Source: Inmirania thermothiophila (GTDB taxonomy: Bacteria > Pseudomonadota > Gammaproteobacteria > DSM-100275). From it: a stretch of DNA of 64,000 bases. The stretch is from the NCBI RefSeq assembly GCF_003751635.1, contig NZ_RJVI01000001.1:598726-662725 (forward strand), in the 5' to 3' direction. Positions within the stretch are counted from its first letter, which is position 1. The number at the start of each line of letters is the position of its first letter. The notes beneath the pieces are model-generated. The model had not been told where the DNA came from, ran no database searches, and saw only the letters and a program-made list of their open reading frames with translations. A program made the translations under genes and the position numbers. Of the stretch, positions 1 through 64,000 are shown piece by piece.

Positions 1-1216
1 GGGCCAGCCAGTCGTGGATGCGGTCGATGCCCATGCGGTGGGCGAGCTCGTAGAAGTAGACGTCGCAGGACTGGACGATGGCGTCGTGGAGGTCGACGGC
101 GCCGTGGCCGCGCCGCTTCCAGTCGCGGTAGCGGCGCTCGTCGTTGGGCAGCTGGTAGTAGCCCGGGCAGAAGACCCGCCGCGCCGCCGGGGTGAGACCG
201 AGCTCCAGCGCCCCCAGCCCGAGGAAGGGCTTGACCGTGGAGCCCGGCGGGTAGCGCCCGTCGAGGGCGCGGTTGAACAGCGGCCGCAGCGGGTGGCTGC
301 GCAGGGCCTCGTAGTCCCGCGCCGGGATGCCCTCCACGAAGGGGTTCGGGTCGAAGGCAGGGGTGCTGGCGAGGGCCAGCACCTCGCCGCTGCGCGGATC
401 CAGCGCCACCACCGCCCCGGCCTCCTCGCCGAGGGCCTCCACCGCGGCGCGCTGCAGCTCGATGTCGAGGCTGAGGTGGAGGTCGCGCCCGCCCCGCGGC
501 GGCGTCTCGTCGAGGGTGCGCAGGATCCGCCCCTCGGCGTTGGTCTCCACCCGCCGGTAGCCCACCGCGCCGTGGAGCAGCGGCTCGTAGACGCGCTCGA
601 CGCCGGTCTTGCCGATGTGGGTGGTGCCGGCGTAGGCGGCCTCGTCCTCGGGCGCGAGCTCGCCCGGGCCGATGCGGCCCACGTAGCCCACGGCGTGGGC
701 CGCGAGCGCCCCGAAGGGGTAGCGGCGGGTCAGCCGCGCCTGCACGTCCACCCCCGGGAAGCGGTGGCGCTCCACCGCGAAGGCGGCCACCTCCCGCTCG
801 TCCATGCCCACGCGCAGGGGCACGGGCTCGAACCGCCGCCGCCGGCGCAGGAGGCGGCGGAAGCGCTCCAGGTCGTCCTCGCCGATGGGGATCACCGCGC
901 CGAGGCGGCGCAGGGTGCCGTCGAGGTCGGGCACCTGCTCCGGGACCAGGTCCAGGCCGTAGGCGGGGAGGTTCTCGGCCAGGAGCCGTCCGCGGCGGTC
1001 GTAGACCTGGCCCCGGGTCGGCGGCACCGGCAGCAGCCGCACGCGGTTGTCCCGCGACAGCGTCCGGTAGCGTTCGTGCTGGGCCACCTGCAGCCACGCC
1101 AGCCTCGCCACCAGCCCCCCCGCGAGCGCCCCCATGCCGGCGCCGGCGAGGAGGAGGCGCCGCCGCACCAGCCGCGCCTCGGCCTGCTCGTCCCGCAGCG
1201 GCTGACGCCTGCGCAT
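1..1216 (-). CDS. mrdA: Penicillin-binding protein 2 (peptidoglycan transpeptidase), 3' end outside window
   Basis: Class B penicillin-binding protein that cross-links peptidoglycan during cell elongation, working with RodA and MreBCD at the inner membrane. About 405 codons are present; the C-terminal part lies beyond the left edge. An N-terminal membrane anchor follows the basic start MRRRQPL. The dimerisation domain carries NRVRLLPVPPTRGQVYDRRG. The transpeptidase domain shows the active-site SxxK as PGSTVKP near 231-245, and an SCD triad in the SxN position about 50 residues later. The ATG at 1216 lies 5 bases after the mreD stop. It is the last visible gene of mreBCD-mrdA, and rodA would be expected next, outside the window. 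Identification is secure. Confidence 0.95.
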   Translation of the reverse strand, partial: MRRRQPLRDEQAEARLVRRRLLLAGAGMGALAGGLVARLAWLQVAQHERYRTLSRDNRVRLLPVPPTRGQVYDRRGRLLAENLPAYGLDLVPEQVPDLDGTLRRLGAVIPIGEDDLERFRRLLRRRRRFEPVPLRVGMDEREVAAFAVERHRFPGVDVQARLTRRYPFGALAAHAVGYVGRIGPGELAPEDEAAYAGTTHIGKTGVERVYEPLLHGAVGYRRVETNAEGRILRTLDETPPRGGRDLHLSLDIELQRAAVEALGEEAGAVVALDPRSGEVLALASTPAFDPNPFVEGIPARDYEALRSHPLRPLFNRALDGRYPPGSTVKPFLGLGALELGLTPAARRVFCPGYYQLPNDERRYRDWKRRGHGAVDLHDAIVQSCDVYFYELAHRMGIDRIHDWLA

Positions 1217-1221
1217 GGCCC

Positions 1222-1716
1222 CTACGTCACCCGGAGCCGCCGCCGCAGGGTGCGCAGCAGCGTGAACACCCAGGGCCAGAGGAGGGTGCCGGTCAGGGAC
1301 GCCCCCCAGTAGGCCCAGGTCTCGGGCGAGCGGCCGGTGAAGCCGCGGATCCACAGATCCAGCAGCTGCCCCAGCAGGAGCAGGACCAGCACCGCGAGCA
1401 TCTGCTGGCGCAGGGGGAAGAGCCGCAGCCGCTGGTGGAGCTTGATCACCAGGTAGGCGAGCACCGCCAGGGTGAGCGCGTGCTGGCCGAGCAGGGTGCC
1501 GGTGAGCACGTCCTCGAACAGGCCGGTGGCCCAGGCCGTGCCCACCCCCACCCGGTGGGGCAGGGCCATGCACCAGTAGATGAGGATGAGGGCCGCCCAC
1601 CGCGGGCGCCAGGGTGCGAAGGCCTCGGGCAGGGGGAGCACGGCGAGGACGAGGGCGGCGAGCAGGGTGGCGGCGATCACCCAGCGCCCGCGCGGGCGGG
1701 CCGGCGTCTCGCTCAC
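1222..1716 (-). CDS. mreD: Rod shape-determining protein MreD
   Basis: Inner-membrane component of the elongasome that links MreB/MreC to peptidoglycan synthesis. At 164 residues it has the normal length. It is almost entirely hydrophobic with about five membrane segments, and carries the family signature around PHRVGVGTAWATGLFEDVLTG and LGQHAL. The GTG start at 1716 overlaps the mreC stop as GTGA, which implies translational coupling. It lies third in the mreB-mreC-mreD-mrdA operon. Confidence 0.93.
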   Translation of the reverse strand: MSETPARPRGRWVIAATLLAALVLAVLPLPEAFAPWRPRWAALILIYWCMALPHRVGVGTAWATGLFEDVLTGTLLGQHALTLAVLAYLVIKLHQRLRLFPLRQQMLAVLVLLLLGQLLDLWIRGFTGRSPETWAYWGASLTGTLLWPWVFTLLRTLRRRLRVT

Positions 1717-2543
1717 GGCGCCGCCTCCCCGGGCCAGACCAGCAGCAGCTCGCGCAGCCGGTCCAGGGCCGCGCTCGGGCGGGCCTCCACCCGCGCGAAG
1801 GGGCGCCCGGGACGCGGCTCCACCACCACCACCTCGGCCACCGGGTAGCCCCTGGGGAAGCGGCCGCCGAGGCCCGAGCTCACGAGCCGGTCGCCGGGGC
1901 GGATGTCGGCGTGGTTGGGCAGGTAGGGCAGGGCCAGGCGGTCCGGGGTCCCGGTGCCGAGGGCCAGCGTGCGCAGGCCGTTGCGCTGCACCTCCACGGG
2001 GATGGCGTGGCCGGGGTCGGTGAGCAGGGTCACGGTGGCGGTGCCGGCGGCGACGAAGCTGACCTGCCCGACCACGCCCGCCGAGGAGATCACGGCCTGG
2101 CCGACCTGCACGCCGTCGCCGGCGCCGCGGTCGATGCGCACCTGCTGGCGGTAGGGGTCGAGGTCGGCGGCGATGACCTCCGCCACCGCGATGCGCAGCC
2201 CGGGCTGGAAGGGCGCGCCCAGCAGCTCGCGCAGGCGCAGGTTCTCGCGCTCGAGGGCCTCGAGGCGCTGCAGGCGGGCCTCGAGCACGGTGATGCGGGC
2301 GCGCAGGGCGGCGTTCTCCTCGCGCAGGGTGCGCCGGTCCTTGACCGCCTCCTGCGACCAGCGCGCCGCCTCCGCCGGCAGCCGCGCCACGTAGAGCACC
2401 GGCGCGGCCACCGCGAGGAGGGCGGCGCGCACCTGGTCGAGGCGGTGCTGGCGGTGATCGAGCACCATCAGCGCCAGCGACAGGGCGGCGAGCAGCGCCA
2501 GGCGGGCGCCGTGGGCGGGCCCTTCGAGGAACAGCCCCTTGAT
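1713..2543 (-). CDS. mreC: Rod shape-determining protein MreC (start codon apparently ATC)
   Basis: Bitopic periplasmic scaffold of the elongasome. From residue 1 as proposed (276 aa) it has a membrane helix (ARLALLAALSLALMVLDH), a coiled coil at about 73-107 (EENAALRARITVLEARLQ) and the beta-barrel MreC core. The first ordinary start codon, ATG at 2468, would remove most of the membrane helix and give 251 aa. The homologous N-terminus (IKGLFLEGPA, compare the usual MKxLFxxGP) continues upstream to an ATC at 2543. That ATC lies 16 bases after the mreB stop and directly behind a GGGAGGGGAG ribosome-binding sequence. A CTG at 2534 is an alternative. The gene identity is sure; the start is inferred. 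Confidence 0.85.
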   Translation of the reverse strand: MKGLFLEGPAHGARLALLAALSLALMVLDHRQHRLDQVRAALLAVAAPVLYVARLPAEAARWSQEAVKDRRTLREENAALRARITVLEARLQRLEALERENLRLRELLGAPFQPGLRIAVAEVIAADLDPYRQQVRIDRGAGDGVQVGQAVISSAGVVGQVSFVAAGTATVTLLTDPGHAIPVEVQRNGLRTLALGTGTPDRLALPYLPNHADIRPGDRLVSSGLGGRFPRGYPVAEVVVVEPRPGRPFARVEARPSAALDRLRELLLVWPGEAAP

Positions 2544-2559
2544 GGCTCCCCTCCCGCCC

Positions 2560-4021
<1,462 letters not shown>

Positions 4022-4027
4022 CAGCCC

Positions 4028-5494
<1,467 letters not shown>

Positions 5495-5505
5495 GGGGGC
5501 GGACG

Positions 5506-6935
<1,430 letters not shown>

Positions 6936-6939
<4 letters not shown>

Positions 6940-7803
6940 GCGACGCCCTGACCCGGTTCCTCTTCGAGGCCGGCGCCGTGCGCGGCGCCCACGTGCGCCT
7001 CGGCGCGGCGTGGCGGGCCGTGCAGGCGCGGCGCGACCACCCGCCCCCGGTGCGGGCCCTGCTCGGCGAGGCGCTCGCCGCGGCGCTCCTCATGACCAGC
7101 GGCCTCAAGGGCCGCGCCCGCCTCGATCTGCAGATCCAGGGCCCGGGGCCGGTGCGGCTGCTCCTTGTGCGGGCCACCACCGAGGGCGGCGTGCGGGGGC
7201 TGGCGCGCTGGGAGGGGGCGGTGCCGTCGGCGGGCGGGCTCGGCGCCCTGGTGGGTGCGGGGGGGGCTCGTGGCCCTCACCCTGGAGCCCGAGGGGATGG
7301 CTCGCCACCAGGGGGTGGTGCCCGCCGAGGGCGCGAGCCTTGCCGAGGCGCTCGAGCGCTATTTCGCCCGCTCCGAGCAGCTGCCGACCCGGTTTTGGCT
7401 CGCCGCCGACGCGGAGAGCGCGGCCGGGCTCATGCTCCAGGCCATGCCCAAGGGCGAGCCCCCCGACCCCGACCGGTGGCGCCGGGTGGAGGCGCTGGCG
7501 GCGACGGTGCGCGGCGACGAACTCCTGCGCCTCGACGCCGGCGCGCTCCTTCGCCGCCTCTTCCACGAGGAGCCCCTGCGCCTGTTCGACCCGACGCCGG
7601 TGGCCTTCCGCTGCGGCTGCTCACGCGAGCGGGTGGCGGAGCTCATGCGGGGGCTCGGCCGCGCCGAGGTCGAGGGGGTGCTCGCCGCCGAGGGCGAGGT
7701 GGTGGCGGAGTGCGCCTTCTGCGGCCGCCGCCACCGCCTCGACGCGGTGGACGTGGAGGCGGTGCTGAGCGGTGCCGCGCCCCCGCCCGGCGGTGCGCAC
7801 TGA
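6936..7803 (+). pseudogene. hslO: Hsp33 redox-regulated chaperone, interrupted by a +1 frameshift at an 8-G run
   Basis: Hsp33 is a cytosolic holdase activated by oxidation of a zinc-bound cysteine cluster. The N-terminal part ([17 protein letters not shown] ... LGALVGAG) reads from the GTG at 6936. The C-terminal part (LVALTLEPEGMARHQGVV ... RCGCSRERV ... CAFCGRRH) reads in the next frame. The break falls in the G-run 7259-7266. Deleting one G gives LVGAGGLVALTLEP, which aligns with the Hsp33 LVGNGYVVITITP region and restores a 288-residue protein with both CxC and CxxC zinc motifs. Apart from this base the gene looks intact, so a sequencing error, a recent mutation or slippage expression are all possible. 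Confidence 0.85.
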
Positions 7804-7819
7804 GGCGGCGGGCCGGGGC

Positions 7820-8245
7820 TCAGAAGGGCTTGACCACCACCAGGATCACGATCCCCACCAGGAACAGCACGGGGACCTCGTTGAACCAGCGGTAGAAGAC
7901 GTGGCCGTGGCGGTTGCGGTCGGCGGCGAAGTCCGCCACCAGCTTCCCGCACCAGACATGGTAGGCGACGAGCCCCGCCACCAGCGCCAGCTTGGCGTGG
8001 AGCCAGCCGCTGTGCCGGTAGGCGGCCCAGGCGTAGTCGGCCAGGAGCCAGAGGCCGAAGACCACGGTCAGCACCGCGCCGGGGGTCGTGATCGCCCAGA
8101 AGAGCTTGCGCTCCATCACCTTGAAGCGCGCGCGGCCGGGTTCGTCCTCGCACAGGGCGTGGTAGACGAAGAGCCGGGGGAGATAGAAGAGGCCGGCGAA
8201 CCACGTCACCATAAAGATGATGTGCAGGGCCTTGATCCAGAGCAT
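7820..8245 (-). CDS. hemJ: HemJ-type protoporphyrinogen IX oxidase (CopD-like membrane protein)
   Basis: Membrane haem protein that oxidises protoporphyrinogen IX in haem synthesis. It is 141 residues with four hydrophobic helices. The N-terminus MLWIKALHIIFMVTWFAGLFYLPRL carries the conserved haem-ligand His at about residue 8, followed by the family WRLFV/ERKLFWAITTPG region. The start at 8245 is preceded by GAGGAGAC. The same frame is open far upstream, but that translation is compositional noise. The ClC gene ends 17 bases upstream. Confidence 0.88.
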   Translation of the reverse strand: MLWIKALHIIFMVTWFAGLFYLPRLFVYHALCEDEPGRARFKVMERKLFWAITTPGAVLTVVFGLWLLADYAWAAYRHSGWLHAKLALVAGLVAYHVWCGKLVADFAADRNRHGHVFYRWFNEVPVLFLVGIVILVVVKPF

Positions 8246-8262
8246 CGTCTCTCCTCGGGTCG

Positions 8263-9569
8263 TCAGGCGCGCCCCTGGTGGGCAAGGCCGCGTGCCAGGG
8301 CGCGGTAGAGGGGGCGGTCGCAGACCAGCCGCGAGGCCCCGTAGGCGAGGAACACGGTGGTCATGAGCGGCGGCACCAGGGCGTGGTGGTCGGCGACCTC
8401 CAGCACGATCACGAGCACCGTCAGGGGGCTCTGCAGGAGCCCTGCGACGAAGCCGCCCATGCCGACGACCACCAGCAGGGGCGGCGGCACCGCCGGCAGC
8501 AGCGGCGCAAGCCCGTGTCCCAGTGCGCCGCCCACCGCGAGACCGGGCCCGATGAGGCCTCCCGGGACCCCCGAGAGGGCGGTTGCGGTGGCGGCGAGCA
8601 GCTTCCACAGCGCCAGCAGCGGCGCCGCCTCTCCCCCCGCGAGCAGCTGCTCGATCTCGGTCAGGCCGGTGCCCACGGCTTCGCCGCCGGTGGCCAGCGC
8701 GGCGGTGCCGACGACGAGGCCGCACACGGTCGCCACCGCCAGGCGGCGGCGCGGCGGGATGCCCTCGAGCCCCTGCAGCGCCGAGACCAGGACGAGGGCG
8801 ACGAGGCCGCCGAGGATCCCGCCGCCGACGCCGAGCGCCGGCACGGCGAGCCACAGCGTGCCCACCGGATCGGGCAGCTGCGGCATACCGCGGGTGGCGT
8901 CCCAGCCCATGGCCACCGTGACCAGGCCTGCCAGCACCACCGCGGTGAGCAGCAGGGCGTTCGCCCGCTCCTCGAAGCTGCGGGCCATCTCCTCCATGGC
9001 GAAGACGATCCCTGCCAGCGGGGCGCCGAAGGAGGCGGCGATCCCCGCCGCGGCCCCCGCGAGGACCAGCCCGCGCTCGGCGCGGCGCCCGGCGAGCCCG
9101 GCATGGCGGCCCACCGCCTGCATGGTGGCGGCGCCGATCTGGACCGAGGGGGCGAAGATGCCGGCTGCGGCCCCGCCCGCGAGCGCCGCGGCGCCGAGGC
9201 CGATCTTGGCTGCCACCACGCGCGGCGCAAGGAGGCGGGCGCGGGCGCGTTCGTCCGCCACCACCAGGGCGGCCATGGCCTGGGGGGCGCCGCTGCCTGC
9301 CGCGGCGGGGGCGAGCCGGGCCACGAGCCACCCGATGAGGGGAAGCGTCACCGCCGGCAGCAGCCAGCCCACCCCGGGGTCAAGCTCCAGCCCGGCCCGA
9401 TAGGTCGCCTCGGCCTCGCGGGCGAGGCGGGCATAACCTGCCGTCAGCACGGCCACCGCCGCCGCCCCGCCCCAGTACACGAGGCGCAGTCGCCACACCG
9501 TCGGGGACAGCAGCGCATGGCGCCAGCGCCGCCTTGTCGCGCGGCCGACCGGGCCCGGCGCACCGGTTC

Positions 9570-9573
<4 letters not shown>
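8263..9573 (-). CDS. ClC-family chloride channel/transporter lacking the GREGP gating motif
   Basis: Membrane protein of the ClC family, 436 residues with about 10 hydrophobic helices. Visible signatures are GSGAPQ (equivalent of GSGIPE), APLAGIVFAMEE, and GVPGGLIGPGLAVGGALGHG as the second anion-site motif. SPLTVLVIVLEVADHHALVPPL corresponds to the late-helix region of E. coli ClcA. Where ClcA has GREGPSVQIG, this protein reads GIFAPSVQIG, so the gating glutamate position is occupied by Phe. The ATG at 9573 overlaps the pilR stop (ATGA). Substrate and channel-versus-exchanger mode cannot be read from the sequence. Confidence 0.88.
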
Positions 9574-10897
<1,324 letters not shown>

Positions 10898-10901
<4 letters not shown>

Positions 10902-12523
10902 GCGGCCATCTCCCGTTCGCCCGCGAGGCGCAGACGGAAGGCGCTGCCGCCGGTGGGCACCGGCCGGTACTCCAGCGCCGCGCCGGCGACGGCGGCGAGC
11001 TCGCGGGCGATGTAGAGGCCGAGGCCCGTGCCGCGGCCGCCGGTGGAGAAGAAGGGCTCGAAGATGCGCGATGCCACCTCCGGCAGGATGCCGGGGCCGC
11101 GGTCGGCGACCTCGATGAAGGCGCCGCCGGTCTCCGGTGCGGTGCCGGCGCGCAGGGTGAGATGGAGCCTGCCGGCCTCGTCGCGGCCGTGCTCGTCGGC
11201 GTTGGCGCAGAGGTTCCAGAGGATCTGGTGGAGCTGGTCGGGGTCGGCCTCGACGGTGAGATCCGCCGGCTCCACGGCCACCGCCAGGGCGTCGTCCGCG
11301 CCGAGGCCGCGCTGCGCCCGGAACTCCGCGGCGAACCGCTCGAGCCACGGCGCCAGCGCCAGCGGCCGGGTGCGCGCCCGCGGCGCGCGCGAGATCTGCA
11401 GCACGTTCTCCACCACCGTGTTCACGCGTCGGGCGTTGTCGCGCACGATCGCCACCAGCCGGCGCGTCCCCTCGTCGAGCCCCTCGGTCTCCTCCAGGAG
11501 CTGGGCGGCGTGGGCGATGGCCCCGAGGGGGTTGCGGATCTCGTGGGCGATGGAGGCGCTGAGCCGTCCCAGCGAGGCGAGCTTGAGCTGCTGCACCTGC
11601 TCGGTGACGACCTGATCGTCCTCGAGCACCACCAGGGTCCCCGCATCCGCGCCCGCGCCGAGCGGATAGAAGCGGGGCAGGACGTCGCGTCCGCCGGGGG
11701 TCGCCCGCACCGCCTCGCGCGGCTGCCGCCGCTCCTGCCGCCACGCCTCCAGCGCCTCGGCGAGCCCCGGCGCCACCGCCGCCAGCGGCGTGCGCTCCCC
11801 CAGGGCCGGCATCCCGAGGAGGCGCCAGGCGGCGTCGTTGACGAGGCGGATGCGCTGCGCGGCGTCCACCGCGAGCAGCCCGGAGCGGAAGCGCTGGATG
11901 ATATAGTCGTTGAGCTCCGCGAGGTTGGCAAGGTCCACCGCGCGCCTGGCGGCGAGGGCCTCGCTCTGGCGCACCCGGCGCGCGAGGACGTGGGCGAGGT
12001 AGGCGGTGGCGAAGAGGGCGGCGCCGAGGATGCCGATGCGGGGATAGGCCGCCGGGTCGGCCCCGGTGGTGAGCTGGCGGTAGGTCTCCTCGGCGAGCAG
12101 GGCAAGCGTCGCGAGGGCGGCGAAGAGGACGGCGAGCCGGCCCTCGAGCAGGAGCCCGCCGCCGATCACCACCACCAGCAGCAGCATCCCCAGCCCGCTG
12201 GAGACGCCTCCCGCGGCGTGGATCAGGGCCGTGATGAGGGCGATGTCCACGAAGCCCTGGAGGTGGACCTGGGTGTCGAACGCGGGCCGACGCAGGTGGA
12301 AGGCGATGCTGCCGGCGAGGGCGAGGACGAGGTAGACGACGGCGGCGAGGGTGAAGAGGGCGGGATCGGCGACCCCGAGGGTGCGCGGCGCGAGGCCGGT
12401 GACCGCGAGCACCGTCAGCAGCCCCGCCAGGGCGAGGCGGTAGGTGCCGATGATGAGCAGGGTCTGCCAGGCGCGCGGCCCGGGATCGGAGGGGTGGCCC
12501 GGGATGGCGGAGGATGCGCTCAA
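10898..12523 (-). CDS. pilS: PilS, sensor histidine kinase of type IV pili
   Basis: Inner-membrane sensor kinase partner of PilR, 541 residues. About six membrane helices (roughly residues 20-190) are followed by a PAS-like segment. The HisKA box SIAHEIRNPLGAIAHAAQLL has its His near 329, and the HATPase domain shows N and G boxes (NLCANADEH, DRGPGILPEV, GRGTGLGLYIA). The start is TTG at 12523, seven bases after AAAGG. No ATG or GTG precedes the first helix in frame, so the rare start is favoured. Translationally coupled to pilR. Confidence 0.9.
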
Positions 12524-12669
12524 CGGCTACCTTTGCCCGCAGTGACCCTGCGCAGTTTCGGGGATCCGGGCCGGGCCTGCAAGGCGGGGCCCGTGCGGTC
12601 TTTGATTTCGCGACGCGCTTGCGCAAAAATACGCCCTTTGCGTGGGTAATGAGCCGATAAGGGGTATTT

Positions 12670-13833
<1,164 letters not shown>

Positions 13834-13854
13834 GGACAGGGGACGGACAGCGAC

Positions 13855-14727
<873 letters not shown>

Positions 14728-14737
14728 GCCGCCCCGG

Positions 14738-14766
14738 TACGCGCCGCCGCGCCGCGGCGGCGCGTA
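14738..14766. repeat. Perfect 13-bp hairpin between sucD and nadE, overlapping a TATAAT box
   Basis: TACGCGCCGCCGC (14738-14750) pairs with its exact complement at 14754-14766 around a 3-base loop. There is no following T-run, so it is not a standard intrinsic terminator. Its last two bases are the first two of TATAAT at 14765-14770, a consensus -10 box 33 bases before the nadE ATG. It may both limit sucCD read-through and influence a nadE promoter; that role is inference. Confidence 0.6.
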
Positions 14767-14789
14767 TAATCGGCCGCCACGCACCGTGA

Positions 14790-16838
<2,049 letters not shown>

Positions 16839-16848
16839 GGGCGACGCC

Positions 16849-17370
16849 TCAGCGCCGCGTCACCACCTCGTCCATGCGCCGGCGCGGGCTCGGCTCGGGC
16901 AGCTCGGCGGCGTAGCCGAGGAGGATGATGGCGACCGGGCGCAGGCCGGGGCCGAGGCCCACGAGCTCCGCCACGGCCTGCTCGTCGAAGTAGCCGACCC
17001 AGGTGGAGGCGAGCCCCGCGGCCACCGCCGCGAGCTGGGCGTAGGCGGCGGCGATGGTGGCGTCCTGGAGGGCGTAGAGGCTGCGCCCGCGCTCGCCGAA
17101 GGCCGAGCCCGAGCGGTCGGGGTCGGCGCAGAAGATGAGCGACACCGGGGCCTCGGCGACGAAGCCCTGGCCCTCGGCGGCGGCGGCGAGGCCCTGCCGC
17201 AGCGCCGGGTCGCGCACGACGACGATGTGGTAGCTCTGCAGGTCGCCGGCCGAGGGGGCGGCGCAGGCGGTCTCCAGCACCGCATGCAGCTTCGCCTCCT
17301 CCACCTCGAGGTCCGGATGGTAGTGGCGCACCGAGTGGCGGTGCCGCACGGTCTCGAAGAAGTCCCACAT
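16849..17370 (-). CDS. Nitroreductase-family flavoprotein
   Basis: FMN-dependent oxidoreductase fold, 173 residues, short for the family. N-terminus MWDFFETVRHRHSVRHYHPD (the RxSxR FMN-phosphate motif), APSAGDLQSYHIVVV, and GLASTWVGYFDEQAV near the C-terminal half. Substrate is unknown; such proteins reduce nitro compounds, quinones or flavins. The start at 17370 follows GGGGAG after 6 bases. It lies 19 bases downstream of bamD and is probably cotranscribed, with glnB convergent. Confidence 0.8.
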   Translation of the reverse strand: MWDFFETVRHRHSVRHYHPDLEVEEAKLHAVLETACAAPSAGDLQSYHIVVVRDPALRQGLAAAAEGQGFVAEAPVSLIFCADPDRSGSAFGERGRSLYALQDATIAAAYAQLAAVAAGLASTWVGYFDEQAVAELVGLGPGLRPVAIILLGYAAELPEPSPRRRMDEVVTRR

Positions 17371-17389
17371 GGCCGCTCCCCTCCCCGCC

Positions 17390-18151
17390 TCAGGGCCCGA
17401 GCTCGACGTCGCGGTAGGCCGGGTTGGCCTCCAGGACGCGCTCGGCGTCCCGTGCCAGATCCTCCATCCCCATGCCGCGGTAGGCATCGCGCAGGATGCG
17501 CAGCGCCGGCCCCACCGCCGGGCTGCGCGGGTAGTGCTCGATCACGTAGCGGGCCCGCCCGGCGGCGGCGACGTAGGCCTTGCGCTCGAGATAGAAGGCC
17601 GCCACCTGCACCTCGTGGGCGGCGAGCGCGTTGCGCAGGTAGAGCATGCGCCGGCGCGCGTCCTCGGCGTAGCGGCTCTCGGGGAAGCGCCGCACCAGCT
17701 CGGCGAAGGCGGCGAAGGCCTCGCGCGCGGTGCGCGGGTCGCGCTCGGAGATGGCGTCGCCGAGGTAGCGGTCGAGGATCCCGACGCCGCGGTTGAAGTT
17801 GGCCAGGCCCTTGATGTAGTAGGCGTAGGCGACGTTGGGGTGGCGCGGGTAGGTGCGGATGAAGCGGTCGGCGGCGGCGATGGCCGAGTCCGGCTCGTCG
17901 AACTTGTAGTAGGCGTAGGCCACCTCCAGCGCCGCCTGCTGGGCGTAGGGGCCGAAGGGGTAGCGGGCCTCGAGCTTCTCGTAGAGCTCGATGGCGCGCT
18001 CGTAGTCGCCGGCATCGAGGGCCGAGCGCGCCTCCTCGTAGAAGCGCTGCGCGCTCCAGTCGCGGGTCGGGTCCGCGGACTTGAGGCTGGCGCAGCCGGC
18101 GAGGGCGAGCACCGCCACCAGCAGCGGCAGCAGACGGGCGAGCGGCCTCAT
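17390..18151 (-). CDS. bamD: Outer-membrane assembly lipoprotein BamD
   Basis: Essential lipoprotein of the BAM complex that inserts beta-barrel proteins. It is 253 residues. Signal peptide with lipobox LALAGC (Cys about 20), then five TPR-like repeats including QRFYEEARSALDAGDYERAIELYEKLEARYPFGPYAQQA, as in E. coli BamD. The start at 18151 was chosen because it gives a standard lipoprotein signal. Divergent from rluD, the arrangement found in E. coli. Confidence 0.95.
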   Translation of the reverse strand: MRPLARLLPLLVAVLALAGCASLKSADPTRDWSAQRFYEEARSALDAGDYERAIELYEKLEARYPFGPYAQQAALEVAYAYYKFDEPDSAIAAADRFIRTYPRHPNVAYAYYIKGLANFNRGVGILDRYLGDAISERDPRTAREAFAAFAELVRRFPESRYAEDARRRMLYLRNALAAHEVQVAAFYLERKAYVAAAGRARYVIEHYPRSPAVGPALRILRDAYRGMGMEDLARDAERVLEANPAYRDVELGP

Positions 18152-18187
18152 GACGCGGTGCGCATCCCTCGGGACATGGCGGGCGCC

Positions 18188-18193
18188 AGTATA
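18188..18193 (-). promoter_or_regulatory. Candidate -10 box of bamD
   Basis: TATACT on the minus strand, 37 bases before the bamD ATG, is one mismatch from TATAAT. No convincing -35 box is seen in the GC-rich sequence upstream. Confidence 0.35.
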
Positions 18194-18238
18194 GCGGATG
18201 CGGCCGCCGCCCCGCGCCCCTGATAGACTCGCGCGGTC

Positions 18239-19201
18239 ATGGTCCGCCACGTGGTGCGTCACACCCTCGTGATCCCGCCCGAGCTCGCCGGGCGGCGCCT
18301 CGACCAGGCCCTGGCGAGCCTCCTGCCGGAGCACTCGCGCAGCCGCATCAAGGGCTGGATCGAGGCCGAGTGCGTGCGCGTGGACGGGGCCGCGGCGCGG
18401 CCCCGCCAGCGCCTCGCCGGTGGCGAGCGGGTGGAGGTGGACGCCGCGGTGGAGGCGGAAGAGGCGCCGGCGCCGGAGCCGATGCCGCTGCGCATCGTGC
18501 ACGAGGAGGCGCACCTCATCGTCCTCGACAAGCCCGCCGGGCTGGTGGTGCACCCGGCCGCGGGCAACCCCCGCGGCACCCTGGTCAACGCCCTCCTCGC
18601 CCACGACCCGGCGCTTGCCGTGCTGCCGCGCGCGGGCCTCGTCCACCGCCTCGACAAGGACACCTCGGGGCTGCTGCTGGTGGCCCGCACCCCGGAGGCG
18701 CACACCCGCCTGGTGCGGGCAATGCAGGCGCGCGCCATCGCCCGCACCTACCTCGCGGTGGTCAACGGCGTCGTCACCGCCGGCGGCACCGTGGACGCCC
18801 CGGTGGGGCGCCATCCCGTGGACCGCAAGCGCATGGCCGTGGTCCCGGCCGGGCGGCCGGCGGTGACCCACTACCGGGTGCGGCGGCGCTTCCGCGCCCA
18901 CACCCTGCTCGAGGTGCGGCTCGAGACCGGCCGCACCCACCAGATCCGCGTCCACATGGCGCATCTGCGCCACCCCGTGACCGGCGACCCCGTCTACGGC
19001 GGGCGCCCGCGCCTGCCGCGCGACCCCCTCCCGGCGCTGGCGGAGCGGGTGCGGGCGATGCGCCGCCAGGCCCTGCACGCGGCGCGGCTCGCCTTCGCGC
19101 ACCCGCTGACGGGCACGCCGCTGGCGTTCGCCTCGCCCCTGCCCGCGGATCTCGCGGCGCTGCTCGAGGCCCTGGAGGAGGATCTCGCCGCCCATGGCTG
19201 A
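18239..19201 (+). CDS. rluD: 23S rRNA pseudouridine(1911/1915/1917) synthase RluD
   Basis: Modifies three uridines in helix 69 of 23S rRNA. It is 320 residues. N-terminal S4 domain (GRRLDQALASLLPEHSRSRIKGWIE) and catalytic domain with HRLDKDTSGLLLVA at about residue 136, containing the catalytic Asp. ETGRTHQIRVHMAH follows. Overlaps pgeF by 8 bases, the conserved rluD-pgeF pairing. Confidence 0.95.
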   Translation: MVRHVVRHTLVIPPELAGRRLDQALASLLPEHSRSRIKGWIEAECVRVDGAAARPRQRLAGGERVEVDAAVEAEEAPAPEPMPLRIVHEEAHLIVLDKPAGLVVHPAAGNPRGTLVNALLAHDPALAVLPRAGLVHRLDKDTSGLLLVARTPEAHTRLVRAMQARAIARTYLAVVNGVVTAGGTVDAPVGRHPVDRKRMAVVPAGRPAVTHYRVRRRFRAHTLLEVRLETGRTHQIRVHMAHLRHPVTGDPVYGGRPRLPRDPLPALAERVRAMRRQALHAARLAFAHPLTGTPLAFASPLPADLAALLEALEEDLAAHG

Positions 19202-19979
19202 GGGGCCCGCCTGGATCGAGGCACAGTGGCCCGCGCCGCCGCGGGTGCGGGCGCTCACCACCCTGCGCACCGGCGGCGTCAGCGCCGGGCCCTACGCCGG
19301 CCTCAACCTCGCCGGACACGTGGGCGACGCCCCCGAGGCGGTGGCGGAGAACCGCCGCCGCCTGCGCGCCGCCCTCGCCCTGCCGGCCGAGCCCGCCTGG
19401 CTGCGTCAGGTCCACGGCACCCGCGTCGTCGAGGCCCCCGCGGGGGCCGGGGCCGAGGCCGACGGCGCATGGACCGCGCGGCCGGGGGTGGTGCTCGCGG
19501 TGCTCACCGCCGACTGCCTGCCGGTGGTGCTGGCGCGGCGCGACGGGGGCGCCGTGGCGGTGGCCCATGCCGGCTGGCGGGGGCTTGCCGCGGGGGTGCT
19601 GGAGGCGGCGGTGGCGGCGCTCGGCGGCGGCGTCGTGGCCTGGATCGGGCCCGCCATCGGCGCCGCCGCCTACGAGGTGGGGCCCGAGGTGCGCGAGGCC
19701 GTGCTCGCGGCCGATCCGGGGGCGGCGGAGGCGATGCGCCCCTCGCCGCGGGCGGGGCGCTGGCGGCTGGATCTCGCCGCGGCGGCGCGGCGGCGGCTGC
19801 GGCGCGCGGGGGTGGAGGCGGTCGCCGTCTGCGGCCGCTGCACCTTCCGTGAGGCGGCCGCCTTCTACTCCTACCGGCGCGACGGCGTCACCGGCCGCAT
19901 GGCGACCCTGGCCTGGATCGAGCCCGGGCGCAGCCATGGGCTATCATGGGTGCCTTCGCCTGCGGAGGAGGCGCGATGA
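19194..19979 (+). CDS. pgeF: Peptidoglycan editing factor PgeF (YfiH/laccase-domain family)
   Basis: Multicopper-oxidase-like cytosolic hydrolase of the YfiH family. E. coli PgeF removes wrongly built muropeptide precursors. It is 261 residues. Visible metal-site motifs are RQVHGTRVV, LTADCLPVVL, VAHAGWRGLAAGVL and CGRCTF. Located between rluD and a gcvR-like gene, with an ATGA overlap downstream. E. coli has the same bamD-rluD-yfiH-clpB order. Confidence 0.92.
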   Translation: MAEGPAWIEAQWPAPPRVRALTTLRTGGVSAGPYAGLNLAGHVGDAPEAVAENRRRLRAALALPAEPAWLRQVHGTRVVEAPAGAGAEADGAWTARPGVVLAVLTADCLPVVLARRDGGAVAVAHAGWRGLAAGVLEAAVAALGGGVVAWIGPAIGAAAYEVGPEVREAVLAADPGAAEAMRPSPRAGRWRLDLAAAARRRLRRAGVEAVAVCGRCTFREAAAFYSYRRDGVTGRMATLAWIEPGRSHGLSWVPSPAEEAR

Positions 19980-20494
19980 GCTGGTACATGGTGACCCTGG
20001 TGGGGGAGGACCGCCAGGGGATCGTGGCGCGGGTGAGCGGCGCCCTCTACGAGGCCGGCTGCAACCTGGGCGAGGCCTCGATGATGCGGCTCGGCGGGAA
20101 CTTCGCCGTCATGCTGATGGTGGAGCAGGCGGGGCCGGAGGGTGCGCTGGAGGCGGTGCTGGCGCCGGTGGCGCGCGCGCTCGGGCTGCACCTGCACGTG
20201 GACCCGATCCGGGGGCGCCTCCACGAGCACGCGGTCCCGGACGTGCGCATCACCATCGCCGGCGCCGACCGCACCGGCATCGTCGCCCAGGCGACGCAGG
20301 CGCTGGCCGAGGCCGGGCTCAACATCCTCGACCTCGAGTCCGATGTCGCCGGCACCCCCGACCGGCCCATCTACGTGCTCCACATCGAGGGCGAGGCGCG
20401 CCGCGGCATCGAGGCCCTGCGCCGGGCGCTGGCGGGGGCGGGGCTCGGCGACCTCGACGTGCGGGTCGAGCCGGTCGAGACCCTGGTGGGCTGA
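19976..20494 (+). CDS. Tandem ACT-domain regulator, glycine cleavage repressor (GcvR)-like
   Basis: 172 residues containing two ACT domains (about 1-85 and 90-172), starting MSWYMVTLVGEDRQGIVARVSGALYEAGCN and VRITIAGADRTGIVAQATQALAEAGLN. This matches the GcvR family, which in E. coli antagonises the activator GcvA. No gcv gene lies here, so the target is unknown. The ATG overlaps the pgeF stop. An in-frame ATG 30 bases upstream is less likely because it has no ribosome-binding sequence. Confidence 0.8.
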   Translation: MSWYMVTLVGEDRQGIVARVSGALYEAGCNLGEASMMRLGGNFAVMLMVEQAGPEGALEAVLAPVARALGLHLHVDPIRGRLHEHAVPDVRITIAGADRTGIVAQATQALAEAGLNILDLESDVAGTPDRPIYVLHIEGEARRGIEALRRALAGAGLGDLDVRVEPVETLVG

Positions 20495-20497
20495 GCC

Positions 20498-21034
20498 GTG
20501 GCGGTGCTGCCGGTCCTGACCTACCCGGACCCCCGCCTGAAGGCGGTCTCGGCGCCGGTGGAGCGCTTCGACGAGGCCCTGCGCGCCTTCGTCGCCGATC
20601 TCGAGGAGACGATGCGCGCCCAGCCGGGCGGCGTCGGCATCGCCGCCCCTCAGGTGGGGCGGCGGCAGCGCATCTGCATCGTCGACGTCTCGGCGCGCGA
20701 GGGGGTCGAGAGCCACGGGCGGCTCGTCCTCGTCAACCCCGAGATCCTGGCGTGGGAGGGGCTCGAGGTGGGGCGCGAGGGCTGCATGTCGGTGCCGGAC
20801 TACACCGGCAACGTGGTCCGCGCCGCCGCCATCCGCGTGCGCTTCCTCGACGAGCACGGGGCGGCGCACGAGATCGAGAGCCGCGGCTACGAGGCCCGCG
20901 CGATCCAGCACGAGATCGACCATCTCGACGGGCTGCTCTTCCTGGACCGCCTGGTCAGCCGTCGCAACGACCTCTTCCGGCGCAAGGTCTATGCGCCGCC
21001 GCCGCGCCGGCGCGCGGAGGGCGGCGGGGGCTGA
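20498..21034 (+). CDS. def: Peptide deformylase
   Basis: Metalloenzyme that removes the N-formyl group from new proteins. It is 178 residues, GTG start. All three motifs are present: GVGIAAPQVG (about 45-54), EGCMSVP (about 94-100, metal Cys) and HEIDHLDG (about 137-144, two metal His and catalytic Glu). It has a basic C-terminal tail. It lies in the rluD-pgeF-gcvR-like-def cluster, not in the common def-fmt locus, so a second copy may exist elsewhere. Confidence 0.93.
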   Translation: MAVLPVLTYPDPRLKAVSAPVERFDEALRAFVADLEETMRAQPGGVGIAAPQVGRRQRICIVDVSAREGVESHGRLVLVNPEILAWEGLEVGREGCMSVPDYTGNVVRAAAIRVRFLDEHGAAHEIESRGYEARAIQHEIDHLDGLLFLDRLVSRRNDLFRRKVYAPPPRRRAEGGGG

Positions 21035-21040
21035 GCCGCG

Positions 21041-22342
21041 GTGGGCGCCGCCTCGCCCGCAGGGCGCGGCGAGATCCTCGCCTGGGCCTGCTACGACCTG
21101 GCCAACTCCGGCTACGCCACGGTGGTCCTCACCGCGGTCTACAACGCCTACTTCGTCTCCGTGGTGGCCGGGGGGGATCCGGCGCTCGCCCCCGGCGCGG
21201 GGACGCTGGTGTGGACCCTCGCGCTCGCCGCGGCCAACGGGCTGGTGCTGCTGACCGCCCCCGTGATCGGCGCCGTCGCCGACCACCGTGCGGCCAAGAA
21301 GCCGCTCCTTCTCGCCACCACCGTGGGCTGTGTCGCCGCCACCGCCGCCCTCGGGCTCGCCGGCCCCGGGGAGTGGCGGTTCGCGGCGGTGCTGCTCGCG
21401 CTCTCCGCCTACCTCTTCGCCAGCGGCGAGAATCTGGTGGCGGCCTTCCTCCCGGAGATCGCGCGCGACGACCAGCTCGGCCGCATCTCCGCCTACGGCT
21501 GGGCCCTGGGCTACGCCGGCGGCGTGCTGATCCTGCTCCTCGCCCTCGCCGTCATCGCGCGGGCGCAGGCCGCGGGGCTGGGGCCCGAGACCTACGTGCC
21601 CTGGATCCTGCTCGGGGTGGCCGCGGTCTTCGCCCTCGCCGCGAGCCCGACCTTTCTCTTCCTGCGCGAGCGCGCGCGTCCGGCCGGGGACGGCGCCGGG
21701 CTCGCCGCCGCCGTCGCCGCGGGGCTCGGCCGCCTCGCCGAGACCCTGCGGCGGGCGCGCCACCACCGCGACCTCTTCCGCTTCCTGGTGACGCTGACGG
21801 TCTACCACGCCGGGATCCAGACCGTGATCGTGCTGGCCGCAGTCTACGCCCAGGAGGCGATGGGCATGGGGCAGCGCGAGCTGCTGGTGCTGATCCTCGT
21901 GGTCAACGTCACCGCCGCCCTCGGCGCCCTCGCCTTCGGCCACCTTCAGGACCGCATCGGCTCGGTGCCCACCCTCGCCGCGACCCTGCTCCTCTGGATC
22001 CTCGCCCTGGCGGTGGCGTGGGCGGCGGGCGGCCGCGCCGGGATGTGGGTCGCGGGCAACCTCATCGGGCTCGCCATGGGCGCGAGCCAGTCGGCCGGGC
22101 GGGCGCTGGTGGCGGCGTTCACGCCGGCGGGGCGGGCCGCCGAGTTCTTCGGGCTGTGGGGGCTGGCGGTGAAGCTCGCGGCGGTGCTGGGGCCGCCGAG
22201 CTACGGGCTCGTGGCCTACCTCACCGGGGGCGATCACCGCCGCGCCCTCCTCACCACCGCGGCCTACTTCGTCGCCGGGCTCGTCCTGCTCGCCACCGTG
22301 GACGAGCGGCGCGGGCGGGCGGCGGCGCGGGCGGCGCGGTGA
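21041..22342 (+). CDS. MFS transporter of the UMF1 (Atg22-like) family
   Basis: Integral membrane transporter, 433 residues with about 12 hydrophobic helices. The N-terminal signature ILAWACYDLANSGYATVVLTAVYNAYF is characteristic of the UMF1 family, whose substrates are poorly known. Other features are APVIGAVADHRAAKKPLL after helix 2 and GASQSAGRALVAAFTPAGRAAEFFGLW in the second half. GTG start, 6 bases after def; its stop overlaps the following acyltransferase start as GTGA. Confidence 0.87.
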   Translation: MGAASPAGRGEILAWACYDLANSGYATVVLTAVYNAYFVSVVAGGDPALAPGAGTLVWTLALAAANGLVLLTAPVIGAVADHRAAKKPLLLATTVGCVAATAALGLAGPGEWRFAAVLLALSAYLFASGENLVAAFLPEIARDDQLGRISAYGWALGYAGGVLILLLALAVIARAQAAGLGPETYVPWILLGVAAVFALAASPTFLFLRERARPAGDGAGLAAAVAAGLGRLAETLRRARHHRDLFRFLVTLTVYHAGIQTVIVLAAVYAQEAMGMGQRELLVLILVVNVTAALGALAFGHLQDRIGSVPTLAATLLLWILALAVAWAAGGRAGMWVAGNLIGLAMGASQSAGRALVAAFTPAGRAAEFFGLWGLAVKLAAVLGPPSYGLVAYLTGGDHRRALLTTAAYFVAGLVLLATVDERRGRAAARAAR

Positions 22343-23004
22343 CGGGGTGGCTCCTTGCCGCCGCGGCGGTGCTCGCGGCGGCGGCCCTCGGGCGGCAGGC
22401 CGGGCGCGCCGCGCGCGCCGACTGGGGTGCGCCTTGGCTCGATCGGCTCGACGGCCTCAACCGCCTCTTCTGCCGCCACGTCCACGGGCTGCGGGCGCCG
22501 CTGCTGGCGCTGCCCCCCGAGGGTCCGGCCCTGGTCGCCGCCAACCACGTCTCGGGGCTCGATCCGCTGGTGCTGGCGGCGGTCTCCCCGCGGCCGCTGC
22601 GCTTCCTCATCGCCCGCGAGCAATACGCGCGGTGGTGGCTGCGGCCCTTCTTCCGCGCCATCGGCTGCATCCCGGTGGACCGCGCCCACCGCCCCGACCG
22701 CGCCCTGCGCGCGGCGCTGCGGGCGCTGGAGGCGGGCGAGGTGGTGGTGATCTTCCCCGAGGGCGGCATCCGCTACCGCACCGAGCGCCGGCGCGGGCTC
22801 AAGGGCGGTGTGGCCTGGCTCGCCTGCCGCACCGGGGCGCCGGTGCTGCCGGTGCGGGTCGACGGGGTGCGCGGCGCGGGCCGGGTGCTGGGGGCGCTCT
22901 TCCTCCCGAGCCGTGTGCGCGTCACGGCCTACCCGCCGCTGCGCTGCGCCGCGCCGGAGGAGGGGCCGCGGCTCCTTGCGCGCCTGCACGATCTCCTCTG
23001 CTGA
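22339..23004 (+). CDS. 1-acylglycerol-3-phosphate acyltransferase (PlsC-like)
   Basis: Membrane-associated lysophospholipid acyltransferase, 221 residues with one N-terminal hydrophobic helix. Acyltransferase motif I is NHVSGLDP (HX4D), motif III region VVIFPEGGIRYRTERR, and motif IV near PVLPVRVDG. The GTG start at 22339 overlaps the MFS stop. Last gene of the rluD cluster, 69 bases before clpB. Whether it is the main PlsC or a paralogue cannot be decided here. Confidence 0.85.
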   Translation: MTGWLLAAAAVLAAAALGRQAGRAARADWGAPWLDRLDGLNRLFCRHVHGLRAPLLALPPEGPALVAANHVSGLDPLVLAAVSPRPLRFLIAREQYARWWLRPFFRAIGCIPVDRAHRPDRALRAALRALEAGEVVVIFPEGGIRYRTERRRGLKGGVAWLACRTGAPVLPVRVDGVRGAGRVLGALFLPSRVRVTAYPPLRCAAPEEGPRLLARLHDLLC

Positions 23005-23007
23005 CGG

Positions 23008-23035
23008 TTGAAATCGCCGGCCGCAGGCCGCATCT
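23008..23035 (+). promoter_or_regulatory. Sigma-32 heat-shock promoter of clpB
   Basis: TTGAAA at 23008-23013 and CCGCATCT at 23028-23035 are separated by 14 bases. They match the E. coli sigma-32 consensus (CTTGAAA ... CCCCATNT) with one mismatch in the -10 element, about 39 bases upstream of clpB, a classic heat-shock gene. Confidence 0.75.
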
Positions 23036-23073
23036 CCCGGGGCAGTCCAGTTCAAGACCGGGAGTGAAGCGCG

Positions 23074-25668
<2,595 letters not shown>

Positions 25669-25670
25669 CC

Positions 25671-25704
25671 GGAGGCGCCGGCACCCGCGGGTGCCGGCGC
25701 CTCC
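25671..25704 (+). terminator. 16-bp perfect hairpin after clpB
   Basis: GGAGGCGCCGGCACCC (25671-25686) pairs with its full complement at 25689-25704 across two bases, two bases past the clpB stop. It is followed by a C-rich tract rather than T residues, so termination may need Rho or hairpin-induced pausing. Confidence 0.65.
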
Positions 25705-25716
25705 ACGCCCCCCCCC

Positions 25717-25734
25717 TGTAAGCAAATTCCTACA
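25717..25734. promoter_or_regulatory. TGTAA...TACA dyad, site A of a repeated element
   Basis: TGTAAGCAAATTCCTACA lies about 137 bases upstream of the sugar-transferase start. Its layout resembles the sites at 38895-38911 and 51519-51537. The region to 25870 also holds GCAAAT/ATTTGC repeats (25722, 25738, 25807) and an 8-base inverted repeat GGCCGTCC/GGACGGCC (25746-25753, 25771-25778). It looks like a regulator-binding region; the binder is unknown, PrsR being one candidate. Confidence 0.45.
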
Positions 25735-25870
25735 TCGATTTGCGTGGCCGTCCCGATGAAAAGCGGAGGCGGACGGCCGTCCTCTGCGCTATCTTTTCAT
25801 AGGCGAGATTTGCATGTAAGTTCGAGCGATTCGATCGATCTCGATCAGGCCGCTGGGGCCGGGAGTGAGG

Positions 25871-27304
25871 ATGATCCGACTGTTCCGTCACTACATCCCG
25901 GGGTGGTTCGTCGCCCTCGCCGCGGTGGAGGGCCTCGTCTTCGGCCTCGCCATGTACGTGGGCGAGGCCCTGCGCATGCTCGGCATCGGCGAGCTGGAGT
26001 CGCCCCTGCGCTTCGGCGCCTTCGCCAACGCCTCGGCCTTCGCCGTGCTCATGGTCCTCAACTTCGTGGTGGTGGGCCTCTACCAGCGGCGCATGGCCGA
26101 GGGCGCCTCGGGCCAGCTGGTGCGCATGATGATCGCCTTCGCCTTCGGCTTCGCCGAGCTGGCGGTGATCAACCTCGTCTTCCCGGGGGTGGTGCCGTGG
26201 CGGCGCTCGCTGGCGCTGGCCTTCCCCGCGGCCTTCGCGGGCGTGCTGCTGACGCGCTGGGCCTTCGTGCGCCTGTGCGGCATCGACGTCTTCAAGCGCC
26301 GCGTGCTGGTGGTGGGCGGCGGCGAGCCGGCGCGGCGCATCATCGAGGGCGCGCGCGCCCCCGGGGCGGGCTTCAAGGTGGTGGGCTGCGTGCCCCTGGG
26401 CGAGGAGCGCCTGGCGGTGGAGCCCCGCTACGTCGTCGAGCACAACGTCATCCGCTTCGTCGACGATCTCGCGTCCGAGCGCACGGGGGTGGGGGACCTG
26501 CTCGGGATCGTGCGCGACCGCGACGTCGACGAGGTGGTGGTGGCGGTGAGCGACCGCCGCGGCCACCTGCCCATGCGCGAGCTGCTCGCCTGCCGCATGG
26601 TGGGGGTGCCGGTGAGCGACTTCCACAGCTTCTACGAGCGCGAGACCGGGCGCGTGATGCTGGAGGACCTGCACCCGAGCTGGCTGGTCTTCTCGGACGG
26701 CTTCCGCGGCGGCCTCGCCGCCGACGCGGTCAAGCGGCTGTTCGACCTCGCCGCGGCGGGGCTGCTGCTGGCCCTCACCTGGCCGGTGATGCTGCTTGCG
26801 GCCCTCGCGGTCAAGCTCGAGGACGGCGGCCCCGTCTTCTACCGCCAGACCCGCGTGGGCCAGCACGGGCGGCCCTTCGAGGTGATCAAGTTCCGCAGCA
26901 TGCGCCCCGACGCCGAGGCCGACGGCCGTCCCCGCTGGGCGCGGCCGGGCGATGCGCGCGTGACCCGCGTCGGGGCCTGGCTGCGCAAGACCCGCATCGA
27001 CGAGCTGCCGCAGCTCATCAACGTCCTGCGCGGCGAGATGAGCCTGGTGGGGCCGCGCCCGGAGCGGCCGGAGTTCGTCGCCCGGCTGCAGGAGCGCATC
27101 CCCTACTACGGCGAGCGCCACCGGGTGAAGCCGGGCCTCACCGGCTGGGCGCAGGTGAGCTACCCTTACGGGGCGAGCGACGAGGACGCGGCGGAGAAGC
27201 TCCGCTACGACCTCTACTACATGAAGAACCACAGCCTCTTCCTGGACCTGGTGATCCTCGTCCAGACCGTGGAGGTGGTGCTCTGGGGCCGGGGCGCGCG
27301 GTGA
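25871..27304 (+). CDS. XrtA/PEP-CTERM-associated EpsB-type sugar transferase
   Basis: Polyprenyl-phosphate glycosyl-1-phosphate transferase that starts exopolysaccharide repeat units on the lipid carrier. It is 477 residues. Four N-terminal helices precede a CoA-binding-like middle domain ([20 protein letters not shown]). The catalytic C-terminal domain has [58 protein letters not shown], and the family ending. The ATG at 25871 is preferred over the GTG at 25865, which would abut the GGGAG ribosome-binding sequence. The subfamily assignment rests on sequence pattern plus the adjacent prsK-prsR-prsT. Confidence 0.9.
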
Positions 27305-27340
27305 GCGGAGGGGCGCGTCCCTCCGCCAGGCGTTAGGGCC

Positions 27341-29380
27341 ATGGAGATCGACGCGGCGCTGGTGAGCCATGCCCTCGGGGCGGCCGCCTTCGGCGGGCTC
27401 ACCCTCCTCCTCGCCTTCGGCTGGCGGGGCACGGCGCCGGGGGCGGCCTTCCTCGCCGCCGCCGGCCTGACCGCCCTGTGGGCGGGCCTGCACGTCCTCT
27501 ACGCCGCCGCCGGCGTCCCGCCCCTGCGCGCGCTCCTCGCCGCCGAGGTGGCGCGCGACCTGGCCTGGATCGGCTTTCTGGCGCTGACCATGCTCGCGGG
27601 GCGCCGGCGCGTCCTGGCGCTCGCCGGCGCGGGGGCGCTCGCGGGGGGCGTCCTCGCCCTCGACCTGCTGCCGCTGCACCGCGTCGGCGGGCACTGGGCG
27701 GTGGCCGGCCACCTCGCCCTCGCCCTCGCGGGGCTGGTGGCGGTGGAGCAGCTCTGGCGCAACGCCCCGCCCGCGCGCCGCTGGGCCCTCAAGTTCCTCT
27801 GCCTCGGCCTCGGCGGCCTCTTCGCCTACGACTTCTACCTCTACGCCGACGCGCTGCTGCTGCGCCGCATCAGCCCGGCGCTCTGGCAGGCGCGGGTGGC
27901 GGCGGAGGGGCTGATGGCGCCGCTGCTCGCGGTGGCGGCCGCGCGCAACCGCGACTGGGCGGTGGACATCGCGGTCTCGCGGCGGGCGGTCTTCCACAGC
28001 GCGGCCCTCCTCGGCGCCGGCGTCTACCTCCTCTTCATGGCCGCGGCGGGCTACTACATCCGCCGCTTCGGCGGCACCTGGGGGGCGGTCTGGCAGGTGG
28101 TCTTCCTCGTGGGGGCCGCGGTGCTGCTGGCGGCGCTCATGGCCTCGGGGCGGATGCGGGCGTGGCTGCGGGTCTTCATCAGCCGCAACTTCTACAGCTA
28201 CAAGCACGACTACCGCGACGCCTGGATGCGGCTCACCCGCACCCTCGCCGGGACCGAGTCCGACCTGCCCCCGGCCGAGCGCGCCATCCACGCCCTGGCG
28301 GAGCTGTTCGAGTGTCCGGGCGGGGCGCTGTGGCTGCGCGACGAGCACGGCGCCTACCGGCCGCGGGCGTGGCTCAACCTCACCCCGCCGCCGGAGGCGG
28401 TGGTGGCGCCGGACGAGCCCCTGGCGGCGGCGCTGGCGGGGCGCGAGTGGGTGATCGAACCGGCGGAGGTGGCGGCCTCGCCGGAGCGCTACCCCGGGCT
28501 GCGGCTGCCGCCCTGGCTCGAGGCCCTGGGGGCATGGCTGGTGGTGCCGCTGTGGCTGCACGAGGCGCCCATGGGCTTCGTCGTGCTCGCCCCGCCCCGC
28601 GCGCCGGTGCGCCTCATCTGGGAGGACTACGACCTGCTGCGCATCGCCGGGCGGCAGGCGGCGGGCCACCTGGCCCAGATGCAGGCCGCCGAGGCCCTCT
28701 CCCAGGCGCGCCAGTTCGAGGCCTACCACCGCCTGTCGGCCTACGTGGTGCACGACCTCAAGAATCTCGCCGCCCAGCTCGGCCTGCTCGCCGCCAACGC
28801 CCGCCGCCACGGCGGCAACCCCGCCTTCCTGGACGACATGGTGGCGACCCTGGAGAATGCGGTGGGGCGCATGAACCGGCTGGTGGCGCAGCTGCGCTCG
28901 GGGCGCCGCGAGGGGGCGCGGCGGGCGGTGGACCTGGCGGCGCTGGCGGCCGCGGTGGTCACCGAGCGGGCCCGGGTGCAGCCCGCGCCGCGGCTGGAGG
29001 CGGCGCCGCCGGGGCCGTGGGTGGAGGCCGATCCGGACCGGCTCACGACGGTCCTGCGCCACGTGGTGCAGAATGCCCAGGAGGCGACGCCGCCGGACGG
29101 GCGGGTGACGGTGCGGGTCGGCACCGACGGCGGCCGCGCCCTGGTGGAGATCGAGGACACGGGCACGGGCATGGATGCGACCTTCCTTCGCGAGCGGCTG
29201 TTCCGGCCCTTCGACAGCACCAAGGGGCTGAGCGGCATGGGCATCGGCGCCTACGAGTGCCGCGAGTACGTGCGCGCCCTCGGCGGAGAGGTGGCGGTGG
29301 AGAGCAGCCCCGGCCGGGGCACCTGCTTCCGCATCCGCCTGCCGCTGGCGGCCGAGGCCGTGCAGGAGGCGGCGGGATGA
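27341..29380 (+). CDS. prsK: PrsK, XrtA/PEP-CTERM system sensor histidine kinase
   Basis: Membrane sensor kinase, 679 residues. About eight to nine hydrophobic helices fill roughly 1-275, a GAF-like domain 300-440 follows (GGALWLRDEHGAYRPRAWL). The His box is the unusual YVVHDLKNLAAQLGLLAANA at about 470. HATPase motifs DPDRLTTVLRHVVQNAQEA and DTGTGMDATFLRERLFRPF follow. The HDLKN box and pairing with PrsR identify the PEP-CTERM kinase. The stop overlaps the prsR ATG. The signal sensed is unknown. Confidence 0.92.
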   Translation: MEIDAALVSHALGAAAFGGLTLLLAFGWRGTAPGAAFLAAAGLTALWAGLHVLYAAAGVPPLRALLAAEVARDLAWIGFLALTMLAGRRRVLALAGAGALAGGVLALDLLPLHRVGGHWAVAGHLALALAGLVAVEQLWRNAPPARRWALKFLCLGLGGLFAYDFYLYADALLLRRISPALWQARVAAEGLMAPLLAVAAARNRDWAVDIAVSRRAVFHSAALLGAGVYLLFMAAAGYYIRRFGGTWGAVWQVVFLVGAAVLLAALMASGRMRAWLRVFISRNFYSYKHDYRDAWMRLTRTLAGTESDLPPAERAIHALAELFECPGGALWLRDEHGAYRPRAWLNLTPPPEAVVAPDEPLAAALAGREWVIEPAEVAASPERYPGLRLPPWLEALGAWLVVPLWLHEAPMGFVVLAPPRAPVRLIWEDYDLLRIAGRQAAGHLAQMQAAEALSQARQFEAYHRLSAYVVHDLKNLAAQLGLLAANARRHGGNPAFLDDMVATLENAVGRMNRLVAQLRSGRREGARRAVDLAALAAAVVTERARVQPAPRLEAAPPGPWVEADPDRLTTVLRHVVQNAQEATPPDGRVTVRVGTDGGRALVEIEDTGTGMDATFLRERLFRPFDSTKGLSGMGIGAYECREYVRALGGEVAVESSPGRGTCFRIRLPLAAEAVQEAAG

Positions 29381-30762
29381 GCGCCGAGGGCCGCAGGCTC
29401 CTGGTGGTGGAGGACGACCCCGGGCTGCAGAGCCAGCTGCGCTGGTGCTTCGAGGGGGTCGAGGTGGCGGTGGCGGGGACGCGCGAGGAGGCGGTGGCGG
29501 AGCTTCGCCGCCTCGAGCCCCAGGTGGTGACCCTCGATCTCGGCCTGCCGCCGGATCCCGGCGGGGCCAGCGAGGGCTTCGCCACCCTGCGCGAGATCCT
29601 CTCCCTCGCCCCGCACACCAAGGTCGTCGTGGTCACCGGCCGCGAGGACCGCGACAACGCCGTGCGCGCCGTCGGCATGGGCGCCTACGACTACTACCAG
29701 AAGCCGGTGGATGCGGAGCTGCTCGCCTTCGCCGTCGAGCGCGCCTTCCGCCTCCACGAGCTGGAGGCGGAGAACCGCCGCCTCGCCGTCGGCGCCGACG
29801 CCGCCCCCCTCGACGGCATCATCGCCGCAAGCCCGGGGATGCTGGAGGTCTGCCGCACCGTCGAGCGGCTCGCCCCGGCCGACGTCACCGTGCTGGTGCT
29901 CGGCGAGTCGGGCACCGGCAAGGAGCTCGTCGCCCGCGCGCTCCACGCGCTGAGCCCGCGCCGCGACAAACGCTTCGTCGCCATCAACTGCGCCGCCATC
30001 CCCGAGAACCTGCTCGAGAGCGAGCTCTTCGGCTACGAGAAGGGGGCCTTCACCGGCGCCGTGCGGCGCACGCCGGGCAAGATCGAGGTCGCCGACGGCG
30101 GCACCCTCTTCCTCGACGAGATCGGCGACCTGCCCCTGAGCCTCCAGGCCAAGCTCCTGCGCTTCCTCCAGGAGCGGGTGGTGGAGCGCATCGGCGGGCG
30201 CGAGGAGATCCCGGTGGACGTGCGCGTGGTCTGCGCCACTCACCAGGACCTGCGCGCCCTCATGGCCGAGGGCGCCTTCCGCGAGGATCTCTACTACCGC
30301 GTCAGCGAGGTCACCCTGGAGATCCCGCCGCTGCGCCGGCGCGAGGGGGATGCGGTGCTGCTCGCGCGCGCCTTCCTCGAGCGCCACGCCCGCGAGCTCG
30401 GCCGGCCCGTGCGCGGCTTCAGCGAGGACGCCCTCGCCGCCATCGAGGCCCACGACTGGCCCGGCAACGTGCGTGAGCTGGAGAACCGGGTCAAGCGCGC
30501 CGTGATCATGGCCGACGGCGAGCGCGTGCATGCGGCGGACCTGCAGCTCGACGGCACGCGCGAGGCCGAGCCCCTCAACCTGCGCCAGGTGCGGGAGGCG
30601 GCCGAGCGCGGCGCCATCCTGCGCGCCCTGGCGCGGGCCGGGCACAACGTCAGCGAGGCCGCGCGCCTGCTCGGGGTGACGCGGCCGACCCTCTACAGCC
30701 TGCTGGAAAAGCACGGCATCCCGCACGGCACGCAGGCCGGCACGGACACACCGGGGAGGTGA
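29377..30762 (+). CDS. prsR: PrsR, XrtA/PEP-CTERM system sigma-54 response regulator
   Basis: Sigma-54-dependent activator, 461 residues. The receiver has its phospho-Asp in [18 protein letters not shown] (about 53), with the family-typical insertion after it. The AAA+ domain has GESGTGKE (about 176), GAFTGA (about 223) and [15 protein letters not shown]. The C-terminal HTH is [25 protein letters not shown]. It is translationally coupled to prsK. Published work on floc-forming bacteria links PrsK/PrsR and RpoN to PEP-CTERM gene expression. The sigma-54 site at 38814-38830 fits that model. Confidence 0.93.
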
Positions 30763-30766
30763 GCCC

Positions 30767-33571
30767 ATGGGCATCGTGAAGGATCGGGGCAACCGGGGCG
30801 GATACGGGCGCGCGGCGCTGGGCGCCCTCGGCCTGCTGCTGGCGGCGGCCGCCTGGGGCGGGCCGGTGGAGCGGGCCGAGGCGTACCGCGCCCGCGGCGA
30901 GCTGCGCGCGGCGGTGATCGAGCTCAAGAACGCGCTCGCCGAGAATCCGGACGATGCCGCGGCCCGGCTCCTGCTCGGCCGGGTCTACGTGGAGGCCGGC
31001 GACGGCCCCTCCGCGGAGAAGGAGCTGCGCCGCGCCCAGGTCCTCGGCCGCAGCCGCGAGGAGGTGCTGCCGTGGCTGGCGCGGGCGCTCCTCATGCAGC
31101 GGCGCTTCGAGGAGCTGCTCGCCGAGGTGGACCCCGCCGCGGCGCAGGCGCCTGCGGTGCGGGCCGAGCTCCACGCCATGCGCGCCTCGGCGCTGCTCGC
31201 CCTGGGGCGCACCGACGAGGCCGAGGCGGCGCTCGCCCGCGGGCGGGAGGCCGACGGCGGCAGCCGGCACGTGCGCATGGTGGAGGTCGCCCTGTGGCTG
31301 CGCCGGGGCGAGCGGGACCGCGCCTGGGAGGCGGTGCAGGCCCTCACCCGGGAGGACGCGGAGGACGTCGCGGCCTGGATCCTGCGCGGCGACGTCGCCA
31401 TGGCGCGACGGGACTGGCGGGAGGCGGAGTCGGCCTACGACGAGGCCATCCGGCGCCGTCAGCGCCCCGATCTCCTCTTCAAGCGGGCCCTGCTCAGGAT
31501 CCAGCGCGGGGCGCTGGAGGAGGCGCGCGCCGACATCGACGCCCTGCGGCGGCTCGCGCCGCGCCACCCCGCCGCCCCCTACGCCGAGGGCCTCTGGCAG
31601 TTCCAGCAGCGCCGCTTCGCCGAGGCCCAGACGGCGCTGGAGGAGGCGCTCAAGTCGGCGCCGGACTACGTGCCGGCGCAGTTCTATCTGGGCGTGACCC
31701 ACCTCATGCAGGGCCAGGACCGCCAGGCCGAGGAGTATCTCAGCCGCGTCCTGCGCCGGGTCCCGGGCTCGCAGCCGGCGCGCAAGCTCCTGGGGCTGCT
31801 CTACGTGCGCCAGGGCCGCCACGCCGATGCCGTCGCCGCGGTGCGTCCCGTGGTGGAGGCGGCGCCGGGGGATGCCGCCGCGCAGCAGATCCTCGGCGCC
31901 GCCCTCCTCGGGCTGGGCCGCACCGACGAGGGCATCGAGGCCCTGGAGAAGGCGGTGGAGGCCGATCCCGACTCGGCCCAGGCCAGGCTGCGCCTGGGCC
32001 TGAGCCTGCTCGCCACGGGCGAGCGCGAGGAGGGCACCGCCGCCCTCGAGCAGGCGGTGGAGCTGGATCCGAAGGGTGGGGCGGCGGATGTGGTGCTGAC
32101 CCTCGCGCACCTGCGGGCGGGGGAGACGGACAAGGCCATGGCGGCGGCGGAGCGGCTGCGCGCGCGCAGCCCCGAACGGGCGCTCGGCTGGAACCTCACC
32201 GGCCTCGTCCACGCCGCCGCCGGGCGCACCGAGGAGGCCCGCGCCGCCTTCACCAAGGCCCTGGCGCTCGCCCCGGGCGATCCCACCGCGGCCCACAACC
32301 TCGCCGCCATGGCCCTGCGCGAGGGGGATGCGGCGCGCGCCCGCAGCCTCTACCAGGCCGTCCTCGAGGCCCATCCGCAGCACCTGCGTACACGGCTGGC
32401 GCTGGCCGAGCTGGACGCGCGCGAGGGGCGGGTCGAGGAGGCGCGCAAGGCGCTGGAGGAGATGGTGGCGCAGCGGCCCGAGGCCCTCGCGCCGCGCGTG
32501 GCGCTGGCCCGGTTCCACCTGCGCCGGGGGGACGCCGCCGAGGGCCTGAACGTGCTCCGCCGGGCGCCGGAGACGATCCGGGACGACCCCGCCTACCTGC
32601 GCGCCCTGGGCGAGATGGAGCTCGCGGCGGGGCAGGCCGAGGCCGCGGTCAAGACCTACGAGGCCCTGGCCCGGATGCTGGAGCGCTCGGCGGCGGCCCG
32701 CCGCCTCCTCGCCGGGGCGGCGCTGCGGGCGGGTGACACCGAGCGGGCCCACGAGGCGTTGCTGGAGGCGGCGCGCCTGGCGCCGGCCGACGCGGGGCTT
32801 GCGCGCGAGCTCGTCGCCCTCGAGATCCGCCTCGGCCGCTGGGAGGAGGCCCGGCGGCACATCGCCGGGCTCACGGCGAAGGAGCCGACCCGCTGGCTCG
32901 GCCGCCTCCTCGAGGGCGACCTCCACCTCGCCCGGGGGCGCCACGACGAGGCGGTGGCGGCCTACCGCGCGGTGCTCGAGCACGCCCCCGACGCCTTCGA
33001 GGCCGCGCGCGGGATCGTGCGCGCCGAGCAGGCGGCGGGCCGCGTGGAGGGGGCGGTGGAGGCGGCGCGGGCATGGCTCGGCCGGCATCCGGACGACCAG
33101 CGCATGGCGCTCGTGCTCGCCGAGGTCTACCTCACCGGCGGGCGGCGCGAGGAGGCGCGGGCGAGCTACGAGCGCCTGCTGGAGCGTTATCCGGACGATC
33201 CCATCCTCCTCAACAACCTCGCCTACCTGTACGAGCAGGAGGATCTGGGGCGGGCCCTGGAGTTCGCCCGGCGCGCCTACGAGCGCGCCCCCCGCGCGGT
33301 GGCCGTCGCCGACACCTACGGCTGGCTGCTGCTGCGCAGCGGGCGGGTGCGCGAGGCCGAGCCGCTGCTGGAGCGGGCGGCGGCGGCGCTGCCCGACAAC
33401 CCCTCGGTGGCCTACCACTACGCCGCCCTGCTGGCGCGGACGGGCCGCAAGCCGCGCGCGGTGGAGTATCTGCGCACGGCGCTGGCCGGCGGGGGCGACT
33501 TTCCCGAGCGCGAGGCCGCCCGCCGCCTCCTGGACGAGCTGGAGTGGCGGCCGGCGGAGGGCGGGCGCTGA
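30767..33571 (+). CDS. prsT: PrsT, XrtA/PEP-CTERM system TPR-repeat protein (first copy)
   Basis: Exported protein built almost wholly of tetratricopeptide repeats, 934 residues. The N-terminal signal (LGALGLLLAAAAWG) has no lipobox Cys. Repeats of about 34 residues run to the end, e.g. AVIELKNALAENPDDAAARLLLGRVYVEAGD and NLAYLYEQEDLGRALEFARRAYE. PrsT proteins sit with prsK-prsR in exosortase loci and probably scaffold periplasmic EPS or sorting components. Four bases after prsR. A second PrsT-like gene follows at 34034. Confidence 0.9.
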   Translation: MGIVKDRGNRGGYGRAALGALGLLLAAAAWGGPVERAEAYRARGELRAAVIELKNALAENPDDAAARLLLGRVYVEAGDGPSAEKELRRAQVLGRSREEVLPWLARALLMQRRFEELLAEVDPAAAQAPAVRAELHAMRASALLALGRTDEAEAALARGREADGGSRHVRMVEVALWLRRGERDRAWEAVQALTREDAEDVAAWILRGDVAMARRDWREAESAYDEAIRRRQRPDLLFKRALLRIQRGALEEARADIDALRRLAPRHPAAPYAEGLWQFQQRRFAEAQTALEEALKSAPDYVPAQFYLGVTHLMQGQDRQAEEYLSRVLRRVPGSQPARKLLGLLYVRQGRHADAVAAVRPVVEAAPGDAAAQQILGAALLGLGRTDEGIEALEKAVEADPDSAQARLRLGLSLLATGEREEGTAALEQAVELDPKGGAADVVLTLAHLRAGETDKAMAAAERLRARSPERALGWNLTGLVHAAAGRTEEARAAFTKALALAPGDPTAAHNLAAMALREGDAARARSLYQAVLEAHPQHLRTRLALAELDAREGRVEEARKALEEMVAQRPEALAPRVALARFHLRRGDAAEGLNVLRRAPETIRDDPAYLRALGEMELAAGQAEAAVKTYEALARMLERSAAARRLLAGAALRAGDTERAHEALLEAARLAPADAGLARELVALEIRLGRWEEARRHIAGLTAKEPTRWLGRLLEGDLHLARGRHDEAVAAYRAVLEHAPDAFEAARGIVRAEQAAGRVEGAVEAARAWLGRHPDDQRMALVLAEVYLTGGRREEARASYERLLERYPDDPILLNNLAYLYEQEDLGRALEFARRAYERAPRAVAVADTYGWLLLRSGRVREAEPLLERAAAALPDNPSVAYHYAALLARTGRKPRAVEYLRTALAGGGDFPEREAARRLLDELEWRPAEGGR

Positions 33572-33579
33572 CGGCGGCC

Positions 33580-34056
33580 GTGGCGGGGGAGGCGCTTGCC
33601 GAGCTGCTGCGCCACCCGGGCTTTGCCGAGGGCGGCCCCTGGCGCCGGCGCGTGCTCGCGGCGGGCGAGGCGGTCCTGCGCGAGGGCGAGCGCAGCGGCA
33701 GGGTCTATCTGGTCCTGCGCGGCCGCGTCCGGGTCCTCGGCGAGGTCCGACTGGAGGGGAACCGGCCGCTCCATCCCGGCTTTCGCGATCTCGGCGAGGG
33801 GGAGGTCTTCGGCGAGCTCGCCCTCTTCGACGGCCGCCCGCACTCGGCCACCGTGGTCGCCGTGGACGAGGCGGAGGTGGCCGAGATCGACGGCGCGGCG
33901 ATGCTCGCCTTCCTCGACGCCCATCCCGAGATCGGCTACCGGGTCCTGCGCGGCTTCCTCGAGACCCTGGCCGAGCGGCTCCGCGCCACGACGCAGAAGG
34001 CGGTGGCGCTCTTCGCATGGGGGCTGAAGGCCCATGACATCGACCGGCATCTCTAG
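33580..34056 (+). CDS. Cyclic nucleotide-binding domain protein between two prsT genes
   Basis: 158 residues forming a single cNMP-binding (CAP-type sensor) beta-roll: GEAVLREGERSGRVYLVLRGRVRVLGE, then GEVFGELALFDGRPHSATVVAVDEAEV, the phosphate-binding cassette region with GELALF. It has no DNA-binding domain and no membrane helix. A short helical C-terminus (RVLRGFLETLAERLRATTQKAVALFAWG) may dimerise or contact a partner. GTG at 33580 is chosen; a CTG at 33568 overlapping the prsT stop is possible. It overlaps the next gene by 23 bases, so the three genes are surely one transcript. Confidence 0.82.
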   Translation: MAGEALAELLRHPGFAEGGPWRRRVLAAGEAVLREGERSGRVYLVLRGRVRVLGEVRLEGNRPLHPGFRDLGEGEVFGELALFDGRPHSATVVAVDEAEVAEIDGAAMLAFLDAHPEIGYRVLRGFLETLAERLRATTQKAVALFAWGLKAHDIDRHL

Positions 34057-36826
34057 GGCCCGCCGCGCGGCGTGGATCGCCGCCGCGGCGGCGGCGGCGC
34101 TCCTCCTCGGCGCCTGCGGCGGCGGCGCTCCGGGCTTCGCCGAGCGCGTGCAGCGCGCCGAGGCGATGCTCCAGCAGGGCGACGCCCGCGGTGCCGTCAT
34201 CGAGCTCAAGAACGCCCTGCGGGAGGCGCCGGAGGATGCGCGCGCGCGCTTCCTCCTCGGCCGGGCGCTGATGCGGCTCGAGCAGCACGCCGCGGCTGAG
34301 GACGCCTTCCGCCGTGCGCTGCGGGCGGGCGCCGCGCCGGACGCCGTCCTCGTGCCGCTGGCCGAGGCGCTCCTCGCCCAGGGCAAGGGGCAGGCGGTGC
34401 TGGACCTGCTCGGCGAGCTGCCGCTGGCGCCGGCGCGGCGGGCCGACGCCGAGGCCCTGCGGGGCGAGGCGCTGCTCGCCCTCGGCCGCGCCGGGGAGGC
34501 GGCGGACGCCTTCGCCGAGGCCCGCCGGCTCGCCCCCGGCCACCCGCGGGCGCTGCGCGGCGAGGCGCGGCTCGCCGCCGCGCGCGGGGAGCTGGCCGCC
34601 GCCGAGGCCCTCCTGCGCCGGGCCCTGGAGACGACGCCCAACGACGGCGAGACCTGGGTCGCCCTCGGCGACCTCGCCCGGCGCCGCGGGGACGGCGGGG
34701 CGGCGGAGGCGGCCTACGGGCGGGCGCTGGCGCTCGGGGTGGCGCCCGGGCGGGTGCTGCTTCGCCGGGCGGTGGTGCGCATCGGCCTCGAGCGCCTCGA
34801 CGCCGCCGGCGAGGACATCGAAGCCGCGGCCCGCCTCAGCAAGGATCATCCCGGCGTGCACTACACGCGCGGGCTGCTCCTGCTGGCGCGGGGGCGGCTC
34901 GAGGAGGCGCAGGGGGCGCTGGACACCGCCCTCGCCCGCGCCCCGGGGAGCGTGCCGGTGCTGGTGGCGGCGGGCTACGTGCGCTACCGCCTGGGGCAGC
35001 AGGAGCAGGCGGCGCGGCTGCTGGAGACGGCGCTGGCGCGGGCGCCGGGCTCGGTCGCCGCGCGGCGCACGCTGGCGCTGGTGCGGCTGCGCGCCGGGCG
35101 CCCCGGCGAGGTGGCGAAGCTGCTGCAGCCGGTGGTGGATGCGGGCGCGGCCGATGCCGAGATCCTCGGCCTCCTGGGGGCGGCGAGGCTCGCCCTCGGC
35201 GAGCGGGAGGCGGGCATCGAGCTGCTGCGGCGGGCGGTGGCGCAGGCGCCCGAGACCCCGCAGGCGCGGGCCCGTCTCGCCCTCGGCCTGGTGCGCACCG
35301 GCGACGTGGAGGCGGCGCTTGCGACCCTGCGCGAGGGGCTGGGGGTCGGGGGGGAGGCGGCGGTCTCCCTGCGCGGGCTGCTGGTCACGACGCTGCTCGG
35401 CGCGGGCCGCTACGCCGAGGCCCTGGCCGAGGCGCGCAGGGGCGGCGACGCCCCCCGCTGGCGGGTCCTGCAGGCCAAGGCCCTGGTGGGGCTCGGGCGC
35501 CACGACGAGGCGCGGCGGGTGCTGGAGGCGGCCTGGGCGGCGGCGCCGGGGGATCCGGAGGTGGGGCTGCATCTCGCCCTCCTGGAGGTCCGCGACGGCC
35601 GGACCGAGGCCGCGGTGGAGCGCCTGGGGGCGGTGCTCGAGCGCAACCCGCAGCACCTGCCCACGTATCTGCGGCTGGTGGAGCTGGAGCGCGGCGCGGG
35701 GCGGCTCGAGGAGGCCCTCGCCTGGGCCCGGCGCGGGATCGAGGCGCTGCCGGAGGCGTGGCAGCTGGAGGCGGCGGCGGCCGAGCTCGCCCTGCGCCTG
35801 GGCCGGACGCCGGAGGCGCTGGAGCATGCCGAGGCGGCGGCGCGCCAGCGCCCCGACGACCCCGAGGTGCTCGTGGTCCTCGGCGGCGTCCGGCTGCAGG
35901 CGGGGCGGGCCGAGGGCGCGGTCAAGGCCTTCGCCGAGGCGGTGCGCCGCAGGCCCGATGCCCCCCTCGCCCACTTCCTCCTCGCCGGCGCCTACGAGGC
36001 GGTGGGGGATGCGGCGCGCTACCGCGCCGAGCTGGAGAAGGTGCTGGAACTGGCGCCGGGGCACGTGCCGGCGCGGGTCGCCCTCGGTCTGCTGGAGGTG
36101 GCCCAGGGGCGTTCCGAGGCGGCGCGGGCGGCCTACCAGGCCCTGCCCGAGGCGGCCCGGGGCGCGCCTCCGGGGCGTGCCCTCGCCGGCATGATCGCCC
36201 TCGCCGAGGGCCGGAACGAGGCGGCCGCGGCCGCCCTCGCCGAGGCGGCCCGGGGCTGGGAGACGCGCTGGCTCACCCTCGCCACCTACCGGGCCCTGTG
36301 GCGCGCGGGGCGGCGGGACGAGGCGCTCGCGGCGCTGGAGGACTGGCTCGAAGGCCACCCGGGGGACGTGGGGGTGCGGCTCCTCGCGGCCGACGCGCGG
36401 CTCCTGCTGGGCGACCGCGCCGGCGCCGTCGCCGCCTGGCGGCGGGTCCTCGCCGCCGACCCCGACAACGTCGTCGCCCTCAACAACCTCGCCGAGGCCC
36501 TCGCGGAGGAGGATCCGGGCCAGGCGCTGGCGCTTGCCGAGCGGGCCTTCGCGCGCGCCCCCGAGGCGGCGGCGGTGCTGGACACCTACGGCGGTCTGCT
36601 CCTGCGCGCCGGGCGCATCGAGGAGGCGGTGCGGGCGCTGGAGCAGGCCCACGCGCGGGCCGGGGACCATCCCGGGATCGCCTACCGCTACGCCGCGGCG
36701 CTGGCGCGCGCGGGGCGGGGGCGGGAGGCGGCGGCGCTGCTGCGGCGCCTGCTGGCCGGGGCGAAGGCGCCCTTCCCGGAGCGGGAGCGCGCGGCGGCGC
36801 TGCTGCGGGAGCTGGAGCGCTCCTGA
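34034..36826 (+). CDS. Second PrsT-like TPR lipoprotein
   Basis: 930 residues, a paralogue of the 30767-33571 product. Shared opening after the signal: RAEAMLQQGDARGAVIELKNALREAPEDARARFLLGRAL against RAEAYRARGELRAAVIELKNAL in the first copy. Unlike that copy it has a lipoprotein signal with lipobox LLLGAC (Cys near residue 27), so it should be membrane-anchored. TPR repeats run to the C-terminus. Begins inside the cyclic-nucleotide protein gene and ends 15 bases from the convergent methyltransferase. Probably arose by duplication of prsT. Confidence 0.87.
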   Translation: MTSTGISRARRAAWIAAAAAAALLLGACGGGAPGFAERVQRAEAMLQQGDARGAVIELKNALREAPEDARARFLLGRALMRLEQHAAAEDAFRRALRAGAAPDAVLVPLAEALLAQGKGQAVLDLLGELPLAPARRADAEALRGEALLALGRAGEAADAFAEARRLAPGHPRALRGEARLAAARGELAAAEALLRRALETTPNDGETWVALGDLARRRGDGGAAEAAYGRALALGVAPGRVLLRRAVVRIGLERLDAAGEDIEAAARLSKDHPGVHYTRGLLLLARGRLEEAQGALDTALARAPGSVPVLVAAGYVRYRLGQQEQAARLLETALARAPGSVAARRTLALVRLRAGRPGEVAKLLQPVVDAGAADAEILGLLGAARLALGEREAGIELLRRAVAQAPETPQARARLALGLVRTGDVEAALATLREGLGVGGEAAVSLRGLLVTTLLGAGRYAEALAEARRGGDAPRWRVLQAKALVGLGRHDEARRVLEAAWAAAPGDPEVGLHLALLEVRDGRTEAAVERLGAVLERNPQHLPTYLRLVELERGAGRLEEALAWARRGIEALPEAWQLEAAAAELALRLGRTPEALEHAEAAARQRPDDPEVLVVLGGVRLQAGRAEGAVKAFAEAVRRRPDAPLAHFLLAGAYEAVGDAARYRAELEKVLELAPGHVPARVALGLLEVAQGRSEAARAAYQALPEAARGAPPGRALAGMIALAEGRNEAAAAALAEAARGWETRWLTLATYRALWRAGRRDEALAALEDWLEGHPGDVGVRLLAADARLLLGDRAGAVAAWRRVLAADPDNVVALNNLAEALAEEDPGQALALAERAFARAPEAAAVLDTYGGLLLRAGRIEEAVRALEQAHARAGDHPGIAYRYAAALARAGRGREAAALLRRLLAGAKAPFPERERAAALLRELERS

Positions 36827-36841
36827 GCGGCGGCGCCGTCC

Positions 36842-37717
36842 TCAGAGGTGGCGGCTCGCGAGGCCGCCGAGGCGGAAGAAGAGGCGCAGGTCGCGCAGGT
36901 CGCGCCGTTGGTGCGGCGGCATGGCCTGCGCCAGCGCCCGCAGCCGGGCGCGCGCCGCCTCGTCGGGGGGGCGCCGCGGCGGCGACTTCACCGCCACCAT
37001 GTAGGGCACCAGGGCGGTGCGGTAGAGGCGCGCCCGCCCGGCGAGGTGGCGGGCGAGGGCGGCGCCGAAGTCCTCCACCCGGAAGGCCGCCCGCAGGGAG
37101 TGGAAATAGTCCAGGGTGAAGAGCTCGGGCTGGCGGCGGGCGTGCTGCCAGGCGAAGGCGCGCATGGAGGCCTCGCTGCGCATGCGCCCGAAGTCCACCA
37201 GGTAGATCCCCCCGCCGGGCCTGAGGACGCGGGCGATCTCGGCGAAGCAGCGCGCCAGCGCCGCCTCGTCCGGGAGGTGGTGGAGGACCACGGTGGAGAT
37301 CACCGCGTCCACCGAGCCGTCCTCCAGCCCCCGCAGCTCCGTGATGTCGCCGCGGCGCAGGGCGACGTTGGCGAGCCCCCGCTCGGCGATGCGGGCCTCG
37401 GCCCGGGCCAGCATCTCCGCCGAGAGGTCGACGCCCAGGAAGTGGGTCTGCGGGTTGAGGGCGGCCACGAGGGCAAGCTGGTTGGCGGGGCCGCAGCCGA
37501 GGTCGAGGACGCGATCGCCGGGGCGGACCACGTCGCAGACCTGGGCGGCGTGGAAGAGGTAGACCGGGGTCATCACCCCGCCCTCGGCGCCGGCCTCGTG
37601 GAAGGCCGCCACCTTGGCCGGGTCGTCCATCACCAGGTCGGGCTCCGGCACCCGCGGGGGCGGGGGGCCGGGCAGCAGCTCCCGCGCCGCGGCGAGGATC
37701 ATGCCCGGGGTGGGCAT
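36842..37717 (-). CDS. Class I SAM-dependent methyltransferase
   Basis: 291 residues. SAM-binding motif I is VLDLGCGPANQLALVAAL; acidic motif FLGVDLSAEML, motif GDITELRGLEDGSVDAVIS and post-motif VVLHHLPDE follow. After the Rossmann part there is a long basic C-terminal region (about 200-291), so a simple UbiE-type role is doubtful. Substrate unknown. It lies downstream of the PEP-CTERM gene on the same strand, behind a hairpin terminator. With the ThiF-nitroreductase gene it forms a minus-strand group inside the XrtA region. Confidence 0.8.
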   Translation of the reverse strand: MPTPGMILAAARELLPGPPPPRVPEPDLVMDDPAKVAAFHEAGAEGGVMTPVYLFHAAQVCDVVRPGDRVLDLGCGPANQLALVAALNPQTHFLGVDLSAEMLARAEARIAERGLANVALRRGDITELRGLEDGSVDAVISTVVLHHLPDEAALARCFAEIARVLRPGGGIYLVDFGRMRSEASMRAFAWQHARRQPELFTLDYFHSLRAAFRVEDFGAALARHLAGRARLYRTALVPYMVAVKSPPRRPPDEAARARLRALAQAMPPHQRRDLRDLRLFFRLGGLASRHL

Positions 37718-37767
37718 CGCGCTTGCTCCCCTCGTGCTCCCGGGAACATGGTAGCGCGCCCGGAAAG

Positions 37768-37794
37768 CGAATGGCCCGCCGGAGGCGGGCCATT
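37768..37794 (-). terminator. 12-bp perfect hairpin after the PEP-CTERM gene
   Basis: GAATGGCCCGCC (37768-37779) and GGCGGGCCATTC (37783-37794) around a 3-base loop, 22 bases past the PEP-CTERM gene stop. On the minus strand GCTTTCC follows, a weak T-tract. Confidence 0.65.
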
Positions 37795-37815
37795 CGGCGC
37801 GGGGAGGGCTCGGCC

Positions 37816-38763
37816 TCAGCCGCGGCGGCGGCGGGCCATGGCGCCGAGGGCCAGGAGGCCGGCGCCGAGCAGCGCGAGCGGCGCCGGGGCCGGGATCGTC
37901 GCCGTGCCCTGGTCGTTGCGGATCGTAAGCAGCAGGGTGTCGTCGCCGCCGCCCACGGCGCCGTCGCCGCCGAGATTCGCGCTCGCGCCCTGGAACGTGG
38001 CGGAGGTGTCCGCGAGCGCCAGGATCACCGTCGGCGGCGTGGTGGCAAGGAGGGTCTCGAAGGGAGTGCCGTCGCTCATGGCCCAGACCCCGGGCATCAC
38101 GCTGGTGAACTCGGCGGTGATGTCCACGTTGACGGAGGCGGTCCCGTTGTTGAAGTTGGCGTTGTCGATGCCGCCCGTGATGTTTCCGAGGGTGGCGAGG
38201 ACGAAGTTGTCGCTCGCGTCGAACGGGTTGCCGTCCGGGGTCCAGACCACGCTGATGCTCGTGCCCGTGAAGTTCACCGTGAAGTCCGCGGTGCCGATGT
38301 CACCCGGGTTGCCGGCGCCGATGGTGCCGGGCGAGATGCTGGCGATGGAGCCGGTGAGATCGGCGAGGACGAAGAGCTGGTCGAAGCTGCCGCTCGGGCC
38401 GCTGACGCGCCAGCCGTCGGCCTTGTTCGTCCCGGCCCAGTCGGTGTGGCTGGGGATGGCGAAGAGTACCTGCTCGGAGAAGGAATCGCCGGGGCTCACC
38501 ACGTCGTCGGCGCCGAGGCCGATGGACACGGTGGCGGTGTTGGGAAAGCCCAGCGCCGACGAGAGCTGGAAGGCCGAGACCTGGGCCTGCCCGAAATCGA
38601 AGCTGGCGAAGGGGCCGCTCGCGCCGGCGTCGATGTTGGCCGCGTCGGGGTCGAAGAGGATGTTCGCCGCCTGGGCGCCGCCCGAGGCCAGCGCCAGCAG
38701 GCCGGCGGCCACCGCCGCGGAGAGGGTCTTCCTGCGCAGGGTCTCGTTCCTTGGGGTGTTCAT
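37816..38763 (-). CDS. PEP-CTERM sorting-domain protein (exosortase substrate)
   Basis: Exported protein, 315 residues, low in charge and rich in Gly, Ser, Thr, Asn. It has an N-terminal signal peptide (about 10-33, ending GGAQA). The C-terminal sorting domain is IPAPAPLALLGAGLLALGAMARRRRG: a PAP variant of the PEP motif, a membrane helix and a basic tail. In known systems XrtA cleaves this domain. The central region has no domain I recognise. Gene composition differs visibly from neighbours (more Asn and Thr). It has its own sigma-54 promoter and terminator, so it is a single-gene unit. Confidence 0.9.
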   Translation of the reverse strand: MNTPRNETLRRKTLSAAVAAGLLALASGGAQAANILFDPDAANIDAGASGPFASFDFGQAQVSAFQLSSALGFPNTATVSIGLGADDVVSPGDSFSEQVLFAIPSHTDWAGTNKADGWRVSGPSGSFDQLFVLADLTGSIASISPGTIGAGNPGDIGTADFTVNFTGTSISVVWTPDGNPFDASDNFVLATLGNITGGIDNANFNNGTASVNVDITAEFTSVMPGVWAMSDGTPFETLLATTPPTVILALADTSATFQGASANLGGDGAVGGGDDTLLLTIRNDQGTATIPAPAPLALLGAGLLALGAMARRRRG

Positions 38764-38813
38764 GGATTCGTGCTCCCTTTGTCCGGTGCATGGGTTCGCG
38801 GTTGCCCTCTCCT

Positions 38814-38830
38814 ATGCAGTTCCCGTGCCA
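38814..38830 (-). promoter_or_regulatory. Sigma-54 promoter of the PEP-CTERM gene
   Basis: Minus strand reads TGGCACGGGAACTGCAT (38830 to 38814): a perfect -24 TGGCAC, 5 bases, then CTGCA, one mismatch from the TTGCA -12 element, with GG and GC exactly 10 bases apart. It lies 51 bases before the ATG. The sigma-54 activator PrsR is encoded 8 kb away. Confidence 0.75.
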
Positions 38831-38894
38831 TCCTGCCCGAATCACGCAGAAACAATGGGTTGCGCGCCGAGGCCGGGGGCGGGGCGGGGGCGAA

Positions 38895-38911
38895 TGTAAA
38901 AAATCCTGACA
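38895..38911. promoter_or_regulatory. TGTAA...ACA dyad, site B, upstream of the sigma-54 promoter
   Basis: TGTAAAAAATCCTGACA on the plus strand is centred about 75 bases upstream of the -24 element, a usual position for the activator site of a sigma-54 promoter. It shares the TGTAA-AAAT-ACA layout with sites A and C. Assignment to PrsR is inference. Confidence 0.45.
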
Positions 38912-38925
38912 GCGCGGCCCCGCGC

Positions 38926-40899
38926 TCAGCCCGCGGCCCCGTCCAGGCAGAGCCGCGCCAGCGGCAGGCGCAGGGAGCGGCCCGGGACCGGGCGCGCGGG
39001 CCCGATGCGGGCGAGCCAGACCGTGCGCGGGGCGGCCTCGCCGAGGAGGCGGCGGAGCCTGCGGTCGATGGCGGCGGCCTCGTCCGCGGCCCCGGGGGTG
39101 TCGGAAAACTTTACACCCTCGCGGGCGTAGCGGGCGAAGATGAGCGGGGTCATCTGCGGCTGCATCTGCAGGCCGAGGCGGGTCGCGGCCAGCCACAGCC
39201 GTTGCACCCGGCGCCCGGCCTCGACCCAGTCCGCCGTCCCCTCCGGGGGGCGGGGCGCGGCGAGGGCGACGAAGCCCGCGCAGCGAAGCCCCGGCAGGAG
39301 GTCCAGCTGGATCCGCGGCGCCAGGGTGCCGGCGAGCCAGCGGTTGAGGAAGGCGACCCGCGGCCAGCTCCGCAGGGCCCAGCGCGAGAGGCGCGCGGTG
39401 AGGGGATCGAAGCCCACCGCGGCCTCGGGGATGCGGTCCTCGCTGTGGCGCGCCCCCCAGGCGATGACCTCGCGGTGGACCGCCCAGGCCTCGGGGATGG
39501 TCAGGCGCAGGCGGGCGGCGCGGAAGGCGAGCCAGGCCGCCCGCCGCCGCTGCGCCGGCGCATCGAGGAGGATCAGCTCGTAGTCCGGCGCCACCGCCGC
39601 GCGCAGGGCCTCGCGCTCACGCGGGGCGAGGCGCCGCCGCCCCATGGCCCGCCGCTGCGTGGTGCGCAGGCGGATGAAGGGGGCGAGGGGGTCGGGCGCC
39701 GCCTCGGCGGGCTCCAGCCGGACCTCGAAGACCGGCCGCGGCGGATCGCCCGCCTCGCGCATGCGGACGACGGCGCGGCGCCCGACGGTGGTGGCGGCGA
39801 TGGCCACGGTCTCCACCAGGGCGCCGTGGGCGAGATGGCTGGCGTGGCCGTCGAGGTCGTAGACGCAGTGGTCGCGGGTGTCGTGGCCGAAGATGGTGAA
39901 GCGCGCGTCGTCCTTGATGCGGAAGCGCCAGGGCTGGGTGTTGTCGCCGCTGGGGGCCCAGCGCGCGAGCTCCAGGACGCGCCCGGCCGGCGTGGCCGGG
40001 GTCGGCGCCTCGGCCGCCGCGGCCTCGGCCCGCAGCCGTGCGAGCCGGCGCCGGGCCACGGCCAGGGTGAGCCGGGTCAGGGGGTTGCGGTGCCCGCCCG
40101 GGCGCCAGGTGCGGACCATGCGGCGGCGGTAGGCGTCGAACTGCAGCCCGCGCGGCGCCCCGCGCACGGGGCCGCGTCCGAGCAGGATCTTGAGCACCTC
40201 GGTGGCGGCGACGCCGGCGCAGAGCTCCACCGCCATGGGGGTGGAGGGGCCGCGGTGGGCGGCCAGATCCACCGCCTGCGGCCAGGCCACGTAGCCGCGC
40301 TGGAGCATGGCGGGGGCGAGCCCGACGAGGAAGCGCAGGATCTTCTCCTCCTCGCCGCGGCCGGCGAGGCCGAAGTAGGCCTCGAAGGTCATGCCCCCGG
40401 GGAGGAAGCAGAGCAGGGCGGTGCCCATGCCGAGGGGGGCGGCGGTGACCGCCGGGATGCCCAGCTCGGCGCAGCGGGCGAAGACCCGCTCGCGGGCCTC
40501 GAAGGCGAAGAAGTCGAGGGCGTCGAGATAGAGGTCGGCGTCGGCGAGGAAGGCGTCCACGTTGTCCGCGCCCACCGCCTCGGGCATCACCCGCAGACGC
40601 AGGCCGGGATTGATGCGGCGCGCGCGCTCGGCCATCACCTCGGCCTTGTTGCGGCCGAGGCTCATGAGATCGGCGCCCGCCTGGCGGTTGAAGTTGGCGA
40701 GCTCGAAGACGTCGGGGTCGGCGAGGGTGAAGGCGCCCACGCCGAGGCGCACGAGGGTGAGGAGGTGGCTGCCGCCGACCCCGCCCATGCCGGCGATGGC
40801 GACGCGCTTGCCGGTGAGCGCCTCGGCCTCCGCCGGGGTGATCCAGCCGATGTTGCGGGCGAAGGCCTCGCCGGGGTCGAAGGTGGCGTGCTGGTTCAC
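38926..40899 (-). CDS. ThiF/E1-like adenylyltransferase fused to a nitroreductase-like domain
   Basis: 657 residues. The N-terminal E1-like domain (about 1-270) has the nucleotide loop VAIAGMGGVGGSHLLTLVRLGVG, ADPDVFELANFNRQ, and an Arg-containing adenylation site region. The C-terminal part (about 310-657) is a nitroreductase-like fold: LARWAPSGDNTQPWRFRI, and GHASHLAHGALVETVAIAA. This architecture is known from Rv1355c-type proteins, whose function is unsettled. No ThiS-like or MoaD-like small carrier is visible nearby. GTG start at 40899 six bases after GAGGGAG. It lies upstream of the PEP-CTERM gene on the same strand. Confidence 0.85.
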   Translation of the reverse strand: MNQHATFDPGEAFARNIGWITPAEAEALTGKRVAIAGMGGVGGSHLLTLVRLGVGAFTLADPDVFELANFNRQAGADLMSLGRNKAEVMAERARRINPGLRLRVMPEAVGADNVDAFLADADLYLDALDFFAFEARERVFARCAELGIPAVTAAPLGMGTALLCFLPGGMTFEAYFGLAGRGEEEKILRFLVGLAPAMLQRGYVAWPQAVDLAAHRGPSTPMAVELCAGVAATEVLKILLGRGPVRGAPRGLQFDAYRRRMVRTWRPGGHRNPLTRLTLAVARRRLARLRAEAAAAEAPTPATPAGRVLELARWAPSGDNTQPWRFRIKDDARFTIFGHDTRDHCVYDLDGHASHLAHGALVETVAIAATTVGRRAVVRMREAGDPPRPVFEVRLEPAEAAPDPLAPFIRLRTTQRRAMGRRRLAPREREALRAAVAPDYELILLDAPAQRRRAAWLAFRAARLRLTIPEAWAVHREVIAWGARHSEDRIPEAAVGFDPLTARLSRWALRSWPRVAFLNRWLAGTLAPRIQLDLLPGLRCAGFVALAAPRPPEGTADWVEAGRRVQRLWLAATRLGLQMQPQMTPLIFARYAREGVKFSDTPGAADEAAAIDRRLRRLLGEAAPRTVWLARIGPARPVPGRSLRLPLARLCLDGAAG

Positions 40900-40985
40900 G
40901 GGCGGCTCCCTCGCCGGACGGCGACCCCAGTCTAGCGCCGGCGGGGCCCGCGGGCGAGACGGGTGCGCGGCGGCCCGGGGCGGGG

Positions 40986-40991
40986 TATCAT
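40986..40991 (+). promoter_or_regulatory. -10 box of the 6S RNA gene
   Basis: TATCAT about 10 bases before the inferred 5' end of 6S RNA. No clear -35 box is seen in the GC-rich flank. Confidence 0.4.
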
Positions 40992-40999
40992 GGTCGGCG

Positions 41000-41189
41000 T
41001 GGCGCACCCTGCGGTGCACGAAGCGGGCTGGAGATCCCTTTGAGCCTAAACGCGTCGCCTGGGGGCGCGCTGTTCGGCGCCAGTGTGCAGGTCCGCCCGC
41101 GAGCGGAAAGCCTTCGGTGACGACGGTGCCCCCACTTGAACCTCTGGTTCAAGGGCGATGGCCCGCTACGGCACATGCGGGGGGCGCCC
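41000..41189 (+). ncRNA. ssrS: 6S RNA
   Basis: Regulatory RNA of about 190 bases that mimics an open promoter and sequesters sigma-70 RNA polymerase. Recognised from the conserved right-hand hairpin CTTGAACCTCTGGTTCAAG near 41133-41151, GAAAGCCTT and GACGAC segments, GAAGCGGGCTGG near the 5' side, and pairing of GGCGCACCCTGCGG with CGGGGGGCGCC at the ends. The position directly upstream of fau is the gammaproteobacterial arrangement. Ends are estimated to within a few bases. A processed longer transcript into fau is likely. Confidence 0.9.
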
Positions 41190-41194
41190 TTTGC

Positions 41195-41806
41195 GTGCCC
41201 GCGCCGGAGGCGCTGCCGGCCCTGCGCCGGCGGCTGCGCGCCGCCCGCCGCGCCCTCGCCGGGGCCGAGCGCGCCCGCCGCGACGCCGCCATCGTGCGCG
41301 CCCTCGCGGTCAGCGCCCCCTTCCGCTACGCGCGGCGCATCGCCCTCTATCTCGCCCACGACGGCGAGCCGGACCTCGCCGGCTTGCTGCGGCGGGCGTG
41401 GGCCGCGGGCAAGCTCTGCTGCCTGCCGGTGCTGGCGCCGCCACCCCGCGGCGGCCTCCTCTTCGCCCCCTTCGGCCCTGACACCACGCTGGTGCGCAAC
41501 CGCTTCGGCATCCCGGAGCCCGCGCACGTGGCGGCGGTGCCGGCGGCCAGCCTCGATCTCGTGCTCGCCCCCCTGGTGGGCTTCGACCCCGCCGGGCACC
41601 GCCTCGGCATGGGCGGCGGCTTCTACGACCGCGCCCTCGCCTTCCTGCGCCGCGATCGTCTGCGCAGCCGCCCGCGGGTCATCGGCGTCGCCTACGCCTG
41701 CCAGGAGGTGCCGGCGCTGCCGGCCCGCCCCTGGGACGTGCCGCTGCACGGCGTGGTGACGGAGCAGGGGCTGCGCCTCTTCCCCTGCGCAGGCGAGCGG
41801 CCGTGA
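41195..41806 (+). CDS. fau: 5-formyltetrahydrofolate cyclo-ligase
   Basis: Converts 5-formyl-THF to 5,10-methenyl-THF with ATP. It is 203 residues. Signatures: LRRRLRAARRAL at the N-terminus, IALYLAHDGEPDLAGLLRRAW, and GFDPAGHRLGMGGGFYDRAL (the MGGGxYDR motif) near 135. The frame is open through the 6S RNA, so the GTG at 41195, just past the RNA, is chosen. In E. coli the 6S RNA-ygfA transcript has the same order. Overlaps the EVE gene by 4 bases. Confidence 0.93.
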   Translation: MPAPEALPALRRRLRAARRALAGAERARRDAAIVRALAVSAPFRYARRIALYLAHDGEPDLAGLLRRAWAAGKLCCLPVLAPPPRGGLLFAPFGPDTTLVRNRFGIPEPAHVAAVPAASLDLVLAPLVGFDPAGHRLGMGGGFYDRALAFLRRDRLRSRPRVIGVAYACQEVPALPARPWDVPLHGVVTEQGLRLFPCAGERP

Positions 41807-42273
41807 CGTACTGGCTGCTCAAGTCCGAGCCAGCCACCTACGGGATCGACGATCTCGCCGCGGCCCCGGACGGGACCGACGCCTGGGACGGCGTGCGCAA
41901 CCACCAGGCGCGCAACTTCCTGCGCGCCATGCGGGTCGGGGACCGGGCCTTCTTCTACCACTCCAACTGCCGCCGGCCCGCGGTGGTGGGCATCGTGGAG
42001 GTGGTGCGCGAGGCCTACCCCGACCCCACCGCCTTCGATCCGGCCTCGCCCTACCACGACCCGCGGGCCGATCCGCGGCGGCCGCGCTGGTTCGCCGTGG
42101 ACGTACGGCTGGTGGAGCGTCTGCCGCGGCCGGTGACCCTGGCCGAGCTTCGCGCCGAGCCGGCCCTCGAGGGGCTGCTCATCCTGCGCCGCGGCAACCG
42201 CCTCTCGGTCACCCCGGTCGCGCCCGCGCACTGGGCGCACATCCTCGCCATGGCGCGCCGCCCCGCGCCCTGA
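41803..42273 (+). CDS. EVE-domain protein
   Basis: 156 residues, a single EVE domain of the PUA-like superfamily: YWLLKSEPATYGIDDLAAAPDGTDAWDGVRNHQARNFLR, then GDRAFFYHSNC and HYDPRADPRRPRW-like segment. EVE domains bind modified bases in nucleic acids; the role of this stand-alone form is not established. GTG start overlaps the fau stop (GTGA). Confidence 0.9.
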   Translation: MTYWLLKSEPATYGIDDLAAAPDGTDAWDGVRNHQARNFLRAMRVGDRAFFYHSNCRRPAVVGIVEVVREAYPDPTAFDPASPYHDPRADPRRPRWFAVDVRLVERLPRPVTLAELRAEPALEGLLILRRGNRLSVTPVAPAHWAHILAMARRPAP

Positions 42274-42277
42274 GCCC

Positions 42278-43798
<1,521 letters not shown>

Positions 43799-43881
43799 GG
43801 CGGGCAAGGTTAGCAGCGGCCCCGAGGCCGCCGCCAGCCCGGCATGCTGCGGTGCGTCTACGCCCGCGCGCCGCGGCGCCG

Positions 43882-43887
43882 TATCAT
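43882..43887 (+). promoter_or_regulatory. Candidate -10 box of rpiA
   Basis: TATCAT, 36 bases before the rpiA ATG, in the ilvA-rpiA divergent region. No good -35 box is seen. Confidence 0.3.
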
Positions 43888-43922
43888 CGCGGCCTCGGTG
43901 CGAGCGACGGAGGGAGGGTGCG

Positions 43923-44582
43923 ATGGATCAGGACCGGCTCAAGCGGATGGCCGCCGAGGCGGCGCTCGACTACGTCCCGCGCGGCGAGGTGATCGGCGTC
44001 GGCACGGGCTCCACCGTCAACCACTTCATCGATCTCCTCGCCGAGCGGCGCATCGACGTCGCGGGCGCGGTCTCGAGCTCCGAGGCCTCCACCGCGCGCC
44101 TTCGCCGCCACGGCATCGAGGTGCTGGACCTCAACGACGTCGGCGACCTGCCGGTCTACGTGGACGGCGCCGACGAGGCCACCCGCCACCTGCACCTGAC
44201 CAAGGGCGGGGGCGGCGCGCTCACGCGCGAGAAGATCGTCGCCGCCGCGAGCCGCACCTTCGTCTGCATCGTGGACGAGAGCAAGCTGGCGGACCGCCTC
44301 GGCCGCTTCCCGCTGCCGGTGGAGGTGATCCCCATGGCGCGCAGCCTCGTCGCGCGCAGGCTCGCCGCCCGCGGCGGCCGCCCGGTCTGGCGCCAGGGCT
44401 TCGTCACCGACAACGGCAACGTCATCCTCGACGTCCACGACCTCGAGATCCTGGAGCCGGCGCGGCTCGAGTCCGAGCTCAACGACATCCCCGGGGTGGT
44501 GACCAACGGCCTGTTCGCCCTGCGCCCGGCGGACGTGCTCCTGGTGGCGCGCGCCGACGGCGTGCAGACCCTCCGCCTGTGA
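43923..44582 (+). CDS. rpiA: Ribose-5-phosphate isomerase A
   Basis: Interconverts ribose-5-P and ribulose-5-P. It is 219 residues. Conserved [15 protein letters not shown] (phosphate loop), [43 protein letters not shown] with the catalytic Glu, and [11 protein letters not shown]. Ribosome-binding GGAGGGAGG before the ATG at 43923. Confidence 0.96.
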
Positions 44583-44591
44583 GCGCCGGCC

Positions 44592-44792
44592 TCAGCGCCG
44601 GAACAGCCACAGGATCAGGGTCAGCAGCAGGCTCAGGAGGATGGAGGTGGTGAGCGGGAAGTAGAAGTGGAAGCCGTCGCGTTCGAGGTGGATGTCCCCG
44701 GGCAGCCGCCCGAGCCCGAGGCGCTGGATGAGCGGCCAGAGCAGCCCCGCGGCCACCAGCACGAGCCCGACGGTGATCAGCACCCTTTGCAC
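44592..44792 (-). CDS. DUF2905-family small membrane protein
   Basis: 66 residues, two hydrophobic helices (about 4-22 and 46-63) flanking LGLGRLPGDIHLERDGFHFYFPLTTSI, the hallmark of this family. Inner-membrane location is expected; function unknown. GTG start at 44792. Confidence 0.88.
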   Translation of the reverse strand: MQRVLITVGLVLVAAGLLWPLIQRLGLGRLPGDIHLERDGFHFYFPLTTSILLSLLLTLILWLFRR

Positions 44793-44880
44793 CGTAACCT
44801 CCCGCTCGCGTCCCGGGCCGTCCCCCCGACGCCGACCATTGTACGACGCCGTCGGCGCCGCGGTGCGGGCGGCCCCCGGC

Positions 44881-47800
44881 CTAGAGCAGCACGCGCTCGA
44901 TGCCCCCGGCGCGCACGCGCTCGACGAAGCGCGCCTCCCAGTCCTCGCCGAGGCGGGCGCGGGCGAGCTCGACGACGATGTACTCGGCCCGCAGCCCCGT
45001 CGCCTCCTCGTAGCGGGCGAGCCCCTGGCGGCAGGCGGGGCAGGCGGTGAGCAGCCCCACCGTGCCGTCCGCCCGCGTCCGCCCCGTGAGCTCGGCGAGA
45101 CCCCGGCGCAGCTCCTCCTCCTTGCGGAAGCGCACCTGGGTGGCGATGTCGGGGCGGGAGACGGCGAAGGTGCCCGCCTCGCCGCAGCAGCGGTCCGAGA
45201 GCCGCACCTCGGCCCCGCCCAGCAGCCGCGAGGCCACCTGCAGCGGGTCGTGCACCTTCATGGGGCTGTGGCAGGGGTCGTGGTAGAGGTAGCGGCGCCC
45301 GCCCGCCGTCTCCAGGCCCACCCCACGCTCGGCCAGGTACTCGTGGATGTCCAGCAGCCGCGCCCCCGGGAAGATCGCCTCCAGCTCGTAGAGCAGGAGC
45401 TGGTCGAGGCAGGTGCCGCAGGAGACGAGCACGGTGCCGATGTCCAGGTAGTTGAGGGTGTTGGCGACGCGGTGGAAGAGGACCCGGTTGTCGGTGCTGA
45501 TCCTGCGTGCGCGCGCCGCCTGCCCCGCCGCTGCCTGCGGATAGCCGCAGCAGAGGTAGCCCGGCGGCAGCACCGTCTGCACGCCGAGCTCCCACAGCAT
45601 GGCGAGGGTGGCGAGCCCCACCTGGCCGAAGAGCCGCTCCGAGCCGCAGCCCGGGAAGTAGAACACCGCCTCGCCGCCGTGGTCGGCGCGCGCCGGATCG
45701 CGCACGATGGGCACCAGGGTCGGGTCCTCGATCCCCAGCAGCGCGCGCAGGGTCTCGCGGGGCGCGTCGCCCGGCAGCGGCCGCGCCAGCATCTGCTCCA
45801 CCTGCACCGGCAGCGTCATGCGCCCGGTGGTCGGCCGCGGCGGGTTGCGCCGCCCGAGGCCGAGGCGGCGCGCGAGGCGGTGGCCGAGGCGCTGCGCCGG
45901 ATAGCCCGCCCCGACGATGGCGGCGCGAAGCCCCCGCACGGCGCGGGCGTCGGTGGCGTTGAGCAGGGCCAGCGACAGCCGCGTGCCGAGGTTGCTCCAG
46001 CACCGCCCCTGGGCGGCGAGGATCTCGCGCATGCGCACCGAGACGTCGCCGAAGTCGATGTCCACCGGGCAGGGCGTGACGCACTTGTGGCACACGGTGC
46101 AGTGGTCGGCGAGGTCGTTCATGGCCTCGAAGTGGCGCGCCGAGACGCCACGGCGGGTCTGTTCCTCGTAGAGGAAGGCCTCGATCACGAGCCCCGTGGC
46201 GAGGATCTTGTCGCGCGGGGCGTAGAGGAGGTTGGCGCGCGGCACGTGGGTGTTGCAGACCGCCTTGCACTTGCCGCAGCGCAGGCAGTTGCGGATGGCG
46301 TCGTTGAGGGCCCCGAGCTCGCTCGCCTCCAGGATCAGCGCCTCCTGCTGCACCAGGCGCAGCGACGGGGTGTAGGCGCGCTCCAGCAGGGCCGGGTCCT
46401 CCATGAGCTTGCCGCGGTTGAAGCGGCCCTCGGGGTCGACCCGGCGCTTGTACTCGGCGAAGGCGCGCACCTTCTCGGGCTCGAGGTAGTGGAGCTTGGT
46501 GATGCCGATGCCGTGCTCGCCGGAGACCACGCCGCCGAGGGCGACGGCGAGGGCCATGACCCGCTCCACGATGCGCTCGGCCTCGTGGAGCATGGCGTAG
46601 TCGTTGGAGTGGACGGGGATGTTGGTGTGGACGTTGCCGTCGCCGGCGTGCATGTGGGTGGCGACGAAGAGGCGCCGCGGCCGGATGGCGGCGTGGATGG
46701 CGTCGAGGCGGCGGCGCACCGGCTCCAACTCCCGCCCGGCGAAGATCTGCTTGAGCGGCCGCTCCACCTCGCGCCGGTAGGAGACGCGCAGCGCGCGCCG
46801 CAGCAGCAGCGCGAGCACCGTGTCCCCCGGCGCCGGCTCCACCTCCCCCAGGAGCCCGCGGTGGGCCTGCGCCGGCTCGTCGAGATGGGCCAGGAGCCCG
46901 GCCCAGCGGGCGCGCACGGCGTCGAGGTGGGCGCGCGCCGCGGCCTTCTTGCCCTCGAGGATGGCCTCGGCCTCGGCGCTCGCTTCGTAGTCCGGCGCCT
47001 CGCGAAGCTCCGGCAGGGCGCCGGCGAGGTAGGCCTCCACCGCATCCAGCATCTCCAGCTTGTTGCGGATGGAGTACTCGATGTTGATGCGTTCGATGCC
47101 CTCGGTGTAGTCCGCCAGCCGCTCCAGCGGGATCACCACGTCCTCGTTGATCTTGAAGGCGTTGGTGTGGCGGGCGATGGCGGCGGTGCGGGCGCGGTCG
47201 GCCCAGAAGCGGCGCCGGGCCTCGGGGCTGGCGGCGACGAAGCCCTCGGCGCCGCGGGCCGCGGCGAGGCGCACCACCTCCGAGGCGCAGCGCGCCACCG
47301 CGGCCTCGTCGTCGCCGGCGAGATCCGCGAGCAGCACCATCTTGGGCCGCTCGCGCCGCGGCGCCTTGGTGCTGTAGCGCACCGCGCGCACGTAGCGCTC
47401 GTCCAGGTGCTCGAGGCCGAGGAGATCCACCCCCTCGGCCGCCTCCACGTGGCGCTTGGTCTCGACGATGGCCGGCACCGCCGTGCGCAGGTCCGGGCCG
47501 AAGAACTCCAGGCACACCGTGCGCACGTGGCGGGGCTGGGGGTGGAGGACGAAGACGGCCGAGGTGATGATGCCGTCGCAGCCCTCCTTCTGCACCCCGG
47601 GAAGCCCCCCGAGGACCTTGTCGGTGACGTCCTTGCCGAGGCCGGGCTTGCGGAAGGCGCCGCCGGGCAGCTCCAGCAGCCGCGGCTCCCCCCGCGGCGT
47701 GCGCCCGTCGGCGCCGTAGCGGGTGATGCGGAAGCGCACCCGCGCCTGCTCGTGGATCTTGCCCAGGTTGTGGTCGAGCCGCTCCACCTCCAGCCAGTCG

Positions 47801-48714
47801 CCGTCCGGGGTCACCATGCGCCAGGAGAGGAGGTTGTCCAGGGTCGTCCCCCAGCGCACCGCCTTCTTGCCCCCGGCGTTCATGGCGACGTTGCCGCCGA
47901 TGGTGCAGGCGTCCTGGGAGGTGGGGTCGACGGCGAAGACGAGGCCGTGCCGCTCCGCAAGCTCCGCCACCCGCCGCGTCACCACCCCGGCCTCGGCGCG
48001 CACCGTCGCCGCCTCCCGCCCGCTGCCCGGCAGGCGGCGCCGCACCACCTCGCCGAGGCCGTCCAGCTTCTCGGTGTTGATCACCGCCGTGTCGGGGTGC
48101 AGCGGCACCGCCCCGCCCGTGTAGCCGGTGCCGCCGCCGCGGGGGACGATGGTCAGCCCCAGCTCGATGCAGGCCGCCACCACCTCGCGCACCTCGGCCT
48201 CGGTGTCGGGGAAGATCACCACGAAGGGGAGCTCGACGCGCCAGTCGGTGGCGTCGGTGACGTGGGCGACGCGGGCGAAGCCGTCGAAGCGGACGTTGTC
48301 GCGGCGGGTCGCCCGGGCGAGGCGCCGCATCACCTCCTCACGCCGCCGCCCGAGGGCCTCGAGCCCGGCCTCGAAGCGCGCCACCGCCTCGCGCGCGAGC
48401 CCGGCGAGCTCCAGGGCGTGGGCGTTGCCCTCGGCGCGGGCCTCCACCTGGTCGAGGCGGTGGCGCAGGGCGTGGGTGAGGGAGGCGCGGCGCGCCCGGT
48501 CGGCGAGCAGATCGTCCTGCAGGTAGGGGTTGCGCTCCACCACCCAGAGATCGCCCAGGACCTCGAAGAGCATGCGCGCCGAGCGCCCGGTGCGCCGCGC
48601 CCCGCGCAGGGCCTCGATCAGGGCCCAGCCGCGCGGGCCGAGAAAGCGCAGGGCGATCTCGCGGTCCGAGAAGGAGGTGTAGTTGTAGGGGATCTCGCGG
48701 ATGCGCTCGGGCAT
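44881..48714 (-). CDS. Large FAD-linked oxidase / Fe-S / CCG-domain fusion with N-terminal DUF3683
   Basis: 1277 residues. Order: a DUF3683-like N-terminus ([25 protein letters not shown]); an FAD-binding 4 domain ([39 protein letters not shown]); an FAD-oxidase C domain with [15 protein letters not shown] and GEHGIGITK. Then come two 4Fe-4S clusters ([33 protein letters not shown]) and paired CCG domains ([28 protein letters not shown]). It combines the parts of GlcD and GlcF-type enzymes. It probably oxidises a 2-hydroxy acid and passes electrons to the quinone pool; substrate unknown. ATG at 48714 chosen as DUF3683 starts there. Confidence 0.88.
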
Positions 48715-48744
48715 GGAGGCGCATTGTAGCGGAGTGGCGGGCCT

Positions 48745-48763
48745 CGTGCTGCAGAGCAGCACG
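48745..48763 (+). repeat. 8-bp hairpin upstream of the GDDRS-repeat gene
   Basis: CGTGCTGC / GCAGCACG around AGA. A second 8-bp inverted repeat, CGAGGGCG / CGCCCTCG (48826-48833 and 48843-48850), lies in the leader closer to the start codon. No confident promoter boxes were found between 48715 and 48898. Confidence 0.45.
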
Positions 48764-48898
48764 GGGCGGGCCGTGATTCCTGAGAGGCGCGGTAAGGATT
48801 GCGGCGGCGCGCCGGTCTATGGGTGCGAGGGCGGACGTTGTACGCCCTCGCCGGCCGGAGACCCCGGCACACGCAACCGACCGCAAGAGGGCACGACC

Positions 48899-49138
48899 AT
48901 GAAGAAGCGCAACATCCTGCTGACCGCCATCCTCCTGACCGGGTTCGGCCTCGGCGCCCAGGCCGCGGGTCTGGTGTACGGCGACGACCGCAGCGGCGAG
49001 CCCGCCGTGATCCCGTCCGTCGGCAGCCCCGGCGGCGGCCTCGTCGCCGCCGACGACCGCAGCACCGACGCCGTCGTCACCCCGACCCGCTCCGGGCGCA
49101 GTGTCGCCGCGCTGGTCTACGGCGACGACCGGAGCTGA
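48899..49138 (+). CDS. Small exported protein with three (G/A)LVxxDDRS repeats
   Basis: 79 residues. N-terminal signal peptide (MKKRNILLTAILLTGFGLGAQA), cleavage expected near 22. The mature part is GLVYGDDRS (24-32), GLVAADDRS (47-55) and ALVYGDDRS (71-79), spaced 23-24 residues, with similar linkers (PAVIPS, DAVVTP). The last repeat ends at the stop codon. Not a family I recognise. Mature protein is about 57 residues with no Cys. GAGGG lies 7 bases before the ATG. Free-standing between the FAD oxidase (divergent) and the porin (convergent). Confidence 0.75.
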   Translation: MKKRNILLTAILLTGFGLGAQAAGLVYGDDRSGEPAVIPSVGSPGGGLVAADDRSTDAVVTPTRSGRSVAALVYGDDRS

Positions 49139-49171
49139 GCCCGCCGGCCCCGCGCGGGCCGCAGGCCAAAA

Positions 49172-49199
49172 GGAACGGGCGCCCGCAGGCGCCCGTTCC
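49172..49199. terminator. 12-bp bidirectional hairpin between the repeat protein and the porin
   Basis: GGAACGGGCGCC (49172-49183) and its full complement (49188-49199) around four bases. It is flanked by CAAAA on the left, which gives TTTTG after the hairpin on the minus strand. It should end porin transcription and perhaps also the small gene. Confidence 0.7.
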
Positions 49200-49223
49200 G
49201 CTTCCGTCGGGCCTCGGGCCCGA

Positions 49224-50159
49224 TCAGAAGTCGTGGCGGATGCCGACGCCGAAGGCGGTATCCTCGCCCTTCTTGTCGTTGTCCGCGACCTCCGCGTAGA
49301 CGCGGGTGCGCTTGCTGAAGTTGTGCTGCACGCCCAGCGTCCACGGGTTGGTGTCGGCAACTTTGCCGCGGCCCTTGTCGTTGTCCACGAACACCGCATA
49401 GATGCGGTTGGCGCCCGCGGTGAACTGGCCGCCGAGGGCGATGGCGGTGCCGTCGGTGGCGCCGTTGTCGTCGTAGACCAGCGCCACGCCGAAGGCGCCG
49501 GAGCTGTAGCTCGCCGCCACCGCGAGCTTGTCGTCACCGGCCTCGGGCGACTCGATGGCGAGCCCGAGCTTCACGGGCCCCACGTCGGCGGTGGCGGACG
49601 CATTGAAGACGCGGCCCCGCGACTTGTTCGGCTCCGACGTATCCTCTTCGTTGTCGCTGGAGTCACCGTTCAGGCCGCCCACGGTCACGCCGACGTTGAC
49701 GGCGCCGAAGGAGCCGAAGTAGCCGACGGCGTTGTCGATGCGCCCGTCCTTGCCGCTGGCCGGGTCGCGGTCGAAGATGTTGGCCAGGTCCACGAAGGCG
49801 AAGGAGCCGTCGTAGTACGGCGCGCTCAGGTTGCCGATGAGTACCTTGCCGAAGCCGCCGGCGAGGCCGACGCTCTGCTCGCGGTTCTCGATGTTGTTGG
49901 GTTTGCCGACGTCGTCAGCGTCGAGCACACGGTACTCGAGCTTGAAGACGGCCTGGAGGCCGTTGCCCAGGTCCTCGGCCCCCTTGAAGCCGATGCGGAC
50001 GTCGGGCGTCACGTCCACCTGCGTGTCCGTGGGGTCGTTCTTGGCCGGTCCGTTAATGAGGTTGAACTTCGCGCGGCCGTAGACGGTGGCCTCGGCGCTG
50101 GCGGCCAGCGGCGCGGCCACCGCGGCCGCGACGGCGACGGCAAGCAGCTTCTTCTTCAT
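49224..50159 (-). CDS. Gram-negative general porin
   Basis: Outer-membrane trimeric porin, 311 residues. Signal peptide about 1-22 (LLAVAVAAAVAAPLAASA), then EATVYGRAKFNLING as first strand. Alternating barrel strands follow, with constriction-loop region SAPYYDGSFAFVDLANIFDRD, and the C-terminal Phe (GVGIRHDF) used by BamA. More Asn, Lys and Asp than neighbours, normal for porins. Own promoter at 50207-50235 and terminator at 49172-49199. Specificity cannot be read. Confidence 0.9.
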   Translation of the reverse strand: MKKKLLAVAVAAAVAAPLAASAEATVYGRAKFNLINGPAKNDPTDTQVDVTPDVRIGFKGAEDLGNGLQAVFKLEYRVLDADDVGKPNNIENREQSVGLAGGFGKVLIGNLSAPYYDGSFAFVDLANIFDRDPASGKDGRIDNAVGYFGSFGAVNVGVTVGGLNGDSSDNEEDTSEPNKSRGRVFNASATADVGPVKLGLAIESPEAGDDKLAVAASYSSGAFGVALVYDDNGATDGTAIALGGQFTAGANRIYAVFVDNDKGRGKVADTNPWTLGVQHNFSKRTRVYAEVADNDKKGEDTAFGVGIRHDF

Positions 50160-50206
50160 GGGCTATCCCTCCTCAGAATCAGAGTTGTCTCGACGAGACC
50201 GGAGGG

Positions 50207-50235
50207 ACTATAGGCCACGCCGCGGTGCTTTGCAA
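50207..50235 (-). promoter_or_regulatory. Sigma-70 promoter of the porin gene
   Basis: Minus strand TTGCAA (50230-50235), exactly 17 bases, TATAGT (50207-50212), about 48 bases before the ATG. Two CGCAACAGC copies lie upstream at 50253-50261 and 50283-50291, 30 bases apart, i.e. about three helical turns; they could bind a regulator. Confidence 0.65.
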
Positions 50236-50320
50236 CCACTTTTTGCCTTCGGCGCAACAGCCGCGCGGTTTCGTTGCCTCATCGCAACAGCGGCCCTGGG
50301 GCGCGCGGGGCCGGAGACGG

Positions 50321-50346
50321 CGAGGCCCGCCGTGCGGCGGGCCTCG
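50321..50346 (-). terminator. 12-bp hairpin downstream of tRNA-Gln
   Basis: CGAGGCCCGCCG (50321-50332) pairs with 50335-50346 across two bases, four bases past the tRNA 3' end. No T-run follows. Confidence 0.55.
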
Positions 50347-50350
50347 GGGT

Positions 50351-50424
50351 TGGCTGGGGGACTAGGATTCGAACCTAGATTCACGGAGTCAGAGTCCGCT
50401 GTCCTGCCGTTAGACGATCCCCCA
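50351..50424 (-). tRNA. tRNA-Gln (anticodon CUG)
   Basis: 74 bases with encoded CCA. Acceptor TGGGGGA pairs with TCCCCCA; D arm GTCTAACGGCAGGAC; anticodon stem GCGGA/TCCGT with loop CTCTGAC, giving CUG; T arm with GGTTCGAATCC. Reads CAG codons. Lies 70 bases downstream of rpsI on the same strand and may be cotranscribed. Confidence 0.95.
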
Positions 50425-50431
50425 GTGGCGT

Positions 50432-50452
50432 GCCGCCCCGGAACGGGGCGGC
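50432..50452 (-). repeat. 9-bp hairpin between rpsI and tRNA-Gln
   Basis: GCCGCCCCG and CGGGGCGGC around GAA, without a T-run. Possibly a processing or partial termination signal in an rplM-rpsI-tRNA transcript. Confidence 0.45.
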
Positions 50453-50494
50453 GGGGAAGGATAAGGGATGCGCGCCGCCGCGCGCAACCGCGCC

Positions 50495-50884
50495 TCAGCG
50501 CTTGGAGTACTGGGTGGCCTTGCGCGCCTTGTGCAGGCCGACCTTCTTGCGCTCCACCTCGCGGGCGTCGCGGGTGAGGAAGCCGGCGCTGCGAAGCGGC
50601 CTGCGCAGGGCCTCGTCGTAGCGCAGCAGGGCGCGCGCGATGCCGTGGCGGATGGCGCCCGCCTGGCCGCTGGTGCCGCCGCCCTCCACGGTGACGGTGA
50701 CGTCCACCTTGTCGGCGAGGCCCGTCACCTCCAGCGGCTGGCGCACGATCATGCGCGCCGTCTCGCGCCCGAAGTAGGCCTCCAGCGGACGGCGGTTGAC
50801 CACGATGCGCCCGCTGCCGGGCCGGACGAAGACGCGGGCGGTGGCCGTCTTGCGCCGCCCGGTGCCGTAGTGAGCCGTCTCCAC
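50495..50884 (-). CDS. rpsI: 30S ribosomal protein S9
   Basis: 129 residues, ending in the conserved tail [10 protein letters not shown] that reaches the P-site tRNA. GTG start; [21 protein letters not shown] is the family signature. 13 bases after rplM. Confidence 0.97.
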
Positions 50885-50897
50885 GATGCGTCCCCCG

Positions 50898-51326
50898 TCA
50901 GATGTCCAGCGGCTTCGGCTGCTGGGCCTGGTGCCGGTGCTCAGGTCCGGCGTAGACCTTGAGCTTGCGGAACATGGCCCGCCCCAGCGGCCCCTTCGGC
51001 AGCATCCCCTTGACTGCGAGCTCGATCACGCGCTCGGGCCGCCGTGCGAGCAGCTTGCCCAGGGTCTCCGACTTGAGGTTGCCCACGTAGCCGGTGTGCC
51101 GGTGGTAGACCTTCTGCTCCAGCTTGCGCCCGGTGACGCGGACCTTGCCGGCGTTGACCACGACGATGTAGTCGCCGGTGTCCACGTGCGGCGTGTACTC
51201 GGGCTTGTGCTTGCCCCGCAGGCGGCGCGCGATCTCGGCGGCGAGCCGCCCCAGGGTCTTGCCCGCGGCGTCCACCACGTACCAGTCGCGGCGCACCTCG
51301 GCGGGCTTGGCGACGAATGTCTTCAT
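50898..51326 (-). CDS. rplM: 50S ribosomal protein L13
   Basis: 142 residues, full length. Signatures [46 protein letters not shown] and [18 protein letters not shown]. First gene of rplM-rpsI. The leader contains an imperfect dyad (CCCATCGGGACGATGCGGG) that might serve autoregulation. Confidence 0.97.
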
Positions 51327-51367
51327 GCCTCAGGCTCCCGCATCGTCCCGATGGGAGAAGGCGCGCA

Positions 51368-51396
51368 ATGGTAATGCCTTCCCCCGACCGGTGCAA
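51368..51396 (-). promoter_or_regulatory. Sigma-70 promoter of rplM-rpsI
   Basis: Minus strand TTGCAC (51391-51396), 17 bases, TACCAT (51368-51373), followed by a GCGCGCC discriminator, as in stringently controlled ribosomal promoters. About 42 bases before the rplM ATG. Confidence 0.55.
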
Positions 51397-51420
51397 CCAC
51401 CCGCGGGGCGGGGCGCCGGC

Positions 51421-51450
51421 AAAAAAAAGGCGCGGCATGCGGGCCGCGCC
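51421..51450 (-). terminator. Strong Rho-independent terminator after the acyltransferase gene
   Basis: On the minus strand GGCGCGGC and GCCGCGCC form an 8-bp GC stem around six bases, followed by eight T residues (51428 to 51421). It lies 119 bases past the acyltransferase stop and insulates rplM. Confidence 0.88.
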
Positions 51451-51518
51451 GAAGCCTCAAAGGAGGATGGAGGAGTCGGGAGACTTGCCGGGAACCCTCG
51501 CCTCGACGGCAAATCCGT

Positions 51519-51537
51519 TGTCGCGAATTTTCTTACA
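51519..51537. promoter_or_regulatory. TGTAA...ACA dyad, site C
   Basis: Minus strand TGTAAGAAAATTCGCGACA, resembling sites A and B but located downstream of the acyltransferase gene. Between it and the terminator lies a CU-rich segment (minus strand CTCCTCCATCCTCCTTTGAG). This could be the 3' end of the acyltransferase transcript or a separate small RNA of about 100 bases. Confidence 0.4.
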
Positions 51538-51568
51538 TGCTGATGCGCAGGTCAACCCCTCCGGGCCC

Positions 51569-52390
51569 TCACCAGTGCCTGGAGCCGGCCTCGAGGTGGC
51601 GGGGGTGGTCACGCTCGTAGGCGGCGGGGCTGGCGAAGCGTCGCGCCGCCGGGGTCTCCAGGATCTGGCCGCGGATGAGGGCGAGCAGGGCGTGCAGCTC
51701 CGGGCGCAGGTGGCGGAAGAGGTCGTCGCGGGTGATCTGGAAGACCGCGCGCACGCCCCGGAACTCGACCGGCTCGCTCACCTGGCGGAAGGTGATGCCG
51801 AAGACCTTGAGGTGGCGCATGAGGCGCGGCTCCATCATGGCGAAGACGCAGTCGAGCCCCTCCTCGAGGCCGATGGTGGCGGCGGCGAGGTAGAGCCCCA
51901 CGGGGATGAAGGGGAAGCGGTGGCGGTGCTCGGCGACGCCCTCGTGCGGGTGGGCGCCGGCGATGAGGGCGACGGGGTTGTGGCGCTCGCCGCGGCGGCG
52001 GCGGAACTCGGCCGGCACCGCAAGGCGCGAGACCTCGCCGAAGCGGTGCCGCGGCAGCCGCGCGGGGTCGAAGACCGCGGGATCCAGGGCCGCCCCGGCG
52101 TGGCGCTCGAAGGGCAGCGGCGCCTGCGGATCCTCCGGGTTCTGCAGGACGAGGCGGACGCAGCCGGCGAAGCGTCCGCTCGGGCGGTGCAGGAGCAGGC
52201 AGTGGCGGGCGTGGCGGTCGCAGGCGTCATACTCGCGCCCGTCGGGGAAGCGCTCGCGGGGCTCCCAGCCGAACTCGTCCACGTAGACGCGGTAGCGGAT
52301 GCGGTAGGCCTCGTCCAGCAGCTCGGGGGTGGAGGCCGGGACCACCCGGAAGTAATCCTCGAAGACGCGGGCGATGGACTGGGCGGCCAT
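51569..52390 (-). CDS. PEP-CTERM/exosortase system-associated acyltransferase
   Basis: 273-residue protein of the GNAT/autoinducer-synthase-like fold found with exosortase A systems. N-terminal half: FEDYFRVVPASTPELLDEAYRIRYRVYVDEFGWEP, the family signature with conserved Arg and Glu residues. Middle: GRFAGCVRLV and FGEVSRLAVPAEFRRRRGE. Then GLYLAAATIGLEEGLDCVFAMMEPRLMRHL. The acyl substrate and acceptor are unknown; it is not a proven quorum-signal synthase. Separate from the other XrtA genes and divergent from the LolA-like gene at 52517. Confidence 0.88.
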   Translation of the reverse strand: MAAQSIARVFEDYFRVVPASTPELLDEAYRIRYRVYVDEFGWEPRERFPDGREYDACDRHARHCLLLHRPSGRFAGCVRLVLQNPEDPQAPLPFERHAGAALDPAVFDPARLPRHRFGEVSRLAVPAEFRRRRGERHNPVALIAGAHPHEGVAEHRHRFPFIPVGLYLAAATIGLEEGLDCVFAMMEPRLMRHLKVFGITFRQVSEPVEFRGVRAVFQITRDDLFRHLRPELHALLALIRGQILETPAARRFASPAAYERDHPRHLEAGSRHW

Positions 52391-52516
52391 GGGCGGGTCC
52401 TCCGTGGGGCCGCACCCCGTCCGTGGCGGGCGGTGGGCAGCGGGGTCGTGATAGGCTAGCTTCAAGTCGATTGTGGGCCACCGGCCGGCGCAGGTAAAGG
52501 ACGGAGGGCAGGGAAC

Positions 52517-53326
52517 GTGACCGGATTCACACGCAGGCCCCGGGGCCTCCTGCCGGTGCTCGCGGCGGTGCTCCTCGCCGCGGCGGCGGCGGGCGCCGAC
52601 GAGGCGGGCGAGGCGCTTGCCCGCAGGGTCTACGAGCGGCCCGACGGGCGCGACGCCACCGCCCTTGCGCGCATGATCCTGCAGGACCCCGGCGGCGGCG
52701 TGCGCGAGCGGCGCTTCGTCAGCTACCGCCGGGACCAGGGCGGCGGCACGGTGTGGTCGCTGATCCGCTTCCTCGCCCCGCCCGACATCGCCGATACCGG
52801 GCTGCTGACCCGCGACCGCCCGGGGCCGGACAGCGAGCAGTGGCTCTACCTGCCGGCGCTCGGGCGCGTGCGCCGCATCGCCGGCAGCCGCAAGGGCGGG
52901 CGCTTCGTCGGCTCCGACATCTATTATGAGGACCTGCAGGACCGCGAGCCGGAGCTGGACGTCCACCGCATCCTCGGCGCCGGCACGGTCTCGGGCCAGC
53001 CCTGCACGCGCCTCGAGAGCGTGCCGCGCGAGGCGGGCTCCTCGGTCTACGAGCGGCGCATCGCCTGCATCCACGAGCCCACCCTGGTCGCCCTGGAGGT
53101 GGCGTTCCACCAGCGCGGCCGCGTGGTCAAGCGCCTGACCGTGCACCGCATCGAGAAGGTGCAGGGCTACTGGACGGTGATGGACAGCACCATGGAGGAG
53201 CTCGCCTCCGGCCATCGCACCCGGATCGTCATCGAGCGCATCCGCTACGACCGCGGGCTGCCCGAGTCGCTGTTCGAGCGCGGGGTCCTGGAGGATCCCG
53301 CGCGCGAGCGCCGCTGGCGCCCCTGA
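52517..53326 (+). CDS. LolA-like outer-membrane lipoprotein-sorting family protein
   Basis: Periplasmic protein, 269 residues with signal peptide (about 10-27). LolA/LolB-like concave beta-sheet family: SLIRFLAPPDIADTGLLTRDRPGPDSEQWLYLPALGRVRRIAGSRKGGRFVGSD is diagnostic, as is YWTVMDSTMEELASGHRTRIVIERIRYD. These proteins occur with RND lipid exporters and are thought to carry a lipid through the periplasm. GTG start behind GGAGGG. First gene of a three-gene operon. Confidence 0.85.
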   Translation: MTGFTRRPRGLLPVLAAVLLAAAAAGADEAGEALARRVYERPDGRDATALARMILQDPGGGVRERRFVSYRRDQGGGTVWSLIRFLAPPDIADTGLLTRDRPGPDSEQWLYLPALGRVRRIAGSRKGGRFVGSDIYYEDLQDREPELDVHRILGAGTVSGQPCTRLESVPREAGSSVYERRIACIHEPTLVALEVAFHQRGRVVKRLTVHRIEKVQGYWTVMDSTMEELASGHRTRIVIERIRYDRGLPESLFERGVLEDPARERRWRP

Positions 53327-53341
53327 GGCCCCGGACGCGGG

Positions 53342-55081
53342 ATGCGGGCGGGGCGGACAGGGGCGGCGGTGCTGGCGGCGGTGCTCGCCGCCGCCGCCGC
53401 GGAGGGCCGCGCCGGGGCGTGGTTCCCCACCCGCGAGGCGGCCGAGGCCGAGGCGGCGCGGCTGCGCGCCGAGGGGCAGGCGGCCCGGGTGGAGGAGGTG
53501 GAGGGCCGGGTCGGGCTGCAGCGCCTGGAGGTGCTGGCGCCGGACTACGCCGCGGCGCGCCGCGTCCGCGCGCGCCTGGAGGCGCTCGGCCTCGGGGCCT
53601 GGATCGCCGGCCGAGCCCTCGGCCGCGGCTACGCCGTGGCGGCGGGCGAGTTCGCCTCGGCGGAGGCGCTGGCGCAGGCGCGGGCGCGGCTGGAGGCGGC
53701 CGGCCTCGGGCCGCTGCGGGTGGTGGCGGTGCAGGCGCGCCGGCGCTACTTCCGCATCCGTCGCGCAGAGGAAGGCGGGGGCGAGGTGATCCTGCTCGGC
53801 GCCGCACCGCCGCCGGCGGCGGCCGGGCCGGCGCCCCGGGGGGCGGCGGTGGTGGCGCCGCGGCGCAGCGCCGACCTCTGGCTCGAGGCGGGCGGCGGCG
53901 ACGGGCCGGACCAGGGCCTCGTGCGCGCCGGCCTCGCCTGGGCGCGCGAGCCGTCGGCGGGCTGGGGCTGGCGCATCGAGGGGCGGCTGCGGGCGGCGGC
54001 CGAGGGTCCTGGGCCGGAGGAGGCGGAACTGGAGCCGGGCGAGAGCTGGCTGCGCTGGCGCGGCGGGCCCTGGCGGCTGACCCTCGGCTGGCAGAGCGTG
54101 ATCTGGGGCCGGATGGACGAGTCGCCGCTGGCCGACCGGCTGTCGGTGCCGGACCTGCGCCGCTTTCTCCTCGACGACCTCGCGGAGCGCCGGCTGCCGG
54201 TGCCGGCCCTCCGCCTGGAGTGGGCGCGGGGGGGCTGGAAGGCGGACCTGCTGGCCCAGCTCGGCTTCCACGGCGCGGAGCTGCCGGAGGCGGGATCGGC
54301 ATGGTACCCGGTGGACCGCGTGCGGGGGCGGATCCTCGGCCTGCCGCCGGATCCGGTGCTGGCGGCGCTGGTGCAGCGCGGCGGGGTCGGCGAGGAGACG
54401 CCGGACGGCGGCGGCATCGGGCTGCGGCTGAGCCGCGCCGGCGAGGGCCTCGACCTCGGCGCCACCCTCGTCCGGGGCCCCGAGCCGCTGCCCTACTACG
54501 GCCTCGACGAGCCGGTGCGGGCGGCGCTGCTCGCGAGCGGCGGCGACGTGGGGGCGGCGCTCGCCGCCGCCCGCGGTCCGGCGCTGGTGGGGCGCCATCC
54601 GCGCACGTGGGCGGCGGGGGTGGATTTCGCGCGGGAGGCGGGCGGGGCCACCTGGCGCGGCGAGCTCCTGTGGCTGTCGGACGTGGCGGCGACGACCCCG
54701 AGCCTCGCGGTGGAGACGCGGACCGCCTGGGCCTGGGGGGTCGGCGTCGAGCTCTTCCCGGGCGACGGCGACCTGCGCCTGGAGCTGCAGCTGCTCGAGC
54801 GCCGGCTGGGGGGCGGCGCGGTCCTGGACCGGCGGCGGCAGCGGGCGCTCACCGGGGCGGTGGAGGCGCTGGCCGGGCACGGGCGCTGGCGCTGGCGGCT
54901 GCGCTTCGTCCACGGGCTCGACGCCGACGACCGCTACCTCAACCCGGAGGTGCGCTACCTCGGGCTCGAGCCGCACGAGCTCTACCTCGGGGCGCATCTC
55001 TTCTCGGGCGACGCCGACACCGCCGGCGGCTTCCACGCGGGGCACGACCTCGCGGTGCTCGGCTGGAGGCTGCGCTATTGA
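53342..55081 (+). CDS. Exported SPOR-like/outer-membrane beta-barrel protein
   Basis: 579 residues. Signal peptide about 1-25. Residues about 26-135 contain two SPOR-like repeats (AWFPTREAAEAEAARLRAEGQAARVEE; GYAVAAGEFASAEALAQARARLEAAGL). The rest is a barrel resembling DUF1302-type proteins, with LTLGWQSVIWGRMDESPLADRLSVPDLRRF as the clearest signature, ending GWRLRY. It probably serves as the outer-membrane end of the RND system in the next gene, whose TTG start overlaps this stop. Confidence 0.72.
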   Translation: MRAGRTGAAVLAAVLAAAAAEGRAGAWFPTREAAEAEAARLRAEGQAARVEEVEGRVGLQRLEVLAPDYAAARRVRARLEALGLGAWIAGRALGRGYAVAAGEFASAEALAQARARLEAAGLGPLRVVAVQARRRYFRIRRAEEGGGEVILLGAAPPPAAAGPAPRGAAVVAPRRSADLWLEAGGGDGPDQGLVRAGLAWAREPSAGWGWRIEGRLRAAAEGPGPEEAELEPGESWLRWRGGPWRLTLGWQSVIWGRMDESPLADRLSVPDLRRFLLDDLAERRLPVPALRLEWARGGWKADLLAQLGFHGAELPEAGSAWYPVDRVRGRILGLPPDPVLAALVQRGGVGEETPDGGGIGLRLSRAGEGLDLGATLVRGPEPLPYYGLDEPVRAALLASGGDVGAALAAARGPALVGRHPRTWAAGVDFAREAGGATWRGELLWLSDVAATTPSLAVETRTAWAWGVGVELFPGDGDLRLELQLLERRLGGGAVLDRRRQRALTGAVEALAGHGRWRWRLRFVHGLDADDRYLNPEVRYLGLEPHELYLGAHLFSGDADTAGGFHAGHDLAVLGWRLRY

Positions 55082-57330
55082 CCGGGCCGCGCCTGCTGCC
55101 GCCGCGGCTCGCGCTCGCCCTGCTCCTCGGCCTCCTCGTGCTCGCGGCGCTGCCCCTGCGCGGGCTGCGCCTGGACAACACCCCGCCGGTCTACTACCCG
55201 CCCGACGCCCCGGCGGTGGTGCTGGACCGCCGGTTGCGCGCGCTCTTTCCCGACGACGCCTCGCTCTTCGTCCTCCTCGAGGGCGGCGACCTCCTCGCCC
55301 CGGCGGGGGTGGCGCGCATCGACCGGGCGGTGCGCGCCATCGAGGCCCTGCCGGGGGTGGACCGGGTGCTGGCGGTGACCACGGTGGAGCACATCGGGGC
55401 GGCGGAGGACGGCTTCGCGGTGGAGCGGCTGCTGGATCCGGCGAACCCCCTGCCCGCGGAGGCGGCGCGGGCGCGGGTCCTCGGCGACCGCTTCGCGCCG
55501 GGGCTGCTGGTGAGCCGCGACGGCGGGTCGGTGGCGCTGGTGGTGCGCCCGCGCACGGGCCTCGACAGCCTCGCGCGGCTGCGCCTCGAGCGCGGCGTGC
55601 GCGCGGCCCTCGAGGCGGCGGGGCTGGGGCCGAGGCTCGCGGCGCTCGGGGGCGACGTCGCCCTGGATGTGGCCGAGTTCCGCTCCATGGTGCGCGACAG
55701 CGCCATCTTCATCCCCGCCACCACGGTGGCCGGCCTCCTCCTGCTGGGGTGGATGTACCGGCGCTGGCTGGCGGTGGCGGCGGCGGTGGCGGTGATGGGG
55801 GTGGCGGTCCTGGTGCCGGTGGCGGCGGTGGTCCTGGCCGGCCAGCCCTACACCCTGGTCACGGCCATGCTGCCGCCGCTGATGGCGGCGCTGGCGACGG
55901 CGCTGCTGATCCACCTCTTCAACGCCGTCGCCCACGCCGACCACCGCGGCCACCGCGGTGCCGAGCGGGTGCGCCGGGCGCTGGCCGAGGTGGAGCGGCC
56001 GGCGCGCTACACCGCGCTCACCACCGCCGCCGGGCTCGCCTCCCTCGGCACCAGCCCGATGCCGCCGGTGGCCACCTTCGGACTCGCCGCCGCCCTCGGG
56101 GTGGCGGCCCTCTATGCCGCCGCGGTGGTCCTGCTGCCGGCCGTGCTTGCCCGCTGGGACCGCGGTGCCTGGCCCCGGCGCGGGGGGCTGCGGGCGGTGG
56201 GCGGTGCGGTGCGGGCGCTGGGACGCCTGGGGGCGCGGCGCGCCGGCTGGGTGGTGGCGGCGACGCTGGCCGGGGCGGCGGTCTCGGTGCCGCTCATCGC
56301 CCGCGTCGAGGTGCAGACCGATCTCTACCGCTTCTTCGACGAGGGGCACCCGCTGACGCGGGCGACGCGCCTGATCGAGGAGCGCCTCACCGGGGTGACG
56401 CCGCTGGAGGTGCTGCTGCAGGCGCCGGGGCGGGACGGGCTGACGGAGCCGGTGCGCCTCGCCGCGATCCGCGAGCTGCAGCGCTTCGCCGAGGCGCTGC
56501 CGGAGGTGGCGCGCACGCTGTCCGTGGCCGACCTGGTGGAGGAGATGAACTGGGCCTTCCACGGCGAGGATCCGGCGGCGCGGCGCGTCCCGGACGACCG
56601 CCGGCTGGTGGCCCAGTACCTCTTCGTCTACGACGGCAACGATCTATGGGAGCTCGCCGACCGGGAGCTGGCGGCGACGCGGGTGCTCATCCACCTGCGC
56701 GTGCACGGCAGCCGCGAGATCGGGGCCGTCATCGACACCCTGCGCGCGCGGCTGCAGGCGCACCCGCCCGCCGACCTCGCCTGGGCGGTGGGGGGCGGGG
56801 GGCGGCTCTTCCGCGACCAGGAGCGGCTGTTGGTGGTGGGGCAGGTGCGCAGCATCCTGGCCGCCCTCGCCCTCATCCTCGCCCTCATGGCCCTGCTGTG
56901 GCGCTCCCTCGGCGAGGCGGTCCTCTGCATGATCCCCAACCTCGCCCCCGTCGTCCTCATCTTCGCGGTCATGGGCGCGGCCGGGGTGTGGCTGGACGTC
57001 GCCACCGTGCTCATCGCCAGCGTCGCCGTGGGCATCGCCGTCGACGACACCATCCACATCTACCACGGCTACCGACGGCGCCGGCGCCGGGGCGCCAGGC
57101 CCGCGACGGCGCTCGCCCGCACCTACCGCCACGCCGGGCGCGCGGTGGGGGCCACGACCCTGGTGCTGACGGCGCAGTTCGCGCTGCTTGGCGCCTCGCG
57201 CTTCGTGCCCACGGTGGAATTCGGCCTCCTCAGCGCGGTGGGTCTGGTGGCGGCGCTGCTCTTCGACCTCCTGTTCCTGCCTGCGCTGCTGGTGCTGGTG
57301 GACCGTCCCCGCGCCTCCCGCCCCGTGTAG
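55078..57330 (+). CDS. RND/MMPL-family transporter (lipid exporter type)
   Basis: Inner-membrane proton-driven transporter, 750 residues, with two repeats each of a periplasmic loop and about five helices. Second-half motif VASVAVGIAVDDTIHIYHGY carries the paired Asp of RND proteins; the first half has MLPPLMAALATALLIHLFNAV instead. This type (HpnN-like) exports hydrophobic molecules such as hopanoids rather than drugs. The start is TTG at 55078 in a TTGA overlap, since no ATG or GTG fits before the first helix. The cargo is unknown. Confidence 0.85.
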   Translation: MTGPRLLPPRLALALLLGLLVLAALPLRGLRLDNTPPVYYPPDAPAVVLDRRLRALFPDDASLFVLLEGGDLLAPAGVARIDRAVRAIEALPGVDRVLAVTTVEHIGAAEDGFAVERLLDPANPLPAEAARARVLGDRFAPGLLVSRDGGSVALVVRPRTGLDSLARLRLERGVRAALEAAGLGPRLAALGGDVALDVAEFRSMVRDSAIFIPATTVAGLLLLGWMYRRWLAVAAAVAVMGVAVLVPVAAVVLAGQPYTLVTAMLPPLMAALATALLIHLFNAVAHADHRGHRGAERVRRALAEVERPARYTALTTAAGLASLGTSPMPPVATFGLAAALGVAALYAAAVVLLPAVLARWDRGAWPRRGGLRAVGGAVRALGRLGARRAGWVVAATLAGAAVSVPLIARVEVQTDLYRFFDEGHPLTRATRLIEERLTGVTPLEVLLQAPGRDGLTEPVRLAAIRELQRFAEALPEVARTLSVADLVEEMNWAFHGEDPAARRVPDDRRLVAQYLFVYDGNDLWELADRELAATRVLIHLRVHGSREIGAVIDTLRARLQAHPPADLAWAVGGGGRLFRDQERLLVVGQVRSILAALALILALMALLWRSLGEAVLCMIPNLAPVVLIFAVMGAAGVWLDVATVLIASVAVGIAVDDTIHIYHGYRRRRRRGARPATALARTYRHAGRAVGATTLVLTAQFALLGASRFVPTVEFGLLSAVGLVAALLFDLLFLPALLVLVDRPRASRPV

Positions 57331-57408
57331 TCCCAGGCTTACAGGAAAATGCGCCGCGCCGCGCGGCAAGGCGTCCGGTTCCGGCCGTGCCGGGGCCCGG
57401 GAGCTGTC

Positions 57409-57414
57409 TATAAT
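57409..57414 (+). promoter_or_regulatory. -10 box (TATAAT) of the XrtA EPS operon
   Basis: Consensus TATAAT 82 bases before the export-protein start. No recognisable -35 at 16-18 bases, which suggests an activator. A CTTACAGG sequence, found reversed at site A, lies 66 bases upstream near 57339. Confidence 0.45.
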
Positions 57415-57420
57415 GCATAA

Positions 57421-57450
57421 AGCCGTTCGTGCGCGAAAAACAAAACGGCT
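57421..57450 (+). repeat. Inverted repeat in the EPS operon leader
   Basis: AGCCGTT (57421-57427) and AACGGCT (57444-57450) around 16 A-rich bases, just after the likely transcription start. It could be a leader hairpin or an operator. Confidence 0.4.
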
Positions 57451-57495
57451 GATCTGACAGGCGGCCGGCGGCGAGGGGCCGCGAGGGAGGTGGAC

Positions 57496-58116
57496 GTGGT
57501 GAGAAGAAGGGCTCAGGTGCTGGGGGTGCTGATCGCGCTGGTGCTGGCCGCCGGCTGCGCGGGGCCGCGCTACGGCGGCGAGGTGCCGGCGCCGTCGGCG
57601 GCGGCGCCCGACATCGACTACCTCATCGGTCCCGGCGACACCATCCAGATCTTCGTCTGGCGCAATCCGGAGGTCTCCACCTCCGTGCCGGTGCGCCCCG
57701 ACGGCAAGATCTCGGTGCCGCTGGTGGAGGACCTGCCGGTGGCGGGCAAGACCCCCACCCAGGTGGCGCGCGAGATCGAGCAGGTCCTCTCGCGCTACAT
57801 CCGCAATCCGGTGGTGACGGTCATCGTCAGCGGCTTCTCCGGCGTGTTCTCGCAGCAGGTCCGGGTCGTCGGCCAGGCCGCCCAGCCGCAGGCCATTCCC
57901 TACCGCAAGGGGATGACCCTGCTCGACGTCATGATCGCGGTGGGGGGGCTGACCGACTTCGCCGCCGGCGACAAGGCGAGCATCGTCCGCGTGGTGGACG
58001 GCAAGCAGACGCAGCTTCGCGTCCATCTCGACCGGCTGCTGCGCGACGGCGACGTGAGCGCCAACGTGCCGGTGCTGCCGGGCGACATCCTCATCATCCC
58101 GGAGGCGTGGTTCTGA
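57496..58116 (+). CDS. XrtA/PEP-CTERM system polysaccharide export protein (Wza-like)
   Basis: Outer-membrane lipoprotein, 206 residues. Lipobox LVLAAGC (Cys about 19). Polysaccharide export (Poly_export) domain IDYLIGPGDTIQIFVWRNPEVSTSVPVRPDGKISVPL, then one SLBB domain (VRVVGQAAQPQAIPYRKGMTLLDVMIAVGGLTDFA). It should form the outer-membrane exit pore. Start: GTG at 57496 gives the best spacing to GGGAGG; GTG at 57490 and 57499 are alternatives. Heads the EPS operon. Confidence 0.9.
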   Translation: MVRRRAQVLGVLIALVLAAGCAGPRYGGEVPAPSAAAPDIDYLIGPGDTIQIFVWRNPEVSTSVPVRPDGKISVPLVEDLPVAGKTPTQVAREIEQVLSRYIRNPVVTVIVSGFSGVFSQQVRVVGQAAQPQAIPYRKGMTLLDVMIAVGGLTDFAAGDKASIVRVVDGKQTQLRVHLDRLLRDGDVSANVPVLPGDILIIPEAWF

Positions 58117-58153
58117 GCGCTTCGCCGCCGGCGGGCGGCATGGAGGGGTCCGC

Positions 58154-59767
58154 ATGACCAACCCGATCCTCGAGGCCGTCTCGGAGCTTCGCTACTACAC
58201 CCGCGGGGTGTGGCGCCACCGCTGGGTGGCGCTGGCGGTGGCCTGGCTCGTGGCGGTGGCCGGCTGGCTCTACGTGCGGCAGATGCCGGACCGCTACGAG
58301 GCGAGCGCCCGTGTCTTCGTCGACACCCGCTCGATCCTGCGGCCGCTGCTTCGGGGGCTTGCCATCGAGCCCGACGTCAACCAGCGGGTGGCCATCGTCA
58401 CCCGCACCCTGCTCAGCCGCCCCAACCTGGAGAAGCTGGCGCGGATGACCGACCAGGACCTCAAGGCGGCGACGCCGGAGGCGATGGAGCAGCTCATCGA
58501 CCGCCTGCGCGACGAGATCCGCATCAGCGGCGGGCGCGAGAACCTCTACACCATCAGCTACGAGCACGAGGACCCGAAGGTGGCCAAGCGCACCGTCCAG
58601 TCCCTGCTCAACATCCTGGTGGAGAGCGCCCTCGGCGAGAGCCGCCGCGACACCGACACCGCGCAGCGCTTCCTCGACGAGCAGCTGCAGGAGTACGCCC
58701 GGCGCCTGGACGAGGCGCAGAAGGCCCTCACCGAATTCAAGCGGGCCAACGTCGCCCTCCTCGCGGTCTCGGGCGGCAGCTACTTCGCCCGCCTCGAGGA
58801 GGCGCGGGCGCAGCTCGAGCAGGCCAGGCTCGCCCTGCGCGAGGCGCAGTTCCGCCGCGACGAGCTCGCGCGCCAGCTCGCCGACGCCGAGTCGGGGGCG
58901 GCGGCCGAGGACGACCTCCTCGCCGCGGCGCCGGCGGCGGGCGGCGTCGCCACCGCCTACGACGGGCGCATCCAGGCCCTGCAGCAGCGCCTCGACGAGC
59001 TCCTGCTGAAATACACCGAGGAGCACCCGGACGTGCTCGCGGTGCGGGCGACGCTGCAGGAGCTGGAGAAGCGCCGCGAGGAGGAGCTTGCGGCGCGGGC
59101 GGCCGGCGGCGCGGGGGCGGGGCGCGGGTCGGACAGCGCCTTCGTGCAGCAGCTGCGCATCGCCCTCAGCGAGGCCGAGGCCAACGTCGCCGCCGCGCGG
59201 GTGCGGGTGCAGAGCTTCGAGGCGAAGGTGGAGGAGCTGCGCAAGGCCCTCGACACCATCCCCCGCGTCGAGGCCGAGCTCGCCCGCCTGACCCGCGACG
59301 TCGAGGTCAACAAGCAGAACTACGAGGCGCTGCTCAAGCGGCGCGAGACCGCGCGCCTGACCGAGGAGGCGGCCACCAGCAGCGACCAGGTGCGCTTCCG
59401 CATCATCGACCCGCCGCACGTGCCGCTCGAGCCCAGCGCCCCCAACCGGCTGCTGCTCAACGCCGCGGTCTTCCTCGCCGCGCTCGCGGCGGGGGCGGCG
59501 GCGGCGCTCCTGCTGGTCCTGCTGCGGCCGGTCTTCGACGAGGGGCGGATGCTGCGCAAGGTCACGGGCCGGCCCGTGCTGGGCAGCGTCGGGCTCGCCA
59601 TGACCCCCGGGCGGCGCTGGCGCACGGTGGCCGCCGCCCTGCCCTTCCTCATTCTTGGGCTCGGGCTTGCGGGGGCGCTGGCGGCGCTCGAGGCGCACGA
59701 GCTCGGGCGTATCGATCTCGGTCAGGTGCTGGCGGCCGTGGAGGCCGTGAGGGAGAGGCTGCTGTGA
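58154..59767 (+). CDS. XrtA system chain-length determinant protein (Wzz-type)
   Basis: Polysaccharide co-polymerase, 537 residues. TM1 about 25-43 (WVALAVAWLVAVAGWLYV), Wzz domain YEASARVFVDTRSILRPLLRGLAI, a long coiled coil about 175-400, and TM2 about 435-460 (LLLNAAVFLAALAAGAAAALLLVL). A further hydrophobic segment near 495-515 is typical of the XrtA-linked form. The kinase domain is separate (next gene, GTGA overlap). Confidence 0.9.
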   Translation: MTNPILEAVSELRYYTRGVWRHRWVALAVAWLVAVAGWLYVRQMPDRYEASARVFVDTRSILRPLLRGLAIEPDVNQRVAIVTRTLLSRPNLEKLARMTDQDLKAATPEAMEQLIDRLRDEIRISGGRENLYTISYEHEDPKVAKRTVQSLLNILVESALGESRRDTDTAQRFLDEQLQEYARRLDEAQKALTEFKRANVALLAVSGGSYFARLEEARAQLEQARLALREAQFRRDELARQLADAESGAAAEDDLLAAAPAAGGVATAYDGRIQALQQRLDELLLKYTEEHPDVLAVRATLQELEKRREEELAARAAGGAGAGRGSDSAFVQQLRIALSEAEANVAAARVRVQSFEAKVEELRKALDTIPRVEAELARLTRDVEVNKQNYEALLKRRETARLTEEAATSSDQVRFRIIDPPHVPLEPSAPNRLLLNAAVFLAALAAGAAAALLLVLLRPVFDEGRMLRKVTGRPVLGSVGLAMTPGRRWRTVAAALPFLILGLGLAGALAALEAHELGRIDLGQVLAAVEAVRERLL

Positions 59768-60627
59768 GCATCATCGAGCGCGCCATGGAGAAGGAGGGGC
59801 GCCGTCCGGCGCCGGAGACCGCGCCCGCATCGCCGGCGGGCGCCGCCGCGGCGGCGCCCGATGCCGCCCTGCGCCCGCAGGCCGTGCCGCAGGCGCAGAT
59901 CGATCTCGAGCGGATGCGCCGCCGCGGCTACGTGACCCCGGACGCCGAGGGGCGGGTGGTGGAGGAGTACCGCGTCATCAAGCGGCCGCTCCTCGCCAAC
60001 ATCGCGCGCGACGAGGCGAGCCGGCCCGAGCACGCGAACATGATCATGGTCACCAGCGCGATGGCCAACGAGGGCAAGACCTTCACCGCCATCAACCTGG
60101 CCATGAGCATCGCCATGGAGATGGACCGCACGGTGCTGCTGGTGGACGCCGACGTCGCCCACCCCTCGGTGGCCTCGGAGCTGGGGATCCCGGCGGGTCG
60201 GGGGCTGATCGAGGTGCTCGCCGGCGAGGTCCGGGACCTCTCCGAGGTGCTCGTCCGCACCAACGTGCCCAAGCTCTGCGTGCTGCCGGCGGGGCGGCGG
60301 CATCAGCGCTCCACCGAGCTCCTGGGCAGCGCGGCGATGGCGGCGCTCGCCGGGGAGCTCGCGCGGCGCTACCCGGACCGGGTCGTGATCTTCGACTCGC
60401 CGCCGCTGCTGCAGACCACGGAGGCGAGCGTGCTCGCGGGCCTCATGGGACAGATCGTGGTGGTGGTGGAGGCCGAGCGCACCTCGCAGCGGGCCGTGAC
60501 CGAGGCCCTGGAGCTGCTCGAGGGCTGCGACTGCGTCGGCATGGTGCTCAACAAGACCCGCCGCCGCGGCGCCGCCTACTACGGGGGCAGCTACTACGGC
60601 GGTTACTACGGCGGCGGCCGGTCCTGA
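59764..60627 (+). CDS. XrtA-associated tyrosine autokinase
   Basis: Cytosolic BY-kinase partner of the chain-length protein, 287 residues. Walker A region SAMANEGKTFTAINLAMSIA (about 98), Walker A' VLLVDADVAHPS, Walker B VVIFDSPPLL. The C-terminal Tyr cluster, RRGAAYYGGSYYGGYYGGG, holds six tyrosines available for autophosphorylation. Starts SIIERAMEKEG, the motif of this subfamily. Phosphorylation state should set EPS chain length. Confidence 0.9.
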   Translation: MSIIERAMEKEGRRPAPETAPASPAGAAAAAPDAALRPQAVPQAQIDLERMRRRGYVTPDAEGRVVEEYRVIKRPLLANIARDEASRPEHANMIMVTSAMANEGKTFTAINLAMSIAMEMDRTVLLVDADVAHPSVASELGIPAGRGLIEVLAGEVRDLSEVLVRTNVPKLCVLPAGRRHQRSTELLGSAAMAALAGELARRYPDRVVIFDSPPLLQTTEASVLAGLMGQIVVVVEAERTSQRAVTEALELLEGCDCVGMVLNKTRRRGAAYYGGSYYGGYYGGGRS

Positions 60628-60638
60628 GGGGGCGACGC

Positions 60639-62174
60639 GTGGAGCGCGCGGTCCGTTCGCCCCGGGTGCGTCTCGGCCGCCGTCTGCTCGCGGGGGTGGC
60701 CGCCGCGCTCCTCCTCCCGGCGGCGGCGCAGGCGGCGCGGTGGACGGTGAGCCCCTCGGTGGGCGCCTCGCTGATCTGGAGCGACAACGTCGAGCTCGCA
60801 CCTCCGGGCGCGGAGGAGAGCGACCTCGTGGGCGAGCTCGCGCCGGGGATCGTGGCCGAGGCCGACGGGCGGCGGCTCGACCTGCGCCTGGCCTGGCAGG
60901 GGCGGGTGCGCGTCTCCAGCGAGGACAGCGACCGCAACGAGGTGATCCACCGCGCGGAGGCCCGCGCCGCGGCGGAGCTTGCGCCGCGGACCTTCTTCCT
61001 GGACGCCGAGGCGAGCGTGGACCAGGCCCTGGTGTCGGCGCGGGCGCGGGGCGGGGTGGACAGCATCTTCGACGGCAACCGCACCGACGTCGTCCGCTAC
61101 GCCCTCGCGCCCCGGCTCGAACGCGACTGGGGGCCGGTGGCGGGGCGGCTGGTGCTGCGCCACGAGGCCGCCGACTTCGAGCGCGGCGCCGCCGACACCC
61201 GCGCCGACACGGTGACCGCGCGCCTCGGCAGCGGCCGGCGCCCCTCGCCCCTGACCTGGTCGGTGGACTACCTCGACAGCAACCTGGACCGCGAGGGCGG
61301 TGACGACAGCGAGAGCCGGGTCCTCGAGGGCAACGCCGACTGGCGGGTCGGCCGCAGCCTGCACCTGCTCGCCCGCGCCGGCCGCGAGGACCACGAGCTC
61401 GCCACCTCGCGCAGCCTCGAGAACGGCACCTTCTGGAGCGCAGGCTTCGCCTGGACGCCGGGGCGGCGCTTCAGCCTGCGCGCGCTCGCCGGCGAGAACG
61501 ACCGCGAGGTCGCCCTGCGCATCGCCCCGACCCCGCGCACCAGCCTCGATCTCGCCTGGCGCGACCGGGACGTGGGGCTCAATCCCGCCGGCGCCTGGGA
61601 TGCGACCCTGACCCAGCGCAGCCGCCGGAGCACCCTGCGCCTGCACTACGGCGAGGAGGTGACCAGCGTCCAGCGCCTGGTCCTCGCCGGGCGGCAGGCC
61701 TTCGTGCTCGTGGACCCGGCCACCGGGGCGCCGGTCCTGGACCCGGTCACGGGGCTTCCGGTGGTGCTCTTCGCCGACGTCTTCTCCCTCGCCGACGGCG
61801 AGTTCCTGCGCGAGCGCGGGGATCTCTCCTGGGACCTGCGCGGGGCGCGCACCACCCTGCGGCTCGGCGCCTTCGGCGAGCGGCGCACCTTCGAGCTCGG
61901 GGGCGAGGTGGAGCGGGCGCGCGGGCTCACCGTCGCCGTCGAGCGGCGCCTCGGGGCGCGCACGCGGGGGGCGCTGCGGGCCTCGCGGGTGCGCAACGAG
62001 TTCGACGACGGCCGCGAGGACGACACCACCACGGGCGAGCTCTCCATCGGCCGCGAGAGCGCGCGCCGTCTCGGGGTCTCCGCGGCCTACCGCCACCAGC
62101 GCCGCGACTCCACCGAGGCGGGCGAGGACTACCGCGAGAACCGCGTGACCGTCACCGTGACGAGGCGCTTCTGA
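60639..62174 (+). CDS. XrtA/PEP-CTERM system outer-membrane beta-barrel protein
   Basis: 511 residues, GTG start. Signal peptide about 10-30, then many amphipathic strands with charged turns: WTVSPSVGASLIWSDNVELAPPGAEESDLVGELAPGIVAEADGRRLDL at the start and an aromatic C-terminus (VTVTVTRRF). Matches the exosortase-A-locus outer-membrane barrel family. Function unproven, probably a structural or export role in EPS. Lies between the kinase and the ATPase as in other XrtA loci. Confidence 0.85.
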   Translation: MERAVRSPRVRLGRRLLAGVAAALLLPAAAQAARWTVSPSVGASLIWSDNVELAPPGAEESDLVGELAPGIVAEADGRRLDLRLAWQGRVRVSSEDSDRNEVIHRAEARAAAELAPRTFFLDAEASVDQALVSARARGGVDSIFDGNRTDVVRYALAPRLERDWGPVAGRLVLRHEAADFERGAADTRADTVTARLGSGRRPSPLTWSVDYLDSNLDREGGDDSESRVLEGNADWRVGRSLHLLARAGREDHELATSRSLENGTFWSAGFAWTPGRRFSLRALAGENDREVALRIAPTPRTSLDLAWRDRDVGLNPAGAWDATLTQRSRRSTLRLHYGEEVTSVQRLVLAGRQAFVLVDPATGAPVLDPVTGLPVVLFADVFSLADGEFLRERGDLSWDLRGARTTLRLGAFGERRTFELGGEVERARGLTVAVERRLGARTRGALRASRVRNEFDDGREDDTTTGELSIGRESARRLGVSAAYRHQRRDSTEAGEDYRENRVTVTVTRRF

Positions 62175-62178
62175 GACC

Positions 62179-64000
62179 GTGTACCAGTCCTTCTACAGGC
62201 TCGAGTCGCTGCCCTTCGAGCTCACCCCCGACCCCGCGTTCTTCTTCATGAGCCGGGGTCACCGGCGGGCCATGGCCTATCTGCGCTACGGCCTGAGCAA
62301 GGAGGAGGGCTTTCTCGTCCTCACCGGCGAGATCGGGACCGGCAAGACCATGCTCGCCGCGGCGCTGCTGCGCGACCTCGCCCGGGAGGCGGTGATCGGG
62401 GCGCGGGTGGCCACCTCGCAGCTCGAGGCCTACGACATGCTGGAGATGGTGGCCGCCTCCTTCGGCCTCGAGCACGAGGGCAAGAGCAAGACGGCGCTCA
62501 TCAAGCGCATCGAGGCCTTCCTCGCCGACGGGGTGGCGCGCGGGCGGCGGGCGCTGCTGGTGGTGGACGAGGCGCAGAACATCGCCCGCGACGCCCTCGA
62601 GGAGCTGCGGCTGCTGTCCAACCTCGAGCTGGACGGCCGGCCGCTGCTGCAGATCTTCCTCTTCGGCCAGGACGAGTTCCGCCGGCTCCTGCGCGCCCCG
62701 CACATGGAGCAGCTGCGCCAGCGCGTGGTGGCGGCCTACCACCTCGGGCCGCTGCGCTCGGACGAGACCCGCGAGTACATCGAGCACCGCCTGCGGCGGG
62801 CGGGCTGGAAGGGCGACCCGGTCTTCACGGACGAGGCCTTCCACGTGATCCACCGCTTCAGCGGCGGGATCCCGCGCCGCATCAACACCCTCTGCGACCG
62901 CCTCCTGCTCTACGGCTACCTGGAGGAGCTGCACGAGATCAGCGCCGACGTGGTGGGGGTGGTGATCGAGGAGCTGCGCGAGGAGGCCTTCCTCGAGGCC
63001 GCGCCGTCGGCGGCCATGGAGGCGGCGCCCGCGGGCCCGCCAGGGCGGAGCCCCCGCCGCGGCGAGGCCGCGGGCCTGGAGGGCCGGGTCGAGGGCATGG
63101 AGGGGCGCATGGCCGGGATCGAGGAGCGCCTCGACGGGATCGAGGCGGGCGTCGGCGCGATCCGCGAGCGCATGGAGGCCCTGCTCGGCGCCGCCGGCCG
63201 GGCGGAGGCCGGCACGGGGCGGGGGCGGCCGGCCACCCGGCGGCACCCGCCCCGCGGCCGGGGCGTGCTCTGCGTCGTCGGGGCGCGGCCCAACTTCATG
63301 AAGATCGCGCCCGTGATGCGCGCCCTGCGCGAGGCGCCGGAGCCGGTGCGGGTGCGCCTGGTCCACACCGGGCAGCACTACGACGAGGCCATGAAGGACG
63401 CCTTCTTCCGCCAGCTCGGGCTGCCCGAGCCGGACGTGGACCTCGGCGTCGGCTCGGCCAGCCACGCGGTGCAGACGGCGCAGATCATGGAGCGCTTCGA
63501 GCCGGTGCTCGAGCGCGAGGACCCGGCCTGCGTGGTGGTGGTGGGCGACGTCAACTCCACCCTCGCCTGCGCCCTCGTCGCGGCCAAGGCCGGGCGCGCG
63601 GTGGCGCACGTGGAGGCGGGGCTGCGCAGCTTCGACCGCACCATGCCCGAGGAGGTCAACCGGGTCCTCACCGACCAGGTGGCGGATCTCCTCTTCTGCA
63701 CCGAGCCGCGGGCGGTGGAGAACCTGCGCGGCGAGGGCATCGAGGAGGGGCGCATCCACCTCGTGGGCAACGTCATGATCGACACCCTGCTGCGCCACCG
63801 CGAGCTGGCGGTGCCGCCGGCGCGCACCCTCGCCCGCCACGGGGTGGATCCGGCCGTGATCGAGGGCGCCGAGGGCTACATCCTGCTGACCCTGCACCGG
63901 CCGGCCAACGTGGACGACCCGGCGGTGCTGCGGCGGCTGATCAAGACCGTGCGCGGCATCAGCGACGCGGTTCCGGTGGTCTTCCCGGTGCATCCGCGCA
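62179..64000 (+). CDS. XrtA-associated AAA ATPase fused in frame to UDP-GlcNAc 2-epimerase, 3' end outside window
   Basis: One open frame of at least 607 codons. Residues 1-270 are the exosortase-A-locus ATPase: VYQSFYRLESLPFELTPDPAFFFMS, Walker A GEIGTGKT (about 51), Walker B LLVVDEAQN (about 128) and SGGIPRRINTLCDRLLLYGYLEE. A coiled coil follows (about 299-337) and a basic linker (RRHPPRGRG). From 63265 it is a non-hydrolysing UDP-N-acetylglucosamine 2-epimerase (WecB type): CVVGARPNFMKIAPVMRAL, HTGQHYDEAM, GDVNSTL, HVEAGLRS, EEVNR. Elsewhere these are adjacent separate genes. There is no stop codon and no good ribosome-binding sequence between the domains. The GTG at 63265 is the only plausible internal start. 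Confidence 0.85.
   Translation, partial: MYQSFYRLESLPFELTPDPAFFFMSRGHRRAMAYLRYGLSKEEGFLVLTGEIGTGKTMLAAALLRDLAREAVIGARVATSQLEAYDMLEMVAASFGLEHEGKSKTALIKRIEAFLADGVARGRRALLVVDEAQNIARDALEELRLLSNLELDGRPLLQIFLFGQDEFRRLLRAPHMEQLRQRVVAAYHLGPLRSDETREYIEHRLRRAGWKGDPVFTDEAFHVIHRFSGGIPRRINTLCDRLLLYGYLEELHEISADVVGVVIEELREEAFLEAAPSAAMEAAPAGPPGRSPRRGEAAGLEGRVEGMEGRMAGIEERLDGIEAGVGAIRERMEALLGAAGRAEAGTGRGRPATRRHPPRGRGVLCVVGARPNFMKIAPVMRALREAPEPVRVRLVHTGQHYDEAMKDAFFRQLGLPEPDVDLGVGSASHAVQTAQIMERFEPVLEREDPACVVVVGDVNSTLACALVAAKAGRAVAHVEAGLRSFDRTMPEEVNRVLTDQVADLLFCTEPRAVENLRGEGIEEGRIHLVGNVMIDTLLRHRELAVPPARTLARHGVDPAVIEGAEGYILLTLHRPANVDDPAVLRRLIKTVRGISDAVPVVFPVHPR

Follow-up and report, generated by a model that had tools for sequence, protein, structure and literature searches.

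Results

A single open reading frame encodes an ATPase and an epimerase of the exosortase A locus

We find that the ATPase associated with the exosortase A (XrtA) system and a non-hydrolysing UDP-HexNAc 2-epimerase are encoded in this genome by one open frame, which we read, with a probability of roughly 75%, as a real in-frame gene fusion whose two intact domains tether the neighbouring ATPase and epimerase activities of the XrtA locus. The frame lies on the plus strand and runs from a GTG at 62179 to a TGA at 64381-64383 (734 aa, 80.5 kDa); it contains no stop between 62179 and 64000 and continues past the edge of the window, by which we mean the whole 64,000-nucleotide stretch analysed here (contig C1, 598726-662725). 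The parts of the fused gene are as follows.

62179..62985, plus strand: XrtA/PEP-CTERM system-associated ATPase domain, residues 1-269 (TIGR03015, AAA_22; aligned with seven relatives)
62986..63075, plus strand: disordered Ala/Pro-rich linker, residues 270-299 (sequence; pLDDT <50 at 274-310)
63076..63204, plus strand: coiled-coil helix, residues 300-342 (heptad count; helix in the structure model, at low confidence)
63205..63264, plus strand: basic fusion linker EAGTGRGRPATRRHPPRGRG, residues 343-362 (sequence and alignment; pLDDT <50 at 337-358)
63265..64000 and on to the TGA at 64381-64383, plus strand: non-hydrolysing UDP-HexNAc 2-epimerase domain, residue 363 onward (TIGR00236/PF02350)

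At 75% GC open frames come cheaply, and the minus strand is likewise open across the fused frame, so the case for a fusion rests on two full domains in one frame and not on openness. Residues 1-269 match the NCBIfam model TIGR03015 over its positions 1-269 with 373.5 bits (curated cut-off 324.5), residues 363-721 match TIGR00236 over positions 3-358 of 366 with 311 bits (cut-off 210.15), and Pfam concurs on both halves with AAA_22 and Epimerase_2. A fused frame with two full domains is thus confirmed: the earlier note had read the ATPase, coiled coil, basic linker and epimerase as one continuous frame, and its reading of the codons across 63172-63300 agrees with ours.

The N-terminal half shares with other TIGR03015 ATPases the full-length match, the locus, the neighbours (a TIGR03016 gene upstream and a TIGR03006 deacetylase downstream) and the C-terminal coiled coil; it differs in that these ATPases are normally stand-alone proteins of roughly 330-400 aa, whereas here the chain runs on into the epimerase. 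By heptad count the a and d positions of the coiled coil LEGRVEGMEGRMAGIEERLDGIEAGVGAIRERMEALL are all hydrophobic, and a similar C-terminal helix closes the stand-alone ATPases of relatives. In the alignment the basic linker that follows lines up with what in relatives is the spacer between the two genes plus the leader of the epimerase.

We modelled the part of the fusion inside the window (607 aa, with the epimerase cut at the window edge) with AlphaFold2 from eight sequences, the rows for relatives being translated across their stop codons solely for the alignment. The model (mean pLDDT 72.8; ATPase domain mostly 72-95) has two folded domains joined by disorder, the helix at 300-342 and again disorder, with low confidence at 274-310 and 337-358. 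With the epimerase cut at the window edge, contacts between the domains are beyond what this model can judge.

In relatives the two genes adjoin as separate genes

Exosortase A loci had been described in the earlier note as normally carrying the ATPase and epimerase as consecutive separate genes, and this is what we see: the two adjoin in relatives and are unfused in all 60 tight pairs measured, a tight pair having its ATPase stop 6-185 nt upstream of the first strand of the epimerase. In 59 of these pairs an ATG, GTG or TTG for the epimerase stands 3-24 codons ahead of the strand. The exception is L065 (Methylomicrobium sp. RS1), in which AAGGAGG lies five bases before an in-frame ATT (3518-3560), which points to initiation at ATT or to an error in the sequence. 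At least 11 relatives (L012, L013, L041, L043 and L065-L071) have the two genes in the same frame with a single intervening stop, a share that is biased since in-frame relatives ranked high partly for being in frame; their spacer plus leader and the basic linker are of comparable length.

A recurrent fusion family is not what we observe, as the same architecture is absent from the other genomes searched and from every tight pair. There was no second uninterrupted ATPase-epimerase match in the 866 genomes that the tool counted, a figure that includes overlaps. The scan of named genomes took in the top 80 loci out of more than 587, and more distant fusions could be missed because part of the genome searches used strict E-value limits. 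The fusion is thus seen in one genome only, and the relatives searched include none of the same order. One candidate, a 759-aa frame length in G021, proved in the DNA to be two separate frames with stops between them. The literature searched contained no description of this ATPase-epimerase fusion. In a tree the fused epimerase groups with those of L011, L050, L051, L041 and L152, in a clade consisting mainly of epimerases from XrtA loci that are encoded next to the ATPase; it is about 60-69% identical to the closest such TIGR00236 (WecB) proteins, with the catalytic residues conserved. Unlike a stand-alone WecB, it is the C-terminal half of a longer chain and has no separate start codon at the usual position.

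Start and stop codons at the junction

From 62964 to 63300 the only stop in any of the frames is the TGA at 63299, in frame +1. ATG, GTG and TTG are absent from every frame between 63182 and 63264, and in the epimerase's own frame they are absent from codons -30 to -1. The junction around 63180-63270 is about 91% GC, so codon bias determines the frame of the linker poorly. Two candidate internal starts are nevertheless present outside these intervals.

63099..63111, plus strand: putative internal ribosome-binding site GGAGGGG (63099-63105) with ATG 63109, which would yield a 424-aa coiled-coil epimerase
63265..63267, plus strand: GTG at epimerase codon 0, the sole candidate start near the domain, with a weak Shine-Dalgarno (SD) energy (-2.2)

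These two codons leave room for a second, shorter product, and the best surviving alternative, though an unlikely one, is that the frame is fused while the cell makes both the full fusion and an internally initiated epimerase, with the coiled coil if it begins at ATG 63109 and without it if it begins at GTG 63265. GGAGGGG stands at good spacing before ATG 63109, and its anti-SD energy of -9.8 matches real starts of the locus: it equals that of the chain-length gene, is stronger than that of the fusion start at 62179 (-5.9) and is the strongest among 51 internal ATGs sampled. That background sample is small, however, and the Glu and Gly codons of the coiled coil explain the purine run as well. 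As for GTG 63265, initiation there would cost just the two residues that precede the same point in E. coli WecB, but its SD is weak.

Activity of the two halves and their possible coupling

Walker A (GEIGTGKT) and Walker B (LLVVDEAQN) motifs are both present in the ATPase domain, and Asp457, Glu479, Glu491 and His573 of the fusion align with Asp95, Glu117, Glu131 and His213 of E. coli WecB, which we take to be catalytic. The fused epimerase is also the sole TIGR00236 match in a genome that is 99.85% complete; a second epimerase elsewhere that would make the fused copy dispensable was sought with this model and not found. With catalytic residues and Walker motifs intact and no other TIGR00236 protein encoded, both halves are probably active. 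The genome does hold a second ATPase of the same broad type, 38% identical, in a 338-aa frame outside the locus (G000:C1:112282-113058, L002).

To our knowledge it has not been established what the XrtA-associated ATPase does, which lends interest to any partner that the fusion may name. The epimerase had been proposed in the earlier note to be membrane-associated; that proposal is not supported, for the fusion has no hydrophobic segment (the best 19-residue hydropathy, 1.9, lies inside the folded epimerase), and on this hydropathy measure we rejected membrane anchoring. Could the fusion instead be a functional coupling device, in which the ATPase domain gates or positions the epimerase? The ATP state or oligomerisation of the ATPase would then control the epimerase or bring it to the site at which the exosortase-linked sugar or the exopolysaccharide is made, and in other exosortase A loci the unfused ATPase and epimerase would be expected to form a complex as well. 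The adjacency of the two genes, conserved in many genomes, together with one fusion argues for this by Rosetta-stone logic. A single fusion of genes that lie one in-frame stop apart in relatives is weak evidence of that kind, though, and this fusion is without a membrane segment; we consider such coupling improbable, more so than a second product. Our results speak neither for nor against the control by ATP that the earlier note had put forward. What we draw from the fusion is a modest pointer to the XrtA ATPase and the epimerase working together: it marks the epimerase, encoded next to the ATPase in many exosortase A loci, as the ATPase's likely partner, and it joins the two in one chain in which their partnership could be examined.

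Origin of the fusion

Stop loss would account for the fusion, given relatives in which both genes are in frame with one stop between them, and such a loss in situ is the most economical origin that the sequence comparison suggests. In the ancestor the XrtA-locus ATPase and epimerase genes would have been directly adjacent and in the same frame; the intervening stop would then have been lost, the spacer becoming the short basic linker, and both domains, still intact, would now belong to a single protein of about 80 kDa. In this scheme the ATPase would retain its role in the XrtA/exopolysaccharide machinery while the epimerase would supply a 2-epimerised UDP-HexNAc(-type) precursor to the same cluster, and activities that were already neighbours would become co-expressed and tethered at a fixed 1:1 ratio, presumably co-localised, through the coiled coil and flexible linker.

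The lost stop codon that the earlier note had raised as a sequencing error is best kept as the likely origin and set aside as an artefact. That an error in sequencing or assembly deleted the stop or made a frameshift, the genes being truly separate as in all relatives, is very improbable: every other pair found is separate, one base change would turn a GAG codon of the junction into a stop, and one indel in the linker would let the ATPase end at the TGA at 63299, but the epimerase would then still be without a start in any frame across 63182-63264 (one error could remove a stop but not also a start), the other shifted frame is stop-free until 64242, and the assembly has five contigs with 0% contamination at the completeness given above. 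We conclude that the real in-frame gene fusion is a domain fusion of ordinary origin, absent from the other genomes searched and with no demonstrated new function.

The surrounding locus and the linking-sugar parallel

The genes upstream of the fusion within the window include the following.

57490..58113, plus strand: XrtA-system exopolysaccharide export protein (TIGR03027)
58154..59764, plus strand: XrtA-system chain-length determinant (TIGR03007)
60639..62171, plus strand: PEP-CTERM-associated outer membrane protein, directly upstream of the fusion (TIGR03016)

The stop of the last of these, at 62172-62174, lies 4 nt before the GTG of the fusion. Downstream, past the window, come the XrtA deacetylase, a FemAB-like protein, a glycosyltransferase, exosortase A, a second glycosyltransferase and an amidotransferase, and after the amidotransferase a glycosyltransferase without family assignment and a third one of XrtA type. 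The NCBIfam families around the fusion are TIGR03109 (XrtA), 03027, 03007, 03016, 03006, 03019, 03087, 03088 and 03108, and, save for the fusion, the locus is an ordinary one of the exosortase A type. Just downstream of it, two frames of 660 aa (L150:2594-4573) and 628 aa (L150:6601-8484) have no NCBIfam match at 1e-20 and may not be genes.

Taken together, the genes for the epimerase, the deacetylase, the FemAB-like protein and the amidotransferase are consistent with a pathway to a modified amino sugar, which may be the group to which the exosortase joins proteins. A parallel is offered by type IX secretion, where the Vim/Wbp proteins make the linking sugar and where VimA is related to the XrtA-locus FemAB family TIGR03019 and WbpS (PGN_1234) to TIGR03108 (PMC7468200). 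Relatives of VimA and WbpS thus stand beside the epimerase here, and by analogy the epimerase could take part in making a similar sugar, although the Wbp/Vim pathway belongs to a different phylum and a different sortase and is tied to exosortase A solely through homology.

The substrate of the epimerase

The best solved match to the fused domain, by sequence (2e-90) and by fold, is the UDP-GlcNAc(3NAc)A 2-epimerase of Thermus thermophilus (PDB 8sxv, 8sxw, 8sy9), so that its closest solved kin are of the WbpI type (UDP-2,3-diacetamido-2,3-dideoxyglucuronate 2-epimerase). UDP-ManNAc as the product is uncertain on these comparisons: the domain passes the TIGR00236 model for UDP-GlcNAc, yet the closest solved enzymes act on UDP-GlcNAc(3NAc)A. 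Unlike in the setting of the WbpI pathway, we saw no wbp gene set in the stretches read. The genome has TuaD-like and TviB/WbpA-like dehydrogenases away from the fusion locus, the latter on contig C3, and a wbp gene set beside the TviB/WbpA-like enzyme was likewise not recognised when six frames around it were tested against NCBIfam. This TviB/WbpA-like UDP-GlcNAc dehydrogenase lies near GalE and a 1151-aa protein that weakly resembles heparinase (L157, G000:C3:164000-183500), a region that is perhaps a second polysaccharide cluster.
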